The translations under genes and the position numbers were made by a program. A DNA stretch of 64,000 bases, taken from Haloprofundus halophilus. Its GTDB lineage: Archaea; Halobacteriota; Halobacteria; Halobacteriales; Haloferacaceae. This document shows, in pieces, positions 1 through 64,000 of the stretch (within the stretch, counting starts at the first letter, position 1; each line of letters starts with the position of its first letter). Below the pieces are notes generated by a model that saw only the letters and a program-made list of their open reading frames with translations, ran no database searches and was not told where the DNA came from. The DNA lies in the NCBI RefSeq assembly GCF_003439925.1, contig NZ_QQRR01000001.1, forward strand, positions 62,001-126,000, in the 5' to 3' direction.

Positions 1-83
1 CGGTGCGCTGTCGCCGACGGGTCGGTGACGAAGCGTCGCTCGGCGGACTGCGTTCCGAAAAATCGGCGCGAAAAGAGGGGCCG

Positions 84-263
84 CTACTCGAACTGTTTGA
101 CGGTGTTCAGGTCCGATTCCGTCCGCATGAACTCGGCCAGCCGGCGCGTCGCGTGACAGTTGGGACAACTGAAGTTCGTGCGATGGCCGGGCAACTCGCT
201 GGGACCGGACTCCCAGTTTTTTCCACACTCGGGGCACAACAGGCGGACGAACGCTTCGACCAT
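84..263 (-). CDS. Small zinc-ribbon protein (59 aa)
   Basis: A 59-residue protein with two CxxC knuckles (C10/C13 and C33/C36, the second reading CPNCH), which is the pattern of a single structural zinc ribbon. The rest is short, with an acidic tail. An upstream in-frame ATG at 314 exists, but I chose the ATG at 263 because a TATA-like box at 288-296 lies about 29 bases before it and would make the transcript leaderless. It is encoded just downstream of TFB on the same strand, with about 55 bases between the stop of TFB and this start. Tiny zinc-finger proteins like this are abundant in haloarchaea and mostly lack a known role. The function is unknown; nucleic-acid or protein binding is only a guess. 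Confidence 0.7.
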   Translation of the reverse strand: MVEAFVRLLCPECGKNWESGPSELPGHRTNFSCPNCHATRRLAEFMRTESDLNTVKQFE

Positions 264-287
264 ACGACTGACCGACGGGAGCGACTT

Positions 288-296
288 CAATAAATG
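288..296 (-). promoter_or_regulatory. TATA-like box of the 84-263 gene
   Basis: On the minus strand this reads CATTTATTG. Its centre is about 29 bases from the ATG at 263, the spacing expected for a leaderless haloarchaeal transcript. This decides the start of the small zinc-ribbon gene. Confidence 0.5.
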
Positions 297-317
297 TTTG
301 TGCCGCTCTCGCACACT

Positions 318-1286
318 TTAGGCGAAGAGGCCGGCGTCTTCCGCTTCCAGCAGCTCCTTGTACCGGTTTCGGATGGTGACTTCGCTGATGTTGGCGACGT
401 CGCTCACCTCGCTCTGGGTCACCTTCTCGTTGGTCAGCAGCGCCGCGGCGTAGACGGCGGCGGCGGCGAGGCCGACCGGCGACTTGCCCGAGTGGATTCC
501 CTTCTCCTTGGCCGTCTTCAGTAGCTGCCGGGCGCGGCGTTCGGCCTCGTCGGAGAGGTCGAGCGCCGAGGCGAAGCGCGGGACGTACTGCTCGGGGTCG
601 GCGGGCTGGATTTCGAGCTTCAGTTCGCGGACGATGTAGCGGTACGTCCGGGTGAGCTCCATCTTCTCGACGCGGGAGACGGTCGCGATCTCGTCGAGAC
701 TGCGGGGCATCCCCGCCTGACGAGCGGCGGCGTACAGACTGGCCGTGGCGACGCCCTCGATGGAGCGGCCGGGGAGCAGGTCCTCGCCGAGCGCACGGCG
801 GTAGATGACCGAAGCGGTCTCGCGGACGTTCTCGGGGAGGCCGAGCGCCGACGCCATGCGGTCGATCTCGCCGAGCGCCTGTTTGAGGTTGCGCTCTTTC
901 GAGTCGCGGGTGCGGAAGCGCTCGTTCCACGTTCGCAGTCGCTGCATCTGCTGGCGCTGACGCGACGACAGCGAGTTGCCGTAGGCGTCCTTGTTCTGCC
1001 AGCCGATGTTCGTCGACAGCCCCTTGTCGTGCATCATCTTCGTCGTCGGCGCGCCGACGCGGGACTTCGAGTCGCGCTCCGCGCTGTCGAAGGCGCGCCA
1101 TTCGGGGCCGCGGTCGACGGAGTCTTCCTCGACGACGAGGCCGCAGTCGGTACAGACGGTCTCGCCGTGTTCGGTGTCGCTGACGAGTCGGCCGCCACAC
1201 TCGGGACAGGTGCGCACCGACTCGCTCTCTCGTTCTCGTTCTGGTTCCGTTTCGCCGGTGTACGTACGGATGGTTGTGTCGGTCAT
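318..1286 (-). CDS. tfb: Transcription initiation factor IIB (TFB)
   Basis: TFB binds the TBP-TATA-BRE complex and recruits archaeal RNA polymerase. The 322-residue protein has the full layout. An N-terminal zinc ribbon has C27/C30 and C45/C48. A conserved B-reader/linker segment covers about 60-100 and includes GPEWRAF and HDKGLST. Two cyclin repeats follow, at about 125-215 and 225-315; the C-terminal repeat contains the recognition helix-turn-helix near SEVSDVANISEVTIRNRYK. Length and motifs match full-length archaeal TFBs. Haloarchaea carry several TFB paralogs, and the sequence alone does not say which one this is. The nearest good TATA-like box is about 100 bases upstream, so this gene probably has a short 5' leader, unlike most neighbours. 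Confidence 0.97.
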   Translation of the reverse strand: MTDTTIRTYTGETEPERERESESVRTCPECGGRLVSDTEHGETVCTDCGLVVEEDSVDRGPEWRAFDSAERDSKSRVGAPTTKMMHDKGLSTNIGWQNKDAYGNSLSSRQRQQMQRLRTWNERFRTRDSKERNLKQALGEIDRMASALGLPENVRETASVIYRRALGEDLLPGRSIEGVATASLYAAARQAGMPRSLDEIATVSRVEKMELTRTYRYIVRELKLEIQPADPEQYVPRFASALDLSDEAERRARQLLKTAKEKGIHSGKSPVGLAAAAVYAAALLTNEKVTQSEVSDVANISEVTIRNRYKELLEAEDAGLFA

Positions 1287-1380
1287 GATGGTCCTCGTGA
1301 TAGTGGCGGACCGCTATCCGGGAGAGGGAGAATATGGAGAAGACTCCGGAGTCGGTCCTTACCCTCAGTAAGGCCGCAAG

Positions 1381-1390
1381 CCTTATAAAT
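1381..1390 (-). promoter_or_regulatory. Probable TATA box of tfb
   Basis: On the minus strand this reads ATTTATAAGG. It would start transcription near 1357 and give tfb a leader of about 70 bases. It is the strongest TATA-like sequence between tfb and the next gene. Confidence 0.5.
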
Positions 1391-1692
1391 ATATCGCCCG
1401 CAAAACGCGGGAGGCGCTCTCAAACCGACGAATACGTGAGTATTCATCTTTCGAGAACTTCTGGTGGCTCTATTTGAGTGTATTAAACCTGACGGTAAGT
1501 TCCTCCGCGAGTGCAGCGGTTCGAGTGTGCGGGCTACTATCTCGCGACGACGCCTCAGAAGGCTTTTCGTGCACGCCGAACGGACTTCGGTTTATCGTAC
1601 TCTATCCGCACTAATTGCCTATCGGCTGCTCGTCGACCGCTCGGCGGCCGTCTCGAACGTTCACCTCCGACTCGCCTTCCGTCTCCGACCCG
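1391..1692. other. Non-coding stretch upstream of tfb
   Basis: I see no credible gene here. The stretch has lower GC than its surroundings. At 1430-1445 there is a 6-bp inverted repeat with a 4-base spacer (GAATAC-GTGA-GTATTC), about 40 bases upstream of the tfb TATA box. It could be a regulator site, but nothing else supports that. Confidence 0.4.
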
Positions 1693-2340
1693 TTAGGCGG
1701 GGTGCTGGACCGACTCGAACAGCGAGACGATGTTCGACTCCTCGTCGCTCATCTGCTGGGGGTAGACGCCGAGTGCGATGACGAAGTCGTCCTCGTGGCG
1801 CACCTTCGTCACGTGGATGAACACGTCTATCTGCTCGCCTTCGACGTTCGTGGTCGCGTCGTACTTCGTCACCTCCGTGTCGGTTCCAAGTAGCGTTAGC
1901 GTCTGTGAACTCGCCTCGCTCACGTTGCTCAGCCCGTCGTACTGGCTCGTCAGCATCTGGACGAGGTCCTCGTTGCCGTAGTCTTTGAGCGGGTTGAACG
2001 TTCGACTCGCGATCTCGACGGCCGGCGAGGAGATGACGGCGAAGACGCCGAGTTTCTGCTCGCCGAGCAGGCTCAGGTTCAGACTCTTCTCGTACGTCGA
2101 TATCTGGTTCGTCACTTCGACGCTTCGGGTCTGTCCGGCGGCGCTGAACTCTCGGGTGATGGTCTGCGCCTCGGTACCGTCGAGTTCGTACCCGGTGTCG
2201 CTCGCCACCGACTCCTCGGCCAGCGCAGGGTCGGCCTCGAACGAGAGCGCTTCCTGGCCCGTGACGAAGCTCAGACAACCGCTCGACGCGACCAACGCGC
2301 CGAGTGCCGCAGTCGCTACCTCGCGTCTCGTGTGTCTCAT
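1693..2340 (-). CDS. Tat-exported lipoprotein, DUF6517-like
   Basis: A 215-residue secreted lipoprotein. The N-terminus has a twin arginine (R5-R6), a short hydrophobic stretch and a lipobox ending in C22 (ASSGC), typical of haloarchaeal Tat lipoproteins anchored outside the cytoplasmic membrane. The mature part starts with a LSFEADPA-like segment and alternates beta-rich stretches. From memory it resembles the haloarchaeal DUF6517 family, which has no known function. The start at 2340 was preferred over the ATG at 2358 because a TATA-like box at 2365-2374 puts the transcription start close to 2340. It is a monocistronic gene between TFB and the enoyl-CoA hydratase. Confidence 0.75.
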   Translation of the reverse strand: MRHTRREVATAALGALVASSGCLSFVTGQEALSFEADPALAEESVASDTGYELDGTEAQTITREFSAAGQTRSVEVTNQISTYEKSLNLSLLGEQKLGVFAVISSPAVEIASRTFNPLKDYGNEDLVQMLTSQYDGLSNVSEASSQTLTLLGTDTEVTKYDATTNVEGEQIDVFIHVTKVRHEDDFVIALGVYPQQMSDEESNIVSLFESVQHPA

Positions 2341-2364
2341 CGCCCCCGTCTCTCTCACTCAGCG

Positions 2365-2374
2365 TTATAAGTTT
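2365..2374 (-). promoter_or_regulatory. TATA-like box of the lipoprotein gene
   Basis: The minus strand reads AAACTTATAA, centred about 29 bases before the ATG at 2340. The spacing implies a leaderless mRNA and supports that start. Confidence 0.55.
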
Positions 2375-2407
2375 CTCGGCCGAACAGTCGGTAGAAACGA
2401 CTACTTC

Positions 2408-2472
2408 GAGTGGAGTAGAGCGGAGCGGAGTGGAGTAGAGTAGAGTGGAGTGAAGTAAAGTGGAGCGGAGCC
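2408..2472. repeat. Degenerate GAGTR pentanucleotide tandem repeat
   Basis: Thirteen consecutive 5-base units, mostly GAGTG, GAGTA or GAGCG, with two AAGTA/AAGTG variants. It sits between the lipoprotein promoter and the 3' end of the enoyl-CoA hydratase gene. It gives a purine-rich strand. Confidence 0.85.
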
Positions 2473-2484
2473 GACGCGTCCGCC

Positions 2485-3315
2485 CTACTCACCGCGCCAC
2501 TCGGGGTCTCTACCCTCTAAGAACGCGTCGATCCCCTCGTTTTTGTCGTGGCTGTCGAAGAGACCGACGAACAGCTCCGACTCGTACGCCAGCCCCGAAT
2601 CGAGGTCCATCCGCGTCGCGGCCCGGAGCGCCTCCTTCGCCCGGGCCAGCGCCAGCGGGCTCTTCGACGCCATCTTTCCGACGAGGTCGGCGACTCGCTC
2701 GTCGAGTTCGTCGGCCGGGCGCGCCTCCTCGACCAACCCTATCTCGGCCGCCTCCGCCCCATCGACGAGTTCGCCGGAGAGCACGAGCTTTCGCGCCTGC
2801 CCCGGCCCGACGAGTCGCGTCAGTCGCTGGGTTCCGCCGCCGCCGGGGATGATGCCGAGGTTGATCTCCGGCTGCCCGAGTTTGGCGTCCTCACGGGCCA
2901 GCCGCACATCACAGGCCTGCGCGAGTTCGCAGCCGCCACCGAGGGCGTGACCGTTGACACGGGCGACGACGGGCTTCGAGCAGCCGGCGACGGTCTCGTA
3001 GATGCGGGGTCGCTCGCTCGCCTCGTGCTGTTCGACGGCGCTCCGCTCGCGGAGCTCTCTCACGTCGGCCCCCGCGACGAACGCCTTCGCCTCGTCGGAG
3101 CCGGTGAGCACGACGACCCGCACCTCGTCGTCTCTCTCGACGGCGTCGAACACCCGAGCGAGTTCCGTCCGAACCTGTGCGTTCAGCGCGTTGCGGGCGT
3201 CGGGGCGGTCGATGGTGACCGTGAGCGCGTACTCGCCGTACTCGCCGCGCCGGGCGCGGACGAACTCGGCGTCGGTCGCCGCGGTCTCCGCGTTCGAGAG
3301 GGCGTCTTCACGCAT
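2485..3315 (-). CDS. Enoyl-CoA hydratase/isomerase (crotonase family)
   Basis: A 276-residue crotonase-fold enzyme, expected to hydrate or isomerise enoyl-CoA thioesters. Visible motifs are the CoA/oxyanion segment KAFVAGADV (about 78-85), NGHALGGGCEL (121-131) and QPEINLGIIPGGGG (149-161). Both glutamates that catalyse hydration in enoyl-CoA hydratases are present (E130 and E150 here). The C-terminal half contains the usual trimerisation helices. The start overlaps the stop of the 3-hydroxyacyl-CoA dehydrogenase gene by 8 bases, so the two are translationally coupled. With PaaK nearby and paaABCD 8 kb away, a PaaF- or PaaG-like role in phenylacetate breakdown is plausible; general beta-oxidation is the alternative. 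Confidence 0.9.
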   Translation of the reverse strand: MREDALSNAETAATDAEFVRARRGEYGEYALTVTIDRPDARNALNAQVRTELARVFDAVERDDEVRVVVLTGSDEAKAFVAGADVRELRERSAVEQHEASERPRIYETVAGCSKPVVARVNGHALGGGCELAQACDVRLAREDAKLGQPEINLGIIPGGGGTQRLTRLVGPGQARKLVLSGELVDGAEAAEIGLVEEARPADELDERVADLVGKMASKSPLALARAKEALRAATRMDLDSGLAYESELFVGLFDSHDKNEGIDAFLEGRDPEWRGE

Positions 3316-4189
3316 CGTTCTCCCCCGAGACGCCGACGATTTCGCCGTTCTCCCAGACGTAGAACCCCTCGCCGGTCTTCTTGCCGAGCTTTCCGGCGCG
3401 GACTTTCTTCCGAAGCAGCGACGGCGGTCGGAACCGCTCGCCCAACTCTTCGCGCAGGTGTTCGAGGATGTCGAGTCGGACGTCGAGTCCGACGACGTCG
3501 CCGAGTTCCAGCGGCCCCATCGGGTGGTTGTAGCCGAGCTCCATCGCGGCGTCGATGTCGCGCGGGCTGGCGACCCCTGACTCGACCATCCGGACCGCTT
3601 CGACGCCGAGGGCGACGCCCAGACGCGACGTAGCGAATCCGGGTGCGTCCTCGACGACGACGGCCGTTCTACCGACGCCGTCGACGAACGACTCGGCGAA
3701 CTCGCGCGTCTCGACGCTCGTCTGCTCGGCCAGCACGACTTCGACCAACTGCATGATGTGCGGCGGGTTGAAGAAGTGGAGGCCCACGCAGCGCGAGGGC
3801 TCGTCGAGCGCGCTGGCGATGCTCGTCACCGGCAGCGACGAGGTGTTCGTCGCCAACACGGCGTCGGCCGGCGCGTGGTCGGACACGTCCGACAGCACCT
3901 GCTTTTTGAGCTCCTCGTCTTCGGGCACCGCCTCGACGACGAGACCCGCGTCGGCGACGGCCTCGGCGAGGTCGGTCGTCCCGTCGAGTCGCGCGAGCGT
4001 CGCTTCTCGCTCGTCTTCGCTCACCTTCCCGCGCTCGACGCCGCCGTCGAGGTTCGCCTCGATGGCCGCGAGGCCGTCGGCGACGAGCCCGTCTTCGATG
4101 TCACGGAGCGTCACGTCGTGACCGCCCATCGCGCTCACCTGTGCGATGCCGTGGCCCATCGTCCCCGCGCCAATTACACAGACGTTCAT
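3308..4189 (-). CDS. 3-hydroxyacyl-CoA dehydrogenase
   Basis: A 293-residue NAD-dependent dehydrogenase that oxidises 3-hydroxyacyl-CoA to 3-oxoacyl-CoA. The N-terminal Rossmann motif is GAGTMG (7-12). TNTSSLPVTS and the catalytic HFFNPPHIMQLVE block follow, and the C-terminal domain carries HPMGPLELGD. The length is that of the stand-alone short form (PaaH/Hbd type), not a fusion with a hydratase. A TATA-like box (GATTTAATC on the minus strand, 4211-4220) lies about 27 bases upstream of the ATG. First gene of a two-gene operon with the downstream crotonase, probably supplying consecutive steps of beta-oxidation or of the phenylacetate pathway. Confidence 0.93.
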   Translation of the reverse strand: MNVCVIGAGTMGHGIAQVSAMGGHDVTLRDIEDGLVADGLAAIEANLDGGVERGKVSEDEREATLARLDGTTDLAEAVADAGLVVEAVPEDEELKKQVLSDVSDHAPADAVLATNTSSLPVTSIASALDEPSRCVGLHFFNPPHIMQLVEVVLAEQTSVETREFAESFVDGVGRTAVVVEDAPGFATSRLGVALGVEAVRMVESGVASPRDIDAAMELGYNHPMGPLELGDVVGLDVRLDILEHLREELGERFRPPSLLRKKVRAGKLGKKTGEGFYVWENGEIVGVSGENDA

Positions 4190-4300
4190 GAACGATGTGG
4201 CTCGGGTCGGCGATTAAATCATTCCCATTGCGTCGCGTCTCGACGAGAGGTATCAGAATGTCCGAATCTACTGACTACTTTGCGATTCCATCCTACTGCC

Positions 4301-4316
4301 CTGTTGAAATCCTCAA
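4301..4316 (+). repeat. Left terminal inverted repeat
   Basis: CTGTTGAAATCCTCAA. It is the exact reverse complement of 5390-5405. Confidence 0.85.
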
Positions 4317-4443
4317 TTGGTGATATTTTCTTGGAGGCGTGCTGAATACAGAGCGCAAGTGCAGCAACACAAGCATTCGACTGCTTGATTCAGATACTGT
4401 TGAGAACGCCACTTCGAGAGGAGGTCGAAATGGAACTCGATAG

Positions 4444-5235
4444 TTAGATGTATTTCCTCACCAGGTCCTCGTGTACATTCTCCAGCACCAGTATCCAGCC
4501 GTCGTTCCCACCACTGTAATGGACCGTCTGTGAGGTTTCTCGGTCGAGAGCTGCCTGAACGGGGTCCAGTGCATCGAACCGGAGCCAATCGCTCACCTGC
4601 TCGAATTCCTGCTGGTACGAGCGGTCCTCCAAATCCAGGGAGATGCGAACTATCGACTGCTTCCCGTTATCGTCACAGTCAACCGTTAGTTCGTACCTGC
4701 CCAACCCATCCGTACAGTCGATGACAGCCCGGAGAAACTCCCGGTAATCCGTCTCGATATCGTAGATCATCTCCGCATCGAGGTAGAACCCTCGACCGGT
4801 ACAGAACAGATAGTCGAACAGAGAACTCCGAATCTGCGAGAGGCTCGTCGGTTCTTTTTCCGGTGGATCAAGCCACCCGACGCCCTCGGTCGCATCCTCC
4901 CCGATCCTGATGCCCCGGTAACGAGTTCGATCACTCGTCTCAACCCGTTCGAAGCCGTCAGGATCAAGCGAGGGGTCGATCAAATCGCGCCGTAGCTCGT
5001 TAATTACACCCATAGTCTCGAAGTCTCGAAGAATCGACGCGTACACTGCGTGCCCTACCTCGCTGGTAACTGCTTCATCGATATTGTCCCGGTACGCCTC
5101 CAGCTCTCCGTACTCCATAAGAGACGGTATATATCCGAGAACGAACTTGACGTCACCGGAGTCCAGGTCAACGCCGGCCTCCAACTTTGCGGTAATGTCC
5201 ACAACGCATCGCTTGGTATTGTTCCCCTCGTTCAT
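4444..5235 (-). CDS. Hypothetical protein inside the inverted-repeat insert
   Basis: A 263-residue protein that I do not recognise. No membrane segment, signal peptide, cysteine cluster or nucleotide-binding motif is visible. It is acidic but less extreme than its neighbours and looks mixed alpha/beta. Base and codon use are lower in GC than in the flanking genes, consistent with transfer. I chose the ATG at 5235 because a Shine-Dalgarno-like GGGAG (5243-5247 on the minus strand) precedes it by about 7 bases; the open frame extends upstream without support. It fills most of the space between the two inverted repeats, so it is probably cargo of that element. Confidence 0.6.
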   Translation of the reverse strand: MNEGNNTKRCVVDITAKLEAGVDLDSGDVKFVLGYIPSLMEYGELEAYRDNIDEAVTSEVGHAVYASILRDFETMGVINELRRDLIDPSLDPDGFERVETSDRTRYRGIRIGEDATEGVGWLDPPEKEPTSLSQIRSSLFDYLFCTGRGFYLDAEMIYDIETDYREFLRAVIDCTDGLGRYELTVDCDDNGKQSIVRISLDLEDRSYQQEFEQVSDWLRFDALDPVQAALDRETSQTVHYSGGNDGWILVLENVHEDLVRKYI

Positions 5236-5389
5236 ATCATGTCTCCCAGTTACTCCCGGCGTCTGAATAGCCGTCACGGTTTCTTGACGCGTCTGACGGT
5301 CACTTTGGTCACCACCGATCAGGTGGCACATCACTCCGGATTTCTGCTGACTACATCCTCTGTATCTCACACACCGATCCTATCAACCC

Positions 5390-5405
5390 TTGAGGATTTC
5401 AACAG
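5390..5405 (-). repeat. Right terminal inverted repeat
   Basis: TTGAGGATTTCAACAG. It is the exact reverse complement of 4301-4316. Confidence 0.85.
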
Positions 5406-5562
5406 AGTCCATCCCACGGGACGGTATGGCTGGCGTCACGCTCGACGCAGAGGAGACGAACCGCGAGACGGTATCGATAAAGATGGACTGGCGGCCGAAG
5501 TAGGCGAGAAGACCCGACCGCTCGGGGTAACCGTTTTGTACCACCTCTCCGAGCGATGTATC

Positions 5563-6846
5563 ATGGTTTACAATGAGATAGAGCGCGCCGACCGCGACGA
5601 ACTGCGGTCGATGCAGGACGAGCGACTGCGAACGACCGTCGAACACGCCTACGAGAACGTTCCCTTCTACCGCGACGCTCTCGACGAGGCGGGCGTCTCG
5701 CCCGGCGACGTCCGCGGCGTCGACGACCTCTCGCTGTTACCGTTCACCGCCAAGGAGGACTTCCGGGACCACTACCCGACCGGCCTCGTCGCCGTCGACA
5801 GGGGCGACCTCCGACGCATCCACGCCTCGTCGGGAACCACGGGAAAACCGAAGGTCGTCGGCTACACGGAGGGCGACCTCCAGCTGTGGGGCGAAGTGGT
5901 GGCGCGGTCGCTCGATGCCGCCGGCGTCGACTCCGGCCACACCGTCCAGAACGCCTACGGCTACGGGCTGTTCACCGGCGGCCTCGGCATCCACAGGGGC
6001 TGTGAGACGCTCGGTGCGAACGTCATCCCCATCGGTGGCGGGCAGACCGGGAGACAGTTGGAACTGCTGTCGGACCTCGACTCGGACGTGCTGACCTGCA
6101 CGCCGTCGTACGCGCTCTACCTCGCTGAGACGGCCGAAAACGAGGGTCTCGACCCCCGCGAGTGGAACCTCTCGACGGTCGTCATCGGCGCGGAACCCTG
6201 CACCGCACCGATGCGCGCCGAGATAGAGGAGGCGCTGGACGTGACGGCGCTCGACATCTACGGTCTCTCCGAGATAATCGGGCCGGGCGTCTCGATGGAG
6301 TGCGAGGCCAAATCGGGGCTCCACGTCTGGGAGGACCACTTCTATCCGGAGGTCGTCGACCCCGAGACGGGCGACCCGCTCCCGGAGGGCGAGGAGGGCG
6401 AACTCGTGTTCACGACGCTCACGAAGGAAGCGGTTCCCGTACTGCGCTACCGGACCGGCGATCTGGCGACGCTGACGCGCGAGCGGTGCGACTGCGGGCG
6501 GACGATGGTCCGCATGTCGCACGTCACCGGCCGAAGCGACGACCTGCTCATCGTCCGCGGCGTCAACGTCTATCCGAGCGAAATCGAATCGGTCGTACTG
6601 GAGTTCGACGCCGTCGCGCCGTACTACCGCATCGACCTGACGCGCGACGGGCAACTCGACACCATCGACATCACCGTCGAGCGGACCGAGTCGTTCGACG
6701 GCGACGACGACGAGTTAGCCGACAGGCTCCGCGACCGACTCCAGACCGTGCTCTCGCTGTCGCCCGACTCGCTCACTATCGCGCCGCCCGGGGGTATCGA
6801 GCGGACCGAGACGGGGAAAGTAAAACGCGTCTACGACCACCGCTGA
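5563..6846 (+). CDS. paaK: Phenylacetate-CoA ligase
   Basis: A 427-residue AMP-forming ligase that activates phenylacetate to phenylacetyl-CoA, the first step of aerobic phenylacetate breakdown. Motifs in order: the N-terminal HAYENVPFYRDAL signature of PaaK, the P-loop SSGTTGKPK, YGLSEIIGPGVS, the adenylate-binding YRTGDLATL, a CDCG pair, and RGVNVYPSEIE before the small C-terminal domain ending in ETGKVKRV. The open frame runs upstream through the inverted repeat. The ATG at 5563 gives the normal family length and starts where homology begins. paaABCD is 7.4 kb downstream. A broader aryl-acid specificity cannot be excluded. Confidence 0.93.
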   Translation: MVYNEIERADRDELRSMQDERLRTTVEHAYENVPFYRDALDEAGVSPGDVRGVDDLSLLPFTAKEDFRDHYPTGLVAVDRGDLRRIHASSGTTGKPKVVGYTEGDLQLWGEVVARSLDAAGVDSGHTVQNAYGYGLFTGGLGIHRGCETLGANVIPIGGGQTGRQLELLSDLDSDVLTCTPSYALYLAETAENEGLDPREWNLSTVVIGAEPCTAPMRAEIEEALDVTALDIYGLSEIIGPGVSMECEAKSGLHVWEDHFYPEVVDPETGDPLPEGEEGELVFTTLTKEAVPVLRYRTGDLATLTRERCDCGRTMVRMSHVTGRSDDLLIVRGVNVYPSEIESVVLEFDAVAPYYRIDLTRDGQLDTIDITVERTESFDGDDDELADRLRDRLQTVLSLSPDSLTIAPPGGIERTETGKVKRVYDHR

Positions 6847-6872
6847 CCGCCGCACGAACCTCGTGGAGGCCG

Positions 6873-7319
6873 TCAGGCGTCCGAGGACGTCACCGCCGGG
6901 TCGACGGCGTCGTCTGTGCCCGGCGACCCCTCGCGGGCGTCTCCGTCCCCGGAAGCGTACTTCTCCCGTCGTCGCTCGTTCTCGGCTCGGATGCGCCGTC
7001 CGCTGTAGAAGTAGTACGCCGGACCGACGAACGGGAGCGCGAACGCCGCGCCGAACCAGAGGTGACGCGTCCAGCCCCACTCGTACCCCTGTCGGCGCAT
7101 CGCCTTGATGTCCGAGCGAACGAACCCGGCGATGAACAGGTGCGTGACGAGCATCACCACCAGCCCCGACCCGTCACCGAGGGGAATCGAGAGCACGAGA
7201 AGCGGAATCCCGAGGAGCCAGATGAGAAGCACGAGTTTGCGGTACGGCGCGACCAGGCGGCGTTCGCTCCACCCGTCGCCGCCGCGGTCGGCGTCGCGTC
7301 CGCGTCTGTGGCCGTCCAT
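6873..7319 (-). CDS. Small integral membrane protein
   Basis: A 148-residue protein with a basic N-terminus and three or four hydrophobic segments (about 27-45, 50-65 and 80-100). The membrane core includes FVRSDIKAMRRQG between segments and ends with PAYYFYSGRR. The C-terminal 40 residues are charged and probably cytoplasmic. I do not recognise a family with confidence; similar small membrane proteins are common in haloarchaea. It is convergent with paaK, with 26 bases between the stops, and divergent from the ASCH gene. The ATG at 7319 is the first start after the overlap with the ASCH gene on the other strand. Confidence 0.65.
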   Translation of the reverse strand: MDGHRRGRDADRGGDGWSERRLVAPYRKLVLLIWLLGIPLLVLSIPLGDGSGLVVMLVTHLFIAGFVRSDIKAMRRQGYEWGWTRHLWFGAAFALPFVGPAYYFYSGRRIRAENERRREKYASGDGDAREGSPGTDDAVDPAVTSSDA

Positions 7320-7430
7320 GCGTCGGGATGGACGCCGACAGAGCAAAAACGATTCGCCCGCGGGCCGGTTTCGCCGAGTTCGCGGGCCGACGGCCCGGTC
7401 GCTTTTCTCCGTCCCGTCCCAAAAGCCCCC

Positions 7431-7745
7431 ATGGCAGAGATCGACGCCGCGAACGTGCTCCCGACCGACCGACTTCGGTCGATGGTCGCCGAGGGACGAG
7501 TGACGCAACTCCACCGCGGTCACGCCTACGCCGAGACGGGCGACACGTTCGAGGTCGACGGCCGGCGGTTCGAGGTCGTCGCCGTCGACGCCCGGACGCT
7601 CGGCGATCTGACCGAGGAGGACGCCCGCGCCGAAGGCTCCGAGAACCTCGACACGTACCGCGAACGCCTCGAACGCGCCCACGACGACTTCGAGTGGGAC
7701 GACGACGCCGAAGTCGTCCGACACCGCTTCGAACCGGTCGAGTAG
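7431..7745 (+). CDS. ASCH-domain protein
   Basis: A 104-residue protein that looks like a single ASCH domain, a small beta-barrel fold related to PUA and thought to bind RNA or modified nucleotides. It opens with VLPTDRLRSMVAEGRVTQLHRG and has the family-like stretch FEVVAVDARTLGDLTEEDA. The C-terminus ends in a charged tail. The ATG at 7431 gives the usual length. It is convergent with the 7758-8201 gene, with only 12 bases between the stops. Role unknown. The ASCH assignment is by pattern, not by search. Confidence 0.7.
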   Translation: MAEIDAANVLPTDRLRSMVAEGRVTQLHRGHAYAETGDTFEVDGRRFEVVAVDARTLGDLTEEDARAEGSENLDTYRERLERAHDDFEWDDDAEVVRHRFEPVE

Positions 7746-7757
7746 CCGCGTTCTCGG

Positions 7758-8201
7758 CTATCCCAGCCGCTTCACCGCAATCTCGTGTCCGCCGTTCTCG
7801 GTCCCGACAGTCACCGCCTCGACGATGGCGTCCATCACCGCCTCGCGCCACCGTCGGACCGCTTCCGCGTGCTCGTCGCGGTGGGCGTCGACCGAGTAGC
7901 CCCCCGCCTCTCGGAGGCGGTCTTCGGTCTCGTCGGGGTCCGGAAACGGCGGCACGCCGGCGACGAGGCGCTCGGGGTCGAGATGAATCGGTTCGGTCGG
8001 TCCCTCGTAGCTTCCCTCGCCGCCGGCGAGGTGGAGCCGAGCGCGCATCCGCCCGGCAAACGGCGGCGTCACCCGCAGGACGGCGGGCACTCCTCTCCGG
8101 CGTCGCGCCTCCAAGGCGGCGACGACGTCGTCGGCCGTGACTGCGATAGAGCGGATGCGGGTGAGGTCGTTATCGGTCGTCCCGCTGTCGTCGCGCGTCA
8201 T
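7758..8201 (-). CDS. Conserved haloarchaeal protein of unknown function
   Basis: A 147-residue soluble acidic protein. Recognisable pieces are TADDVVAALEARRR near the N-terminus, then AVLRVTPPFAGRMRARLH, a PIHLDPERLV segment and a C-terminal helix with HAEAVRRWREAVMDAI. From memory this matches a widespread haloarchaeal family without an assigned function. No catalytic motif is evident. The open frame begins further upstream, but the ATG at 8201 starts the conserved part. It lies downstream of the 37-residue zinc-finger gene on the same strand, 70 bases away. Confidence 0.65.
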   Translation of the reverse strand: MTRDDSGTTDNDLTRIRSIAVTADDVVAALEARRRRGVPAVLRVTPPFAGRMRARLHLAGGEGSYEGPTEPIHLDPERLVAGVPPFPDPDETEDRLREAGGYSVDAHRDEHAEAVRRWREAVMDAIVEAVTVGTENGGHEIAVKRLG

Positions 8202-8271
8202 CGCTCTCGGTTCGGGGGAGAGAACCAAGGCGCTTTCGCGCTTCCGCCCGCGACTCGAACGACAGAATCGT

Positions 8272-8385
8272 TCACGAAGGCGCCGACCGCAGGCCACCGC
8301 CGCACTTCGGACAGAGCGCGTAGTACGAGCGCGGTGTCACTCGCTGTTCACACCGCTCACAGACGAACACTGGACGTTCCGTCAT
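8272..8385 (-). CDS. Tiny zinc-finger protein (37 aa)
   Basis: A 37-residue protein with two CxxC motifs, CERC and CPKCGG, that can hold one zinc ion. It resembles the very short rubrerythrin-like zinc-ribbon proteins annotated in many haloarchaea. The ATG at 8385 was chosen over the longer frame because a TATA-like CGTTTAACG (8411-8419, minus strand) lies about 30 bases upstream. It is divergent from the MaoC gene, and the two promoters sit side by side in 8400-8480. Function unknown. Confidence 0.6.
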   Translation of the reverse strand: MTERPVFVCERCEQRVTPRSYYALCPKCGGGLRSAPS

Positions 8386-8449
8386 CGTCCGTACTGCTCG
8401 CCGCCGTGCGTTAAACGTTATCATGGGTGAGGCGACGGGTAGTACACAA

Positions 8450-8458
8450 ATTTTTATC
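8450..8458 (+). promoter_or_regulatory. TATA-like box of the MaoC gene
   Basis: Reads ATTTTTATC, centred about 27 bases before the GTG at 8481. It supports that GTG as a leaderless start rather than the upstream ATG. Confidence 0.55.
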
Positions 8459-8480
8459 ATCGATACGTGAATCGGGGGAC

Positions 8481-8942
8481 GTGCCATACAGTTACGAACC
8501 ACAGTACTTCGAGGAGTTCGAGGTCGGCCAAACGTTCGAGAGCGCCGGCCGCACCGTGACCGAGACGGATTTCGTCATGCACTCGGCGTTCTCGGGCGAC
8601 TGGACGGAACTACACAGCAACCGTCACTACGCCGACGACGAGTACTTCGGCGAGCGCGTCGCTCACGGGCCGATGACGTTCGTCCTCGCGACGGGACTCG
8701 TCTTCCGCTGCGGCTTCCTCGAACGCACCGTCGTCGCCTTCCTCGGCATGAACTACATGGACATCCCCGCACCGGTCAAGATGGGCGACACGATCTCACT
8801 GGAGATGGAAGTCGTCGAGACGAAACCGTTCTCCAGCCGTGACGACGCCGGTCTCGTCGTCATCGACTCCGAGATGACGAACCAAGAAGGCGAAACGGTG
8901 TTCGCCGGCGACATGAAGTTCATGATCAAGACCGAATCGTAG
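8481..8942 (+). CDS. MaoC-family (hot-dog) dehydratase
   Basis: A 153-residue single hot-dog domain of the MaoC/R-hydratase family, which hydrates or dehydrates acyl-CoA substrates. It opens with YFEEFEVGQTFESAGRTVTETD, the standard N-terminal signature. The catalytic region FSGDWTELHSN carries the Asp and His positions of the family. VAHGPMTFVLATGL and DTISLEMEVVETKP follow. The GTG start at 8481 gives the canonical N-terminus and fits the TATA box. In bacteria the ring-opening step of phenylacetate catabolism uses a MaoC-like domain of PaaZ, and this gene sits between paaK and paaABCD, so an oxepin-CoA hydrolase role is an attractive inference. A generic acyl-CoA hydratase is equally compatible. 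Confidence 0.85.
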   Translation: MPYSYEPQYFEEFEVGQTFESAGRTVTETDFVMHSAFSGDWTELHSNRHYADDEYFGERVAHGPMTFVLATGLVFRCGFLERTVVAFLGMNYMDIPAPVKMGDTISLEMEVVETKPFSSRDDAGLVVIDSEMTNQEGETVFAGDMKFMIKTES

Positions 8943-9046
8943 CCGAACGCTTCTCTTTCGGTTCCGCTTCGAGCATGTGGTTTGGACGACTCTCTCGCCG
9001 AGCGGATAGTGGCCGCGTCGGGCTAGTTTCGCCTCGTCACCGGGGT

Positions 9047-9064
9047 GGCTTGCTATGGCAAGCC
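9047..9064 (+). promoter_or_regulatory. Hairpin upstream of the acidic operon
   Basis: GGCTTGC-TATG-GCAAGCC forms a perfect 7-bp stem with a 4-base loop, ending 39 bases before the first gene of the acidic operon and about 105 bases after the MaoC stop. No T-run follows, so a regulatory role is as likely as termination. Confidence 0.4.
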
Positions 9065-9103
9065 GAATCACCTTCAGCGGAGCCGTTGACTCCTCACAAA
9101 GCA

Positions 9104-10069
9104 ATGGATCCGGAACGGTCATCCCATCGAGTTGGACGGGTAGCGGTAGACGGTGTCGAACGCAGAGTACTGCCGGACGGAGGGCAGTCGGCCGAGGCGG
9201 AAGACGCAGAGGAGGACGACGAGTCGGACACGTCCGACTCCGCCGAGGAGAGCGAACAGTCGGAGGAGTCCGACGAGTCCGCAGACGAAGACGAATCGGC
9301 AGACGAAGACGAATCGGCAGACGAAGACGAATCGGCAGACGAAGACGAATCGGCAGACGAAGACGAATCGGCAGACGAAGACGAGTCCGAAGAGTCGGCG
9401 GACGCGGAGGAACAGGAATCCGAAGAGTCGGCGGACGAGGAGTCCGAGGCCGACGAGGGAGACGAAGAGGAGTTCCCGTCGGAGACGGCCGAGGAGAAGA
9501 AAGACGCCTCCGACGAGCGACAGGAGGCGATGCGAGGCGAGGACGAGACGGGCGTCCTGTTCTTGGACCTCGAAGGGCTTCACCTCGACCTCCTCGGGCT
9601 TCAGGTCGACCTCGACGACGTGGTCCTCGACCTCTCCGCCCGAGAGGGCGACGGGAACCTCGTCGGCAACCTCCTGGCGGCCGTCGCCGGACTGCTCGAC
9701 GACGGACTCGGCAACATCGCCGACAAACTCCCGGGCGTCCCGGAGCTGCCGGAACTCGGCGACCTTCTGCCGTCGCTCGGCGGCGAGGGCGAAGAGGGCG
9801 AAGAGGGCGAAGGCGGCCGCCTCTCGTCCGCGGCGGACGCCACGAAGAGCACGCTCAAATCCGCCGCGAAGGAACTCCCGTTGCAGGAGATCGCGGTCCA
9901 GCTCATCGTCGGCGTGGTGAACCAGCTGTTCGGCGACACCGACGAGGAGGAGAGCGAGGCTGACGAGGACGAAAGCGACGAGAGCAACGGCGAGGAGAGC
10001 GACGGTGAGGGCGAGAACGGAGACGAAGAGAGCGACTCGTCCGACGACGAGGAGGACGGCGAATCGTGA
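9104..10069 (+). CDS. Hyperacidic repeat protein, first gene of the four-gene acidic operon
   Basis: A 321-residue protein in three parts. Residues about 30-145 are an almost uninterrupted Glu/Asp/Ser low-complexity region, including six copies of an ADEDES unit encoded by an 18-base DNA repeat. Residues about 146-215 form a hydrophobic patterned domain (LFLDLEGLHLDLLGLQVDL, then a GNLVGNLLAAVAGLLDD segment). That segment resembles a short motif seen in small bacterial and haloarchaeal hypothetical proteins (LLGL...GNLLGNLLCAVAGLL). The tail has a helix with KSAAKELPLQEIAVQLIVG, then a second acidic low-complexity end. No signal peptide is seen. The stop overlaps the GTG start of the next gene (GTGA). 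The ATG at 9104 was chosen because earlier in-frame sequence is basic and unlike the rest. Function unknown. Confidence 0.7.
   Translation: MDPERSSHRVGRVAVDGVERRVLPDGGQSAEAEDAEEDDESDTSDSAEESEQSEESDESADEDESADEDESADEDESADEDESADEDESADEDESEESADAEEQESEESADEESEADEGDEEEFPSETAEEKKDASDERQEAMRGEDETGVLFLDLEGLHLDLLGLQVDLDDVVLDLSAREGDGNLVGNLLAAVAGLLDDGLGNIADKLPGVPELPELGDLLPSLGGEGEEGEEGEGGRLSSAADATKSTLKSAAKELPLQEIAVQLIVGVVNQLFGDTDEEESEADEDESDESNGEESDGEGENGDEESDSSDDEEDGES
9281..9388 (+). repeat. 18-bp tandem repeat inside the acidic gene
   Basis: Six head-to-tail 18-base units (GCAGACGAAGACGAATCG, the last slightly diverged), each coding for one ADEDES hexapeptide. At DNA level the first five units are identical, which points to recent slippage or expansion. 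Confidence 0.9.
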
Positions 10070-10314
10070 GCGAGTCGTCGCTTCTCGGCCGACTCGACGT
10101 GACCGAGTTGTTGACGAACCTCGACTACGACGACCTGCTGGCCGACACGAAGTGGGACGGAATCCAGGACGAGGACGGTCTCGGCGAGCGACTCGGCGGC
10201 CGAGGCGGCGAGGTCCTCGGTGCGCTCGTGGGCTCTGCGCTCGGCGCACTCCTCGGCGAGCAGGTCGTCGAGGGCGCGCTCGGTCGGTTCGTCGGAGGGA
10301 ACGACGATGAGTGA
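10066..10314 (+). CDS. Small glycine-zipper protein of the acidic operon
   Basis: An 82-residue protein starting with a GTG that overlaps the previous stop. The N-terminal half (LLGRLDVTELLTNLDYDDLL) is acidic and amphipathic. The C-terminal half is a run of small residues with glycines every three to five positions (LGGRGGEVLGALVGSALGALLGE, residues about 45-67). That is a glycine-zipper pattern that could pack helices or sit in a membrane. The next gene has a similar GRKLGGRLGRELGKRFG stretch, hinting that the two associate. Its 3' end overlaps the next start by 8 bases. Family unknown. Confidence 0.65.
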   Translation: MSESSLLGRLDVTELLTNLDYDDLLADTKWDGIQDEDGLGERLGGRGGEVLGALVGSALGALLGEQVVEGALGRFVGGNDDE

Positions 10315-11110
10315 CAGCGATTCGTCCTCCTCGTCGTCGCTGCAGAGCGTCGTCGCCGACGAAGTCGAAGACCAGATAGACGGCCGCGAAGTCGGCGAGA
10401 GCATCGGCCGAAAGCTCGGCGGTCGATTGGGTCGCGAACTCGGCAAGCGGTTCGGCCACACGGTCGACGAGACGGTCCGGGAGGGCGTCGAAGCGGGAAA
10501 GAGACCGTTCGAGATTCTCGCGGACGTAAAGGAGCGGCTCGAAGAGGCCATCCTGAACTCGCTCGGAAGCCGCGAGGCGGTCGAGGAGAGCGCCAGCGCA
10601 CTGCGCGACGCGGTCTCCGAACCGAGTGAGATAGAACAGGCGGCCGAGGATGCCTCGGAGTCGGCTAAAGAGACAGCCGAGAGCGCGGAAGAGGAGGCGA
10701 CTGACGCCGCCGAGAGCGCCGAGGAGACGGCCGAAGATGCCGCCGAGAGCGCCGAGGAGACGGCCGAAGATGCCGCCGAGAGTGCCGAAGAGACGGCCGA
10801 AGACGCCGCCGAGAGTACCGAAGAGACGGCCGAAGACGCCGCTGACGAGGCGGAATCACGCGCGTCGGACGCCGTTCCGGACAACCTCAGCGACGTTCGC
10901 CGGGAGACGTACCGGGAACTGCTCGAAACAGTCTCCTACCGCGAACTGCAGTCGATGGCGAAGGACGCGGAGATAAAGGCGAACCAGAGCCGCGAGGAAC
11001 TCGTCGACGACCTCGTCGAGCAGTTCGATAAGGAGACCGAGTCGGCCGAGGAGCCCGAGGAATCCGACGAATCCACCGAATCCGACGACGGGGGTGACGA
11101 AGACGAATGA
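10307..11110 (+). CDS. LEA-like hendecad-repeat protein with SAP/Rho-N-like C-terminus
   Basis: A 267-residue acidic protein. Residues about 28-48 hold a basic glycine-rich helix (IGRKLGGRLGRELGKRFG). A helical linker follows (KRPFEILADVKERLEEAIL). Residues 132-175 are four near-perfect 11-residue repeats of the form EDAAESAEETA, like the hendecads of group-3 LEA desiccation proteins but much more acidic. Residues about 197-245 (RRETYRELLETVSYRELQSM and KAN-SREELVDDLVEQF) look like the SAP/Rho-N helix-extended-helix fold, which often binds nucleic acid. The stop overlaps the ATG of the next gene (ATGA). Function unknown; nucleic-acid or membrane association is an inference. Confidence 0.65.
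   Translation: MSDSDSSSSSSLQSVVADEVEDQIDGREVGESIGRKLGGRLGRELGKRFGHTVDETVREGVEAGKRPFEILADVKERLEEAILNSLGSREAVEESASALRDAVSEPSEIEQAAEDASESAKETAESAEEEATDAAESAEETAEDAAESAEETAEDAAESAEETAEDAAESTEETAEDAADEAESRASDAVPDNLSDVRRETYRELLETVSYRELQSMAKDAEIKANQSREELVDDLVEQFDKETESAEEPEESDESTESDDGGDEDE
10700..10831 (+). repeat. 33-bp tandem repeat coding LEA-like hendecads
   Basis: Four 33-base units encoding residues 132-175. The units differ by a few synonymous changes (GAT/GAC, AGC/AGT) and one Ala-to-Thr change, so they are older than the 18-bp repeat of the first gene. Confidence 0.85.
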
Positions 11111-11880
11111 CCGACGCCGCCGAGACCGTCGACCGTCTCCTCGACGGGGTGAGACAGGAACTCTCGGCGTCCGACGAGGAGAGCGACGACAGACTCCGCG
11201 AACTCGCCGAAGAGACGTCGGCGTTCGTCGACGAGACGACGACCGAAGACCTCATCAAAGCCGTCGGTCTCACGGACGACGACGGCGACCACGTGGAGAC
11301 GATTCCGAACGCCCTCGCCGTCGGCGGCGAGGAATCGGTGCTCGACCTCAAGACGATTCTCGCACTGTCGAAGACCGAGGGCCTGGAGGACGAGGAGACG
11401 ATGGGCGAACTCCGCGAACGACTCTCCGAACTCACCGCGGAAGCGGACGAGGCCGAACGGACCGCCGAGAGCGAGGCGGCCGACGAGGACGAGGTCGATG
11501 CCGAGGCCGAAGCGACCGACGGAGCGGAGTCCGAAGCGGTCGAAGCCGGGGAGGCCGAAACCGAAGCGAGCGAAGAACCCGAGTCGGAGAGCGACGACTC
11601 GCTACTTACGGCGTTGTTACAGTCGCAACTCGACGGGGCGGCCGACTCGCTCCGAGCCAGCGTCGAACAGATGCAGGCGGACGACGAGGAGCAGACGGAC
11701 GAGGAAGCGGAAGCCGAAGCCGACGTCGAGGACGAAGAAGACGACGACGGTCTCCTCGACGTCGGCGACGACGGCGAGGACCGCGGTTCGCGGGGGCGCG
11801 CGACGATGCATTCGACCGTGCCGAAGTCGCGCCGCGACATGAACGGCGTCGCCCGTCACTCGACCGTGCCGAAGCGGTGA
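11107..11880 (+). CDS. Acidic protein with duplicated HSTVPK tail, last gene of the acidic operon
   Basis: A 257-residue protein. Residues 1-110 are an ordered, mostly helical domain (TVDRLLDGVRQELSAS, then VLDLKTILALSKTEGLEDEE). A long Glu/Asp/Ala linker follows, with a hydrophobic patch at about 165-190 (DSLLTALLQSQLDGAADSLR), then a second acidic run. The last 29 residues turn basic and contain MHSTVPKSRR and again RHSTVPKR, a duplicated motif at the very C-terminus of a hyperacidic chain. The ATG overlaps the previous stop, so all four genes (9104-11880) look translationally coupled. I know no family for it. Confidence 0.65.
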   Translation: MTDAAETVDRLLDGVRQELSASDEESDDRLRELAEETSAFVDETTTEDLIKAVGLTDDDGDHVETIPNALAVGGEESVLDLKTILALSKTEGLEDEETMGELRERLSELTAEADEAERTAESEAADEDEVDAEAEATDGAESEAVEAGEAETEASEEPESESDDSLLTALLQSQLDGAADSLRASVEQMQADDEEQTDEEAEAEADVEDEEDDDGLLDVGDDGEDRGSRGRATMHSTVPKSRRDMNGVARHSTVPKR

Positions 11881-11895
11881 ACGGCCCCGATCGGA

Positions 11896-11946
11896 CGCCC
11901 GCGACCGCCCGCGACCGCCCGCGACCGCCCGCGACCGCCCGCGACC
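11896..11946 (+). repeat. 10-bp tandem repeat (GCGACCGCCC)
   Basis: Four complete GCGACCGCCC units (11901-11940) with partial copies on each side, starting 16 bases after the stop of the last acidic gene. It is non-coding and lies in the gap before the YihY gene. Confidence 0.9.
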
Positions 11947-12042
11947 TCTCACTCGAGACGACGTTTCGTCCCTCGACTGTCCGGACGACGTCGACGACCG
12001 ACGTCGGCGAAACGCTTTCCGCCGCGGCGTTGACCGGACGAT

Positions 12043-13188
12043 GTGAGTACTCGACGCTCCCCCATCACGGTCGGCAGAGCCGTTCTCGAAGAGTTCAGCT
12101 CGAAGAACGTCGCGTTCATGGCCGGCAGCCTCGCGTACAACGCGTTCGTCTCGTTGATTCCCCTGTTGCTCCTCGTCGTGCTTCTCGTGTCGCTTCTGGG
12201 GTCCGAGCAACTCGAAGGGCGGGTTTCGGGCCTGGTCGCGTCGTCGCTGACTCCCGCGACGGGTAACTTGGTCTCGAACGCCCTCGACAGCGCGAGCGAG
12301 GGGACCGGACTCTCCATCGTCGGTATCGTCGTGCTGCTGTGGGGGACGCTGAAGATATTCCGCGGTCTCGACACCGCCTTCTCGGAGATTTACGAGACCG
12401 AAGACAGCAACGAGTTCGTCGACCAACTCCGCGACGGACTCGTCGTCTTCGTCGCGCTCCTCGTCGGCATCACGGCGATGGTCGCCGCCAGCACCGCCTT
12501 CGCCGCCTTCGAGTCGCTACCCTGGCTCGGCCTCCTCAACCCGCTCGTGTTGGTTCTCGGACTGAGCATCGCGTTCCTCCCGCTGTACTACGTGTTCCCC
12601 GACACCGACCTCTCGGTCCGCGGTATCCTCCCCGGCGTGTTGACGGCGGCGGTCGGGTGGGCGCTCCTCCAGGGCGCGTTCCAGTTCTACATCGCCTTCT
12701 CGGACAAATCCGAGGCGTACGGCGTGCTCGGCGGCGTCATCCTCCTCGTGACCTGGCTCTACTTCGGCGGCCTCGTCCTCCTGCTCGGCGCGGTCGTCAA
12801 CGCCGTCGTCGGTGGCTACGCGACCGGCGCGTCGGGCGGCGTCGGTCGCGGTGCCGCCGAGCGAGCGGCGAATCGCGGCCCGCTGCGCGAAGACCGCCTG
12901 AACCGCGACCAAGCGGCGAGCTATCTGCGGCGACTCCGCGAGGATGTCGCGCGGCGGTACGAGGGGATGGAACCGACGACGACCGACGGGACGCGCGGCC
13001 GCCCGCGGATGCCGGAGACCGGGACGCTCGAAGTCGAAGAGCGAGCGGTCGAGGAGGACGACGGACAAAGTTACGAGGTGCGACTTCGGTGGGAGGTCGA
13101 CGAGACCGACGCCCGTGTCGACTCTGAGGCGACGGAGACCGCCGACACGGAGTCGCCGGACCGGTCGTCGACGCCCGGAGACGACTGA
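12043..13188 (+). CDS. YihY/BrkB-family membrane protein
   Basis: A 381-residue inner-membrane protein of the YihY (BrkB) family, whose function is not settled. About six membrane segments lie within residues 25-270. The family signature near the start is KNVAFMAGSLAYNAFVSLIPLLLL; LWGTLKIFRGLDTAFSEIYE and the C-terminal YGVLGGVILLVTWLYFGGLVLLLGAVVNAV follow. The last 110 residues are a charged cytoplasmic tail typical of haloarchaeal members. The GTG at 12043 is used; an overlapping ATG at 12041 is out of frame and hits a stop at once. It is on the same strand as the acidic operon but 162 bases away. Confidence 0.9.
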   Translation: MSTRRSPITVGRAVLEEFSSKNVAFMAGSLAYNAFVSLIPLLLLVVLLVSLLGSEQLEGRVSGLVASSLTPATGNLVSNALDSASEGTGLSIVGIVVLLWGTLKIFRGLDTAFSEIYETEDSNEFVDQLRDGLVVFVALLVGITAMVAASTAFAAFESLPWLGLLNPLVLVLGLSIAFLPLYYVFPDTDLSVRGILPGVLTAAVGWALLQGAFQFYIAFSDKSEAYGVLGGVILLVTWLYFGGLVLLLGAVVNAVVGGYATGASGGVGRGAAERAANRGPLREDRLNRDQAASYLRRLREDVARRYEGMEPTTTDGTRGRPRMPETGTLEVEERAVEEDDGQSYEVRLRWEVDETDARVDSEATETADTESPDRSSTPGDD

Positions 13189-13236
13189 CCCCGACCGGGC
13201 TCGACTAATCGACTCCGACCGACCGGGTTCGACCGA

Positions 13237-13878
13237 CTATCGCTGACCGAGAATCTGTCCCAACAACCCCGTCTGTCCGCGCCGAAGGCGTTCGAGAAAC
13301 GCCGACTTGCTGATTCCCAACTCCTCCGCGACTTCGGTCGCCGTCGCCGCCTTCGGTACCGAGAAGTAGCCCATCTCCAGCGCCGCCCGGAGCGCCGCCT
13401 CCTGCGCGGGCGTCACGTCCCACCGCGCGGCGGCCGAATCGGCCTGCGGACCGAGCGGGTAGACGCGTTCGAGCGTCACGCCGACGGCCTCTCCGGCGGC
13501 AGCCAAGACCCCTTGGAGCACGTCGTAACCGACGACTGCGCCGGTGAACCGCTCCTCGCCGTCGCGATAGGTCAGCGCCTCCGCGACGAACCCCGCGTCG
13601 GTCAGTTCGTGGACGATGCAGGGATGCTTCGAGAGACACCGGTACGTGTCTCGCTCCTCGGCGGTCGCGCGGTGGAGGTAGCGCAGCCGTTCGTCGCCGT
13701 CGAGCGTCGCCGCGAGTTCGTCGCTCGTCGGCGAACCGAACCGGAGGAGGACGTTGCCGTCGCCGCGCAACTGCGGCGGTTCGCACTCGATGGTCGCGTT
13801 CGCCGCCCGCGACGCCGCCGCCAACGGGCAGTCGTCGCCGGTCACGCGGAACTCCACGACCAGACACTCCTCGCGCAT
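13237..13878 (-). CDS. Bat-type HTH-10 transcriptional regulator
   Basis: A 213-residue regulator. The N-terminal two thirds form a beta-rich sensor region typical of haloarchaeal Bat-like proteins and contain a few cysteines (CLVVEF, DDCPLAAA, RCLSKHPC). The C-terminal part from about 155 is an HTH-10 domain: WDVTPAQEAALRAALEMGYF, then TATEVAEELGISKSAFLERL as the DNA-reading helices. I placed the start at 13878 because a TATA-like box (13904-13912) sits about 30 bases away; the ATG at 13905 overlaps that box. It is transcribed divergently from paaA with only 85 bases between the starts, so it is the natural candidate to control the paa operon. Confidence 0.85.
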   Translation of the reverse strand: MREECLVVEFRVTGDDCPLAAASRAANATIECEPPQLRGDGNVLLRFGSPTSDELAATLDGDERLRYLHRATAEERDTYRCLSKHPCIVHELTDAGFVAEALTYRDGEERFTGAVVGYDVLQGVLAAAGEAVGVTLERVYPLGPQADSAAARWDVTPAQEAALRAALEMGYFSVPKAATATEVAEELGISKSAFLERLRRGQTGLLGQILGQR

Positions 13879-13903
13879 CGACCGCTTATCGTGCGGCGGG
13901 GAC

Positions 13904-13912
13904 ATATAAATG
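13904..13912 (-). promoter_or_regulatory. TATA box between the HTH-10 regulator and paaA
   Basis: Reads CATTTATAT on the minus strand and ATATAAATG on the plus strand. The spacing (about 30 bases) fits the regulator gene. On the plus strand it could start a paaA mRNA with a short leader, so the two promoters may share this element. Confidence 0.5.
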
Positions 13913-13963
13913 CCGCCTATAGCCGGGTGAACGCGTAAGCCGGACAATCTGTAACGAACGACC

Positions 13964-14908
13964 ATGGACCTCGACACCGTCAAAGAGCGGGCCGGACCCA
14001 GGCAGTTCAGCCCGAAGGACGACATGCCGGAGGAGTATCGGAAGGCGGCGACGCGGATGATTCAGTTCCACGCCAACTCCGAGGTGATGGGCGGCTACCT
14101 CGACAAGGCGTTCACGCGCATGGCCCCGAGTCTGGACCGGAAGCTCGCGTGCACGGCGAAGACGCAGGACGAGATCGGGCACGCGCAGTTGCTCTACCGC
14201 GCCGCCGAGACGCTCGGCGTGAAGACGCGCGAGGAGATGCTCGACGAACTCGAACGCGGCGACGGGAAGTTCCTCAACTGCTTTCACTACCCGGTGAACT
14301 CGTGGTACGAGGCGCCGATGATCGACTTCTTCGTCGACGGCGGCGCGATGCGTCGGCAGGCGACGCTCAAGAGCACCTCGTGGGAACCGTACGCGCACGC
14401 CATGGACAAGGTGTGCTTCGAGGAAGGGTTCCACGTCAAGCACGGCGAGGACATCCTCCGCGAACTCATGCGATCCTCGAAGGCGAACCAGGAGCGTACT
14501 CAGGAGGTATTCGACACGTGGTGGCCGCGCATCCTGCAGTTCTTCGGGCCGATGAACAGCGAGAGCACGCACAACGACTTCGCCCAGCAGGTCGGACTGA
14601 AGACCGTCTCGAACTCCGAACTCCGCCAGGCGTTTCTGAACGCCTACATCCCGAAGGCCGAGAAGTACGGTCTCAAGATACCCGACGAACCCAGAATCGA
14701 GTACGACGAGGAGACTGGCAAGTACACCGTCGTCGAGGAGGACCTCGACTGGGACGAGTTCTGGACCATCGCCAAGAACGACTACGAGGGCAGTTACGAA
14801 CAGATCGGGTCGCGTCGCCAGCGCCACGAGGCGGTGTCGTGGGTGCGCGAGGCGATGGACAGCTGGGAGAACGAATCGGCGGGCACGACCCCGCAGGCAG
14901 CTGATTAA
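13964..14908 (+). CDS. paaA: Phenylacetyl-CoA epoxidase subunit PaaA
   Basis: A 314-residue ferritin-like diiron subunit, the catalytic chain of the ring-1,2-phenylacetyl-CoA epoxidase complex. The helical bundle carries metal-ligand motifs KTQDEIGHAQLLYR (about 64-77) and CFEEGFHVKHGEDI (about 150-165). HFHYPVNSW-like and WWPRILQFFGPM stretches are also typical of PaaA. It is the first gene of an operon with paaB (1 base after the stop), paaC, paaD and a small zinc-ribbon gene. The complex oxygenates phenylacetyl-CoA made by PaaK. The ATG at 13964 gives the full family length. Confidence 0.96.
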   Translation: MDLDTVKERAGPRQFSPKDDMPEEYRKAATRMIQFHANSEVMGGYLDKAFTRMAPSLDRKLACTAKTQDEIGHAQLLYRAAETLGVKTREEMLDELERGDGKFLNCFHYPVNSWYEAPMIDFFVDGGAMRRQATLKSTSWEPYAHAMDKVCFEEGFHVKHGEDILRELMRSSKANQERTQEVFDTWWPRILQFFGPMNSESTHNDFAQQVGLKTVSNSELRQAFLNAYIPKAEKYGLKIPDEPRIEYDEETGKYTVVEEDLDWDEFWTIAKNDYEGSYEQIGSRRQRHEAVSWVREAMDSWENESAGTTPQAAD

Positions 14909-14909
14909 A

Positions 14910-15236
14910 ATGATCTGGGAAGTGTTCAGACAGGAGAAACCCGGGAAGTACCACCAGCACTGCGGCAACGTCCACGCGCCGGACCGCGACATGGCGCTGA
15001 TGTTCGCGCAGATTCAACACGGCCGCCGCATGCAGACCAACAGCCTCTGGGTCGTCCCGCGCGACGAAATCGGCGAGGTCGACATCGACGAGGCGAAGTT
15101 CGGCGGCACGACCGACAAGGCGTACCGCTGGGCGATGACGTACAACGACGTCGACGCCAGTTTCGCCGCCGAGGTCGAAGAGAGTGAGGACGAACAGCGC
15201 GAAGCTGCCGAAAAGCGCAAGGAGGCGCAGTCGTGA
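14910..15236 (+). CDS. paaB: Phenylacetyl-CoA epoxidase subunit PaaB
   Basis: A 108-residue PaaB, the small structural subunit thought to bridge PaaA-PaaC heterodimers. It opens with MIWEVFRQEKPGKYHQHCGN, matching the family start, and contains HAPDRDMALMFAQIQHGRR and SLWVVPRDEIGE. The last 25 residues are an acidic-basic tail (EESEDEQREAAEKRKE) that lies outside the conserved core. Its stop overlaps the GTG start of paaC by 4 bases, indicating coupled translation within the paa operon. Confidence 0.95.
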   Translation: MIWEVFRQEKPGKYHQHCGNVHAPDRDMALMFAQIQHGRRMQTNSLWVVPRDEIGEVDIDEAKFGGTTDKAYRWAMTYNDVDASFAAEVEESEDEQREAAEKRKEAQS

Positions 15237-16066
15237 GCACCCCCCGATTCGCCGGCCCCGACGACCTCGGCGACAGCGAACGAACGGCGCTCGAAGCGCT
15301 CCTCTTCCGGATGGCCGACGACGAGTACGTCGCCGCCGAGCGCTACATCGAGTGGCAGATATTCGCGCCGACGCTCGAATCCGACCTCGCGCTCGCCAAC
15401 GTCGCCCAGGACGAGTACGGTCACGCCCGGCTCTGGTACGACCTGCTTCAGGATTTGGGGTACGAAGAGCAGGAACTCATTTGGGAGCGCCCGCCCGAGG
15501 AGTGGACCCACGCGACGCTCGTCGAACTCGAAACTGAACCCGGCAACTGGGCGGACACGATGCTTCGAACCTATCTCTACGACACCGCCGAGCAGCTGCG
15601 CATGGAGGCCGTCGTCGACTCGTCGTACGCGCCGCTCTGCGACCGTGTCGAGAAAGTGCTCGCCGAGGAGTCGTACCACCGCGAGCACGCCCAGAACTGG
15701 TTGGACCGCCTCGCCGACGAGGGGAGCGAGGAGAGTTGCACCCGCGTCCAGACCGCACTTGACCGCCTCTTCCCTCACGCGCTGACACTGTTCGCCGCTG
15801 GTCCTCACGAGGACGACATCGTCGACCTCGGCCTGCGAACCGAGACGCTCGCAGACCTCCGCACAGAGTGGCTCGACATCGTCGTACCGTACCTCGAATC
15901 GCTGGGACTCGACGTGCCCGAACCGGACGAGGTGGCGCGGCCGGAGACGACCGGCCGCGACGGCGACCACACCGACGACTGGTTCGACCTCTACGAGGAG
16001 TTCACCGCGACGTACCGCCAACTCGACTTCGAGAAGCCGACCACGCTCAGAGGTGAGGGCGCGTGA
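15233..16066 (+). CDS. paaC: Phenylacetyl-CoA epoxidase subunit PaaC
   Basis: A 277-residue ferritin-like subunit that pairs with PaaA but lacks a working diiron site in characterised bacteria. Recognisable blocks are LLFRMADDEYVAAERYIEWQ, ANVAQDEYGHARLWYDLL and LAEESYHREHAQNW. DEYGH and EESYHREH keep much of the ligand pattern, so metal binding cannot be excluded from sequence alone. The start is a GTG overlapping the paaB stop, and the stop overlaps the GTG of paaD by 4 bases. Confidence 0.95.
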   Translation: MSTPRFAGPDDLGDSERTALEALLFRMADDEYVAAERYIEWQIFAPTLESDLALANVAQDEYGHARLWYDLLQDLGYEEQELIWERPPEEWTHATLVELETEPGNWADTMLRTYLYDTAEQLRMEAVVDSSYAPLCDRVEKVLAEESYHREHAQNWLDRLADEGSEESCTRVQTALDRLFPHALTLFAAGPHEDDIVDLGLRTETLADLRTEWLDIVVPYLESLGLDVPEPDEVARPETTGRDGDHTDDWFDLYEEFTATYRQLDFEKPTTLRGEGA

Positions 16067-16497
16067 GCACCGACGAGTTCGACGGCGGAGAGTTCGAAGA
16101 GTCGGAGTTCGAGTCGGAGGCGTGCGCCTACACCGACTACTCGTCCGGCGAGGCACACGACGAGTACCCCAAAACCGGCGAGGGAGCGACCGGCACCGAA
16201 CGGAAGGTGTGGGACGCGCTGTACGAGGTCGAGGACCCCGAGATGCCCGTCAGCATCGTCGATTTGGGGCTCATCTACGGCGTCGAGGTCGTCGACGACG
16301 TCGCGCGCGTCGAGATGACGCTGACCTACACCGGCTGTCCGGCGCGCGACATGATTCTCAACGACGTGCGCTGCGCCGCGCTCGCCGCGGGCGTCGCCGA
16401 CGCCGAGGTGACGCTTCGATACTCGCCGCCGTGGAACGTCGAGATGGTGACCGAAGACGGAAAGAGGGACCTGCGGGAGTTCGGGTTGAGCGTCTGA
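16063..16497 (+). CDS. paaD: PaaD, MIP18/DUF59 domain protein (split form)
   Basis: A 144-residue protein with an acidic N-terminal extension of about 45 residues and a DUF59/MIP18 domain: VWDALYEVEDPEMPVSIVDLGLIYGVE, then MTLTYTGCPARDMI and RYSPPWNVEMVTEDGKRDLR. In bacteria PaaD is thought to help mature iron-sulfur centres of the epoxidase system and ends in a zinc-ribbon. Here the protein stops before that ribbon, which appears as the next gene. The cysteine in TGCPARD is conserved in the family. GTG start overlapping paaC. Confidence 0.92.
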   Translation: MSTDEFDGGEFEESEFESEACAYTDYSSGEAHDEYPKTGEGATGTERKVWDALYEVEDPEMPVSIVDLGLIYGVEVVDDVARVEMTLTYTGCPARDMILNDVRCAALAAGVADAEVTLRYSPPWNVEMVTEDGKRDLREFGLSV

Positions 16498-16661
16498 TGC
16501 GCTTCGACCCGAGCACCCGCGGCGACGGCCCCGAAACCGGCGTCGAGTGCCCCTACTGCGAGTCGACGAACACGGTACGCGACCACCCGAAGGGGCCGGG
16601 CCTCTGCCGGTCGATGCACTACTGCGAGGAGTGCGAGCAGCCGTTCGAGCAGTTCGGCTGA
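16497..16661 (+). CDS. Zinc-ribbon partner of PaaD (separate gene)
   Basis: A 54-residue protein whose ATG overlaps the paaD stop by one base (TGATG). It carries CPYCESTNT, then LCRSMHYCEECEQPFEQF. This is the arrangement of the C-terminal zinc ribbon of bacterial PaaD proteins (CPxCGSxxT ... CKALYRCRDCxEPFDYF, from memory). The domain that is fused in bacteria therefore appears as a free polypeptide here. Haloarchaeal annotation sometimes labels this position PaaE, but it has none of the ferredoxin or reductase domains of bacterial PaaE. Confidence 0.85.
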   Translation: MRFDPSTRGDGPETGVECPYCESTNTVRDHPKGPGLCRSMHYCEECEQPFEQFG

Positions 16662-16707
16662 CGCCGGAGTCGTCCCCTTTTAACCCCCGGCGCGTCCACC
16701 TCCGACC

Positions 16708-17550
16708 ATGACCGAAGACGCGTGGTTCGTCGACGTCGACCCCGACGACACCGAGACGGCGGTGTCGCGCATCCGCGAGGGGAGCGCCGACGCGCCCGCC
16801 GACTGGCCCGCCGCCGCCGTCGAGTCGGGGTTCGCCGCCGACGAGGACGAGTACTACGAGAGGCTCCGCGCAGCGAGCATCGAGGCCGCCCGAACCGCCG
16901 CCGCGGAAGCCGAGCGGGCCGACGACAAGCAACTGATGCACGCGGTCCGCGCGATGGACGACGCCGAGCGGACCGCGAACGAACTCGCCGAGCGCCTCGG
17001 CGAGTGGGCCGGGAGCCTCTTCGAGGAGAGCGGTACCGGCGTCGACTACGCTCGCGAACTGGCCGAGCGAGAGCCGCAGGACCTCACGGAGGAGCGCGTC
17101 GTTTCGCTGGCCGGGCGCGTCGCCGAACTGGCCGACGAACGCGACGCGCTCCGGGAGTACGTCGAGCGCCGCGCCCCGGAAGTCGCGCCGAACATGGCCG
17201 AGATGGCCGGACCGGTTCTCACCGCCCGACTCGTTTCGCTGGCGGGCGGACTCGACTCGCTGGCGAAGAAACCTAGCGGGACGGTGCAGGTTCTCGGCGC
17301 GGAGGACGCGCTGTTCGCCCACCTCGCCGGACGCGCGCCGTCGCCGAAACACGGCGTCATCTACGTCCACGAAGCAATCAGGGGAACCCGACCGCAGGAC
17401 CGCGGGTCGGCCGCCCGCGCGCTCGCGGGTAAACTCGTCATCGCGGCGCGCATCGACCACTACAGCGGCGATATGCGGCCGGAGATTCACGACGAACTCC
17501 GCGAGCGAATCGAGGCGATTCGCGCCCGCGCCGAGGAGGGCAACGAATGA
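16708..17550 (+). CDS. nop5: Nop5/Nop56-58 C/D RNP protein
   Basis: A 280-residue archaeal Nop5, the scaffold of box C/D small RNPs that links L7Ae-bound guide RNA to fibrillarin for 2'-O-methylation of rRNA. An acidic N-terminal domain and a coiled-coil region (about 50-150) lead to the Nop domain, with the signature [29 protein letters not shown] (about 190-220). It is shorter than Nop5 of hyperthermophiles, mainly at the C-terminus, as usual in haloarchaea. A TATA-like CCTTTTAAC lies about 29 bases upstream. The stop overlaps the ATG of the fibrillarin gene by 4 bases. Confidence 0.95.
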
Positions 17551-18185
17551 GCGACCCGAAACTCCCCGAGGGCGTCGAGCGCCGGACGTTCGACGGTCGC
17601 GAGCGCCTCGCCACGCGGGGCGAGACGGTGTACGGCGAACCGACCGCCGACGGCTGGCGGCTCTGGGACGCCGGGCGTTCGAAGCTCGGCGCGATGCTCG
17701 AACTCGGCGTGGAGACGAACCTCACGGGCGGCGAAACCGTTCTCTATCTCGGCGCGGCGTCGGGCACGACAGTGAGCCACGTCGCCGACTTCGCCGGTCC
17801 GACGTACGCCGTCGAGTTCGCCCCCCGGACGGTCCGCGACCTCGTCGGCGTCGCCGAAGACCGAGACAATCTGTTTCCGCTGCTGAAAGACGCTCGAAAG
17901 CCCGAGGCGTACGCGCACGTCGTCGAATCGGACCTCGACGTGCTCGTGCAGGACGTGGCGACGCGCGGGCAGGCCGACGTCGCGGTCCGCAATCGCCGGT
18001 TCCTCGCCGACGACGGGAGACTGCTCATGGCGGTCAAAGCTCGGAGCGAGGACGTGACGAGCGACCCGGACGACGTGTTCGAGGGCGTCGTCTCCCGACT
18101 CGACGACGCCTACGAGCTACTGGAGACGAAGCGTCTCGACCGCTTCCACAGCGACCACCTCGGCATCGTCGCCCGGCCACGGTAA
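17547..18185 (+). CDS. flpA: Fibrillarin-like rRNA/tRNA 2'-O-methyltransferase
   Basis: A 212-residue fibrillarin, the SAM-dependent methyltransferase of box C/D RNPs. The SAM-binding motif is [18 protein letters not shown] (about 65-82), followed by [14 protein letters not shown], the fibrillarin signature around the second acidic residue. [11 protein letters not shown] and [11 protein letters not shown]-like segments come next, and the catalytic-core [11 protein letters not shown]. The N-terminal [16 protein letters not shown] matches archaeal members. It forms an operon with nop5, as in nearly all archaea. Confidence 0.96.
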
Positions 18186-18227
18186 CGCGGATACACCGAG
18201 CGCGCCCCCGGCGGCTGGACGAATCGC

Positions 18228-18248
18228 CCGCACACCCGGTGTGTGCGG
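18228..18248 (+). terminator. Hairpin after flpA
   Basis: CCGCACAC-CCGGT-GTGTGCGG, a perfect 8-bp stem with a 5-base loop, 43 bases after the fibrillarin stop and just before the gshA promoter. No T-run follows. It may separate the two transcription units or act on gshA. Confidence 0.4.
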
Positions 18249-18292
18249 CCGACTTCACGAACTATTTACTTCGAGGTTCCGAAAGGCGGGCA

Positions 18293-19369
18293 ATGGAGGA
18301 GTTGGGCACGCGCGAGGCGTTCGACCGGATGGGAACCCTCGGCATCGAAGAGGAGTTTTTCATCGTCGACGACGCCGGGCGTCCCACGTCGGGTATCGAC
18401 GAGTTGGTGTACGGCGACGACCCGCCCGAACTGCTCGAAGACCGAATCGACCACGAACTGTTCCAGTTCACCATCGAGACGCAGACGCCGCTCATCGAAC
18501 GACCCTCTGCGGCGAGCGATGCGCTCCACTCGGTTCGGAAGGCGCTCGCCGACCACGCCGAGACGCACGGTTTCGGCGTCGCCGCCGCGGGTCTCCACCC
18601 GGCGGCGAAGTGGCGCGAACTCGACCACGCGCAGAAACCGCGCTACCGCGCGCAACTCGACCGCATCCAGTACCCGCAGCACCGAAACACGACCGCGGGA
18701 CTGCACGTCCACGTGGGCGTCGACGACGCCGACAAGGCCGTCTGGGTCGCGAACGAGCTCCGCTGGTATCTCCCGCTCTTGCTGGCGCTGTCGGCGAACT
18801 CGCCGTTCTGGGACGGCTTCGACACCGGTCTCGCCTCGGCGCGGGCGAAGATATTCGAGGGGCTGCCGAACACGGGGATGCCCACCCGATTCTCGGATTT
18901 CGAGTCGTACGCGCGCTTCGAGCGCCGGATGGTCGAGACGGGGTCGATAAACGACAGAGGGGAACTCTGGCACGACGTCCGCCCTCACACCGGCCACGGA
19001 ACCGTCGAAGTCCGGACGCCAGACGCCCAGCGCGACCCAGACGTGGTGCTGGCGTTCGCCGAGTTCGTCCACGCGCTCGTCGTCGACCTCGCGGAACGGT
19101 TCGAGGACGGCGAGTCGGGGACCGACATCCGCCGCGAACTCCTCGACGAGAACAAGTGGCGAGCGATGCGACACGGCCACGACGCCTCGTTCGTCGACAC
19201 GGACACCGAATCGGTCGTCGACCTCGGGACGGCCGTCGACCGCGCCTGCGACAGACTCGGCGTCTCCGGACTGCGTTCGGTGCTCGACGACGAGAGCGGT
19301 GCGACCCGGCAGCGGCGCATCCTCGACGAGGGAGGCATGGACGCGCTCTGTGCGTCGTTGCTCATCTGA
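18293..19369 (+). CDS. gshA: Glutamate-cysteine ligase GshA (GCS2 family)
   Basis: A 358-residue ligase of the GCS2 family. In haloarchaea, which use gamma-glutamylcysteine rather than glutathione as the main low-molecular thiol, the family member GshA makes that dipeptide. Motifs: the ATP-grasp-like entry [12 protein letters not shown] (about 14-25), [22 protein letters not shown] and [11 protein letters not shown], then the C-terminal [10 protein letters not shown]. The ATG at 18293 was chosen because a TATA-like stretch (AACTATTTAC near 18259-18268) lies about 28 bases upstream; the longer frame would start inside the preceding hairpin region. YbdK-like carboxylate-amine ligase is the alternative name. 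Confidence 0.9.
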
Positions 19370-19444
19370 GTCGGCCGTTCCCGCTCCGACCGGAGCGGCC
19401 AAACGCCTTTTCTGACTGTAGTTCCGACCTTCGACCCGAAACAT

Positions 19445-19978
19445 ATGTCTGCCGAGGAGACCCCCGAAGACGCACGCACCGACGAGCGAACGGCTGAGGA
19501 GGACGAACAGCCGACGACTCGGGCGCGACTCGGCGACGGCTCGGGCCGTGCCGCTACCGAGTTCGACCAGAGCGTCGTCGACTTGTTGGCCTGGGTGCTC
19601 GACACCGAGACGCGAGCGCGCATCTACGTCTACCTCCGTCAACACCCAGAGAGCACGAGCGACGAGGTCGCCGGGGGGACGGGACTGTACCCGAGCACCG
19701 TTCGGGAGGCGCTTGCGGAACTCCACGACGAACAACGAGTGACGAGACAGAAACGCGAGAGCTCCGGCGCGGGCAACAACCCCTACGAGTACGAGGCCAT
19801 CCCGCCGAGCGATCTGGTTCGGAGCGTCGCCGGACAGGTGCAGTCGGAGTTGAACACCGTGTTCAACCTCGATTCGAGACTCCGCGCCGACGGCGAAGAG
19901 CCTCCCGAGTCGACCCCGGTCACCATCACCGTCGACGACGACGCAGACGAGAACGCAGACGACGCCGTCGACGACTAA
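19445..19978 (+). CDS. Winged-helix transcriptional regulator (TrmB/ArsR-like)
   Basis: A 177-residue regulator with a 38-residue acidic disordered N-terminus. A winged helix-turn-helix covers about 45-105: LLAWVLDTETRARIYVYLRQ, then STSDEVAGGTGLYPSTVREAL as the recognition part, and a wing ending in NPYEYEAI. The C-terminal part is a short helix plus a very acidic tail with many Asp. No effector domain is visible, so it may respond through dimerisation or a partner. It is on the same strand as gshA and coaD with gaps of 75 and 51 bases. Targets are unknown. Confidence 0.8.
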   Translation: MSAEETPEDARTDERTAEEDEQPTTRARLGDGSGRAATEFDQSVVDLLAWVLDTETRARIYVYLRQHPESTSDEVAGGTGLYPSTVREALAELHDEQRVTRQKRESSGAGNNPYEYEAIPPSDLVRSVAGQVQSELNTVFNLDSRLRADGEEPPESTPVTITVDDDADENADDAVDD

Positions 19979-20029
19979 CAGTCCGACGAAGCCGACCTTT
20001 TTAAGTGAGCAGGCGCCGACACGCAGATT

Positions 20030-20524
20030 ATGCACGTCGCGCTCGGTGGCACGTTCGACCCGGTTCACGACGGCCACCGCGCCCTGTTCGAGCGCGCGTT
20101 CGAGATCGGCGACCTCACCGTCGGACTCACCTCCGACGAACTCGCCCCGAAAACCCGACACGTCGAGCGGTACGTCCGCTCGTTCGAGGACCGAAAGCGG
20201 GACCTGGTCGCCGAACTCGAACCGATGGCCGCCGAGTACGACCGCGAGTTCGAGGTCCGGGAGCTGTCGGAGCCGACCGGTATCGCCACCGAACCCGGTT
20301 TCGACGTTCTCATCGTCTCCCCCGAGACCGAACGCGGCGGCGAGAAGGTCAACGAAATCCGCGAAGAACGGGGTCTCGACCCGCTCGAAATCGAAGTCGT
20401 CGGCCACGTGGCCGCCGAGGACGGCGAGCGCATCTCCTCGACGCGCATCGTCTCGGGCGAAATCGACCGCCACGGAAACCTCACGCCCGAGCGCGAGGGC
20501 CGCGGTAAGACGCCGCCGGAGTAG
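20030..20524 (+). CDS. coaD: Archaeal phosphopantetheine adenylyltransferase
   Basis: A 164-residue nucleotidyltransferase that converts 4'-phosphopantetheine to dephospho-CoA. The family signature GGTFDPVHDGHRALFERAF (6-24) contains the T/HxGH nucleotide-binding site, and ISSTRIVSGEIDRHG near the C-terminus is the second conserved motif (ISST.I). It is the archaeal type, unlike bacterial CoaD in length and ending. A TATA-like CTTTTTAAG about 28 bases upstream fits a leaderless ATG at 20030. Convergent with the TFB-like gene, with 5 bases between the stops. Confidence 0.93.
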   Translation: MHVALGGTFDPVHDGHRALFERAFEIGDLTVGLTSDELAPKTRHVERYVRSFEDRKRDLVAELEPMAAEYDREFEVRELSEPTGIATEPGFDVLIVSPETERGGEKVNEIREERGLDPLEIEVVGHVAAEDGERISSTRIVSGEIDRHGNLTPEREGRGKTPPE

Positions 20525-20529
20525 TTAAC

Positions 20530-20838
20530 TCACCACGACGGCGGGCGGAATCCGGCGTCCTCCAAGATGTTCTTCCAGCGTTTCTGTATCGAGAGTCGAG
20601 TCACGTCCATCGCGTCGGCGACGGCGGTCTGCGAGCGTTCCTCGCCAGCGATGAGCGCGCCGGCGTAGAGGCTGGCGGCGGCCGTCGCGGGCTTCGAACG
20701 GTCCTCGTCGGGGACGTGAGTGAGAAACAGGTCAGTCGCGTTCGACCGCGACTCCGAGCCGAGTTCGAGGCTGTCGGCCGCCCGTTCGAGTTGGGTGAGC
20801 CACTCCTCGTTGTCGACGCGGTCCCGTGCGCGGTACAT
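20530..20838 (-). CDS. TFB-related protein with a single cyclin repeat
   Basis: A 102-residue protein made essentially of one TFB cyclin repeat. Segments ATAAASLYAGALIAGEERSQ and VADAMDVTRLSIQKRWKNIL match the last helices of the second TFB repeat, including its helix-turn-helix. The zinc ribbon, B-reader and first repeat are absent. It could be a stand-alone regulator that reads BRE-like DNA or competes with TFB, or a domain remnant kept for another role. The ATG at 20838 is favoured by a TATA-like box about 28 bases upstream (20861-20870). Similar short TFB-family proteins occur in other haloarchaea. Confidence 0.75.
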   Translation of the reverse strand: MYRARDRVDNEEWLTQLERAADSLELGSESRSNATDLFLTHVPDEDRSKPATAAASLYAGALIAGEERSQTAVADAMDVTRLSIQKRWKNILEDAGFRPPSW

Positions 20839-20860
20839 GCCCTCCCGTTCTCTCTCGGCG

Positions 20861-20870
20861 GCTATAAACT
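20861..20870 (-). promoter_or_regulatory. TATA box of the TFB-like gene
   Basis: AGTTTATAGC on the minus strand, centred about 28 bases from the ATG at 20838. It decides the start. Confidence 0.55.
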
Positions 20871-20932
20871 GACCGCGTGAGGATGCTCGGGAACGACAGC
20901 TACTTACTGCACTTTCCAGTAGTGGAGGGTGC

Positions 20933-21016
20933 GCGTGGGTAGCCAAGCCAGGAAACGGCGCAGCGCTTAGGACGCTGTCTCGTAGGAGTCCGCCGGTTCA
21001 AATCCGGTCCCACGCA
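20933..21016 (+). tRNA. tRNA-Leu (anticodon UAG)
   Basis: An 84-base class II tRNA. The acceptor stem GCGTGGG (20933-20939) pairs with CCCACGC (21009-21015), with discriminator A at 21016. The anticodon stem CAGCG/CGCTG encloses the loop CTTAGGA, giving anticodon TAG. A long variable arm (TCTCGTAGGAGT region) and a T-arm with GGTTCAAATCC are present. CCA is not encoded. The anticodon reads CUN leucine codons. It is divergent from the TFB-like gene. Confidence 0.95.
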
Positions 21017-21060
21017 TTTTCCGACTCAACCGCAGGGAGAGTCGTGAAAATCGTTCAGAG

Positions 21061-21120
21061 CGGATTTGAGCCCAGAGGACGAGCGAAGCGAAGTCCTCGC
21101 GGTTCAAATCCGGTCCCACG
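21061..21120 (+). repeat. Duplicated tRNA-Leu 3' fragment in a large hairpin
   Basis: The 21 bases at 21100-21120 are identical to 20994-21014, the T-arm and acceptor 3' strand of tRNA-Leu. This looks like an attachment-site remnant from integration at the tRNA 3' end, although only 85 bases separate the copies. The fragment also folds back: CGGATTTGA (21061-21069) pairs with TCAAATCCG (21104-21112), and GAGGAC (21075-21080) pairs with GTCCTC (21093-21098). The result is a two-tier stem-loop. Confidence 0.75.
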
Positions 21121-21469
21121 GATTACGACCTTTTGCGCTGCGGGCCGCCTCCGGCGCTCGGTGAACGGCTTCGCTCGGGTTCTCCGAACCGCTCGCTCGC
21201 CGACGACAACGAGATGTCGCCCACCTCTCAGCTTCCGTTACGCACCCTCTGTGACGGTGACAGAGGTAAGCTAGTTCACCCTACTTCAGTTCGTCCACGC
21301 CCGCCTCGGTTCTCCTCAACCCCCACCAAATACTGTCTCTCGTGTGCCATTACTGCGCTTTCGACAATCGGCCCAGTGTTCGATTCGCTCACCACAAAAA
21401 ATCAAACACTCTTATTTCGTGATGTATGATGTCACGAATCGCCAAACGGCGTTAGGCACGCGCCACAAC
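21121..21469. other. Non-coding region between the tRNA fragment and dacZ
   Basis: No credible gene. GC is below the window average, as expected for remnant or foreign DNA at a tRNA 3' end. Two symmetric elements are visible. A 7-bp stem CCTCTGT/ACAGAGG lies at 21246-21266. An inverted repeat TTCGTGA-(9)-TCACGAA lies at 21416-21438, 32 bases upstream of the dacZ TATA box, where an operator could be. Confidence 0.5.
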
Positions 21470-21478
21470 TTCTATAGG
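21470..21478 (+). promoter_or_regulatory. TATA box of dacZ
   Basis: TTCTATAGG-type box ending about 24 bases before the ATG at 21502. It indicates a leaderless dacZ transcript. Confidence 0.5.
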
Positions 21479-21501
21479 CACTCCTTGAGAGGTATCGGTC
21501 A

Positions 21502-22311
21502 ATGTCAATGCTGGCTGACTTCTTGAACGACCTCGTCGCCGACGTGGACGGACTGTTTCTGTTCTCCCCGAGCAGTTCGTTCTACGAACGGTTCGAGAGC
21601 GTCGAGACGGGTCTCGTGGTCGTCGCACCGCAGAACAACGTCGGTGCCGACCAGTTCGTCGAACTCCCCCTGGAGTTCGAGAACGTCCGCGACCGCGTTC
21701 GATTCGGCATCGAGGGCGCGATGGACGAGGACCTCGTCGACGCCGGCGACGCCATCGCCTGTGCCATCGGGACGTTCGGCGACGACACCGACACCCTGCT
21801 TCGGGTCCGCGCCGACGAGAAGATGCACTCGGGGATGTACGACCTGTTCACCAACTCCCGTGCGGACCCGAGCGTCATCCGCGACGTGTTCGAGGTCGCC
21901 ATCGAACTCGGGAAGAAGGGACAGAAAGGCAGTCCCGTCGGCGCGCTGTTCGTCGTCGGCGACGCCGGGAAAGTGATGAACAAGTCGCGTCCGCTGAGCT
22001 ACAACCCCTTCGAGAAGAGCCACGTCCACGTCGGCGACCCCATCGTCAACGTGATGCTCAAGGAGTTCTCGCGGCTCGACGGCGCGTTCGTCATCTCCGA
22101 CTCGGGGAAGATCGTCTCGGCGTACCGCTATCTCGAACCCGGCGCGGAGGGCGTCGACATCCCGAAGGGACTCGGTGCGCGCCACATGGCCGGTGGCGCG
22201 ATAACCCGCGACACGAACGCGACGGCCATCGTGCTCTCGGAGTCGGACGGTCTCGTCCGAGCGTTCAAGGGCGGACGGTTGATACTCGAACTCGACCCGG
22301 AGGATTACTGA
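21502..22311 (+). CDS. dacZ: Diadenylate cyclase (c-di-AMP synthase)
   Basis: A 269-residue archaeal diadenylate cyclase that makes c-di-AMP from two ATP. The N-terminal 120 residues are a separate domain. The C-terminal DAC domain contains the conserved catalytic LDGAFVISDSGKIVSAY (about 192-208) and the GLGARHMAGGAITRDTNATAI block (about 221-241), which corresponds to the RHR substrate-binding motif of DisA/CdaA enzymes with Arg-His-Met here. In Haloferax volcanii dacZ is essential and affects osmotic behaviour. The stop is 1 base from the start of an MscS-type channel gene, so the two are co-transcribed. Confidence 0.92.
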   Translation: MSMLADFLNDLVADVDGLFLFSPSSSFYERFESVETGLVVVAPQNNVGADQFVELPLEFENVRDRVRFGIEGAMDEDLVDAGDAIACAIGTFGDDTDTLLRVRADEKMHSGMYDLFTNSRADPSVIRDVFEVAIELGKKGQKGSPVGALFVVGDAGKVMNKSRPLSYNPFEKSHVHVGDPIVNVMLKEFSRLDGAFVISDSGKIVSAYRYLEPGAEGVDIPKGLGARHMAGGAITRDTNATAIVLSESDGLVRAFKGGRLILELDPEDY

Positions 22312-22312
22312 G

Positions 22313-23092
22313 ATGCAGGCGCAGCTGGGACAGCTCTACGACGCGGTGCCGCCGCGCATCTGGCTCTCCCTCGGCGTCCTCGCCCTCGGTGTCATGCTGA
22401 GCATCATCGTCGGCGCGGTCAACCGCCGACTGCTCGAACGAGCGGGGTTGGCCGGCGTCATCGAGGGCACCGGCTTCGAGCGCCTCGCGCAGGGTCTCGG
22501 CACCTCTACCATCGCTATCGTTGCCCAACTCAGCACGTACTTTCTCATCGGTCTCACCATCGTCGTCGCGCTCACCGTCGCCGACGTCGGCTACACCGAC
22601 ACCTTCTGGACGCGCCTCGTCGCGTTCCTCCCGCGGCTGTTCGTCGCGTTGCTCATCCTCATCGGCGGCATCCTCATCGGCGACAAAGTCGAGCTGCTCG
22701 TCGCCGAGCGCCTCCGCGGCGTCAAACTCCCGGAGATCGGTCTCATCCCGACGCTGGCGAAGTACAGCGTGTTCTATCTCGCCATCCTCGTCGCGCTCAG
22801 CCAGGTGAACATCAACACGCTCGCACTCGTCGTCCTTCTCGGCGCGTACGCGTTCGCGCTCGTTGTCTTCACGTCGCTCGCCTTCAAGGACATGCTCTCG
22901 TCGGCCGCAGCGGGCATCTACCTGCTGTTGAACCAGCCGTACACTATCGGCGACGAGGTCCGACTCGGCGAGCAGTCCGGCATCGTCCAAGAAGTCGATA
23001 TGCTCGTCACGCGCGTCGAAACCGACAACCGCGAGTACATCATCCCCAACCGCACCGTCTTCGACGAAGGTATCGTCCGCGTCTACGACTGA
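22313..23092 (+). CDS. MscS-family mechanosensitive channel
   Basis: A 259-residue small-conductance channel. Four or so membrane helices lie within residues 13-195; the pore-lining helix region reads VVLLGAYAFALVVFTSLAFKDMLSSAAAGIYLLL. The beta domain follows with YTIGDEVRLGEQSGIVQEVDMLVTRVET and the YIIPNRTVF motif diagnostic of MscS. The C-terminal alpha-beta vestibule domain of E. coli MscS is missing, so this is a short form. Directly downstream of dacZ with 1 base between, suggesting that osmotic release and c-di-AMP level are coordinated. Its 3' end overlaps the convergent acyltransferase gene by 10 bases. Confidence 0.9.
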   Translation: MQAQLGQLYDAVPPRIWLSLGVLALGVMLSIIVGAVNRRLLERAGLAGVIEGTGFERLAQGLGTSTIAIVAQLSTYFLIGLTIVVALTVADVGYTDTFWTRLVAFLPRLFVALLILIGGILIGDKVELLVAERLRGVKLPEIGLIPTLAKYSVFYLAILVALSQVNINTLALVVLLGAYAFALVVFTSLAFKDMLSSAAAGIYLLLNQPYTIGDEVRLGEQSGIVQEVDMLVTRVETDNREYIIPNRTVFDEGIVRVYD

Positions 23093-23685
23093 GCCGCGTC
23101 GTCGACGCTGTCCCCGTCGTTCTCTTCGCTGTTCTTCCTGCCGCTGTCGCCCGCTCCGTCGCGCTCCGAACCGCCGTCGGCGGCGCTGCGTGAGACGACT
23201 TCGGCAGGGACGCCGGCGACCGTCGCATCGGGAGGGACGTCCTCGACGACGAGCGAGTTCGCCGCGACCTGTGCGCCCGCGCCGACGTGGACTCCGGGGA
23301 GGACGACCGCACCCGCACCGACCATGGCCCGTTCGCCGACGACGATTTCGCCGGTCCGGTACTCGTCTTGGAGAAATTCGTGACACAGGAGCGTCGCGTC
23401 GTACCCGATTATCGCGTGGTCCTCGACGGTTACGAGCTCCGGCCAGAACACGTCCGGCGTCGACTCTAACCCCCACGAGACGCCCTCGCCGACGGTGACG
23501 CCGATGCGGCGGAGCAGCCAGTTCTTCAGCCGGAGGCTCGGTGAGATGCGGGCGGCGACGATAGCGGCGTAGTTCCGGGCGACGACGAGCGGCGACCGGG
23601 CGCTCGGCCACGACTGCAACGAGTTTCGGGGACCCGGAGTCGGATGTCTCGTGAGCCGGTCGTACCGTGTTCCTTCGTCTGTCAC
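23083..23685 (-). CDS. Left-handed beta-helix acyltransferase
   Basis: A 200-residue protein with hexapeptide-repeat turns: VEDHAIIGYDATLL, then VVGERAMVGAGAVVLPGVHVGAGAQVAANSLVVEDVPPDATVAGVPAEVV. That is the standard left-handed parallel beta-helix of acetyl- or acyltransferases ending in the AGVPA motif. The acceptor substrate cannot be told. The last 35 residues are a charged tail. The GTG at 23685 is supported by a TATA-like GCTTTATTA about 27 bases upstream; the open frame itself reaches further. The neighbour on the same strand is a GNAT protein, 67 bases upstream. Confidence 0.85.
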   Translation of the reverse strand: MTDEGTRYDRLTRHPTPGPRNSLQSWPSARSPLVVARNYAAIVAARISPSLRLKNWLLRRIGVTVGEGVSWGLESTPDVFWPELVTVEDHAIIGYDATLLCHEFLQDEYRTGEIVVGERAMVGAGAVVLPGVHVGAGAQVAANSLVVEDVPPDATVAGVPAEVVSRSAADGGSERDGAGDSGRKNSEENDGDSVDDAAQS

Positions 23686-23752
23686 GCCGCGTGCTTTCGG
23701 TCGACGGCTAATAAAGCGGTGGGACGGGAGAGCGCTCGGCCCTCCGCCGCGC

Positions 23753-24898
23753 TCAGACGCTCGTGTCCTGTTCGGCGAACGAGAGGCGCCAGTCCTCGCG
23801 GTCGGCGAGATGCTTACCACCGACGGTCCACTGGGCGTCGTCCTCGGGGACGAGCGGTCGCGCGACGACCGGCGTCGGAGACCCCCGAATCGACATCGGG
23901 AAACTGTCGTTGCTCAGGAAGTTGAGCCGCGAGAGGACGTTCGACGGGATAGTGTCCTCGGCGACGGCGATGGCGTCGGCGTCCTCGTGGTCGGCGATGG
24001 CGACGCGGAGCAGACGGTCGAACGCCTCGCTCTCGGCCTCGGCGTCGACCATCGGCAGCGCGTCGAGAATCTTCGTCGTCGTGATGCCGCGGGTCTCCTG
24101 GGTACAGGCGACGATGCTGGCGACGATCTCGCCGTCGCGCTTGGCCGAGTACGCGGCGACGTCCCACTGCGGGTTGCCGAAGCGCCAGTCGTAGAACGCC
24201 TCGGTCCGCGGGGCGTGGAGGCGCGACGGGACCGCCGACTCGTAGAGGGCGGCGAGACGCTCGGCCGGAATCTCGGCGTGTCTCGTCACCGTCACCTCGT
24301 CGTCGCTCTGGCGACGCGACGCGGCGAGCGTCGCGGCGTCGCGGGCGCGGTATCCGGCTGCAGAGAGCACGTCGGCGACGGGGCCGAATCGCTGCGCGCG
24401 GTCCGATTTGAGGAACGTGGAGGGTCTCTGGATGCGATACGCCGTCGCCACCTCGCCGACCTGCACCCAGCCGAGTTTGAGAAACGCGCCGATCGCGGCT
24501 TGGTTCGGGAAGTTGAAGATGAACGATGGGCCGTTGTCGGTGTAGTAGTCGATGGCCGCCTCGGTGATTCGAGTCAGGAGACCGTTGCGTCGGTGGTCGG
24601 GATGAACCATCGCGTCGGCGGGTTGGAGCGCGTACACCGTCTCGTCGCCGCCGCGGATCTCGAAGGAGATGAACGGCTCCGCGCCGACGATTTCGCCGTC
24701 CTTCTCGGCGAGAAACATTCGGACGTCGTCGGTGTGTGGGCCGCCGTATCGCCAGTCGAACCACTCGGACGTGCGAGTTTTCTCGAACACTTCTTCGTAG
24801 AGTGCGAGGAACTTCTCCCGGTCGGCCGGTTCGTACCGACGCACGATGTAGCCGTCTTCCGCCGGAGTCACTTTACTTTGAGGCGATGCGTGTCCCAT
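23753..24898 (-). CDS. GNAT-family N-acetyltransferase
   Basis: A 381-residue protein with an N-terminal GNAT domain (about 18-130). It contains MFLAEKDGEIVGAEPFISFE, the acetyl-CoA binding block MVHPDHRRNGLLTRITEAA and PNQAAIGAFLKLGW. Residues 200-380 form a second, related half with FYDWRFGNPQWDVAAYSAKRDGEIVASIV, which looks like a second degenerate GNAT fold. The two-domain form is common in haloarchaeal GNATs near polysaccharide or cell-surface loci, but no glycosyltransferases lie here. Substrate unknown. It is upstream of the beta-helix acyltransferase on the same strand. Confidence 0.82.
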   Translation of the reverse strand: MGHASPQSKVTPAEDGYIVRRYEPADREKFLALYEEVFEKTRTSEWFDWRYGGPHTDDVRMFLAEKDGEIVGAEPFISFEIRGGDETVYALQPADAMVHPDHRRNGLLTRITEAAIDYYTDNGPSFIFNFPNQAAIGAFLKLGWVQVGEVATAYRIQRPSTFLKSDRAQRFGPVADVLSAAGYRARDAATLAASRRQSDDEVTVTRHAEIPAERLAALYESAVPSRLHAPRTEAFYDWRFGNPQWDVAAYSAKRDGEIVASIVACTQETRGITTTKILDALPMVDAEAESEAFDRLLRVAIADHEDADAIAVAEDTIPSNVLSRLNFLSNDSFPMSIRGSPTPVVARPLVPEDDAQWTVGGKHLADREDWRLSFAEQDTSV

Positions 24899-25026
24899 GT
24901 GCCCTCGGATTTCACAGCTACCGGCTTTGTTATGCCGTACGTACCGTTCGTAACCGAGTTCATGAGGCGTCGGTTGTTTACTCTTACCACCGGGCGCTGT
25001 CCGCGAAACAGTTCGTCTTCGTGGGA

Positions 25027-26373
25027 TTATACACCACGTAAATCGGCCACGTGGTCGATTCGCCGCTGGACCAACTCCGCAGTACCGATGTCCTGGCGAA
25101 CCCTGAGTCCGTCGCCCGCCGCCGAGAGCGCGTCGGCCGCGACGGCCTCCGCCGCCGCGATGGTGTCGCCGAGTCCGACGACGGCGAACGACCGCGACGT
25201 GCTCGTGTACAGGCCGTCCTCGCGCTCTTCGACGCTCGCGTAGAACAGCAGGCCCTCGCCCACGTCGTCCCGCGACTCGTCGTCGCTCGACTGGTCGGCG
25301 ACGCGCTCCGCTGCTCGCGTCACGCGCTCCTCGTCGACGTCGATGCGAGCGCCCGCCTCGGGGTTCGTCGGGTACCCCTCCGGGACGGCGTACTTACACA
25401 CCGTCGCCGTCGGTGCGAACTCGAGGTCCGGTAGCGTCTCGCCGTCGCGGGCGGCGACGAGTACGTCGAGGAAAGGAGTTTCGAGTACGGGAAGGGTGTT
25501 CATCGCCTCGGGGTCGCCGAACCGGGCGTTGAACTCGACGACGCGGACGCCGTCGGCGGTGAGCATGAACTGTCCGTAGAGGACGCCCCGGTAGTCCGGC
25601 AGCGCCGAGACCACGGATTCGAGCACGTCGACGGCTTCCTCGTAGTCCCTCTCCTCCATGAACGGCAGCGTCCGCTTGGCGTCGCTGTAACTTCCCATAC
25701 CGCCGGTGTTCGGCCCCTCGTCGCCCTCGTAGGCGCGCTTGTGGTCCTGGACGGCGGGCGTCGGCCGAACGTCGCCGTTGGCGACGAACGCCTGCACGGT
25801 GAACTCTTCGCCGACGAAGCGCTCCTCGACGACGACCCGCTCGTACTTCTCGGTGCGGAGGTACTCTTTCGCCTCTTCCTTCGTCACCTGGTCGCCGGTG
25901 ACCTTCACGCCCTTCCCGCCGGTGAGGCCGGCCGGTTTGACCGCCACGTCGCCGTCGTACTGGTCGACGTACGCGCAGGCGGCCTCGATGTCGTGGAACG
26001 TCTCGAAGTCGGGGCAGCCGGGAACGTCGTTTTCGACCATGAACCGGCGTTGGAACGCCTTGTCGGTCTCGAGGCGGGCGTCCATCTTCTTCGGGCCGAA
26101 GGCGTAGACGCCGCGGTCTTCGAGCGCGTCGACGACGCCCGCGGCGAGCGCGGACTCGGGGCCGACGACGGCGAGCGTCGCCTCCACCGTCTCGGCGTAG
26201 TCGGCGATGGCGTCGGCGTCCGTCTCGTCGACGCGCTCGAACCCCTCGGCGAGCGCGACGATTCCGGGGTTTCGGTTGCTCGCGCAGGCGTACAGGTCGC
26301 AGTCGGACGCGAGCGACCGGGCGATTGCGTGTTCGCGGCCGCCGCCGCCGATGAGAAGCACCGTCTCCGTCAT
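25027..26373 (-). CDS. purD: Phosphoribosylamine-glycine ligase
   Basis: A 448-residue GAR synthetase, the second step of de novo purine synthesis. N-terminal VLLIGGGGREHAIARSLA, then the ATP-grasp core with PAGLTGGKGVKV, VVVEERFVGEEFTVQAFV and the signature RFGDPEAMNTLPVL. The C-terminal domain ends with the ADALSAAGDGLRVRQDIG type sequence. An insertion with several acidic residues (QSSDDESRDDVGE) explains the slightly long chain. A TATA-like box (AGGTTTACAC on the minus strand, about 26397-26406) lies about 28 bases before the ATG at 26373. It stands alone, without other pur genes. Confidence 0.96.
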   Translation of the reverse strand: MTETVLLIGGGGREHAIARSLASDCDLYACASNRNPGIVALAEGFERVDETDADAIADYAETVEATLAVVGPESALAAGVVDALEDRGVYAFGPKKMDARLETDKAFQRRFMVENDVPGCPDFETFHDIEAACAYVDQYDGDVAVKPAGLTGGKGVKVTGDQVTKEEAKEYLRTEKYERVVVEERFVGEEFTVQAFVANGDVRPTPAVQDHKRAYEGDEGPNTGGMGSYSDAKRTLPFMEERDYEEAVDVLESVVSALPDYRGVLYGQFMLTADGVRVVEFNARFGDPEAMNTLPVLETPFLDVLVAARDGETLPDLEFAPTATVCKYAVPEGYPTNPEAGARIDVDEERVTRAAERVADQSSDDESRDDVGEGLLFYASVEEREDGLYTSTSRSFAVVGLGDTIAAAEAVAADALSAAGDGLRVRQDIGTAELVQRRIDHVADLRGV

Positions 26374-26539
26374 ACGACGACGTGCTACGCACGACAGTGT
26401 AAACCTTGCTGCTTCGACCGTCCATTTCTATGCGAATTGGTGTATAACTGGTTCGGATTGGCTCGGTCGTTCGTCGACCGATGGGGAGCCGCCCGCCGGA
26501 GCACACGGCTTTTCCCTGCTGTGGTTCGTACCGTCTGGT

Positions 26540-28651
26540 ATGACCGACCCGACGGGCCGAAACCGCCTCGACGAGGAACAGTCGCCGTACCTCCGGCAGC
26601 ACGCGGACAACCCCGTCAACTGGCAGCCGTGGGACGAGGCTGCGCTCGACGCCGCCCGCGAGCGCGACGTCCCCATCTTCCTCTCCATCGGCTACTCCGC
26701 CTGCCACTGGTGTCACGTGATGGCCGACGAGAGCTTCGAGGACGACGCCGTCGCCGAGCTGCTCAACGAGGAGTTCGTCCCCATCAAAGTCGACCGCGAG
26801 GAGCGTCCGGACCTCGACGGCGTCTACCAGAGCATCTGCCAACTCGTCTCCGGGCGCGGCGGGTGGCCGCTGTCGGTGTGGCTCACCCCCGAGGGTAAAC
26901 CGTTCTTCGTCGGGACGTACTTCCCGCCCGAGTCGCGCCAGGGGATGCCCGGCTTTCTCGACCTGCTCCGGGACCTCTCGCGGTCGTGGGAGGAGGACCG
27001 CGACGAGATAGAGAACCGCGCCGACCAGTGGACCGCCGCCGTCCGCGACGAACTGGAGGACACCCCCGAGCAACCGGGCGAACTCGACGACGAGTTACTC
27101 GGTTCGGCGGCGCAGGCGGCGCTCAGAAGCGCCGACCGCGAGTACGGCGGCTTCGGCAGCGGCGGGCCGAAGTTCCCCCAACCGACCCGGCTCGACCTCC
27201 TGATGCGGACGTACGCTCGAACCGGCCGCGACCAGACGCTCGCGGTCGTCACGGAGACGCTCGACGCGATGGCTACTGGTGGCTTGTACGACCACGTCGG
27301 CGGCGGCTTCCACCGCTACGCCACGGACAGAGAGTGGACCGTCCCGCACTTCGAGAAGATGCTGTACGACAACGCCGAACTCCCCCGCGTCTACCTCGAC
27401 GCCTACCGACTCACCGGCCGCCCTCGGTACGCGACGGTCGCGCAGGAGACGCTCGCGTTCGTCGAGCGCGAACTCACCCACGAGGATGGCGGGTTCTACA
27501 GCACGCTCGACGCCCAGAGCGAGGGCGAGGAAGGGAAGTTCTACGTCTGGACGCCCGACTCGGTGCGCGAGGCGGTCGACGACGAGACGACCGCCGACCT
27601 CGTCTGCGAGCGCTACGGCGTCACGAAGAGCGGGAACTTCGAGCACGGTACGACTGTACTGACGCTCGCCGAGAGCATCGAGAGCCTCGCCGAGGAGTAC
27701 GACCTCGACCCTGCCGACGTCGAAGAGCGGCTGATGGACGCCCGGACGGCGCTGTACGAGGCCCGCGAGGAGCGCGAGCGCCCCGCCCGCGACGAGAAGA
27801 TTCTCGCCGGGTGGAACGGGTTGATGATATCGGGGTTCGCGGCGGGCGCGCGGACGCTCGACCCGGCGCTCGCGGCGACGGGCGAGGCTGCGCTGACGTT
27901 CGTCCGCGAGCACCTCTGGGACGACGACGCAAGACGACTCTCTCGGCGGTTCAAGTCGGGCGACGTGAAGGGCTCGGGCTACCTCGAAGATTACGCGTTC
28001 CTCGCCCGCGGCGCGTTCGACCTCTATCAGGCGACCGGCGACGTCGACCATCTCGCGTTCGCGCTGGACCTCGCGCGGGTCATCGAAGCCGAGTTCTGGG
28101 ACGGAGACGAGAAGACGCTGTACTTCACGCCCGAGAGCGGCGAGACGCTCGTCGCCCGCCCGCAGGAGCGCCGCGACCAGTCGACCCCGTCGAGTCTCGG
28201 CGTCGCCGTCTCGGTCCTCCTCGACCTGGACCACTTCGCGCCCGACGCCGAGTTCGGCCACGTCGCCGAGGCGGTGCTGTCGACGCACGCGAACCGGCTT
28301 CGGGGGAGCCCGCTCGAACACGGGTCGCTCGTCCTCGCCGCCGAAAAACAGCGCCGAGGCGCGCTCGAACTCACCGTCGCCGCCGACGAACTCCCCGAGG
28401 ACTGGTGGGAGGCGCTAGCGAGTCGCTATCTCCCGGCGACGATTCTGACCCAGCGACCGAAGACAGACGCCGAACTGGACTCGTGGCTCGAAGCGCTCGG
28501 CGTCGACGAGACACCGGCCATCTGGGCCGGACGCGAGGCCGTCGACGGCGAGCCGACGGTGTACGCCTGCGAGAACTTCACCTGCTCGCCGCCGCAGGCG
28601 GATATCAGGTCGGCGTTGGACTGGGCGCTGGAGAACGGAGACGGGAACTAA
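26540..28651 (+). CDS. DUF255 thioredoxin-domain protein (YyaL/SSP411 family)
   Basis: A 703-residue protein. The N-terminal thioredoxin-like domain starts with the family hallmark NRLDEEQSPYLRQHADNPVNW and has a CHWC active-site-like motif (C55-C58) followed by HVMADESFED. The remaining 500 residues are an alpha/alpha barrel related to glycoside hydrolases, with GGFGSGGPKFPQP, GGGFHRYATDREWTVPHFEKM and KILAGWNGLMISG. The activity of the family is not established. The ATG at 26540 is where conservation begins. It is convergent with a thioredoxin gene, with 6 bases between the stops, which may be functional. Confidence 0.92.
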   Translation: MTDPTGRNRLDEEQSPYLRQHADNPVNWQPWDEAALDAARERDVPIFLSIGYSACHWCHVMADESFEDDAVAELLNEEFVPIKVDREERPDLDGVYQSICQLVSGRGGWPLSVWLTPEGKPFFVGTYFPPESRQGMPGFLDLLRDLSRSWEEDRDEIENRADQWTAAVRDELEDTPEQPGELDDELLGSAAQAALRSADREYGGFGSGGPKFPQPTRLDLLMRTYARTGRDQTLAVVTETLDAMATGGLYDHVGGGFHRYATDREWTVPHFEKMLYDNAELPRVYLDAYRLTGRPRYATVAQETLAFVERELTHEDGGFYSTLDAQSEGEEGKFYVWTPDSVREAVDDETTADLVCERYGVTKSGNFEHGTTVLTLAESIESLAEEYDLDPADVEERLMDARTALYEAREERERPARDEKILAGWNGLMISGFAAGARTLDPALAATGEAALTFVREHLWDDDARRLSRRFKSGDVKGSGYLEDYAFLARGAFDLYQATGDVDHLAFALDLARVIEAEFWDGDEKTLYFTPESGETLVARPQERRDQSTPSSLGVAVSVLLDLDHFAPDAEFGHVAEAVLSTHANRLRGSPLEHGSLVLAAEKQRRGALELTVAADELPEDWWEALASRYLPATILTQRPKTDAELDSWLEALGVDETPAIWAGREAVDGEPTVYACENFTCSPPQADIRSALDWALENGDGN

Positions 28652-28657
28652 CGCGGA

Positions 28658-29041
28658 TTAGGCCGTCTGCTCGGCCTCTTCGAGTCGCTCGCCGAGATAC
28701 GCGGCGGCCGGGATCGATTCGTCCTCGACGTACCGAGCGACCTCACTCCCGTCTTTTTCGACGACGATAGTCGGGATGAACTCGATGTCGTACTCCTCGA
28801 CCTGCGGACCCGTCTTGCTTCCGTCCTCCTCCTTCTCGACCGGGAACTGCTCGATGTGCTCCCGGGGGACGCCCGCCTCTCGCAGCGCCGCCGCGAAGTC
28901 GGGGAGTTGCTGACGGCAGTCTTTACACCAGTCGCCGCCCCACACTTTGAACGTCAGCCCCGCTCGGCCGAGCGCCTCGACGGCGTCCTCGTAGCCCGCG
29001 GGACCCCACGTCGGGTTCGGCTCCATCGTGTTCAGTTTCAT
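28658..29041 (-). CDS. Thioredoxin-fold protein with WCKDC motif
   Basis: A 127-residue thioredoxin-fold protein. The redox motif is GGDWCKDCRQQLPDF (C39 and C42), followed by a segment ending in YDIEFIPTIVVEKDG, the cis-proline region, and a C-terminal helix. The active-site dipeptide KD between the cysteines is unlike the GP of canonical thioredoxin. A TATA-like TTAAAAAGC (about 29064-29073 on the minus strand) sits 27 bases before the ATG at 29041. Cytoplasmic, with no signal peptide. Convergent with the DUF255 gene. Confidence 0.88.
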   Translation of the reverse strand: MKLNTMEPNPTWGPAGYEDAVEALGRAGLTFKVWGGDWCKDCRQQLPDFAAALREAGVPREHIEQFPVEKEEDGSKTGPQVEEYDIEFIPTIVVEKDGSEVARYVEDESIPAAAYLGERLEEAEQTA

Positions 29042-29201
29042 CGGCCGGTCGTTGGGAGCGGAGCTTTTTAACCGACTCGCTGGCGGTGATTCTGCGCGCA
29101 CGACCGTTCGGAGTCCACTCGCGGATTCGCGCGCCACAAACGCCGTCGAACGTTGCCGGTGTCCGCCAGCGGTTTACGTCACAACCGCTTACCCGACGCC
29201 G

Positions 29202-30209
29202 ATGGACGCGAGCATCCTCGATACTATCGGGTCGCCGCTGGTGCGGCTCGACTCGCCGGAGGGCGCGACGGTGGCGGCGAAGATAGAGTCGAAGAACCCC
29301 GGTGGCTCGGCGAAGGACCGCCCGGCGCTGGCGATGGTCGAAGCGGCCGAGCGCGACGGTACGCTCTCGCCCGGCGACGAACTCGTCGAACCGACGAGCG
29401 GGAACACCGGCATCGGTTTAGCCGTCGTCGCCGCCGCGAAAGGCTACGACATCACTATCGTGATGCCCGGTTCGAAATCGCCCGAGCGCCGCCGCATCAT
29501 GAAGGCCTACGGCGCGGATCTCGAACTCGTCGACGGCGACATCTCCGACGCCAAAGAGCGCGCGGACGAACTCGAAGCGGAGCGGGGAATGGTGCAACTC
29601 CGCCAGTTCGAGAACGAAGCGAACCCCGAGGCGCACTACCGAACCACGGCCGAGGAGATTCTCGAACAGGTCGACGGGAGAGAGGTCGACGCGCTCGTCG
29701 CCGGTGTCGGCACCGGCGGCACGCTGTCGGGCATCGGTCGACGCCTCCGAGAGGAGTTCCCCGAGATGGATATCGTCGCCGTCGAACCCGAGGACAGCGC
29801 CGTCCTCTCCGGGAGAGAACCCGAAGGCGATAGCTTCCAGGGGATGGGTCCCGGCTTCGTGAGCCCGAATCTCGACACGGACCTCCTCGACGACGTGATT
29901 ACGGTCTCGCTCGACGACGCCGAGGCCGAGTGTCGCCGTCTCGCCCGCGAGGAGGGAATCTTGGTCGGCCAGTCGAGCGGCGCGTCGAACCTCGCCGCCC
30001 AGCAGGTCGCCGAACGACTCGCACAGCCCGAACTGAACTGCCCGGAGGCGCCCGACGCCGCGTCACGACGTATCGAGACCGACGGCGGAGCCGCCGAGTA
30101 CGACGACTGCCCGCTCGTCGTCACCGTGTTCTGGGACAGCGGCGAGCGCTACATGTCGACCGGGATGTTCGACGGCGGTCCCGACCTCGACGACGGCGGG
30201 TCGCCGTAA
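29202..30209 (+). CDS. Cysteine synthase (PLP-dependent)
   Basis: A 335-residue fold-type II PLP enzyme of the O-acetylserine sulfhydrylase group, making cysteine from O-acetyl- or O-phosphoserine. The PLP lysine lies in NPGGSAKDRPA (K39). The substrate loop is PTSGNTGIGLA and the phosphate cup is GVGTGGTLSG. VGQSSGASNLAA near the C-terminus carries the serine that contacts the pyridine nitrogen. A short insertion with two Cys (NCPEAPDA region, about 290-305) is not typical. Start at 29202, about 27 bases after a GGTTTACG box. Cystathionine beta-synthase is a possible alternative, but the length favours CysK/CysM. Confidence 0.9.
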   Translation: MDASILDTIGSPLVRLDSPEGATVAAKIESKNPGGSAKDRPALAMVEAAERDGTLSPGDELVEPTSGNTGIGLAVVAAAKGYDITIVMPGSKSPERRRIMKAYGADLELVDGDISDAKERADELEAERGMVQLRQFENEANPEAHYRTTAEEILEQVDGREVDALVAGVGTGGTLSGIGRRLREEFPEMDIVAVEPEDSAVLSGREPEGDSFQGMGPGFVSPNLDTDLLDDVITVSLDDAEAECRRLAREEGILVGQSSGASNLAAQQVAERLAQPELNCPEAPDAASRRIETDGGAAEYDDCPLVVTVFWDSGERYMSTGMFDGGPDLDDGGSP

Positions 30210-30235
30210 ACGCCCCGTCCCGACTCTACCGGAGA

Positions 30236-31291
30236 CTACTCCGCCGCCAGTCGCCACAGCGTCGAGGAGTACTCCTTGCCCGGTTCGGGACCGCCGGAGA
30301 CGGCGTACAACTGCCCGTCGATGGCCGCGACGCCGAGGCCGTGTCTCCCCTCCGGCATGTCGGGGTACTGCTCCCACGAGTCGCTCTCGGGGTCGTACGC
30401 CTCGATGGTCGCTTGCGTGCCCTCGGGCTTCTCGCCGCCGAGAACGAACACCCTCCCGCCCATCGCGCCGCCGTTGACGCCGCCGCGTTCGGAGGGCATC
30501 GGCGTCAACTCGGTCCACTCGTTCGCCTCCGGGTCGTACATCTCGTTGGCGCTCAGTTCCTCGCCGAACTCCTCGCGGCCGCCGACGACGTACAGCTTTC
30601 CGCCGACGGTCCCCGAGGTCAGGTGGTTTCGAGCCGTCGGCATGTCGGGGCCTTTCGACCACTTGTCCGCCCGCGGGTCGTAGATTTCGAGCGTCGCCCG
30701 GAGCCCCCCGCCGAGACCGCCTTTCGTGTACCCGCCGGCGACGTACGCCTTCCCGTTCACGAGTTCGGCCGTCGGCGCGCCGCGCCCCGTCGGCATCCGC
30801 GCGCGCTCCTCCCACGAGTCGCTCTGCGGGTCATAGGCGTACGTGGTCGCCACCGACTTCTCCACCTCGGTGTAGCCGCCGAAGACGAGAATCCGCCCTC
30901 GGTGGGCGACCGCCTTAACGTGGTGAAGCGCCTGCGGCAGCGCCGCGGCGCTGCGCCAGGCGTCGTCGTCGGGGTTGTAGACGGCGACGTCGCCGGTGAC
31001 GCCGTCGGGGACGTAGCCGCCGATGACGTACAGTTCGCCGTCCAGCGCGACCGACTCCACCTCCGTCCGCTCGGGGCCGGGCATCGGCGTCAGTTCGGTC
31101 CAACTCGTCTCCTCGGCGCTCGCCGTCGCCCGCGTCGGGGTGTCGGTCTGCACCGGTTGCTCGGTCTCGTTCGGTCGCTCGGTGGAGGCCGGCGTCCCGC
31201 CCGCGCCGCCTATCCGGTCCGTACACCCGGCGAGCGCGAGGGCCGCCGCCACTGTACCGCGTCGGAGGAACCGTCGTCTGTTCGTGCTCAC
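30236..31291 (-). CDS. Kelch-repeat Tat lipoprotein
   Basis: A 351-residue secreted protein. The N-terminus has the Tat motif NRRRFLRRG, a hydrophobic stretch and a lipobox ending at C23 (LALAGC), so it should be exported folded and lipid-anchored. After a Thr/Ser/Glu-rich linker there are about six Kelch blades, each with YVIGGY-, YVAGGY-, YVVGGR- or FVLGGE-type Gly-Gly turns and a following Trp or YDP. This predicts a beta-propeller that binds proteins or sugars. The GTG at 31291 gives a proper Tat signal; another GTG lies at 31315. A 9-base tandem repeat lies upstream. Binding partner unknown. Confidence 0.88.
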   Translation of the reverse strand: MSTNRRRFLRRGTVAAALALAGCTDRIGGAGGTPASTERPNETEQPVQTDTPTRATASAEETSWTELTPMPGPERTEVESVALDGELYVIGGYVPDGVTGDVAVYNPDDDAWRSAAALPQALHHVKAVAHRGRILVFGGYTEVEKSVATTYAYDPQSDSWEERARMPTGRGAPTAELVNGKAYVAGGYTKGGLGGGLRATLEIYDPRADKWSKGPDMPTARNHLTSGTVGGKLYVVGGREEFGEELSANEMYDPEANEWTELTPMPSERGGVNGGAMGGRVFVLGGEKPEGTQATIEAYDPESDSWEQYPDMPEGRHGLGVAAIDGQLYAVSGGPEPGKEYSSTLWRLAAE

Positions 31292-31398
31292 GGTTTGCTC
31301 TCGGCGAGAGTACACAGACCGCGTCCAAGGTTATGTCGCGCTTACCCGGATACGAGGCCGAGAGACGGGCGTCTCCTCGTCGGTGGGTCAGGGGATTC

Positions 31399-31488
31399 GA
31401 GTCGGCCGAGTTGGTCGAGTCGGTCGAGTCGGTCGAGTCGGTCGAGTCGGTCGAGTCGGTCGAGTCGGTCGAGTCGGTCGAGTCGGGT
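31399..31488 (+). repeat. 9-bp tandem repeat (GAGTCGGTC)
   Basis: Ten consecutive 9-base units. Seven are perfect GAGTCGGTC (31417-31479) and the outer ones carry one or two changes. It ends exactly at the stop codon of the 31488-31940 gene and lies between that gene and the Kelch lipoprotein gene. Confidence 0.95.
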
Positions 31489-31940
31489 CACTCGCCGAAC
31501 TCGGCTTCGGTCACGCGCACCGTCAGCGTCTCGTCGACGTCGTAGAGGTCGTACTCGGGGACCTGTCCGTCGACGCGCGCGAGGAACATGGGGTCGAGCA
31601 GTTCGTCGTCGTCGACGCCGTACACCTTCAGGAAGCGGTCGGTCTCCTCGGGTCGGAGCTCGCCTTCCCTGACCGCGGTCGCCAACTTCCGCGAGAGCCA
31701 CTCCGTCTCGCTGATGCTCGGCGACTGGACGAGCGCCTCGTTGACGAACCGGACGAGATACCAGTTGAGGTCGTTCAGAAGCGAGACGGCCGCGCCGACG
31801 CTCACCGTCTCCAGTTCGAGGCTGTTGCGGTACGGTTCGCCGAGGGCGTACGTCGACAGCGCCGCGCGGGCGGTGTCGCGCGACAGCAACTCGTATCGGA
31901 GGTTCACCTCGGGCGCGCCGAGTAGACAGACCCGCGTCAC
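31488..31940 (-). CDS. Conserved haloarchaeal protein, DUF5804-like
   Basis: A 150-residue soluble protein beginning TRVCLLGAPEVNLRYELLSR, with a central VGAAVSLLNDLNWYLVRFVNEAL and ETEWLSRKLATAVREGEL. From memory this matches the haloarchaeal family DUF5804, which has no assigned function. The C-terminal part (DETLTVRVTEAEFGE) looks like a beta strand pair. No catalytic motif or metal site is obvious. Its stop codon abuts a 9-base tandem repeat, so repeat slippage would alter its 3' flank. Possibly co-transcribed with thiI upstream (61 bases). Confidence 0.7.
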   Translation of the reverse strand: MTRVCLLGAPEVNLRYELLSRDTARAALSTYALGEPYRNSLELETVSVGAAVSLLNDLNWYLVRFVNEALVQSPSISETEWLSRKLATAVREGELRPEETDRFLKVYGVDDDELLDPMFLARVDGQVPEYDLYDVDETLTVRVTEAEFGE

Positions 31941-32001
31941 GGCTGTACGTCCCCGGTTACGGCTAAAGGGATTGCGGTCCGGCGGCAGTTTCCAGAGACG
32001 G

Positions 32002-33186
32002 CTAGTCGAACTCCACCGTGCGAACGTCCGCGGCCGCCTCCTCGGCCCGCCGCAACAGCCCCTCAGGCTCCGCGGCCTCCACGTCCGCGAGCGCCGCGTT
32101 CGTCTCTGGGCGCGACGGCGCGACGCGCTCGCAGCCGACGGGAAGCGTCGAGTCGTCGTACGTCCCGATTCGTCGCGCCTGGGCGACGATGTCGGACTTG
32201 TCGCGCGTCAGGAGCGGTCGATACACCGGAAGCGAGGTGACCGCGTCGGTGACGGCGAAGTTCGGGCCGGTCTGACTCGACTTCTGTCCCAGCGACTCGC
32301 CGGTGACGACGGCGTGTGCGCCCACGTCTCTCGCCACCGTCTCGCCGATTCGGAGCATCGTCCGCCGGAGCGACAGCATCCGCGTCGCCCCCACCTCGGC
32401 GGCGAGTTCGGCCACGAGGTCGCCCGCCGAGACCACCCGGGGCCGAACGTCGAACCCCGGCGCGAACGCCGCGAGGCGACGCATCGTCGACACCGCCCGC
32501 GCCTCGTGGTCCGGCCCGCCGAACTCGCCGAGGTCGACGTAGAGGGGGACGACCACGCACCCCCGCTTCATCACCTCCCACGCCGCGACGGGCGAGTCGA
32601 TGCCGCCGCTGACCAGCGCGACCGCCGCTCCCTGCGTACCGAGCGGCAGGCCGCCGGGCCCGTCGCGCACCTCCGTCGAGACGAACGCCTCGTCCTCGCG
32701 GGCTTCGACCCGGTAGGTCACGTCGGGGCTATCGAGGTCGACCGGCGCGCCGGTTCGTTCCCCGATGGCCGCGCCGCCGACGCGTTCGAGCTCTCGACTC
32801 CCAAAGTCGTGGGCGTCTTTGGGCCCGGCGCGGGAGACGCGGACGGCGAACGATTCGTCGCTCCGCTGCCCGTCGGCCATCGACGCCAGCACGTCGACGA
32901 GCGTCTCTCGCTCGGGGACGCACGTGACGGCCGGCCGGGCGGCGACGACGCCGAACGTGTCCGCCGCGGCGTCGACGGCAGCGTCGATGCTCTCGGGGCC
33001 CTGGACCCGAATCAGCGGCCGCGACCACTGTCGCTCCACCTCGGCGTCGACGCCGCGAGAACCGAGCATCGCTTCGAGATTCGAGACGAGCGTTCGCTCC
33101 ATCCGGCCGCGGACTTTCGAGCTCTTCGTGCCCACCTCGCCGTAGGAGACGACGACGGTGTCGCGTTCGGGGACCACGGATTCCAC
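32002..33186 (-). CDS. thiI: tRNA 4-thiouridine synthase ThiI
   Basis: A 394-residue ThiI. The N-terminal ferredoxin-like and THUMP domains cover about 1-170. The PP-loop SGGIDS (193-198) adenylates U8 of tRNA before sulfur insertion. The bacterial rhodanese extension is absent, as in most archaea, so sulfur probably comes from another donor. QKSSQTGPNFAVTDAV and PVYRPLLTRDKSDI are typical of the AANH core. A single Cys in TLPVGCERV lies in the C-terminal part of the PP-loop domain. It is 79 bases from the methionine adenosyltransferase gene on the same strand. Confidence 0.95.
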   Translation of the reverse strand: MESVVPERDTVVVSYGEVGTKSSKVRGRMERTLVSNLEAMLGSRGVDAEVERQWSRPLIRVQGPESIDAAVDAAADTFGVVAARPAVTCVPERETLVDVLASMADGQRSDESFAVRVSRAGPKDAHDFGSRELERVGGAAIGERTGAPVDLDSPDVTYRVEAREDEAFVSTEVRDGPGGLPLGTQGAAVALVSGGIDSPVAAWEVMKRGCVVVPLYVDLGEFGGPDHEARAVSTMRRLAAFAPGFDVRPRVVSAGDLVAELAAEVGATRMLSLRRTMLRIGETVARDVGAHAVVTGESLGQKSSQTGPNFAVTDAVTSLPVYRPLLTRDKSDIVAQARRIGTYDDSTLPVGCERVAPSRPETNAALADVEAAEPEGLLRRAEEAAADVRTVEFD

Positions 33187-33265
33187 TACGCGAGGCTATC
33201 CGGGCGGAGGATAAGAGGGTTCGCACCTCGCCGCGGGTCGAGAGGGAGAAAACCTCGACTGCGGT

Positions 33266-34471
33266 TTAGAACGTCGAGATGTCGCCTTCGATGACCGAGC
33301 GCGTCACGTCGGTTACGTCCGCGAGTTCGCGGTCGACAATGGCCTCGACGTCGGCGCGGATGTCGGCGACTGCGACGCCCTCGTCGGTGACGACCTGCGC
33401 GTCGGCGACGTGGGGGTGGTCGATGGGGCGGCCGATCTGCGAGAGGAGGCGGACCTGCAGGTCCCGAATCCCGTCGACCTCGGCGACGACGCTCTCCGCG
33501 ATTTCGGTCGACAGCAGGTTGTATATCTTCCCGATGTGGTTGACAGGGTTCTTCCCGCTGGTCGCCTCCATGCTCATCGGGCGGTTCGGCGTGATGAGGC
33601 CGTTGGCGCGGTTACCGCGGCCGACGGAGCCGTCGTCGCCCTGTTCGGCGCTCGTGCCCGTGGTGGTGAGGTAGACCGAGCCCTCCTCGTAGTCGTCGGC
33701 GGTGTTGACCTCGACGTTGACCTCGCGGTCGGTGTGTTCGCGGGCCAGACCGGCGACGAACTCTTCGACGCGGGTGACGGCGGCGTCGTAGGCGTCGAGG
33801 TCGGCGACGTACGAGTCGACCATCGCGGCGGCGACGGTGATGTCTATCCGGTCGCCCTCGCGCTTGCCCATAATCTTCACGTCGGGGCCGAGTTCGGGGT
33901 GGTCGGCGGCGTACGCGCCGTTGAGTTCGCGCTCGGCGGCGAGGACGATCTTCTCGGTCTCCGTCAGCGGCGCGTGGCCGACGCCGAAACTCGTGTCGTT
34001 GGCCATGGGCACCTGGACTTCCTCTTCGCCGAACACGTCCTGGAGGTCGCCGGAGCCCTCGCCGAGTTTCACGTCGACGACGACGTCGCGACCGTACTCC
34101 AGTTCCGGGATGTTCTCGTCGAGATACTCGCGGGCGGCCGAAAGCGCCGTCGACCCGACGGGGAGTTTCTCGCCCTCGTACTCCTTGGTCGCGCGGCCGA
34201 CGATGAGGATGTAGATGGGTTCGATGACCTCGCCGCCGCCGTAGGCGGGCGCGGCGGTTCCGGCGACCAACTGCGTCTCGTCCGTGTTGTAGTGCAGCAC
34301 CTTCCCGACCCGGTCGAGATACAGCTTCGAGAGCGCCCGCGAGACGCTCTCGGCGATGCCGTCGCAGATGGAATCGGGATGCCCGATACCCTTCCGCTCG
34401 ACGATTTCGACTTCCTGGTCCTCGACTGCGAGTCGGTCGATACCCTCGACCCGAATGTTCCGCTCGCTCAT
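33266..34471 (-). CDS. mat: Archaeal S-adenosylmethionine synthetase
   Basis: A 401-residue methionine adenosyltransferase of the archaeal type, distinct from bacterial MetK. The N-terminal [21 protein letters not shown] carries the family signature. [23 protein letters not shown] and [20 protein letters not shown] follow, the last holding ATP- and metal-contacting residues. [18 protein letters not shown] near the C-terminus is also conserved. The gene supplies SAM for the many methyltransferases of the cell, including fibrillarin. First gene on the strand before thiI. Confidence 0.97.
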
Positions 34472-34606
34472 TGTTCGGCGTTCTGCGCCGCAGATGCTAT
34501 AACTTGCGGTAGTAATCGGGCGTGGGCGTTATTATCGCGGCGTCGGTGAGTTGCCGCCTCCGTCCGCACTCGGGTCTACCTGCGGTCGTCGCCCGTCGCC
34601 AACGGC

Positions 34607-35575
34607 TCACTTCTCGATTCGCGGGTCGACGAGAGGGTACACCATGTCCTGAACGAGGTTGCTCACGACGCCGACGAACACGACGATGAACGTGGTGCCT
34701 AAGAGCACTGGAAGGTCGCGGTTGAAGATAGCGTCGTAACTCAGCATGGCGAGGCCGGGGATACCGAAGACGTACTCGACGACGTAGACGCTGACGACGA
34801 CGATACCCAGCAGGTCCGAGAAGAACAGCGTCAGAAGCGGGACGGCGGCGTTTCGTAGAACGTGTTTCACCGTCCCGCGTGGACCGACGCCCATCGCTCG
34901 GAGGAGACGGACGAACGTCGCATTCAGGTGGATGACCGTCTGCGAGCGAGCGTGTTGTAACTGCCCGGCGGTCAGTCCGGTTGCAAACACGGCCGTCGGC
35001 AACAGATACCGTCGAAGGTTCTCGCCGCTCAACGCGCCCTCCGCGGTGGAGAATTCCGTGTTCCATCCCAGCGCGGGGCCGACGACGACGATGAACACCA
35101 GCGCCAACCAGAACGACGGCACCCCGAACCCGAGATACGCCAGCGAGGTCACCACCCGGTCGACGAGGCTGTTGTGTCGGAACGCCGCGAACACGCCGCC
35201 GGAGACGCCGACAGCGACACTAACGAGTACACCGGGAACGAGATACGACAGCGTGTACGGCGCTCGCTCGGCGATGAGCGCGGTCACCGGTGCGCCCAGG
35301 TTGTACGACCGCCCCCAGTCCAGCGTTAGAACGCCCGTCATCCACCGAAGATACCGGTCGAGAACGGGTCCGTCGAGGTTTCGCGCTTCCCGATACGCGT
35401 CGACGGCGGCTTGTTGGGCAGCGGCGTCTCCTCCGCCCGCGGCGACGCCCCACCGCACTGCGGCGGTGTTCGGGTCGTTGGTGAGTACGACGACGGCGAA
35501 CGTCACCGAGACGACGAGGTAGACGGTGAAGAACGCAAATCCGAGACGGGCGGCGACTCGCGGCCAGTCAGTCAT
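34607..35575 (-). CDS. ABC transporter permease, DppB type
   Basis: A 322-residue inner-membrane permease of the peptide/nickel (Dpp/Opp) group. Six membrane helices are visible. A large loop after the first one holds the typical NLDGPVLDRYLRWM and LTLDWGRSYN motifs. The EAA loop that contacts the ATPase is LLRAMGVGPRGTVKHVLRNA, followed by AAVPLLTLF. It is divergent from the DppC-like gene, with 113 bases between the starts. No substrate-binding protein or ATPase gene is nearby, which is unusual for this family. Confidence 0.88.
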   Translation of the reverse strand: MTDWPRVAARLGFAFFTVYLVVSVTFAVVVLTNDPNTAAVRWGVAAGGGDAAAQQAAVDAYREARNLDGPVLDRYLRWMTGVLTLDWGRSYNLGAPVTALIAERAPYTLSYLVPGVLVSVAVGVSGGVFAAFRHNSLVDRVVTSLAYLGFGVPSFWLALVFIVVVGPALGWNTEFSTAEGALSGENLRRYLLPTAVFATGLTAGQLQHARSQTVIHLNATFVRLLRAMGVGPRGTVKHVLRNAAVPLLTLFFSDLLGIVVVSVYVVEYVFGIPGLAMLSYDAIFNRDLPVLLGTTFIVVFVGVVSNLVQDMVYPLVDPRIEK

Positions 35576-35688
35576 CGTCGGTCTGGCGTCGCGGGCGTTC
35601 GTCGCGTCCGTTCGTCGCGGGCGAGTCGCATCACTTCATCAGCATCGTTCAGCATGGTTTATGCCTCTTGCGGCGACAGTCGTCTGAC

Positions 35689-36858
35689 ATGCCTCCGAGC
35701 GACGACTCGTCGGATCTCTCCAACACCCCGCGTTTTCCCCGTCTCCGCGGCCTTCGACCGGGGTTCGGCGCCGACGACCCGTCGCGGAACACCGCCGCGT
35801 TCGTCGCCACAACCGTCGTCCTCGTCACCGTCTACGCGTACGATTCGCTGGTGCTCTCGGCGGACGCACCGCTCGTCGCCGGGTGGCGGCCGACCGTCGT
35901 CGACCTCCTCTTCGCCACCTCGCTCGCCGGATTCGCCCTGTTCGTCGTCGCGCCGCTCTGGACCGACCGCGAGCGAACCGCCCGCTACTGGAGTCGACTC
36001 CGACAGAACCGCCTCGCCGTCGTGAGCTTCGGCTATCTCCTCGTCGTCTTCGTCCTCGGCCTCGTCGGTCCGCTCGTGTTCGACTCCGCAGCAGACCCGG
36101 CGCGTGTGCTCCAACCGCCGGTCGGGTTCGGCGCTTCCGAGTACATCGTCTCGAACTGTGTGGGACCGACCACGGAGGGCCTGTGTCGGGGGTCGCTCCG
36201 GCACCCGCTCGGAACGGGACCGTACGGTCGAGACATGTTCTCGCTCGTCGTCGAGGGGATGCGCGTCGCCGTCGTCATCGGCTTCGTCACGTCGATGTTC
36301 GTCGTCCCCATCGCCACCGTCGTCGGCGTGTCGGCGGGCTATCTCGGCGGGTGGGTCGACACGCTGACGATGCGCTACGTCGATATCCAACAGACGCTCC
36401 CGGCGTTCGTCGTCTACCTCATCGCCATCTACGTCTTCGGCCGGAGTCTGTTTCTCTTCCTGCTGGTGTTCGGTCTGCTGGGGTGGGGCGGCGTCGCCCG
36501 CGTCGTCCGCAGCGAGGTGTTGTCGCTGCGCGAGGAGCCGTTCGTCGTCGCCGCCCGGAGCGCCGGAGTGAAGCGATGGAACATCGTCCGACACCACATC
36601 CTCCCGCACGTCCGCGAGACGGTGGTCGTCGCGGCGACGCGTCAGATACCGTTGCTCGTCCTCGTCGAGGCGGCGATCTCCTTCATGAACCTCAACGACA
36701 TGACGCTGCTGTCATGGGGTGAGACCATCGCGCGCGGGACGCAGGGCACTCCGACGGTGACGTGGTGGATCTCGACGATACCGGTGGTGTTTCTGACGCT
36801 CACCGTCGTCTCGCTCAGCGTCTTCGGCGACGCGCTACAGGACGTGCTCGACGCCTGA
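35689..36858 (+). CDS. ABC transporter permease, DppC type
   Basis: A 389-residue permease partner of the divergent DppB-like gene. An N-terminal extension of about 100 residues contributes two extra hydrophobic segments, as is common in haloarchaeal DppC proteins. The core has LRHPLGTGPYGRDMFSLVVEG, DTLTMRYVDIQQTLP and the EAA loop AARSAGVKRWNIVRHHILPH. LLVLVEAAISFMNL and LLSWGETIARG lie near the end. The ATG at 35689 follows a TATA-like GGTTTATGC by about 28 bases. ATPase and binding-protein genes are missing from the neighbourhood, so the substrate cannot be inferred. Confidence 0.88.
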   Translation: MPPSDDSSDLSNTPRFPRLRGLRPGFGADDPSRNTAAFVATTVVLVTVYAYDSLVLSADAPLVAGWRPTVVDLLFATSLAGFALFVVAPLWTDRERTARYWSRLRQNRLAVVSFGYLLVVFVLGLVGPLVFDSAADPARVLQPPVGFGASEYIVSNCVGPTTEGLCRGSLRHPLGTGPYGRDMFSLVVEGMRVAVVIGFVTSMFVVPIATVVGVSAGYLGGWVDTLTMRYVDIQQTLPAFVVYLIAIYVFGRSLFLFLLVFGLLGWGGVARVVRSEVLSLREEPFVVAARSAGVKRWNIVRHHILPHVRETVVVAATRQIPLLVLVEAAISFMNLNDMTLLSWGETIARGTQGTPTVTWWISTIPVVFLTLTVVSLSVFGDALQDVLDA

Positions 36859-36876
36859 CCCGGCTATCGTTCACTC

Positions 36877-37434
36877 CTACGTTTCGAGCAACAACCCGAG
36901 GTACGAGGTCCGAATCTGGTCGTCGGAGTCCAAATCGAGTCTCCGAAGCACTGCCGCCGCGCCGTCGCGAACCGTTTCGAGTGCCGACTCCTCGGCCTCG
37001 CGTTCGACCTCGACGAACTCGCCGAGTCCCTCCACGTCGTCGAGGACGACAGTGTACTCGTCGACGCCGAAGTACGTGCGCTCCTTTTCGACGACGGCCG
37101 CAGGCTCGAAGCCCAGGCCGTCGAGGACGTTCGCCATCGTCTCGCCGTCGTCGACGCCCGTCTCGAACTCTTCGCGTGTCTTCGACTCGCTCTCGACGAG
37201 CGGCCCCTTGTAGGTCACTTTCGCCGTCTCCGCGGCGTCTTCGTCGGCCATCGCGTCGGTGCGACGCTCCCGCCGGATGCGGAGCGCCTCGTCGGTCTCG
37301 GCGAAGTCGCGGTGCGGCGCGTCGTAGTAGGTGTCAGCCTGCGCGACGCCGCCGAGTTCCTCCGCGTCGAGCGCCGCGAGTCGCTCTCGGACATCGTCGT
37401 GGTCGGCGCGGACTTTCAGTTCGACCTCGTACAT
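36877..37434 (-). CDS. CYTH-domain protein (class IV adenylate cyclase/ThTPase-like)
   Basis: A 185-residue CYTH (triphosphate-tunnel) protein. The hallmark ExExK motif is at the N-terminus (E3-V-E5-L-K7). Charged tunnel strands follow: YYDAPHRDFAETDEALRIRRER, VTYKGPLVESESKTREEFE and FVEVEREAEE. Family members hydrolyse inorganic or organic triphosphates or make cAMP. The CyaB-like name is common in archaea, but activity on thiamine triphosphate or tripolyphosphate is equally possible. The ATG at 37434 puts the ExExK at its usual position. It is convergent with the DppC-like permease and divergent from the FKBP gene. Confidence 0.88.
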   Translation of the reverse strand: MYEVELKVRADHDDVRERLAALDAEELGGVAQADTYYDAPHRDFAETDEALRIRRERRTDAMADEDAAETAKVTYKGPLVESESKTREEFETGVDDGETMANVLDGLGFEPAAVVEKERTYFGVDEYTVVLDDVEGLGEFVEVEREAEESALETVRDGAAAVLRRLDLDSDDQIRTSYLGLLLET

Positions 37435-37603
37435 GGCCGATTCTCGACGGTGCGACCCAAAAGCGTGGCTGTCCACTTCGCACGCCACGTCGGGTGTCTC
37501 GGCGGTCGTCGACGTTTCTCGGCGGTCGTCGACGTCCTCGAGTGCAACGGTATCACGACCCTCTCGTCCCGGAGGCAGTCGCTTCCGCAGGTACGAAACG
37601 TGA

Positions 37604-37613
37604 TTCTTATAGG
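37604..37613 (+). promoter_or_regulatory. TATA box of the FKBP gene
   Basis: TTCTTATAGG, centred about 27 bases before the ATG at 37636. It supports that start and a leaderless mRNA. Confidence 0.55.
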
Positions 37614-37635
37614 GCGCACGGGAGACGTAGCCTAC

Positions 37636-38637
37636 ATGAGCGATGAACAACAGGCGGAATCGGCCGACGAGTCAGTAGACGCCGACACGCCCGAGGACGT
37701 CGAAGACGAGACGGAGACAGGGGAGAGCTCCGGAGTACAGGACGACGATTTCGTCCGTCTGGCCTACACGGTCCGGACGAAAGACGACGACACCGTCGTC
37801 GACACGACGAGCCAGGAAGTGGCCGAAGAGGCCGAAATCGACACCGAGAACTACGACTTCGAACCGCGCGTCGTCATCGTCGGCGCGGGTCACGTGTTCG
37901 AGGCCGTCGACGACGACCTCGTCGGTAAGGAGGTCGGCTACGAGGGTACCGTCGACGTCCCCGCCGCCGAAGCGTTCGGCGAGTACGACTCCGACAACGT
38001 CCGCACGGTGAGCGCGGACAAGATCTCCGAGGACGACCGCTACCCCGGCGCGCACGTCAACGTCGACGGCGAGCAGGGCCACATCGAGACCATCATCGGC
38101 GGCCGCGCCCGCATCGACTTCAACCACCCGCTGGCGGGTGACGACCTCGAGTACGAGTACGAGATCCTCGACGTCGTCGACGACCGCGAGGAGCAGGCGA
38201 AGGGTCTGCTCGGCATGTACCTCCAGCAGAGCCCCGAGCTCTGGATCCAGACCGACGAGGTCGAAGAGGAGATGCCGCTCGAAGGCGGCGAAGACGTCGA
38301 CCCCGACGAGGTCGAAACCGAGACCGTCACCGAGGAGAAGGAGACGCTGTACATCGAGGCCACGCCGCAGATGACGATGAACCAGCAGTGGATGTTCTCG
38401 AAGCAGCAGATCGCCCAGGACCTCATGACCCGACTCGACGTCGACCGCGTCATCGTCCAGGAGACCATCGACGGGATGGGTATGGGCGGAATGGGCGGCA
38501 TGATGGGCGGCATGGGTGGCATGGGTGCCGGCGACATCGAAGACGCCCTCGACGACGTCGACGTCGACGCCGACGAGATCGTCGACGAACTCGAAGCCGA
38601 AGGCGACGACGGTCACGACCACGATCACGACCACTAA
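37636..38637 (+). CDS. FKBP/SlyD-type peptidyl-prolyl isomerase with Gly-Met and His tail
   Basis: A 333-residue peptidyl-prolyl isomerase and chaperone. After an acidic N-terminal extension (about 1-35), an FKBP domain split by an insert-in-flap chaperone domain is visible: VRLAYTVRTKDD at the start, VPAAEAFGEYDSDNV, GGRARIDFNHPLAGDDLEYEYEI at the end. About 110 extra residues follow, including TMNQQWMFSKQQIAQDLM. Then comes a GMGMGGMGGMMGGMGGM run resembling the C-terminal tails of chaperonins, and a final HDHDHDH. The His end could bind nickel or other metals as in SlyD. Cytoplasmic. The role of the Gly-Met stretch is not known to me. Confidence 0.9.
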   Translation: MSDEQQAESADESVDADTPEDVEDETETGESSGVQDDDFVRLAYTVRTKDDDTVVDTTSQEVAEEAEIDTENYDFEPRVVIVGAGHVFEAVDDDLVGKEVGYEGTVDVPAAEAFGEYDSDNVRTVSADKISEDDRYPGAHVNVDGEQGHIETIIGGRARIDFNHPLAGDDLEYEYEILDVVDDREEQAKGLLGMYLQQSPELWIQTDEVEEEMPLEGGEDVDPDEVETETVTEEKETLYIEATPQMTMNQQWMFSKQQIAQDLMTRLDVDRVIVQETIDGMGMGGMGGMMGGMGGMGAGDIEDALDDVDVDADEIVDELEAEGDDGHDHDHDH

Positions 38638-38694
38638 CCGCGCCGTCCGCTGCGAATCCGCGATTTCTTTACTCCCGACGCGTCACTGACCAGC

Positions 38695-38943
38695 ATGGAC
38701 GTCCCCGACGACCTGAAAGTCGCCGCCGTCGCCTCGGCTTGCACCGTCGGTCTCTCGCTGTCGCTCCGCTACGGACTGCGTGTCGACGCGAACCTCTTCG
38801 TGCGTCTCCTGCCGCTTTTCGTCTACTTCGTCTACCTGTTCGCGAAAGACGCGCTCTCGGAGACGGCGCTCGGCGAGACGACGACGTGGTACGTCGTGAC
38901 CGTCGCCGCGACGCTGGCGGCGGCCGTTTTCTACGCGATTTGA
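38695..38943 (+). CDS. Small membrane protein (82 aa)
   Basis: An 82-residue hydrophobic protein with three likely membrane segments (about 8-25, 33-51 and 65-82). It has short polar loops and no signal-cleavage site. The N-terminus MDVPDDLKVAAVASA is acidic. It is 57 bases downstream of the FKBP gene on the same strand and convergent with the RecA/KaiC-like gene. Not recognised beyond a general haloarchaeal small membrane protein. Confidence 0.65.
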   Translation: MDVPDDLKVAAVASACTVGLSLSLRYGLRVDANLFVRLLPLFVYFVYLFAKDALSETALGETTTWYVVTVAATLAAAVFYAI

Positions 38944-38966
38944 ACCCGCTCAGGCGATGTTGGCGC

Positions 38967-39593
38967 TCAGGCGATGTCGCGGCTGGTGTCGATGGTGACC
39001 TCCTCGGTCAGCCGCAGTTTGATAGTCTCCTCTAACGCCCGCCCGCCGCGGAACTTCGGAATCGCCAGTCGATTCTCGATTTCGGAGCCTTTCACCTGCG
39101 TCTGCAACTGGAAGACGGCGTCCGACATGTGCTCGGTCATATCTCGGTTTTCCGGTACCGACCGACCGTCGAGCGCGTGTAAGACGGCGACGCCGCCGGT
39201 GTTCGTCACGTGCGTCTGTAGCTCGTTGAGGAAGTTCCGGTAGCGCGTCGGATCGGTGCGCTCCAGTACGTCGACGACGTCGATGATGAGGTTCGCGCCC
39301 TCCGGAAGCGCCTGGACGAGTCGATTCGCGTGGTCCAGCGCCGCGTCGCCGCCGATGTCGCGCACCGTCGGGCGACCGACTCTGGTCGTCACCCGGTCGA
39401 GGGCGTCCTGCACCGCCTGGTCGGAGCGAACCGTCGTCAGGTACAGCGTGCCGCGCGTCGACGTCAGTTCGTACAGCAGTAACTCCGACTGGCTCGCCGG
39501 CGTCGCCGCGAGCGTGACGATGCTTCCGGCCGGGATGCCGCCGCCTAACTGGCGGTCGAGCACCGTGATTCCGGTCGGAAGCCTACTTGCCAT
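38967..39593 (-). CDS. RecA/KaiC-fold protein with degenerate Walker A
   Basis: A 208-residue protein with RecA-superfamily layout. It opens LPTGITVLDRQLGGGIPAGSIVTLAA, exactly as KaiC/RadA-like ATPases do. At the P-loop, however, where GxxxxGKT is expected, it reads ATPASQSELLL, without the Gly-Lys-Thr. A Walker B-like strand is present (ANLIIDVVDVLE). It is therefore probably inactive as an ATPase and may act as a partner. The ATG at 39593 is supported by a TATA-like box 26 bases upstream. It lies 19 bases downstream of a MinD-like gene on the same strand, so the pair may act together. Confidence 0.75.
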   Translation of the reverse strand: MASRLPTGITVLDRQLGGGIPAGSIVTLAATPASQSELLLYELTSTRGTLYLTTVRSDQAVQDALDRVTTRVGRPTVRDIGGDAALDHANRLVQALPEGANLIIDVVDVLERTDPTRYRNFLNELQTHVTNTGGVAVLHALDGRSVPENRDMTEHMSDAVFQLQTQVKGSEIENRLAIPKFRGGRALEETIKLRLTEEVTIDTSRDIA

Positions 39594-39612
39594 ACAGTTC
39601 CACGAACGTGAA

Positions 39613-40242
39613 TCATAATATGTCTTGCTCACGAGAGAGCGCGTTCGCCACGCGGGTGTACGCCGCCCGTCCGCCGCTCGTCCGACGCACCGACTCCGAC
39701 GGCGTCTCGTACTCCGGAACCGCCGCGAGGAGGGGGCAGTCGAACAACTCCGAGACGGACCCGGGAGCGAGTCGCGTTCGGTTGAGCACGACGCCGACCA
39801 CCCGCGTCCCGAGCGCGCGCGCCATCGCCGCCGTCTTCGCCGTGTCGCGCAGCGCGGGCGCGCAGAGCGTCGTCACCAACAGCGCCGCGTCGGCGACGCG
39901 CAGCGGTCCGGCGGCGTCCGGTCCCGCTCCGGCCGGGCAGTCGACGAGCGTCGCCGCATCCGCCGACTTGACTCGGGCGAGTTGCGTCGCGGTGTCGCCG
40001 TCGGGACCGCCCGGTGCGGCCGGGAGCACCGACAGTCCACCCGACGACTCGTGCGCAATCGCCAGCGCGTCGTCGCTCACGTCCGCGACGGTCGGTTCGC
40101 GCGGTACGTCCGCGAGCGCGTGGAGGTTCGGCATATCCCGGTCGGCGTCGACGACGAGCACTTCGCCGTCGAGCGCCGTCGCCACCCCGAGCGTCGTCGT
40201 CGTCTTTCCGCAGCCACCTTTCCCGCCAGCGATTGCGAGCAT
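39613..40242 (-). CDS. MinD/ParA-family ATPase
   Basis: A 209-residue deviant-Walker ATPase. The P-loop AGGKGGCGKTTTTLG (5-19) has the signature lysine, VVDADRDMPNLHAL is the switch region, and LVDCPAGAGPDAAGPLR is the Walker B-like segment. The end (SREQDIL) shows no clear membrane-targeting helix. Haloarchaea have several MinD paralogs that position archaella, chemosensory arrays or other complexes; this short one is not the main MinD as far as I can tell. Promoter: GTTCAAATCC on the minus strand, about 28 bases upstream of the ATG at 40242. Upstream of the KaiC-like partner. Confidence 0.85.
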   Translation of the reverse strand: MLAIAGGKGGCGKTTTTLGVATALDGEVLVVDADRDMPNLHALADVPREPTVADVSDDALAIAHESSGGLSVLPAAPGGPDGDTATQLARVKSADAATLVDCPAGAGPDAAGPLRVADAALLVTTLCAPALRDTAKTAAMARALGTRVVGVVLNRTRLAPGSVSELFDCPLLAAVPEYETPSESVRRTSGGRAAYTRVANALSREQDIL

Positions 40243-40310
40243 ACGGACTCTGGCCGCGCTCTCGGATTTGAACGTTCGGACGGTGGTGGAGTGGTGCTGT
40301 GGTGGGCGAC

Positions 40311-40355
40311 GACGGAGGCGGTGCTGTGATGGGTGATGACGGAGGCGGTGCTGTG
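40311..40355 (+). repeat. Two-copy 18-bp direct repeat
   Basis: GACGGAGGCGGTGCTGTG occurs at 40311-40328 and again at 40338-40355 (period 27). It lies in the 323-base non-coding region 40243-40565 between the MinD-like and YlbF genes. Apart from the terminator hairpin nearby, I see nothing else there. Confidence 0.7.
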
Positions 40356-40512
40356 GCGGATAGCGGTGAAGGCGGTTGCGGCGCGGACAGTCGAACCCGT
40401 CGTTGTACCGCGAGCGAGGCCGAGAGGCCGAGCGAGCGGGCTGAGGAAGGAGCGGAATCGCCGCGAACGAAGTGAGCGGCGAAGAAGCGACTGACGAATG
40501 CTTTTGGTCCAG

Positions 40513-40557
40513 CTTTTACCGAGTGAGGGCGCTTTGCGCCCTCACGCAGCGTAAAAG
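40513..40557 (-). terminator. Two-tier hairpin downstream of the YlbF gene
   Basis: The inner stem GTGAGGGCGC-TTT-GCGCCCTCAC (40523-40545) has 10 perfect pairs. The outer pair CTTTTAC (40513-40519) with GTAAAAG (40551-40557) extends it. The minus-strand transcript of the YlbF gene ends 9 bases before it, so it probably terminates or protects that mRNA. Confidence 0.6.
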
Positions 40558-40565
40558 GTGGGTGC

Positions 40566-40940
40566 TTAGTCGTGACAGCAGCCGCCGGCCTCGCCGCCGA
40601 AGTCGACGGCGAGCGGCTCCGAAATCGCCCTGTTGATCTCTTCGAGGCGGCTCTGGAGCTCCTCCTGCGCTTCGAGATACTCGGCCATCGTCGGCAGCGA
40701 GTGCAGTTCCTGCTGGGCGCGCTGGACTTTCTGTAGCTGCTGTTGGTTCGCCTCGCCCATCTGACGCGCGACCATGAACTCCTCGCGGAGCTGCTCGAAC
40801 TCCGAAATCTGGGCTTGGACCTCGTCGTCGTCCTCGACCGCGGCTTTCGCGTCTTCGAACGCTTCGTACTCGGGGAGGGCCGCGATGGCGTCGCCGAGTT
40901 CGCGGCCGAGTTCGTCCGTCCGCGCCGTCTCGATGCTCAT
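40566..40940 (-). CDS. YlbF-family protein with Cys-Cys tail
   Basis: A 124-residue all-helical protein of the YlbF/YmcA family: LGRELGDAIAALPEYEAFEDAKAAVEDDDEVQ, then FEQLREEFMVARQMGE and EYLEAQEELQSRLEEIN. In Bacillus, YlbF and YmcA form a complex with YaaT that affects mRNA decay and development and has been reported to hold iron-sulfur clusters. Here the chain ends GGEAGGCCHD with C121-C122 and H123, a possible metal-ligand tail. TATA-like CCTAAACC lies about 27 bases upstream. In archaea the function is not known. Confidence 0.82.
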   Translation of the reverse strand: MSIETARTDELGRELGDAIAALPEYEAFEDAKAAVEDDDEVQAQISEFEQLREEFMVARQMGEANQQQLQKVQRAQQELHSLPTMAEYLEAQEELQSRLEEINRAISEPLAVDFGGEAGGCCHD

Positions 40941-41024
40941 GGGCGCGCTTGGAACCGGAGCGGTTTAGGCCTGCCGAATAGCCGACCGGACGGCGCTCAC
41001 CGGAATCGACGATCGTACCACCGG

Positions 41025-41032
41025 GTTATATC
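41025..41032 (+). promoter_or_regulatory. TATA box of the CaCA exchanger gene
   Basis: GTTATATC, about 28 bases before the ATG at 41057. It is one of the clearest TATA boxes in the window. Confidence 0.6.
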
Positions 41033-41056
41033 CGGTCGACCGAGAACGCTCGGACG

Positions 41057-42079
41057 ATGCAGTCTGCGCTCTCTCTGCTCGGGCTCGCCGCCGTCTCCAC
41101 GGCCGTCGTCTGGTACGGCAGCGACCTGCTCGAATCCTCCAGCGAGCAACTCTCGGAGCACTACGGCCTCCCGCCCGCCGTCCACGGGGCCGTCGTCGTC
41201 GCCGTCGGGTCGAGCTTCCCGGAACTGGCGAGCGTGGTTCTCTCGACGGTTCTGCACGACTCGTTCGGCCTCGGCGTCGGCGCTATCGTGGGGTCGGCCA
41301 TCTTCAACGTCCTCGTCATCCCGGCGGTGGCGACGCTGTTCTCGGACCGCCTCGAAGCCGACCGCAACGTGGTGTACAAGGAGGCGCAGTTCTACATGCT
41401 CTCGGTCGCCGTGTTGCTGTTGGTGTTCTCCTTCGGTGTCATCTACTCGCCGAGGCCGGTCACCGACGCCGGCGGACTCGTCACCACCGTCACGCGACCG
41501 ATGGCGCTCCTGCCCATCCTGCTCTACGGGCTGTACATCTTCATCCAGTACCAGGACACCGCCGACTACGACCCGCCGTCGCCCGGTGGAACCGTCGACG
41601 TCGGCAAGCAGTGGGCGCTGCTGGCGGCGAGTCTCGTCATCGTCGTCGTCTCCGTCGAGGGGTTGGTCCACGCCGCTCGCGGCTTCGCCGACGTGTTCGG
41701 CACGCCGGAGTACCTCTGGGGTCTCACCGTCGTCGCCGCCGGGACCAGCCTCCCCGACACGCTCGTCAGCGTCCGCGCCGCCCGCGACGACCGCGGCGTG
41801 ACGAGCCTCGCAAACGTCCTCGGAAGCAACATCTTCGACCTACTCGTCGCCGTTCCGGTCGGCGTTCTCATCGTGGGTACGGTCGAGTTCAACTACGGCG
41901 CGGCCGTGCCGATGATGGGCTTTCTGACGGTGGCCACCGTCGTGCTGTTCACCGCGATGCGGACCGACCTCGAACTGACCGACGGCGAAGCGACGGTGTT
42001 GCTCACGACCTACCTCTCGTTCGTCGGATGGATGGTCGCCGAGACGGCCGGGGTGACCTCGTTCGTCCCCGGGGTCTAG
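41057..42079 (+). CDS. Sodium/calcium exchanger family protein (YrbG-like)
   Basis: A 340-residue cation/Ca2+ exchanger with about ten membrane helices. The two inverted alpha-repeats that form the ion site are visible. The first is VAVGSSFPELASVVLST with GAIVGSAIFN. The second is AAGTSLPDTLVSVRAARD with NVLGSNIFDLLVA. The acidic residue of each GSSFPE/GTSLPD motif is present, although the second has Asp where many exchangers have Glu. It probably extrudes Ca2+ or another divalent ion against Na+. Monocistronic, with its own strong TATA box. Confidence 0.92.
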   Translation: MQSALSLLGLAAVSTAVVWYGSDLLESSSEQLSEHYGLPPAVHGAVVVAVGSSFPELASVVLSTVLHDSFGLGVGAIVGSAIFNVLVIPAVATLFSDRLEADRNVVYKEAQFYMLSVAVLLLVFSFGVIYSPRPVTDAGGLVTTVTRPMALLPILLYGLYIFIQYQDTADYDPPSPGGTVDVGKQWALLAASLVIVVVSVEGLVHAARGFADVFGTPEYLWGLTVVAAGTSLPDTLVSVRAARDDRGVTSLANVLGSNIFDLLVAVPVGVLIVGTVEFNYGAAVPMMGFLTVATVVLFTAMRTDLELTDGEATVLLTTYLSFVGWMVAETAGVTSFVPGV

Positions 42080-42121
42080 CTGTCGACGTTCGGAATTTCG
42101 AACACGCGACGCTTCGACTCG

Positions 42122-42538
42122 CTATCTCTCGTCGCCGAGCACCGCGTGGAGTTCGTCGTACACGCCGTGCTGGTTCGTTCCGTCCCACTGGTTCGAGGCG
42201 GGCCAGAGGTCGTAGCCGTCGCCGTCTCGACGCGGCGCGAGGTGGATGTGGAAATGGGGCACCGACTGCTGGGCGGCCTCGCCGCTGGCGTGTAGTAGGT
42301 TGACGCCGTCGTAACCGGCCGTCTGCAGGCGATGCGAGACGTCCCGAGCGTGCTCCGTGACGTCCGAGAGCACTTCCTCTGGCACGTCGAAGAGACTCCG
42401 ATAGTGGTCTCGGGTGACGACGAGCACGTGTCCCGGCGTCTCCGGCGTTCGAGGGACGACGACGAGCGACTCGGAGCGTTCGTCGAGGACGACTCCGGGA
42501 GCGTCGCCGTCGACGACCGCACAGAACGGGCAGGGCAT
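42122..42538 (-). CDS. HIT-family hydrolase
   Basis: A 138-residue histidine-triad protein. The catalytic motif HFHIHLAP is near the middle (VPHFHIHLAPRRDG). The N-terminus MPCPFCAVVDGDAP has the two-Cys pattern seen in HIT proteins with a zinc site; the usual His partners may be supplied by RDHYRSL. HIT proteins of this Fhit/Ap4A-like group hydrolyse nucleoside polyphosphates or AMP-lysine-type substrates. The C-terminal segment (NQWDGTNQHGVYDEL) is not typical. It is downstream of the esterase gene on the same strand, 33 bases apart. Confidence 0.92.
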   Translation of the reverse strand: MPCPFCAVVDGDAPGVVLDERSESLVVVPRTPETPGHVLVVTRDHYRSLFDVPEEVLSDVTEHARDVSHRLQTAGYDGVNLLHASGEAAQQSVPHFHIHLAPRRDGDGYDLWPASNQWDGTNQHGVYDELHAVLGDER

Positions 42539-42571
42539 CGCCGCAACGATTCGGAGCAGAGTAATTGAGCG

Positions 42572-43228
42572 TTACGACAGTCGGTTCTCGACGAACTCGG
42601 CGAGGTCGCGGAGTTCGTCCTGACCGACGCCGTGACCCACTCGGTACACCGAGAACGAGACGTCCGCGCCGAGTTCTTTCAGGCGCTCTGCGGCCGCCTC
42701 GGCGCGCGCCGCGGGGATTATCTGGTCGGCGCTTCCCGCCCCGACGAACACCGGCTTTCCGGTGAGTCCGGACGGTTCGAGCTCCGCGTGCGACTCCGCG
42801 AGGTAGCCGTGCAGCGCGACGACCCACGCGAATCGCTCGGGGTTCTCCAAGAGGAGCGCGAGACTCGTGATGGACCCCTGGCTGAAGCCGAGCAGTCCGA
42901 GGTTCCCCGCGTCGAGGTCGTACGCCTCGACCGCGGCGTCGACGCTCTCCGATACGAGGTCGAGGCTCCGGCGGAACTCCTCTGCGTGCGGTTGGCTCTG
43001 GTGGAGGCCGCCCCCGGACATGTCGAGTTCGTACCACGTGTACCCGCCCATCAACCGGTCGGGTGCCCGGAGGCTGACGACGTGTAGCGTGTCGGGCAAC
43101 TGCTGGGCGACGGGAAGCAGGTCCTCTTCGTCGGCACCCCGTCCGTGGAGAACGAAGACGGCGGGCGCGGGGCCGTCGCTCGATACGGCGGGTTCGACGT
43201 GTACGTGTTCCAGTGGCAGGTCGGCCAT
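42572..43228 (-). CDS. Alpha/beta hydrolase (carboxylesterase/phospholipase type)
   Basis: A 218-residue serine hydrolase. The oxyanion motif is FVLHGRGADEEDLLPVAQQL and the nucleophile elbow is LLGFSQGSITSLAL. The acid region is GSADQIIPAARAE, and the catalytic His lies in RVGHGVGQDEL. This is the predicted esterase/phospholipase type (YpfH-like). The ATG at 43228 is about 29 bases from a TTTAAAG box on the minus strand; a GTG at 43237 is less likely. Substrate unknown. Confidence 0.9.
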   Translation of the reverse strand: MADLPLEHVHVEPAVSSDGPAPAVFVLHGRGADEEDLLPVAQQLPDTLHVVSLRAPDRLMGGYTWYELDMSGGGLHQSQPHAEEFRRSLDLVSESVDAAVEAYDLDAGNLGLLGFSQGSITSLALLLENPERFAWVVALHGYLAESHAELEPSGLTGKPVFVGAGSADQIIPAARAEAAAERLKELGADVSFSVYRVGHGVGQDELRDLAEFVENRLS

Positions 43229-43311
43229 CGGCCCCACGTATGGCCTCGTCGGTCTTTAAACGGGGAGTGACGCCGACGTAACCGGTACCGTTCGCCGTGC
43301 GTCTCGGGACG

Positions 43312-43503
43312 TTAGTTGACGCCGAGGACTCGCCCGCAGTTCTTGCAGCGCCAGAGGTCTCTGGTCCCCGCGCCGAGAATCACGCGCGGCGGGTCGACCG
43401 CGTCGTCGAGTTCGAGTTCGGCGACTTCGTGGTCGTGTTCGAGGTCGTCGGTCGTTTCGATATCGGCTTCGCAGTCGGGGCATCGAACCGGTTCCGCGGA
43501 CAT
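43312..43503 (-). CDS. Small zinc-ribbon protein (63 aa)
   Basis: A 63-residue protein with CPDC (C8/C11) near the start and CKNC (C53/C56) near the end, giving one zinc site with a long acidic loop between (ETTDDLEHDHEVAELELDD). It is 83 bases from the esterase gene on the same strand and may share its transcript. Its start is 303 bases from the divergent dph2 gene. Unknown role; possibly nucleic-acid or RNA-polymerase associated like other small zinc ribbons. Confidence 0.65.
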   Translation of the reverse strand: MSAEPVRCPDCEADIETTDDLEHDHEVAELELDDAVDPPRVILGAGTRDLWRCKNCGRVLGVN

Positions 43504-43775
43504 ACACCGACTACGACACGCAGACGCATGATTACCACGGTGCGGCGTCCCCCCGACGACACGCCGACGGTGACTGTGTCGAGGTCTCGGGGCGGCGGCA
43601 CATCCGAAACCGACCGAGGTCGTTCTCCGATACGTGCCCGAGGTACCCGCGACGGGGCGACCCGCACACGCTCGCTCCGGCGACTCGACGAACGGCCGCG
43701 GAACTCCCGCGGTGTCGACTTCTCGTCCGCCGAGCGACGTCGAAGCCGCTACGCGGCGAATCCCAGAAACGCCGA

Positions 43776-43784
43776 GGTTAAACG
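43776..43784 (+). promoter_or_regulatory. TATA box of dph2
   Basis: GGTTAAACG, about 27 bases before the ATG at 43807. The rest of the 303-base gap 43504-43806 shows nothing else that I can support. Confidence 0.55.
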
Positions 43785-43806
43785 TCCCGACGCGCAAGAG
43801 AGGCCA

Positions 43807-44853
43807 ATGAGCCAGGACGCCTACTCCGAGGGGGACCTCAGGAACACGGGCATGGCCCTCCGCCACGACCGCGAGTGGGACTACGAACTCGAACGCATCA
43901 TCGACGAGATCGAGGAGCGCGACGCGACGAAAGTCGGCCTGCAGTTCCCCGAAGGTCTCAAGCGCCGCGGCCCGGCCGTCGCCGACGACCTCCGAGAGCT
44001 CTGCGACGACGACGTGACGTTTCTGCTCTCGGGGCAGCCGTGTTACGGCGCGTGCGACCTCGACACCTACCTGATGCGCCGGACCGACGTGTTCGTCCAC
44101 TTCGGCCACTCGCCGATGAAGGAGTCGGACAAGATAATCTACGTTCCCCTCTTCTCGAACGTCGACCCCTTCCCCATCATGGAGGAGTCGCTGGAGGAAC
44201 TCGACGACCCCGAGGAGAACCCCGACGTCGGCCTCGTGACGACGGCCCAGCACATGAACCTCTTCGAGGACATGTGCGAGTGGCTCGAGGAGCGCGGCTT
44301 CGAGGTCCACACCCGCCGCGGCGACGACCGACTCACCCACGAGGGGCAGGTGCTCGGCTGCAACTACGCCTCCGCGGACATCGACGCCGACCAGGTGTTG
44401 TACGTCGGCGGCGGGAAGTTCCACCCGCTCGGCCTGGCGATGGAACACCCCGACAAGAACGTCGTCATCGCTGACCCCGTCAACAACGTCGTCACTATCG
44501 CGGACACGGAGAAGTTCCTCAAGCAGCGCTACGGCGCGGTCCACCGCGCGATGGACGCCGACAAGTGGGGCGTCATCTTCTGCACCAAAATCGGGCAGGG
44601 TCGCTGGGAGAAAGCCCAGGAGATAGTCGAGAACAACGAGAACGCCTACCTCATCACGATGGACGAAGTCACGCCGGACCGCCTGCGCAACTTCAACATG
44701 GACGCGTTCGTCAACACCGGCTGTCCGCGCATCACCACCGACGACGGCCCGCGCTTCCACAAGCCGATGCTGACCCCCGGCGAGTACGAAATCGCCGTCG
44801 GCAACGAACCGCTCGAAAATCTGGAGTTCGACACGTTCCACGGCACGTGGTGA
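43807..44853 (+). CDS. dph2: Diphthamide biosynthesis enzyme Dph2
   Basis: A 348-residue radical-SAM-like enzyme that transfers the 3-amino-3-carboxypropyl group of SAM to the histidine of elongation factor 2, the first step of diphthamide formation. The three cluster cysteines are visible: C83 in QPCYGACD (C79 is nearby), C185 in VLGCNYAS and C306 in NTGCPRITTDDG. Their spacing (about 102 and 121) matches archaeal Dph2. The ATG at 43807 gives the normal length; the long open frame upstream belongs to intergenic DNA. Confidence 0.96.
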   Translation: MSQDAYSEGDLRNTGMALRHDREWDYELERIIDEIEERDATKVGLQFPEGLKRRGPAVADDLRELCDDDVTFLLSGQPCYGACDLDTYLMRRTDVFVHFGHSPMKESDKIIYVPLFSNVDPFPIMEESLEELDDPEENPDVGLVTTAQHMNLFEDMCEWLEERGFEVHTRRGDDRLTHEGQVLGCNYASADIDADQVLYVGGGKFHPLGLAMEHPDKNVVIADPVNNVVTIADTEKFLKQRYGAVHRAMDADKWGVIFCTKIGQGRWEKAQEIVENNENAYLITMDEVTPDRLRNFNMDAFVNTGCPRITTDDGPRFHKPMLTPGEYEIAVGNEPLENLEFDTFHGTW

Positions 44854-44922
44854 GGTCGGCGTAGTCGTCGCCGGCGGTCGTCTCTCCACAATCTTTTCAC
44901 GTATCTGCTCTGTCCCTCCGCT

Positions 44923-45465
44923 ATGGTCTCCAAACGCGTTCTCCGAGTCGCGGGGTCGGCCACCGTCACGCTCGTCGCGCTGGCGGGCGTCGTCGCCGCA
45001 CAGCAAGTGCCCTCGCCCCCGAGTACGCCCCGGTTTTCGCCGCTCGTCGCCGTCGGCGGGTCGTTCGTTTTCAACCTTCTCGTCGGCGGCCTCCTCGTCG
45101 TCTTCGTACCGGACTACCTCCGGCGGACCTCCGCCCGCTTCCGCGACGACCCCGCCTCGACGTTCCTCTGGGGCCTTCTCGCGTTCGTCGTTCTGGTAGT
45201 CGGTTCCGTCCTCATCATCACGATGGTCGTCACGATTCCCGCGATGCTGGTGTTCGGTATCGTCGGGAACATCATCGCTTGCGTGGGTATCGGGATGGCC
45301 ATCGTAGGCGGTGGCGTCGACGACAGTCTACTCAAGCCGCTCGTCGTCGGCCTCCTCGTCGTCACGCTCGTCAGCCAGATTCCGATTCTCGGTCTCGTGG
45401 TGAACTTCGTCATCGGAATGATGGGTGCTGGTGCGATGGTCAACGAGTTCCGCGACGGTCGCTGA
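44923..45465 (+). CDS. Membrane protein, tandem paralog 1
   Basis: A 180-residue membrane protein. It begins with a cleavable-looking signal (VSKRVLRVAGSATVTLVALAGVVAAQQ) followed by a Pro/Ser-rich linker. Four hydrophobic segments follow (about 46-62, 85-110, 113-127, 140-170). A conserved central loop reads PDYLRRTSARFRDDP and the C-terminus reads MVNEFRDGR. A very similar gene follows at 45534 with the same length, so the pair arose by tandem duplication. I do not know the family; related haloarchaeal proteins are of unknown function. Confidence 0.75.
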   Translation: MVSKRVLRVAGSATVTLVALAGVVAAQQVPSPPSTPRFSPLVAVGGSFVFNLLVGGLLVVFVPDYLRRTSARFRDDPASTFLWGLLAFVVLVVGSVLIITMVVTIPAMLVFGIVGNIIACVGIGMAIVGGGVDDSLLKPLVVGLLVVTLVSQIPILGLVVNFVIGMMGAGAMVNEFRDGR

Positions 45466-45533
45466 AGGCGAGTACCGAGCGACGCCGGCACTCAACCCCA
45501 AAACATTTCATGGCGTTGTTCATTCTCACTGGT

Positions 45534-46076
45534 ATGGTCTCCAAACGCACTCTCCGCGTCGCGGGGTCGGCCACCGTCGCGCTCGCCGCGTTGGCGGGCG
45601 TCGCCGCCGCCCAGCAACCGCCCTCGACTCCCAGCCCGCCGCAAATCTCGCCGATTCTGACTTTCGTCGCCTCGTTAGCACTCAACCTCGTCATCGGCGG
45701 CATCGTCGTCGCCGTCGCGCCGGACTACCTCCGACGGACCTCCGCCCGAGTCCGCGACGACCCCGTCTCGTCGTTCATCTGGGGACTTATCGCGTTCATC
45801 GGACTGCTGGTCGCCTCCATCCTCATCATCACGATGATCGTCACGATTCCCGCACTGCTGGTCCTCGGTATCGTCGGGAACGTCATCGTGGCTGTGACCC
45901 TCGGGATGCTCGTCGCGGGCGGCGCAGTCGACGACAGCCTGTTCAAGGCACTGGTTGTCGGCGTCATCATCGTCTCGCTCATCGGCCTCGTCCCGATTCT
46001 GGGCGGCCTCGTGAACTTCGTCCTCGGGATGATCGGCGGCGGCGCGGTGGTCAACGAGTTCCGCGACGGTCGGTGA
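45534..46076 (+). CDS. Membrane protein, tandem paralog 2
   Basis: A 180-residue protein closely related along its whole length to the preceding gene: the same signal segment (VSKRTLRVAGSATVALAALAGVAAAQQ), the same loop (PDYLRRTSARVRDDP) and the same ending (VVNEFRDGR). The N-terminal linker and the second and fourth membrane segments differ most. It has its own upstream gap of 68 bases. Partial functional divergence or gene dosage are both possible. Confidence 0.75.
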   Translation: MVSKRTLRVAGSATVALAALAGVAAAQQPPSTPSPPQISPILTFVASLALNLVIGGIVVAVAPDYLRRTSARVRDDPVSSFIWGLIAFIGLLVASILIITMIVTIPALLVLGIVGNVIVAVTLGMLVAGGAVDDSLFKALVVGVIIVSLIGLVPILGGLVNFVLGMIGGGAVVNEFRDGR

Positions 46077-46122
46077 AATACCGAAGAAACAGCTTTACCC
46101 CCGGCCGCTCGTAGCGGAGGGC

Positions 46123-46692
46123 ATGCCGACGAACCGGTTGACGATCTCGCTCGACGACGAGGCGGAGGCGGCGCTCGGCGACCTGGTCGGTCGGACCGAC
46201 ACGTCGCGAAGCGAGGTCGTCCGCCGAGCGCTGACGTTCTACGCCGCGAACTTCGAGGCGGCGACCGCCGACGCCGGGCCCAATCTCGAAGCGTACCACC
46301 AGATGCTCTCGTCGGGCGAACACGTCCTGCTGGACGTGGACTTCCTGCACTGCTTTCTCGACCACGTCGAAGCCGAGGACGGCACGCCCGACCCGGAGTT
46401 CCTCGCGGCCGCCAACCGCGTCGCCGACTACCACGCCCACGAGTACGAACGGCGCTTCGACTCGCTCGGCGAGCTGCTCGACTGGCTCTCGTTCTGCGGC
46501 TTCCTCACGGTTCGGCGGACCGAAGGCGGCACGGAGCGTCGCACCTACCACGTCGTCTTTCCCTCCGAATCGGTCAAGTGGTTCATGCTCGGGTTCATCG
46601 ACCGCTCCACCACCAACCTCTCGTTCGACCTCACCATCAACGAGGGCGTGTCGAAGGTGTTGTTGACCGAGACGCGGGGTTCCGGCGGCTGA
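46123..46692 (+). CDS. Ribbon-helix-helix regulator with unknown C-terminal domain
   Basis: A 189-residue protein. Residues 1-45 form a CopG/Arc-type ribbon-helix-helix: RLTISLDDEAEAALGDLVGR, then TSRSEVVRRALTFYAAN, the second helix used in dimerisation. The remaining 140 residues are a mixed alpha/beta domain (LDVDFLHCFLDHVEAE, LLDWLSFCGFLTVRR, SFDLTINEGVSKVLLTE) that I do not recognise. It is probably a sensing domain. It lies 46 bases after the membrane-protein pair and 123 bases before the Nramp-like operon, so it could regulate either. Effector unknown. Confidence 0.78.
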   Translation: MPTNRLTISLDDEAEAALGDLVGRTDTSRSEVVRRALTFYAANFEAATADAGPNLEAYHQMLSSGEHVLLDVDFLHCFLDHVEAEDGTPDPEFLAAANRVADYHAHEYERRFDSLGELLDWLSFCGFLTVRRTEGGTERRTYHVVFPSESVKWFMLGFIDRSTTNLSFDLTINEGVSKVLLTETRGSGG

Positions 46693-46815
46693 GCGACGCG
46701 ACGGCTGTCGAGACTGCACGGTCGTTCATACCTGTTCACACGGGCCGCGTATTCGGTGTTCACCGGTCTCAACAACCCTTTTGCCGTGAGCGAGAAGTGT
46801 GTGAATACAGCACAT

Positions 46816-48024
46816 ATGTCACTCGTAGACAGACTGAAAACCATCGGTCCCGGTGCGATGGTCGCCGCGGCGTTCATCGGCCCCGGGACGGTAACGACCG
46901 CGAGCGTCACCGGCGCGGAGTTCGGCTACGCGCTCGTCTGGACTATCCTCTTTTCCATCGTCGCGACGATCGTCCTCCAGGAGATGAGCGCCCGACTGGG
47001 GCTCGTCTCTCGCGAGGGACTCGGCGAGGCGTTGCGTAACCAGTTCGACAACGAGGTCGCGAAGTGGGCCACCATCGTCCTCGTCGTCTCGGCCATCGGC
47101 ATCGGTACCGCCGCCTACGAAGCTGGGAATATTCTCGGCGGCGCGGCGGGGCTGGAGACGATAACCGGCGTGAGCGCGACGTGGTGGGGCATCCTGATAG
47201 GCCTCGTCGCCGGCGCGCTGCTCTACACGGGGAAGTACGAACTCATCGAGCGGGTGCTCGTCGGGCTCGTCGCGTTGATGGCGTTCTCGTTTCTCGCCTC
47301 GGCGGTGCTCATCGGCCCCGACCTCGGCGCGCTCGCGCTCGGGTTCGTCCCGGCGGTCCCCGAGGGGTCGCTGTTTCTCATCACCGGGCTCATCGGGACG
47401 ACGGTCGTCGGCTACAACCTCTTTCTGCACGCGAGCAACGTCCAAGAGCGGTGGGCCGGCCCCGCTGAACTCGCCGAGTGCCGGACCGACACGGTGCTCT
47501 CCATCGTCGTCGGCGGCGTCATCACCATCGCCATCCTCGTGACGGCCGCCGCCGCGTTCCCCGTCGGCACCGAAATCACCGACGTCGGCCGGATGGCCGA
47601 ACAGCTCCGACCCATCGCCGGCCCGTACGCGACGCTCTTTTTCAGCATCGGCCTGTTCGCCGCTGGGTTCACGAGCGCGACGACCGCCCCGCTCGCGGGC
47701 GCCTACGCCACCGCGGGAGCGCTCGGCTGGGAGTCGGACCTCTCGGACACCAAGTTCCGCGCGGTCTGGGCGGTTATCCTCGCTGTCGGCGTCTCGGCGG
47801 TGCTGCTCGGCGGGAGTCCGGTCGAGATCATCGTCTTCGCGCAGGTCGTTAACGGAATCTTACTCCCTATCGTCGCCATCTTCCTCATCGTCGCGATGAA
47901 CTCGGACACACTCCTCGGCGAGTACACGAACGGCACGGAACAGAACGTCCTCGGTGGTATCGTCACCGCCATCGTCGTCTGGCTCGGTATCCGAACGCTG
48001 CTCGAAGTCGCGGGGGTGCTCTGA
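46816..48024 (+). CDS. Nramp-family-like transporter with altered metal site
   Basis: A 402-residue membrane protein of the Nramp/YcsG superfamily with about eleven helices. The first helix reads FIGPGTVTTAS where true Nramps have DPGN, and helix 6 reads VGYNLFLHASN where they have MPHN. The aspartate, asparagine, methionine and histidine that hold the metal are thus replaced. The next two genes encode a hydantoinase/oxoprolinase pair. In Bacillus the related YcsG is encoded with the 5-oxoprolinase PxpABC, so an organic substrate such as 5-oxoproline is a reasonable inference. Its stop sits directly before the GTG of the next gene. Confidence 0.85.
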   Translation: MSLVDRLKTIGPGAMVAAAFIGPGTVTTASVTGAEFGYALVWTILFSIVATIVLQEMSARLGLVSREGLGEALRNQFDNEVAKWATIVLVVSAIGIGTAAYEAGNILGGAAGLETITGVSATWWGILIGLVAGALLYTGKYELIERVLVGLVALMAFSFLASAVLIGPDLGALALGFVPAVPEGSLFLITGLIGTTVVGYNLFLHASNVQERWAGPAELAECRTDTVLSIVVGGVITIAILVTAAAAFPVGTEITDVGRMAEQLRPIAGPYATLFFSIGLFAAGFTSATTAPLAGAYATAGALGWESDLSDTKFRAVWAVILAVGVSAVLLGGSPVEIIVFAQVVNGILLPIVAIFLIVAMNSDTLLGEYTNGTEQNVLGGIVTAIVVWLGIRTLLEVAGVL

Positions 48025-50043
48025 GTGCCCTCGCACGTCGGCGTCGACGTGGGCGGCACGTTCACCGACGTCGTCCTCCTGACCGACGACGGGTCGCTCG
48101 TCACCGCGAAAGTTCCCAGCACCGACGACCAGAGCGTCGGCGTGATGGCGGGCATCGAGAAAGCCTGTGCGGAGGCCGACCTCGACCCCGCGGCGCTCGA
48201 CGTGTTCTCGCACGCGATGACCGTCTCGGTCAACGCGCTGCTCGAATCGAACGGTGCAAAGACGGCGCTCGTCACCACCGAGGGCTTCCGCGACGTGCTC
48301 GAAATCAGACGCCAAAACCGTCCGAGCCTCTACGACCTCGACGCCGAACTCCCCGACCCGCTCGTCCCCCGTCGTCGCCGTTTCGAGGTCGACGAGCGCG
48401 CGACCGCCGACGGGGTCGAACGCGCCGTCGACGCCGACGAAATCCGCGACCTCGCCGGTGACATCGAGGCCGCGGGAGCCGAGAGCGTCGCCGTCTCGCT
48501 CCTTCACGCGTACGCGCACCCGGAGAACGAGCAGGCCGTCGCCGACGTACTCCGCGAGGAACTCGACGTCCCGATTTCGGTCTCCCACGAGGTGCTCGCG
48601 GAGTTCCGCGAGTACGAGCGAACCTCGACGACCGTCGTCGACGCCTACGTCACACCGGCCATCGACGCCTACGTCGGCCGTCTCGAAGAGCGCGCGAGCG
48701 ACGCCGGCGTCCCGACGCCGCGAATCATGCAGTCGAACGGCGGCATCGCGTCGGCCGAGACGGTGCGAAAGCACGCGGTGACGACGGCGCTCTCCGGACC
48801 CGCCGCGGGCGTCGTCGGCGCGGGGGCGACCGTCGAAGCGGCCGAGTCGCTGCGCGGCCTCGTCACCTTCGACATGGGCGGCACCTCCAGCGACGTGAGC
48901 CTCGTCCGCGACGGCGAGGTCGAACGGACCACCGACGCCGAGATAAACGGCCACCCCATCCGCGTGCCGATGGTCGACGTGCACACCGTCGGCGCGGGCG
49001 GCGGGAGCGTCGCGTGGGTCGACGCCGGCGGCGCGCTCCGTGTCGGCCCCGAGTCGGCGGGCGCGAACCCCGGACCGGCCTCGTACGGTCGCGGCGGCGA
49101 GAAGCCGACCGTCACCGACGCGAACGTCGTGCTCGGCTACATCGGCGGGGACACCGCCCTCGGCGGCGAACTCTCGCTCGACGTCGACGCCGCCCGCGAC
49201 GCGCTCTCCGCCCTCGCCGACGACGCCGACCTGCCCGACGCGCTCGCCGCCGCGCGGGGCGTCTACCGCGTCGCCAACGCGAACATGACTCGCGCCATCC
49301 GAACTATCACCGTCGAACGCGGCCACGACCCCCGGCAGTTCGCGCTCGCCGCCTTCGGCGGTGCGGGGCCGATGCACGCGGCCGCGCTCGCCGACGAGTT
49401 GGGCGTCGAAACGGTCGTCGTCCCGCGCGCCTGCGGCGTGCTCTCGGCGTACGGGCTCCTCGCGGCCGACGAGAAACACGACTCGGTCCGGACCGTCCGG
49501 ACCTCGCTTGCCGACGTGGACCCCGACCACGTCGAATCGGCGTACGACGACCTCCGCGCCGACGTGTTGGCCGACGTCTCCGCGCCCGACGCCGCGAGTA
49601 TCGACCGCGTCGCCGACCTCCGCTACGTCGGCCAGAGCTTCGAGCTCTCCGTCCCCGTCGGCGACGAGTTCGACGCCGAGGCGGTCGCCGAACGCTTCAC
49701 CGCGGCGCACGAGGAGGCGTACGGCTACACGCTCTCGGACCCCGTCGAACTCGTCAACCTCCGGCTGACGGCGACGGTCGAACGCGACCCGCTGTCGGTC
49801 GATTACGAGGGTGCGGGCGACCCGGTTCGCGGGACGCGAGAGGCGTTCTTCGGACTCGACGGCGGTGGCGAGTTCTCCGAGACGACCGTCTACGACCGCG
49901 AGGCGCTCGGCGTCGGTGCGACGTTCGACGGCCCCGCGATTCTCGAACAGGACGAGAGCACCGCCGTCGTCCCGCCCGGGTGGTCCGGCGAGGTCGAGGC
50001 CGACGGCACCGTCGTCCTGACGAAGGGAGGTGAGGGTCTGTGA
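48025..50043 (+). CDS. Hydantoinase/oxoprolinase A-type subunit
   Basis: A 672-residue protein of the HyuA/OplA family. The N-terminal HVGVDVGGTFTDVVL (residues 4-18) is the ASKHA-type ATP site. RTSTTVVDAYVTPAI and ALSGPAAGVVGAGAT are family blocks, then TFDMGGTSSDVSLV and VGAGGGSVAWVDAGGALRVGPESAGANPGPA. The C-terminal quarter is the second domain with ILEQDESTAVVPPGW. With HyuB it hydrolyses a five-membered cyclic amide (5-oxoproline, N-methylhydantoin or similar) using ATP. GTG start right after the transporter; its stop overlaps the GTG of the B subunit. Confidence 0.93.
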   Translation: MPSHVGVDVGGTFTDVVLLTDDGSLVTAKVPSTDDQSVGVMAGIEKACAEADLDPAALDVFSHAMTVSVNALLESNGAKTALVTTEGFRDVLEIRRQNRPSLYDLDAELPDPLVPRRRRFEVDERATADGVERAVDADEIRDLAGDIEAAGAESVAVSLLHAYAHPENEQAVADVLREELDVPISVSHEVLAEFREYERTSTTVVDAYVTPAIDAYVGRLEERASDAGVPTPRIMQSNGGIASAETVRKHAVTTALSGPAAGVVGAGATVEAAESLRGLVTFDMGGTSSDVSLVRDGEVERTTDAEINGHPIRVPMVDVHTVGAGGGSVAWVDAGGALRVGPESAGANPGPASYGRGGEKPTVTDANVVLGYIGGDTALGGELSLDVDAARDALSALADDADLPDALAAARGVYRVANANMTRAIRTITVERGHDPRQFALAAFGGAGPMHAAALADELGVETVVVPRACGVLSAYGLLAADEKHDSVRTVRTSLADVDPDHVESAYDDLRADVLADVSAPDAASIDRVADLRYVGQSFELSVPVGDEFDAEAVAERFTAAHEEAYGYTLSDPVELVNLRLTATVERDPLSVDYEGAGDPVRGTREAFFGLDGGGEFSETTVYDREALGVGATFDGPAILEQDESTAVVPPGWSGEVEADGTVVLTKGGEGL

Positions 50044-51650
50044 GCTCTCCCGACGCCGAAATCGACGCGGTGACGCTCGAAATCCTTCGCAACCAGTTGG
50101 AGGGCGTCGCCGAGGAGATGGGACAGGTGCTCATCACCTCGGCGTACTCGCCGAACATCAAGGAGCGCCGCGACTGCTCGACGGCGCTGTTCGACGCCGA
50201 GGGACGACTCGTCGCGCAGGCCGAGCACATCCCGGTCCACCTCGGCGCGATGCCCGCCTCGGTCGCGACCATCCTCGACCGAAATCCGAAACCGGGCGAC
50301 GTGTTCGTCCTCAACGACCCGTTCGAGGGCGGCACGCACCTGCCGGACGTGACGATGGTCTCGCCGGTCGCCGTCGACGGCGAGATTCTCGGCTACGCCG
50401 TCTCGCGCGCCCACCACGCCGACGTGGGCGGGATGACGCCCGGGAGCATGCCCGCCGGCGCGCGCGAAATCTTCCAGGAGGGCCTCCGCCTGCCGCCCGT
50501 CCGACTCGTCTCCGAGGGCGAGGTCGTCGACGACGTGATGAGCCTCCTCTTGGCGAACGTCCGCAGTCCGAGCGAGCGCCGCGCGGACTTCCGCGCGCAG
50601 ATCGCCGCCAACGACCGCGCGCAGTCCCGCATCTCCGACCTCGCCTCCGAGCACGGCCGCGAACGCCTCCTCGCCGCCTTCGGCGCGGTCATCGATTACT
50701 CCCGCCAGCGCATCACGAGCGAACTCGCCGACCTCCCCAACGGTACGTACCGCGCCGTCGACGCGATGGAGGGCGACGGAATCACCGACGACGACGTGCC
50801 AATCGAAGTCGAAGTCGAGATAGAGGGAAGCGAGGTTCGCGTCGACTTCTCGGGCACCGCCGACCAGGTCGCGGGCAACGTCAACGCGCCGCTCGCGGTC
50901 GCAAAGAGCGCGGTCTACTTCGTCGTCCGCGCGGTGACCGACCCGGACATCCCACCGAACCAGGGCTGTTACGACCCCATCTCGGTCACCGCGCCCGAGG
51001 GCTCGCTGCTGAACCCCGTGCCGCCCGCGGCCGTCGTCGGCGGCAACGTCGAAACCAGTCAGCGCGTCACCGACGTAGTCCTCACTGCGCTCGCCGACGC
51101 CGCCCCCGACCGCGTCCCCGCGCAGGGACAGGGCACGATGAACAACCTCATCCTCGGCAACCGCGAGGCCGGCGGGTTCACCTACTACGAGACTATCGCG
51201 GGCGGGTTCGGCGCGCGTCCGACGAAGGACGGGATGGACGGCGTCCAGGTCGGGATGACGAACACGCTGAACACGCCGGTCGAGGCGATGGAGGCCGAGT
51301 ACCCGCTCCGGGTCGAACGCTACGCGCTCCGGCCCGACAGCGGCGGCGACGGCCAGTTCCGCGGCGGCCTCGGCGTCGAACGCGCCGTCACCGTCGGCGT
51401 CGACGCCACCGTCTCGCTTCTGACCGAGCGCCGACGCACCGCTCCGGCGGGCGTCGCCGGCGGGAGACCGGGCGCGGTCGGCGAGAACCTCGTCGATGGC
51501 GAGGCCGTCCCGGCGAAGACGACCCGGGAGATTTCCGCGGGGACGACGGTCACCGTCCGCACGCCGGGCGGCGGCGGCTACGGCGACCCCGACGACCGCG
51601 ACCCAGAGGCCCGAGAGCGCGACCGAACGGACGAGAAAACGAGCGAGTAG
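50040..51650 (+). CDS. Hydantoinase/oxoprolinase B-type subunit
   Basis: A 536-residue HyuB/OplB. It begins DAVTLEILRNQLEGVAEEMGQVLITSAYSPNIKERRDCSTALFD, then IPVHLGAMPASV, DVFVLNDPFEGGTHLPDVT and SRAHHADVGGMTPGSMP, which carry metal-ligand-like Asp and His. The end has GGRPGAVGENL-type sequence and TPGGGGYGDP. It completes the ATP-dependent amidohydrolase with the preceding gene. The GTG start overlaps the HyuA stop by 4 bases. Without PxpABC-type genes here, the exact cyclic substrate remains open. Confidence 0.93.
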   Translation: MSSPDAEIDAVTLEILRNQLEGVAEEMGQVLITSAYSPNIKERRDCSTALFDAEGRLVAQAEHIPVHLGAMPASVATILDRNPKPGDVFVLNDPFEGGTHLPDVTMVSPVAVDGEILGYAVSRAHHADVGGMTPGSMPAGAREIFQEGLRLPPVRLVSEGEVVDDVMSLLLANVRSPSERRADFRAQIAANDRAQSRISDLASEHGRERLLAAFGAVIDYSRQRITSELADLPNGTYRAVDAMEGDGITDDDVPIEVEVEIEGSEVRVDFSGTADQVAGNVNAPLAVAKSAVYFVVRAVTDPDIPPNQGCYDPISVTAPEGSLLNPVPPAAVVGGNVETSQRVTDVVLTALADAAPDRVPAQGQGTMNNLILGNREAGGFTYYETIAGGFGARPTKDGMDGVQVGMTNTLNTPVEAMEAEYPLRVERYALRPDSGGDGQFRGGLGVERAVTVGVDATVSLLTERRRTAPAGVAGGRPGAVGENLVDGEAVPAKTTREISAGTTVTVRTPGGGGYGDPDDRDPEARERDRTDEKTSE

Positions 51651-51680
51651 CCCGCGGACGGGCGACCCCCGAACCCTCGC

Positions 51681-51815
51681 TCACTGGACGTGTTCGTCTT
51701 CGAACTCCGACTGGTGTTCGACGCTGCAGAAGTAGTACGTCTCGCCCTGGTAGTGGCCCTGCGTGGGCGGGTTGTGCTCGTCGATCAGCGACTCGCAGAT
51801 TGGACACATCGCCAT
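51681..51815 (-). CDS. YHS-like metal-binding small protein (44 aa)
   Basis: A 44-residue protein: CPICESLIDE (C4/C7), then a tyrosine-rich HYQGETYYFCSVEHQSEFE with C30 and H34. This is the YHS/TRASH pattern of small metal-binding modules (CPxC ... YYFCS..C/H). It is convergent with the HyuB gene. The start is uncertain between 51815 and the next ATG at 51809. Metal sensing or trafficking is possible. Confidence 0.65.
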   Translation of the reverse strand: MAMCPICESLIDEHNPPTQGHYQGETYYFCSVEHQSEFEDEHVQ

Positions 51816-51908
51816 GGTTCGTTCGAACCGACTGCCGCCACGTCCCTCGTTCGTCCGCTTGTATTCTCCACGTCGGAAGCCAACCGTTCGCGGTCCCGAC
51901 GTTCGAAC

Positions 51909-52124
51909 GTGTCCCGCGCGCCACCCGACAACGACCAACCGAGCGACGAGGAGAATCAGATTTCCCGACAGCGAAACTTCACCCCGGACGCGGAGATGGG
52001 ACTCGTCGGCGGCATCATCGGCGTGCTCATCGCCGTGCTGACGTTCCCGTTACTGCCGTTCTACCTACTGTTCAGAGTCGTCGACTCGCTCGTCGGCGAC
52101 GACGAGACGAACCAACCTGACTGA
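51909..52124 (+). CDS. Small single-pass membrane protein (71 aa)
   Basis: A 71-residue protein with a hydrophilic N-terminus (DNDQPSDEENQISRQRN) and one long hydrophobic segment (about 33-57) followed by SLVGDDETNQPD. The GTG at 51909 is my choice; an ATG at 51996 would give only the membrane part. It is divergent from the YHS gene and convergent with the SDR gene, 11 bases between the stops. Function unknown. Confidence 0.55.
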   Translation: MSRAPPDNDQPSDEENQISRQRNFTPDAEMGLVGGIIGVLIAVLTFPLLPFYLLFRVVDSLVGDDETNQPD

Positions 52125-52135
52125 CCGGCCCCGAC

Positions 52136-52909
52136 TCAGACGTCCGGCGTCTCCATCACGTCGGGGACGCCGCGGGCGGTGACGGTCTCGCCGACGACGT
52201 ACGAGGAGGCGGGCGCGGCCAAAAATTGTGCAATGTCAGCAATTTCCTCGCTGAGGCCGATACGTCGCTTCACCTCGTCGCGCTCGATGTCGTCGCCGGA
52301 GACGCCCATCTGGCTCTCGACGCCGGGCGTGGCGACGAACCCGGGGGCGATGCAGTTGACGCGCACGTCGTGGTCGGCCCACTCGTACGCCAGCGAGGTG
52401 GTGAGGTTGATGACGCCCGCCTTCGCCGCGCCGTAGTGGCTCATGTACGGCGACCCCTGCTGTCCGGCGACGCTGGCGAGGTTGACGACGCTGCCGCCGC
52501 CGTTCTCGCGCATGTGCTCGCCGGCGACCTGCGTGCAGTGGAACGTCCCGGTGAGGTTGATGTCGACGATGGTGTTCCAGCCGTTCGGCGAGATGTCCTC
52601 GAACGAGGACATGAACGACGCGCCCGCGTTGTTGACGAGCGTGTCGACGCCGCCGAACTCCTCGACGGTCGCCTCCACGAGCGCTTCGACGGCGTCGCGG
52701 TCGGTGACGTCGCACTCGACGGCCAGCGCGTTACCGCCCGATTCGCGGATTCCCTCTGCGACCGGTTCGACGTTGCCCTGCTCGCGCGAGCAGACGACGA
52801 CGCTCGCGCCGTCGTCGGCGAACTCCTCGGCGATTGCCTTCCCGATGCCGCTCGACGCCCCGGTGACGATGGCGGTCTGTCCGGCGACGCTGAACCTGTC
52901 CGTAGACAT
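52136..52909 (-). CDS. Short-chain dehydrogenase/reductase (SDR)
   Basis: A 257-residue classical SDR oxidoreductase. TGASSGIG (16-23) binds the cofactor, NNAG is at 93-96, and the catalytic triad is S146, Y159 and K163 (YGAAK). CSREQGN after the second strand suggests NADPH preference, though this is not decisive. The family resembles FabG/3-oxoacyl reductases and alcohol dehydrogenases. The ATG at 52909 lies about 27 bases from a TTTATCAA box on the minus strand; the longer frame upstream overlaps the next promoter. Substrate unknown. Confidence 0.92.
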   Translation of the reverse strand: MSTDRFSVAGQTAIVTGASSGIGKAIAEEFADDGASVVVCSREQGNVEPVAEGIRESGGNALAVECDVTDRDAVEALVEATVEEFGGVDTLVNNAGASFMSSFEDISPNGWNTIVDINLTGTFHCTQVAGEHMRENGGGSVVNLASVAGQQGSPYMSHYGAAKAGVINLTTSLAYEWADHDVRVNCIAPGFVATPGVESQMGVSGDDIERDEVKRRIGLSEEIADIAQFLAAPASSYVVGETVTARGVPDVMETPDV

Positions 52910-53042
52910 GACAGAACCCACGGCTGCCGGATTGATAAAGGTGACAGCGTGGCCGTCACTCCACCCGGGAGTCTCCGACCGGAGCCACGCGCTCCCGGGC
53001 CGACCAACTTTCTTGCGATAACTCGTGGTACGTCCCTCACCC

Positions 53043-54035
53043 ATGACAGAACCGGACGTGAGCGACGGCGGATTGTCCCAACTCGGCGACCGTTCAGCGC
53101 TCCAGAGAGCGCACGACTGGGTTCTCCTCCGCGGGAACAGAGTCACGCTCTCGGCGCTCGTGTTGGCCATTCTGTTCTCGGTGGTGTATCTCTTCGTCGC
53201 GGTCGGACTGGTGCAGTTCGACCAGTTCCAACCGGTCTACTACGTCTTCGGCGGGTTGATCAGCGGGAACCTCACGCTCGTCACCGTCGTCGTCTCTATC
53301 AACCAACTGCTGCTCTCGCGGACGCTCCGGACGCCGGGCGAACTGGAGTCCCAGATAGAGAACACGGAGGGGTTCAAACACCGCGTGGAGAACGCGGCCG
53401 GCCGTGTCGCTCCCGTCCGTCCGACGGCGTTTCTCGACCTACTGATGGAGAACACGCGGCGGGAAGCCCAGCGCCTCGGCGGCCTCACGATCGGCCCGGG
53501 AAACGATGACGCGTGGGAGGAGATCGACGACCTCGTTGCGTCCGTGACGAGACACGTCGACTCGGTCGTCGAACTCATCGAAAACACCGACGACAGTCCG
53601 TTCCGCGCGCTCTCGGCGACCCTGACCACGAACTACGCCGAACAGATCTACCGGGCGCGGGCGATTCGAGAGCAGCGCGACCTCACCGACGAGACCGACG
53701 CGGCGCTGGACCGCCTCGTCGACAGGCTCGAAGACGTCGACGTCGCGCGCCAGTACTTCAAGACCGTCTACCTGCAGGACGAACTCTCGTCGCTGTCGCG
53801 GATGCTCCTCTACGTCGGCGTCCCGGCGGAGGCGCTCTGTATCCTCGTTCTGTTGTCGTTGACGACGACGCCGAGCGCCATCCCACCGCTCGCCAGAGAC
53901 GTCGTACTCCCGGGCATCGCCGTCGTCGGTCTCGCCCCGCTCGCGGTTCTGTTCTCGTACATCACCCGGACGGCGACGGTCACCCAACGGACCTCCGCGA
54001 TGATCCCGTTCACGACGCCCGGACAGGAGGAATGA
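53043..54035 (+). CDS. Four-helix membrane protein with long cytoplasmic middle
   Basis: A 330-residue membrane protein. Two hydrophobic segments near the N-terminus (about 37-57 and 65-88) and two near the C-terminus (about 255-275 and 283-305) flank a 165-residue soluble helical region (NTEGFKHRVENAAGRVAPVRP ... LDRLVDRLEDVDVARQYFKTVYLQDELSSLSRMLLY). The helical part looks like a coiled coil. This arrangement is common in uncharacterised haloarchaeal membrane proteins. No catalytic motif. Divergent from the SDR gene. Confidence 0.7.
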   Translation: MTEPDVSDGGLSQLGDRSALQRAHDWVLLRGNRVTLSALVLAILFSVVYLFVAVGLVQFDQFQPVYYVFGGLISGNLTLVTVVVSINQLLLSRTLRTPGELESQIENTEGFKHRVENAAGRVAPVRPTAFLDLLMENTRREAQRLGGLTIGPGNDDAWEEIDDLVASVTRHVDSVVELIENTDDSPFRALSATLTTNYAEQIYRARAIREQRDLTDETDAALDRLVDRLEDVDVARQYFKTVYLQDELSSLSRMLLYVGVPAEALCILVLLSLTTTPSAIPPLARDVVLPGIAVVGLAPLAVLFSYITRTATVTQRTSAMIPFTTPGQEE

Positions 54036-54080
54036 CTCCACTGAGGACTGGCGGGTCTGGTCCACGGCTCGAACGCGGCC

Positions 54081-54160
54081 GCTCGACACCCCACTTCACT
54101 TGTTCACGGTCCGACCCGCTCGACACCCCACTTCACTCGTTCACGGTCCGACCCGCTCGA
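54081..54160 (+). repeat. 37-bp direct duplication
   Basis: Two adjacent copies of a 37-base unit (54081-54117 and 54118-54154) differing at one position (CTTG versus CTCG), followed by the first 6 bases of a third. It is intergenic between the membrane protein and the interrupted PfpI gene. Confidence 0.9.
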
Positions 54161-54309
54161 CGGCGCGGACGAGCGCGGTGAGTCGGTCGGTCGGTCACGG
54201 TGGTCACTTCGAGGCGACACGAACAGAAGGTAGCCGGACGCCGGACGCGGCGAGAGGGCTTGTATTTGCCGCCCCGTCGTTTACACGCGCGGCGGCCGTC
54301 TCTTCCACG

Positions 54310-54873
54310 ATGGCAGACGAACTCGCCGACACGACCGTCGCGCTCTTCGTCGCACAGCGAGGTACCGAACAGGTCGAGTTCACCGAGCCTAAGGGGGCCG
54401 TCGAAGACGCCGGGGCCACCGTCGACGTCGTCAGCAGCGGGACCGAGGAGGCCGAAACCGTCAACGACGACCTCGACGCGGGAGAGAGCTTCGAGGTGGA
54501 CGCGACGTTCTCCGACGTCTCCGCCGAGGAGTAAGACGCGCTCGTCGTCCCCGGCGGCTGCGTCGGGGCGGACCGACTCCGCGCCGACGACGACGCGGTG
54601 ACGTTCGTCCGCGAGATGTTCGACGCGGACAAGCCGATAGGCGTCATCTGTCACGGCCCGTGGACGCTCGTCGAAGCAGGTGTGGCGGACGGACTGACGC
54701 TCACCTCCTATCACAGCCTCCGAACCGACATCCGAAACGCCGGCGGCGAGTGGGTCGACGAGGAAGTCGTCGTCGACGCGGGCGTCGTCACCAGCCGGAA
54801 CCCCGGCGATTTGGACGCGTTCTGCGAGAAAATCGTCGAGGAGTTCGAAGAAGGACGACACGAACGCGAGTGA
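54310..54873 (+). pseudogene. DJ-1/PfpI-family gene interrupted by a stop codon
   Basis: One reading frame encodes a whole DJ-1/PfpI protein of about 187 residues except for a TAA at 54532-54534 (codon 75). Before it: DTTVALFVAQRGTEQVEFTEP and ATFSDVSAEE. After it, in the same frame: DALVVPGGCVGADRLRADD, IGVICHGPWTLVEAG with the nucleophile Cys, and SYHSLRTDIRNAGGEWVDEE. Relatives read AExYDALVVPGG here, so the stop probably replaced a tyrosine codon (TAC to TAA). All other features are intact and no frameshift is seen. Recent pseudogene, sequencing error and a split gene are the options. Confidence 0.85.
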
Positions 54874-54958
54874 CACAGACGTAACGTCGTCGCCGCCGAA
54901 ACCCGCGCAGCTCTCCGTCTCTCGAGCGAGGTGATGGACGACCGGGGCAATCGCCGTC

Positions 54959-55363
54959 TCAGCTCTCGGCCGGGGGCGAGGGGACGGGTTCGTCGTCGTA
55001 CTTCTCGTTGAACTCGCCGATGAGCTGTCCCATCTTCGCGTACCAGTCGTTGAGCATCCGCTGCATCTCCTGTGCGATTTCGTCGGCGTTGCGCGGCCGG
55101 TAGACGTGGTAGTAGCCGCCCTGTTCGTAGTTCACTTGCTCCTTCTGGAGAAAGCCCGCCTGCAGCAACCGCTGGACCGAACGGTACGCCGTCGACCGCT
55201 CGCGGTCGATTTCGTCGGCGATTTCGTCGACCGTGAGGGGGTCTTCGGTCCCGTTCAGCAGTCGGAAGACGTCCTTGTCGATCTCCTTGAGGTCGTGGAA
55301 ACACTCCAGCAGTCCCTCGCACTGCATGTCCTGCCGGAGCATCTCGCCCATCGAATTCGCCAT
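54959..55363 (-). CDS. HTH transcriptional regulator (TrmB-like)
   Basis: A 134-residue regulator consisting of a winged helix-turn-helix (IDKDVFRLLNGTEDPLTVDEIADEIDRERSTAYRSVQRLLQAGFLQ) followed by a long C-terminal helix (ADEIAQEMQRMLNDWYAKMGQLIGEF). Similar one-domain regulators in haloarchaea often sense redox or metal state. Here there is one Cys (C16), so a cysteine-pair redox switch is not evident. Convergent with the interrupted PfpI gene. Targets unknown. Confidence 0.82.
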   Translation of the reverse strand: MANSMGEMLRQDMQCEGLLECFHDLKEIDKDVFRLLNGTEDPLTVDEIADEIDRERSTAYRSVQRLLQAGFLQKEQVNYEQGGYYHVYRPRNADEIAQEMQRMLNDWYAKMGQLIGEFNEKYDDEPVPSPPAES

Positions 55364-55723
55364 CGCTTGGCGGCGCTAGGCGACGCTCGCTCAAAACCGT
55401 TTGCATCACCGGTGCAATACTGACTCGAAGCGGAGATTCGCCGGAACCGTCCCGACGGCGTCCCGGGGTGAAGGGACTCGGAGGCAGCGATGCGGGGATA
55501 CGCGCCGGTGTGCCCGGCTGTCGCCGATTTCCGACGCTGCGTGAACTCGGCTCGTCTCACCGCCGACCACGAACTTCGTACAGCGAAATACAGTTTACAA
55601 GGTACCAGACAGACGCAGCGGTTTCGGGAACCCGGCGACGAGAGCGGTCGAACGCCTCGAAACTGCGTCCTCACGTCGGCCGCGACACACAGTTATTCAT
55701 GCTTCGGGTGCGCGTGTACTCCC
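55364..55723. other. Non-coding region before the APH-type kinase
   Basis: No gene that I can support. The only recognisable element is a TATA-like GTTATTCAT (55692-55700) about 27 bases before the ATG at 55724, which decides that start. The start-proximal part presumably also carries the promoter of the divergent regulator. Confidence 0.5.
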
Positions 55724-56797
55724 ATGACACGCGAGGGCGACTACTTCACCCGTCTCGTCGACCCCGAACGCCTCCGCGAGTACCTCGCCGCGGAACTCGG
55801 TCCCGTCGCCGACGACGAGTACGCCGTCGACCACCACCAGGAAGGCCACTCCAACGAGACGCTGTTCGTCACGTGGGGGAACCGAGAACTCGTGATTCGT
55901 CGCCCGCCGCCGGGGGAGACGGCGTCCAGCGCCCACGACGTCCTCCGGGAGTATCGAGTGATGGACGCACTGCAGGGCACCGACGTCCCGCTGGCGCCGA
56001 CGGTTCTCGCCTGCGACGACCACGACGTGCTCGGCAGCGACTTCTACGTGATGGAGCGGATCGACGGCGACGTGCTCCGCGAGGCCGAACCCGAGCGGTT
56101 CGCCGCTGCCGCCCACCGCGAACGAATCGGGACGGAACTCGTCGACACCCTCTCGACGATTCACGCTGTCGACCCCGACTCCGTCGGCCTCGGCGAGTTC
56201 GGGTACCCCGACGGTTTCACCGAACGCCAGGTCGAGCGGTGGTCCGAACAGTTGACGTGGGCCTTTTCGAGAACGACAGAGGAGCGCGAAGTACCGGTAC
56301 TGTACGACGTGATGTCGTGGCTCACCGACAACGTCCCCGAAGCGTACCCACACACGCTCGTCCACGGCGACTACAAACTCGACAACGTGATGTACGCGCC
56401 CGGAACGCCGCCCGAAATCGACGCCGTCTTCGACTGGGAGCTGTCGACGCTCGGCGACCCGCGAACCGACGTGGGGTGGATGCTCTCGTACTGGCGCGAC
56501 GCCGACGACCCCGAACCCGCGGTTCCGGACCTGACGACGACGTTCATGGAACATCCGGAGTATCCGACTCGCCGCGAACTCGTCTCGCGGTGGGAAGAGC
56601 AGACCGGTTTCGAGTACGAACACGACCGCTTCTACCGGACGCTCGCGGTGTACAAACTCGCGGCGCTCGGCGAGATGTTCTTCCGGCGGTACCTGGAGGG
56701 CAACTCCGACGACGACCTCTACCCGCAGATGGAGACGCAGGTACCCGCGCTCGGCGACCGAGCGATGCGCATCATCGAGGGCGACGAACCGCTCTGA
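55724..56797 (+). CDS. APH/ACAD10-like phosphotransferase
   Basis: A 357-residue kinase-like protein of the aminoglycoside-phosphotransferase superfamily, closest in pattern to the ACAD10/ACAD11 kinase domain. The N-terminal lobe has GHSNETLFVTWGNRELVIRRPPPGE. The C-terminal lobe has the catalytic TLVHGDYKLDNVMY (HGD) and the metal-binding VFDWELSTLGDPRTDVGWML. In bacteria and animals such domains phosphorylate hydroxyacyl-CoA in the breakdown of 4-hydroxy acids, so a small hydroxylated metabolite is the likely substrate. Antibiotic resistance is unlikely. The MBL hydrolase follows after 42 bases on the same strand. Confidence 0.88.
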   Translation: MTREGDYFTRLVDPERLREYLAAELGPVADDEYAVDHHQEGHSNETLFVTWGNRELVIRRPPPGETASSAHDVLREYRVMDALQGTDVPLAPTVLACDDHDVLGSDFYVMERIDGDVLREAEPERFAAAAHRERIGTELVDTLSTIHAVDPDSVGLGEFGYPDGFTERQVERWSEQLTWAFSRTTEEREVPVLYDVMSWLTDNVPEAYPHTLVHGDYKLDNVMYAPGTPPEIDAVFDWELSTLGDPRTDVGWMLSYWRDADDPEPAVPDLTTTFMEHPEYPTRRELVSRWEEQTGFEYEHDRFYRTLAVYKLAALGEMFFRRYLEGNSDDDLYPQMETQVPALGDRAMRIIEGDEPL

Positions 56798-56839
56798 AGA
56801 GTCCACAACACTTAGCCCGTCGGCCGTGGATGGAGAGGT

Positions 56840-57673
56840 ATGACCGGTAGTGACTGGGGTGATTGGCTGCCGCGCGCCGTCGCGACGGCCGAACCCGAGA
56901 CTGTCGCCGTCTGGTATCTCGGCTGTAACGGCTTCGTCATCAAGGGGAACCGCGGGACGACGCTGCTCGTCGACCCGTATCTCGGCGTCGGCGACCCGCC
57001 GCGGACGGTCCGGATGATTCCGGTCCCGTTCAACCCCGAAGACGTCGAAGAAGCGGACGCGATTCTCGCGACCCACGAGCACACCGACCACGTCCACGGT
57101 CCGAGCCAAGCGCCGATTCTCGAACACACGGGAGCACAGTTTTACGCGCCCGACGACAGTCTCGCCGTCGCCCGCGAAGAAGAGAACTGGACGGACGTCT
57201 GGGACGTCAGCGACGACCAGTTCACCGAAGTCTCGGAGGGCGACTCCTTCGAGGTGGGCGAGTTCACGGTCCACGTCGAACTCGCCGCCGACGCCGACGC
57301 GACGCACCCGGTGAGCTACGTCGTCGAACACGACGCGGGCACCATCTTCCACGGCGGCGACACGAAACCGAGCGACGCGTTCGAGGATATCGGCGAGAAG
57401 TACGACATCGACCTCGGTATCCTCGCGTTCGGCTCGATCGGCAACATCCCCAACAAGGAGACCGGTGAGATGGTCCGCACGAAGTGGTACAGCACCGAAA
57501 ACGAGATCGTCGAAGCCGCCAGCAGTCTCCAGTTCGACCGCCTGCTGCCGAGCCACTGGGACATGTGGCGCGGGATGACCGCCGACCCGACGGCGCTGCA
57601 CGAACACGCCGCCAGCTACGCGTACCCGCGGGCGCTGACCATCGTCTCCATCGGCGACCGCGTCGACCTCTGA
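56840..57673 (+). CDS. MBL-fold metallohydrolase (UlaG-like)
   Basis: A 277-residue metallo-beta-lactamase-fold hydrolase. The metal motif is THEHTDHVHG (HxHxDH), with further ligands in the FHGGDTKPSDAF segment and near LPSHWDMWRG. N-terminal VWYLGCNGFVIKGNRGTTLLVDPYLG matches the UlaG (L-ascorbate-6-phosphate lactonase) group; GNIPNKETGEMV is also a characteristic segment. In haloarchaea the substrate may be a different phosphorylated lactone or phosphoester. It may be co-transcribed with the kinase-like gene upstream. Confidence 0.9.
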   Translation: MTGSDWGDWLPRAVATAEPETVAVWYLGCNGFVIKGNRGTTLLVDPYLGVGDPPRTVRMIPVPFNPEDVEEADAILATHEHTDHVHGPSQAPILEHTGAQFYAPDDSLAVAREEENWTDVWDVSDDQFTEVSEGDSFEVGEFTVHVELAADADATHPVSYVVEHDAGTIFHGGDTKPSDAFEDIGEKYDIDLGILAFGSIGNIPNKETGEMVRTKWYSTENEIVEAASSLQFDRLLPSHWDMWRGMTADPTALHEHAASYAYPRALTIVSIGDRVDL

Positions 57674-57683
57674 GACGCCGCTG

Positions 57684-57750
57684 TCGCCGCTTTTCTCCCT
57701 CTTTCTCTACTCCCGCTTTTCTCCGCTTTTCTCCGCTTTTCTCTGCTTTG
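57684..57750 (+). terminator. T-rich tract after the MBL gene
   Basis: A pyrimidine-rich run starting 11 bases after the stop codon, including three adjacent CGCTTTTCTC units (57714-57743). Archaeal polymerase terminates on such oligo-T tracts. The repeat structure suggests local slippage. Confidence 0.6.
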
Positions 57751-57872
57751 CCTCGTTCCGTGCTCGTCCGTCTGCACTCGCGTCGCGGCCGACTCGTTCG
57801 ATTCGGGAACTATCGTTGGTAACAGTATATCCGTCGGTTGTTTTATGTACTGTCTCCGGGATACCCCGGTAG

Positions 57873-59453
57873 ATGAACCACGAGTCAGACCACGAAGGGA
57901 CGGTGACAGTCTCGGCGGGCGGGGTGAGCGTCGAAAAGACGTTCGCGGCCGAGGAGTTCCCGGTTCCTGCGATCAAGTTCGTCATCCGATCTGAGCGAGA
58001 CGACGTCGTCGACGTTCGACTCTCCGACGACATCCCGGAGTCGTTTTCGATGGAGCGTGTCGGCTTTCACCCCGACTACGAGAGCGCGAACTGGACCGCG
58101 TACGAGGACCAGTTCGTCGAGTACGAGCGCACGTTGGACCCCAAAGAGGAGGTTCTAACCGTCTACGGCGTTCGAGTCGGCGACGACGAGGACGTTTCGG
58201 CGTTTCTCACCGACCCGATGCTGGAGACGGTCGTCCCCGGCGACGGCGGCGACACCGTCAGTTCCGTCGTCGGAGACGACAGCTCCGAAGTGGTCCGCAA
58301 CGCGCTCGCGGACGAGGCGACGGCACTGCCCGGCCTGGAAGCGGACGGCCTCGACGCCCCGGAGTCGCCGGAATCCGCGTCGGACGACGCCGACGCACCG
58401 GAGCCACTCGAACTCGAAGACCCCCTCGCGGAGGACCCGCTGTCCGGGGTTACGGAGACGACCGACGCTCCGGTAGAGACAGCCGAGGACTCGGCAGAGT
58501 CGACGGAGCCAGCCACCGGCGCCGACGCCGACGAGGACCCCGAACCGCTGACGCTCGAAGACCCGCTTTCGACGCCCGACGAGACGGGCGGGTCGCCCGA
58601 ATCACCCGCTGAATCCGTCGACGAGAGTCCCGACGAGCGGACGTCGGGCCCCCGTTCGCTCTCGTCGGGCCTCTCCGCAGCGGTCGTCGCTCGCCCGCCG
58701 GACGCAGCACCGCTCGGCGCGCAGTTCGACGAAGTACCGGAGGGTACGCCGACCCCCGACGCCGACGTCGAAGAGACTCCGGCCGCCCCTGTCGACGCTT
58801 CCGATGCCGTCGATGCTTCCGATACCGTCGACGCTTCCGACACCGTCGACGCGTCCGACGCCGCACCATCTCCGCAGACGGGCGTCGCCGCGGCGCTCGC
58901 CGAGGAGATTCGGTCGGGGGCGGTCGACGACGACGACCTCGAACTGCTCCGCGACGAGCTCGACCTCGGCCTTCCACGGAGTGTCGACGTGCGGATTCGC
59001 CGCCTCCAATCGCAGATGAACGACCTCGATGCGTACTCCGACGCACTCGAGACGTTCATCGACGAGAACGGCACGGCCGACGAACTCGTCACCGACCTCC
59101 GAGCGGAACAGGAGTCGCTGTCGGCGACAGCCGACGAACTGGAGACCGACGTCGCCGCGTTGCGAGAGGACCGTTCCGAGTTGGAATCGACGGTCGACGA
59201 CGTCTCGGGTCGCCTCGACGACGTCGACGAGCGCGTCGATACCGTCGAGACGAGCGTCGAATCGCTCGACGACGAGATGGGCGAAGTCAGAAGCGACCTC
59301 GCGGACCTCGATTCGCACATCGTCTCCGTCGAGGAACTGAGCGCGGACGAACGCGCCGAACTGGAAGCCGAACTCGAACAGATTCGTCAGGAACTGGAGG
59401 CGCTCGATTCGTTCCGCGACCGCCTCAGTAGCGTTTTCGGCGGCGAACAGTAG
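57873..59453 (+). CDS. Acidic coiled-coil protein paired with a HisG-like protein
   Basis: A 526-residue protein in three parts. Residues 1-115 are an ordered beta-rich domain (VTVSAGGVSVEKTFAAEEF, FSMERVGFHPDYESANWTAYE, VLTVYGVRVGDDEDVSAFL). From memory this N-terminal domain is widespread in haloarchaea without known function. Residues about 115-345 are an acidic low-complexity linker with a VDASDxVDASDx five-residue repeat. Residues about 370-515 are a long coiled coil (RRLQSQMNDLDAYSDALETF through AELEAELEQIRQELEALDSF). No signal peptide or membrane segment is seen. A TATA-like TTTTATGT lies about 30 bases upstream. The HisG-like gene follows after 81 bases. Confidence 0.75.
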   Translation: MNHESDHEGTVTVSAGGVSVEKTFAAEEFPVPAIKFVIRSERDDVVDVRLSDDIPESFSMERVGFHPDYESANWTAYEDQFVEYERTLDPKEEVLTVYGVRVGDDEDVSAFLTDPMLETVVPGDGGDTVSSVVGDDSSEVVRNALADEATALPGLEADGLDAPESPESASDDADAPEPLELEDPLAEDPLSGVTETTDAPVETAEDSAESTEPATGADADEDPEPLTLEDPLSTPDETGGSPESPAESVDESPDERTSGPRSLSSGLSAAVVARPPDAAPLGAQFDEVPEGTPTPDADVEETPAAPVDASDAVDASDTVDASDTVDASDAAPSPQTGVAAALAEEIRSGAVDDDDLELLRDELDLGLPRSVDVRIRRLQSQMNDLDAYSDALETFIDENGTADELVTDLRAEQESLSATADELETDVAALREDRSELESTVDDVSGRLDDVDERVDTVETSVESLDDEMGEVRSDLADLDSHIVSVEELSADERAELEAELEQIRQELEALDSFRDRLSSVFGGEQ

Positions 59454-59534
59454 TCCCGTCGACCCGGACACGAGTTCTCTGGAGAATCTCCCGAAACGTA
59501 ATCGGTTTACGACGCCGCCCCCTCTCAGCGGACA

Positions 59535-60443
59535 ATGACGCAGACCGTGTCCGTCGCCGTCCCACGGAAGGGACGCCCGCTCGAAGCGGTACTCGAACGT
59601 TTCGCGACCGTGGCGGGCACGCATTCGCATTCGGTCGCCGACGAGATTTCCTCGACACTCCGCTACGAGAAGTCGGTCACGAAAGGGAACACCGACGACG
59701 ACCGGACAGTGTACGAACGGCTCGGCGAGTACAGCGAGCTCTCGGACCCGAACGAACCCGAGTACACCCTGTTACGAGACGGACGCGCCGGACTGCCGCG
59801 ACGCATCGTCTTCGACAGCGTCACGCTCTCACTCGACGGCGTCGACGTCCAACTCGTCGGCCGCGAGGAACCGTTCCGCGCGCTTCGGACCCACGAGTTC
59901 GCCCTCGGATTCGACAGCGCGGATCTCGTTCTCGAAGAGGTCGTCAGCCTCGAACCCGACGGTATCGGCAGTATCGACGACATCAACGCCCGAATCGACC
60001 CGATGGAGTCCGACGTTCGTGTCGTCACCGGCCTCGGCGACACCGTCTACCACACGCTGATGGCGACGCCGGAGGTGCTGCCCGCGGGAGCGACGCTCGA
60101 CCGCTCGTTCGTCGCCGACTACGAGGGACCACTGTGCATCTCGCCGCGGTACGAACGGCTCGTCGAGGCGGTGCTCGGAACGGACACCATCGAAAACGTC
60201 GCGTTCCGATACCCCGACGCAGACGACGGGAGGGAAGAGGAAGCCGCCATCGCCGACACTGGCCTCGGCGTCTATCTCACGATGACGGGGTCGACCGCTC
60301 GCGACCACGGTCTCGTCCTCGGCGACCACCTGTTCCCGAGTGAAACCGTGTTGATGGAGAACGATGCCGAACGGGGCAGCGCGATCGACCGGGTCAAGGC
60401 GATTCTCTCCGACGTCTCCGAGGAGACGGCTATTCGAGCGTAA
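59535..60443 (+). CDS. HisG-fold protein of unknown function
   Basis: A 302-residue protein. The start SVAVPRKGRPLEAVLERF matches the N-terminus of ATP phosphoribosyltransferase HisG (AVPxKGRL). Further on, IADTGLGVYLTMTGSTARDH aligns with the HisG stretch around the PRPP loop (DxVxTGxTLxxN), but several of the canonical residues differ. The region between is acidic and unlike HisG. It therefore has the periplasmic-binding-like HisG fold but probably not the histidine-pathway activity. The location next to a coiled-coil protein, away from any his genes, supports a new role. Own TATA-like GGTTTACGA about 28 bases upstream. Confidence 0.6.
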   Translation: MTQTVSVAVPRKGRPLEAVLERFATVAGTHSHSVADEISSTLRYEKSVTKGNTDDDRTVYERLGEYSELSDPNEPEYTLLRDGRAGLPRRIVFDSVTLSLDGVDVQLVGREEPFRALRTHEFALGFDSADLVLEEVVSLEPDGIGSIDDINARIDPMESDVRVVTGLGDTVYHTLMATPEVLPAGATLDRSFVADYEGPLCISPRYERLVEAVLGTDTIENVAFRYPDADDGREEEAAIADTGLGVYLTMTGSTARDHGLVLGDHLFPSETVLMENDAERGSAIDRVKAILSDVSEETAIRA

Positions 60444-60613
60444 CACGGACCGCTCCAACTTTGCTGACGACGCTCCGGTGTTCTCGAATCGTCCGACTGA
60501 GATTCCTCTCCGACTCCTCTGCAGATTGCATTCTAGAGCCACACCCGGATTCTATAGACATACAGTCCAATCTTTGTAGCCTTTGGCGGCCGCCTCGGTG
60601 GTCCCAATAGCAC

Positions 60614-60631
60614 ATCTTAGTGCGCTAAGAT
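60614..60631. promoter_or_regulatory. Inverted repeat upstream of the recombinase operon
   Basis: ATCTTAG-TGCG-CTAAGAT, seven perfect pairs around a 4-base centre, ending 46 bases before the GTG at 60678 and directly upstream of the TATA-like GATAACTT. It could be an operator for the DNA-binding protein encoded next, or a recombination-type site. The rest of 60444-60613 shows nothing I can support. Confidence 0.5.
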
Positions 60632-60677
60632 TCGTGCGTAGGGATAACTTGATGTGGGGTCGCTCCGACGCCAAACC

Positions 60678-61073
60678 GTGAGCGAACCGGACACCAGTCG
60701 GTCGTCGGTGAAGACGTACGTGCCGACGTACCAGAAAGAACAGTGGGCCGACCACGCCGCCGAACTCGGGATGACCCAAAGCGAGTTCGTTCGGACGATG
60801 GTCCAGGCGGGTCGGCGCGACTTCGATCTCGACGCGTCGGACGAGAATCTGGAGGCCCCTGTCGAGGGCTCGAACCCCGGGGGTGACGTGCTCGAAGACC
60901 GGGTGCAAGAAGTACTCCACCGACGGGGCGTCATGTCGTGGAACCAACTCGTCGAGGCGCTCTCGGGAGATTTCGAGAGTCGGTTGGAAGACGCCCTCGA
61001 CTCGTTGCAGTCGGCGAACCGCGTCCGGTACAACGGACGGGAAGGAGGATACGTGGTGACTGATGGCGAGTGA
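60678..61073 (+). CDS. DUF5805-like DNA-binding protein
   Basis: A 131-residue protein. The N-terminal half (KTYVPTYQKEQWADHAAELGMTQSEFVRTMVQAGRRDF) looks like a ribbon-helix-helix module. The C-terminal half (VLEDRVQEVLHRRGVMSWNQLVEAL and LDSLQSANRVRYNGREGGYV) looks like a winged helix. From memory it corresponds to the haloarchaeal DUF5805 family, commonly found next to a tyrosine recombinase. GTG start chosen at 60678. It overlaps the recombinase start by 11 bases, so the two proteins are made together and may act on the same DNA site. Confidence 0.72.
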   Translation: MSEPDTSRSSVKTYVPTYQKEQWADHAAELGMTQSEFVRTMVQAGRRDFDLDASDENLEAPVEGSNPGGDVLEDRVQEVLHRRGVMSWNQLVEALSGDFESRLEDALDSLQSANRVRYNGREGGYVVTDGE

Positions 61074-62124
61074 GTCGACCGGAACGGGCGAAGAAACCGA
61101 CGACCCCATCGGTTACTTCCTCCAGGACATGGTGTACCACGGCAAGTCCGAACGAACGAGAACCGAGTACGAACGGGTGCTGCGTCGGTTCGAATCGTTC
61201 CTCGCCGACCCGGACCGGAATCCGGCGGGCCGGTCGGTCGTCCCCGCCGACGCCACCCACCGCGACTGCATGGCGTGGGTCCACTCGCTTCGCGGCACCG
61301 TCGCGTCGAGTACGGTCGCCATCTACGCCGCGTACCTCCACAGATTCTACGGTTACATGACGCAGGTCGGCGTCTTCGACTCCAACCCGATGACGCTCGT
61401 CACCGAGGAGATGGACGAGTCCATCGAGAAAGACCCGACCCGCCGCGACATCGACGTCCCGACGATGCGGGCGTTCGTCGCCGACGTTCGACATCCGCTC
61501 CACCACGCGCTCGTCGGGACGTTTCTCAAAACCGGCATCCGAGTGGGCGAGCTCTGTAACCTCGACCTCCGGGACGTGTCGCTCGAGGACTCGGAGCTGA
61601 CGAACGCTTACGACCTCGGCGGACGACCCCAACTGGACGCCCGCCCGAACTCGATTTTCGTCTCTTCGAGTCCGACGGTCGGCGAACGACACAACGGCGA
61701 GGTCCGGTCGGCGTCGAACAAGCGGAAACGCGACACCGTGATACCGGTCGACGACGAACTCTCTCGGCTCCTGAAATCGTGGCTGGCGATCCGTCCCGAC
61801 TCCGTCTCACCCGCCGACCCGCTGTTCGTGGGGACGAGCGAGGGATGGGGTGAACGACTCACGCCGAACGCCGTCCACAATATCGTCACCACGTACGCGA
61901 GCGAGGCGGGGTGGTACCGCTCCGGGGGCGGTGCGACCGAGAACGTCACGCCGCACTACTTCCGGCACTTCTTCACCACCCATCTCCGGGACCGGACCGG
62001 CGACCGGGGTATCGTCAAGTATCTTCGCGGCGACGTCGCAACCGACATCATCGATACGTACACCCACAACTGGGGGGGACAGGTTCGGGAGACGTACGAG
62101 TCGAACATCTACTCGATACTCTGA
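61063..62124 (+). CDS. Tyrosine recombinase (XerC/D or integrase type)
   Basis: A 353-residue site-specific recombinase with an N-terminal SAM-like core-binding domain (about 15-125) and a catalytic domain. The active-site set is complete: R160 (TGIRVGEL), K220 or K222, H298 and R301 in HYFRHFFTTHL, H335 in YTHNWG, and the nucleophile tyrosine, most likely Y345 (Y350 is an alternative). The end (RETYESNIYSIL) matches haloarchaeal XerC/D-like proteins rather than phage integrases with long tails. No phage genes are nearby. It may be a chromosomal or plasmid resolution enzyme working with the overlapping DUF5805-like protein. Confidence 0.9.
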   Translation: MASESTGTGEETDDPIGYFLQDMVYHGKSERTRTEYERVLRRFESFLADPDRNPAGRSVVPADATHRDCMAWVHSLRGTVASSTVAIYAAYLHRFYGYMTQVGVFDSNPMTLVTEEMDESIEKDPTRRDIDVPTMRAFVADVRHPLHHALVGTFLKTGIRVGELCNLDLRDVSLEDSELTNAYDLGGRPQLDARPNSIFVSSSPTVGERHNGEVRSASNKRKRDTVIPVDDELSRLLKSWLAIRPDSVSPADPLFVGTSEGWGERLTPNAVHNIVTTYASEAGWYRSGGGATENVTPHYFRHFFTTHLRDRTGDRGIVKYLRGDVATDIIDTYTHNWGGQVRETYESNIYSIL

Positions 62125-62452
62125 GTCGTCGGCCTCTGTACCGCGTTCGGGAAGACCGGATCAGTACACCGCCTCGGATGGCTTTTCGGAGGACACTCCC
62201 GACAGCCGCCCGTAAAGATATCTGTCTATCTTTCCAGAGAGATTTCCATATTCGTTCTCACGCGGTACCCGACCCGATGTCCGGGTGACGGAGAACTCCG
62301 GTAGCAGTCCGCTGAGGGTGTCACGCGGCAACTCGTCTGAGAGCGCCAGTTCCGACGAGCGGCGGGACGTTACCGAACTCTCCGAACTCGCGGTCCGTCG
62401 TTACGACGCCATGTATATCCCATATCGCTATACCCAAACTACGCCGACACCG
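62125..62452. other. Non-coding region after the recombinase gene, with a dif-like inverted repeat
   Basis: No gene seen. At 62214-62233 an inverted repeat AAAGATA-TCTGTC-TATCTTT has arms around a 6-base centre, the architecture of Xer/dif sites (arm, 6-base core, arm), although the perfect arms are only 7 bases. It starts 90 bases after the recombinase stop codon. Confidence 0.4.
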
Positions 62453-63157
62453 TCACGCCGGATTCACTTCTTCGACCAACGTCGGAGAGTCGTTCGCGGG
62501 GCTGTTCACCCGCGTCGAGACCGGATACGCACGCATCTCGGCTTCGGGATAGGGGTCCAAGAGCGTCGACGCGGTGTCGGCGTCGGCGGAGAGCCACTTC
62601 TCTTCTTCCTCGAGCGAGAGGACGACGGCCATTCGGTCGTGAAGCGGCGATACGACGCCGTTGGGCTCTGTCGTGATGATTGCGAACGTCTCTATCGGCT
62701 CAGGGTCACCCGCCCCGTCGTCGGTGAACTCGTCGAGTCCGGTCTGGGCCTCCGGCGGCGTCCACCGCTCCCAGATACCGGCCATGGCGAACGGGCGGTC
62801 GTCCTCGAACGCCACTCGGTACGGCTGTTTGCCGTCGCCGTTCTCGCGCGGGGTCCACTCGTAGAAGCCGTCGGCGGGCACGAGACAGCGACGCCGCTCG
62901 AACGCGTCGCGGAAACTCCGCTTCTCGGCGACGCTCTCGGCGCGGGCGTTGATGAACGACTTCGAACGCGACTCCGCCCACTCGGGGATGAACCCCCACT
63001 GGACGAACCGCAGGGTGTCGGGCGCGTCGTTCGTGACGACCGGCAGTCGCTGGCCCGGAGCGCAGTTGTACCGCGCTTTCAGCGGGCGCTCGGCGGTCAC
63101 CTCGAATCGCTCTTCGAGTTCGGGTTGCGGGGTGAAGAGGGTGTAGCGGCCACACAT
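62453..63157 (-). CDS. SRAP-domain abasic-site protein (HMCES/YedK family)
   Basis: A 234-residue SOS-response-associated peptidase-like protein. It caps abasic sites in single-stranded DNA through a thiazolidine link formed by the second residue. C2 is present at the very N-terminus (MCGRYT), together with N70 (SFINARAES), E100 (ADGFYEW) and H173 (PLHDRM), the residues used by HMCES and YedK. GRYTLFTP and RYNCAPGQRLPVV are typical. The ATG at 63157 puts Cys at position 2, which fixes the start. Divergent from the exonuclease gene, so the two DNA-related genes share a promoter region. Confidence 0.95.
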   Translation of the reverse strand: MCGRYTLFTPQPELEERFEVTAERPLKARYNCAPGQRLPVVTNDAPDTLRFVQWGFIPEWAESRSKSFINARAESVAEKRSFRDAFERRRCLVPADGFYEWTPRENGDGKQPYRVAFEDDRPFAMAGIWERWTPPEAQTGLDEFTDDGAGDPEPIETFAIITTEPNGVVSPLHDRMAVVLSLEEEEKWLSADADTASTLLDPYPEAEMRAYPVSTRVNSPANDSPTLVEEVNPA

Positions 63158-63254
63158 ACTCGAGAGGAGGACGCCGAGCGAGTTAGGTCGTCGGTCCGTC
63201 CGCTCTCCGTGACGGTGCGACGGGTTTAGGTTTCCCCGTCACCGTCGTACTGGC

Positions 63255-64000
63255 GTGCGAATCGAGAACAGTTTCATCCCCGTTCGCGGCGTCGGCGAGA
63301 AAACCGAGCGTCGACTGTGGGAGTCGGGTGTCACTCACTGGGACGAGTTCGAGCCGTCGGCCGTCGGCGAGACGACCGCGGACCGAATCGAGACGTTCAT
63401 CGACGAAGCGACCGACCGCCTCGACGCCGGCGACTCGCGCTACTTCGACGCTGCCCTCCCGAGCAGCGCGCGCTGGCGGCTGTACGAGAACTTCCGCGAC
63501 GACGCCTGTTTCTTCGACATCGAGACGACCGGTCTCGACGCCTCCTACGCCGACGTGACGACGGTGAGTCTCTGCCGCGGCGGCGAGACGACGACGCTCG
63601 TCCGCGGGCAGGACCTCTCCGCGGAGACGCTACGCGAACACCTCGCGGAGGTGCCGCTTCTCGTCTCGTTCAACGGCATCCGCTTCGACGCGCCCTTCTT
63701 AGAGGAGTCGTTCGGCATCGACGTCGATGCACCGCACCTCGACCTGATGTACCCGTGTAAGACGCTCGGTCTCTCGGGCGGCCTCAAGCAGATCGAGAGA
63801 GACGTCGGTATCGACCGCGACCGACCGGACCTCTCGGGTCGCGACGCGGTTCGTCTCTGGCGGCAGTACGAACGCGGCGACGACGACGCCCTCGACACGC
63901 TGGTCTCGTACAACCGCGACGACACGGAGAACCTCCGGGCGTTGGCCGACGACGTTTCCACCCGTCTCCACGAGAACGTCTTCGCGGACGTCCTGTCGTA
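63255..64000 (+). CDS. RNase H-like 3'-5' exonuclease (YprB type), truncated by the window end
   Basis: 248 residues are visible and the frame is still open at the end. The N-terminal part (VRGVGEKTERRLWESGVTHWDEF) resembles a helix-hairpin-helix DNA-binding module. The exonuclease core has all three Exo motifs: FFDIETTGLDA with D88 and E90, SFNGIRFDAPFL with N140 and D145, and YNRDDTENL with D222/D223. It belongs to the YprB-like ribonuclease H-like family. The GTG at 63255 lies about 30 bases after a TTTAGG box. Divergent from the SRAP gene, which suggests a shared DNA-damage theme. Confidence 0.88.
   Translation, partial: MRIENSFIPVRGVGEKTERRLWESGVTHWDEFEPSAVGETTADRIETFIDEATDRLDAGDSRYFDAALPSSARWRLYENFRDDACFFDIETTGLDASYADVTTVSLCRGGETTTLVRGQDLSAETLREHLAEVPLLVSFNGIRFDAPFLEESFGIDVDAPHLDLMYPCKTLGLSGGLKQIERDVGIDRDRPDLSGRDAVRLWRQYERGDDDALDTLVSYNRDDTENLRALADDVSTRLHENVFADVLS

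Follow-up and report, generated by a model that had tools for sequence, protein, structure and literature searches.

The closest described systems to the locus considered here are the HisG proteins (PF01634), which are ATP phosphoribosyltransferases of histidine synthesis with long and short forms, the HisG-S/HisZ pairs, and the L-ascorbate-6-phosphate lactonase UlaG. In the HisG of Psychrobacter arcticus, R32 and R56 are catalytically important, with a 25-fold loss of activity in R32A and a 42-fold loss in R56A. The D179A/N and C115A variants of the same enzyme are only about 4-fold impaired and C115S, unlike C115A, is strongly impaired (PMC9734150).

The window, a stretch of 64,000 nucleotides from Haloprofundus halophilus, contains a gene (P2) whose product resembles both forms of HisG in predicted fold, in the order of its elements, in an N-terminal (K)GR motif and in a TG-x-T phosphate loop with a flanking VDI/VYL strand and a helix after it. 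P2 differs from HisG in several respects: the PRPP-strand aspartate is Tyr247, the cysteine of the GxCR motif is changed, a conserved and P2-specific insertion of ~60 residues (about residues 28-88) follows helix 1, the interlobe loop is longer, there is no ACT-like third domain, and the gene lies away from the his genes in a genome that also has a true HisG. Like the HisG-S of a HisG-S/HisZ pair, P2 is a two-lobe HisG without the third domain, near a second conserved gene. The product of that gene (P1), however, is a beta-sandwich and coiled-coil protein and not a histidyl-tRNA-synthetase paralogue. The gene upstream of both encodes a protein that shares with UlaG the metallo-beta-lactamase fold and a HEHTDH motif (E 1e-16 against PDB UlaG 2wyl), but which falls far under the cut-off of the NCBIfam L-ascorbate-6-phosphate lactonase model (E 1.2e-26; 93.5 bits against a cut-off of 306).

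The two open reading frames named in a preliminary description of this DNA are both present (Table 1), with a spacer of 81 bases between them, and they are real genes, as orthologues are found across the class. That description was also correct in placing neither gene near the his genes. P2 begins at position 121535 of its contig, with HisG, HisB and HisI at 1634236, 1842709 and 1850432 of the same contig and HisD on a different one; the canonical HisG is 1.5 Mb from P2.

Table 1. Features of the P1/P2 region, in window coordinates.
Feature	Coordinates	Strand	Basis or remarks
UlaG-like metallo-beta-lactamase-fold hydrolase	56840..57673	+	Upstream of P1/P2; Pfam Lactamase_B_2, E 1.3e-19
P1 (beta-sandwich and coiled-coil protein, 526 aa)	57873..59453	+	ORF; 19-orthologue alignment
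P2 core promoter/operator, conserved, predicted	59494..59511	+	Class consensus GAAACGCAACYCGTTTA (AAACG-N5-CGTTT); window copy AAACGTAATCGGTTTACG
P2 (HisG-fold protein, 302 aa)	59535..60443	+	ORF; orthologues; AlphaFold and Foldseek
DUF5805/ribbon-helix-helix-like protein	60654..61073	+	Pfam DUF5805, E 1.1e-26
XerC-like tyrosine recombinase	61063..62124	+	Pfam Phage_integrase, E 6.8e-16
SRAP (HMCES-like) SOS-response-associated peptidase	62453..63157	-	E 6.5e-71

No Pfam or NCBIfam family matches P2 above threshold, searches of the PDB by sequence (single-sequence and profile) returned nothing relevant, and the single annotated plasmid copy that was found is labelled hypothetical. The Pfam HisG family matches 39 of 68 non-redundant P2 orthologues (best E 5.4e-5), with a runner-up family matching 6, and the P2 of the window itself gives E 0.074 and 13.4 bits. 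A six-frame search of the relatives with PF01634, made to locate canonical HisG, also detected P2 orthologues in seven genomes (E 2e-5 to 7e-4), the best of these matches covering positions 8-154 of the 158 in the profile; no P2 score reaches the curated cut-off of 25.5 bits, with the best orthologue at 25.0 bits in this search. Profile-profile comparison gave weak values of 9% with a narrow haloarchaeal HisG profile and 42% with a slightly broader one, and the hhalign result for the haloarchaeal profile is uninformative because both profiles are narrow.

An AlphaFold model of P2 built only from P2 orthologues is of middling quality (pLDDT 74, pTM 0.50). The HisG fold proposed in the preliminary description nevertheless finds its structural match, since every one of the best 48 PDB matches to the model in Foldseek is an ATP phosphoribosyltransferase (E 5.6e-7, probability 1.00), with TM values to the HisG matches of ~0.32-0.42 by query length. 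The elements of the model are arranged as in domains I and II of HisG. Residues 29-66 form additional helices, the second lobe is HisG-like and carries the phosphate loop, and the histidine-binding third domain is missing. These structure and profile matches support the assignment of P2 as a distant HisG paralogue with a predicted HisG fold.

The HisG-like N-terminal and PRPP-loop-like motifs with changed key residues that had been reported for P2 are real. Its N-terminal AVPRKGRP (KGR motif, residues 10-16) aligns to AVPNKGRL of HisG, its C-terminal TG-S-T-A loop (phosphate loop TGST, residues 251-254) aligns to TGTTL, and VYLTMTGSTARDHGL of P2 is aligned onto VDITSTGTTLRVNRL of HisG. The PRPP-loop pattern, TG-x-T after an aspartate, is only partly kept, with TG-S-T present and the position of HisG D155 occupied by Tyr247 in 120 of 120 P2 orthologues. 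In the same 120 sequences G252 and T254 never vary, and position 251 is occupied by Thr or Ser. Altogether 118 of the 302 positions are conserved at 97% or more, including K12-G13-R14, E45-K46, R81-D82-x-R84, R89-R90 (R89 being Arg in 119/120), R110-E111-E112 and D130 in the N-terminal part and R205-Y206-E207-R208, Y247 and T251-G-S-T254 in the C-terminal part. This conservation is denser than a passive fold would predict.

The residues probed in Psychrobacter arcticus HisG (R32, R56, D179 and C115) were equated with R10, R32, D155 and C90 of the haloarchaeal enzyme on the basis of the spacing between motifs, not of a printed alignment, and map to R14, R89/R90, Y247 and T170 of P2, respectively. 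The match between R14 and the arginine of the HisG KGR motif is firm. R89/R90 are matched to R32/K33 of HisG by the order of secondary-structure elements only, because the middle of the alignment does not reach statistical significance. The replacements in P2 thus seem to fall at positions that are dispensable in HisG; since the altered residues are the less important ones, the changed key residues do not in themselves indicate a dead enzyme. The threonine at the C115 position may not be neutral, given the strong impairment of C115S.

The reading preferred here, at a probability of roughly 0.45, is that P2 is a PRPP protein, either active or ligand-binding, whose role is other than histidine synthesis. 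Equally tentatively, P2 may be taken as the type member of a subfamily that is restricted to Halobacteria, originated from a HisG-type ATP phosphoribosyltransferase and acquired another job. Such a protein would use its interlobe cleft to bind PRPP or a different 5'-phosphoribosyl compound. The invariant arginines R14 and, by position, R89/R90 may hold or expel pyrophosphate there, and the P2-specific insertion may fit the site to an acceptor that is not ATP. Given the kept arginines and the putative role of the insertion, it would be likelier that P2 is an enzyme than that it is a dead sensor. Against this PRPP reading, the loss of the ribose-side aspartate could also mean that the PRPP chemistry has been lost.

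The distribution of P2 bears on whether its role could lie in histidine synthesis after all. Among 393 genomes drawn from the phylum, P2 was detected as a single-copy gene in 72 of 81 Halobacteria, the count of 81 including nine genomes without it, and in none of the ~310 other genomes. All 72 strong matches fall inside the order, and two weak matches outside it proved to be ordinary HisG proteins. Among 60 relatives, a search at E <= 0.001 gave 44 matches, the weakest of which (genome G049) is a canonical HisG. The other 43 genomes have one P2 each, mostly 66-96% identical. Canonical HisG is found in 283 of 292 Halobacteria. The nine that lack it (G006, G033, G430, G521, G013, G506, G246, G474 and G478) all keep HisD and HisI, so that histidine synthesis is apparently left without its first step.

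Eight of these nine genomes carry P2, as would be the case if P2 served histidine synthesis as a second or reserve ATP phosphoribosyltransferase, but this proportion equals the base rate (72/81), and replacement of HisG by P2 is therefore unsupported. The remaining genome, G478, keeps HisD and HisI with neither HisG nor P2, while P2 is kept in nearly all genomes that do have HisG. The Asp155 to Tyr change and the absent feedback domain also argue against this function, and we consider it highly unlikely. Searches for HisG, HisD, HisB and HisI gave no support for P2 as a substitute in this pathway: the his genes are distant, HisG is present, and P2 is not enriched where HisG is missing.

P1 has the architecture originally suggested for it, namely a beta-rich domain, an acidic linker and a coiled coil, as confirmed by AlphaFold, composition and a heptad test, respectively. 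The N-terminal domain (residues 1-120) is an all-beta sandwich, modelled with a pLDDT of 87 and a pTM of 0.78. It is followed by a linker (residues 126-338) with 27% D+E and 2% K+R, the length of which varies greatly between orthologues in the 19-orthologue alignment, and by a conserved block (residues 339-400) that carries 'RLQSQMNDLDAYSDALETFIDENGTADEL'. The coiled coil (residues 395-526) has a heptad power of 5.4, compared with 0.47 in shuffled sequences, none of 1000 of which reach 5.4, and 82% of its a/d positions are hydrophobic. A C-terminal motif, FRDRLSSVFG, is also conserved. A Pfam search found no family for the N-terminal domain, and its best PDB matches in Foldseek (E >0.001) are to adaptor domains with a generic beta-sandwich. 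Matches of the coiled coil to SMC, Rad50, ASRP and TMF DNA-binding proteins were rejected as homology because they are composition-driven and under every cut-off. Domains related to the N-terminal one are also present in other proteins, some of which have hydrophobic, membrane-like segments in their C-terminal part (L226:5572-6999 and L233:3795-5846). P1 itself would be a soluble protein and probably an oligomeric adaptor.

The pairing of P1 and P2 put forward in the preliminary description holds as a neighbourhood and is weak as a pattern of presence and absence. P2 immediately follows P1 in 65 of 80 named loci, and the two are adjacent in 38 of the 39 genomes that have both; this usual adjacency supports the claim of a conserved neighbourhood. 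Of the 47 genomes of high quality, 38 carry the two genes together, 4 have P1 only, 3 have P2 only and 2 have neither (hypergeometric p about 0.12, computed by hand), and co-occurrence is not obligate, as each gene is also found alone. The UlaG-like gene is upstream in 69 of the 80 loci. In Natronococcus and Halalkalicoccus (five named loci) it stands directly before P2, with P1 absent there; several genomes without P2 retain it next to P1; and in Halogranum and Halobium a gene on the opposite strand lies between P1 and P2.

In Halolamina, P2 (L238:8034-8939) has neither P1 nor the UlaG-like gene as a neighbour and is located behind an archaeal-type GTP cyclohydrolase (L238:6921-7679; NCBIfam GTP cyclohydrolase IIa, E 5.6e-117). 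A general association of P2 with riboflavin/F420 genes was rejected because P2 is beside a GTP cyclohydrolase only in this genus.

The adjacency in 65 of 80 loci, the changed ribose-side aspartate, and the combination in P1 of a coiled coil with a beta-sandwich resembling peptide-binding adaptor domains (no Foldseek E reaching 0.001) would all fit a catalytically dead, HisG-fold PRPP or nucleotide sensor that acts via P1 as a coiled-coil scaffold. However, P2 occurs without P1 in Halolamina, Natronococcus, Halalkalicoccus and genome G009, P1 occurs without P2 in G038, G039, G044 and G046, and P2 has a conserved promoter of its own; the dense invariant charged residues and the retention of both mapped arginines also speak against a dead protein. 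The sensor-plus-scaffold model is possible but unlikely, and is not favoured over a HisG paralogue with a phosphoribosyl substrate.

That promoter was defined from column frequencies in 60 non-redundant upstream regions and 100 loci. It has a TATA-like TTTA at -28 to -25, overlapped by the AAACG-N5-CGTTT palindrome, and is of the leaderless type, with a Shine-Dalgarno sequence before P2 in only 7%. Conserved TATA-like elements are also found ~28 bases before the starts of P1 and the UlaG-like gene. Since each of the three genes has its own promoter-like element, they are best described as a conserved cluster and not clearly as one operon.

In 11 of 13 genomes of family f7, the P2 palindrome occurs once per genome, just before P2 (<=1 mismatch), while G031 has two extra matches with one mismatch. 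A search of 16 genomes for a regulon of this operator at <=1 mismatch gave no clue, because in the f7 genomes it was found only before P2, the extra matches in G031 aside. The consistent position of the palindrome before P2, wherever it was found in f7 genomes, would suit a regulator that responds to a ligand and binds the promoter of its own gene, but domain searches of P2 detected no DNA-binding domain (scattered weak matches only), and a well-conserved core promoter could account for much of the pattern. Autoregulation by P2 is accordingly regarded as extremely improbable.

The separate promoter-like elements, the intervening genes and the fact that any of the three genes may be absent are all compatible with the UlaG-like hydrolase, P1 and P2 being mere syntenic neighbours with unrelated housekeeping roles. 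This explanation is doubtful, as the three genes keep the same arrangement, both in order and in orientation, in several families of Halobacteria while other neighbours differ. By virtue of the shared neighbourhood, P1 and the UlaG-like hydrolase may take part in the same process as P2, within the limits set by the individual promoter-like elements and by the ability of P1 to vanish while P2 stays.

An extension of the preferred reading, in which P2 acts as a phosphoribosyltransferase on a new acceptor, works with the UlaG-like hydrolase and is organised by its coiled-coil partner, is speculative and rather improbable. If true, it would mean that nearly all haloarchaea have a PRPP-consuming reaction which the other archaea searched in this phylum lack. 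A literature search for archaeal HisG-like proteins and for HisG relatives outside histidine synthesis yielded nothing specific, so a PRPP-using or PRPP-binding role for P2 would, if correct, be new biochemistry. P2 is in any case a highly conserved, near-universal and unexplained haloarchaeal protein, and Haloferax offers a tractable model group for its study.

Several other genes recur around the cluster. The DUF5805 gene, a frequent downstream neighbour, is near the cluster in 40 of the 80 named loci in either orientation, and the XerC-like recombinase gene, its pair partner, in 39; in the window, the two overlap, and they form a conserved pair that occurs in both orientations. An SRAP peptidase gene follows them on the opposite strand (Table 1). 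The diphthamide synthase gene Dph2 is found near the UlaG-like gene, within the 6 kb flank, in 30 of the 80 loci (for example at L139:3997-5043).
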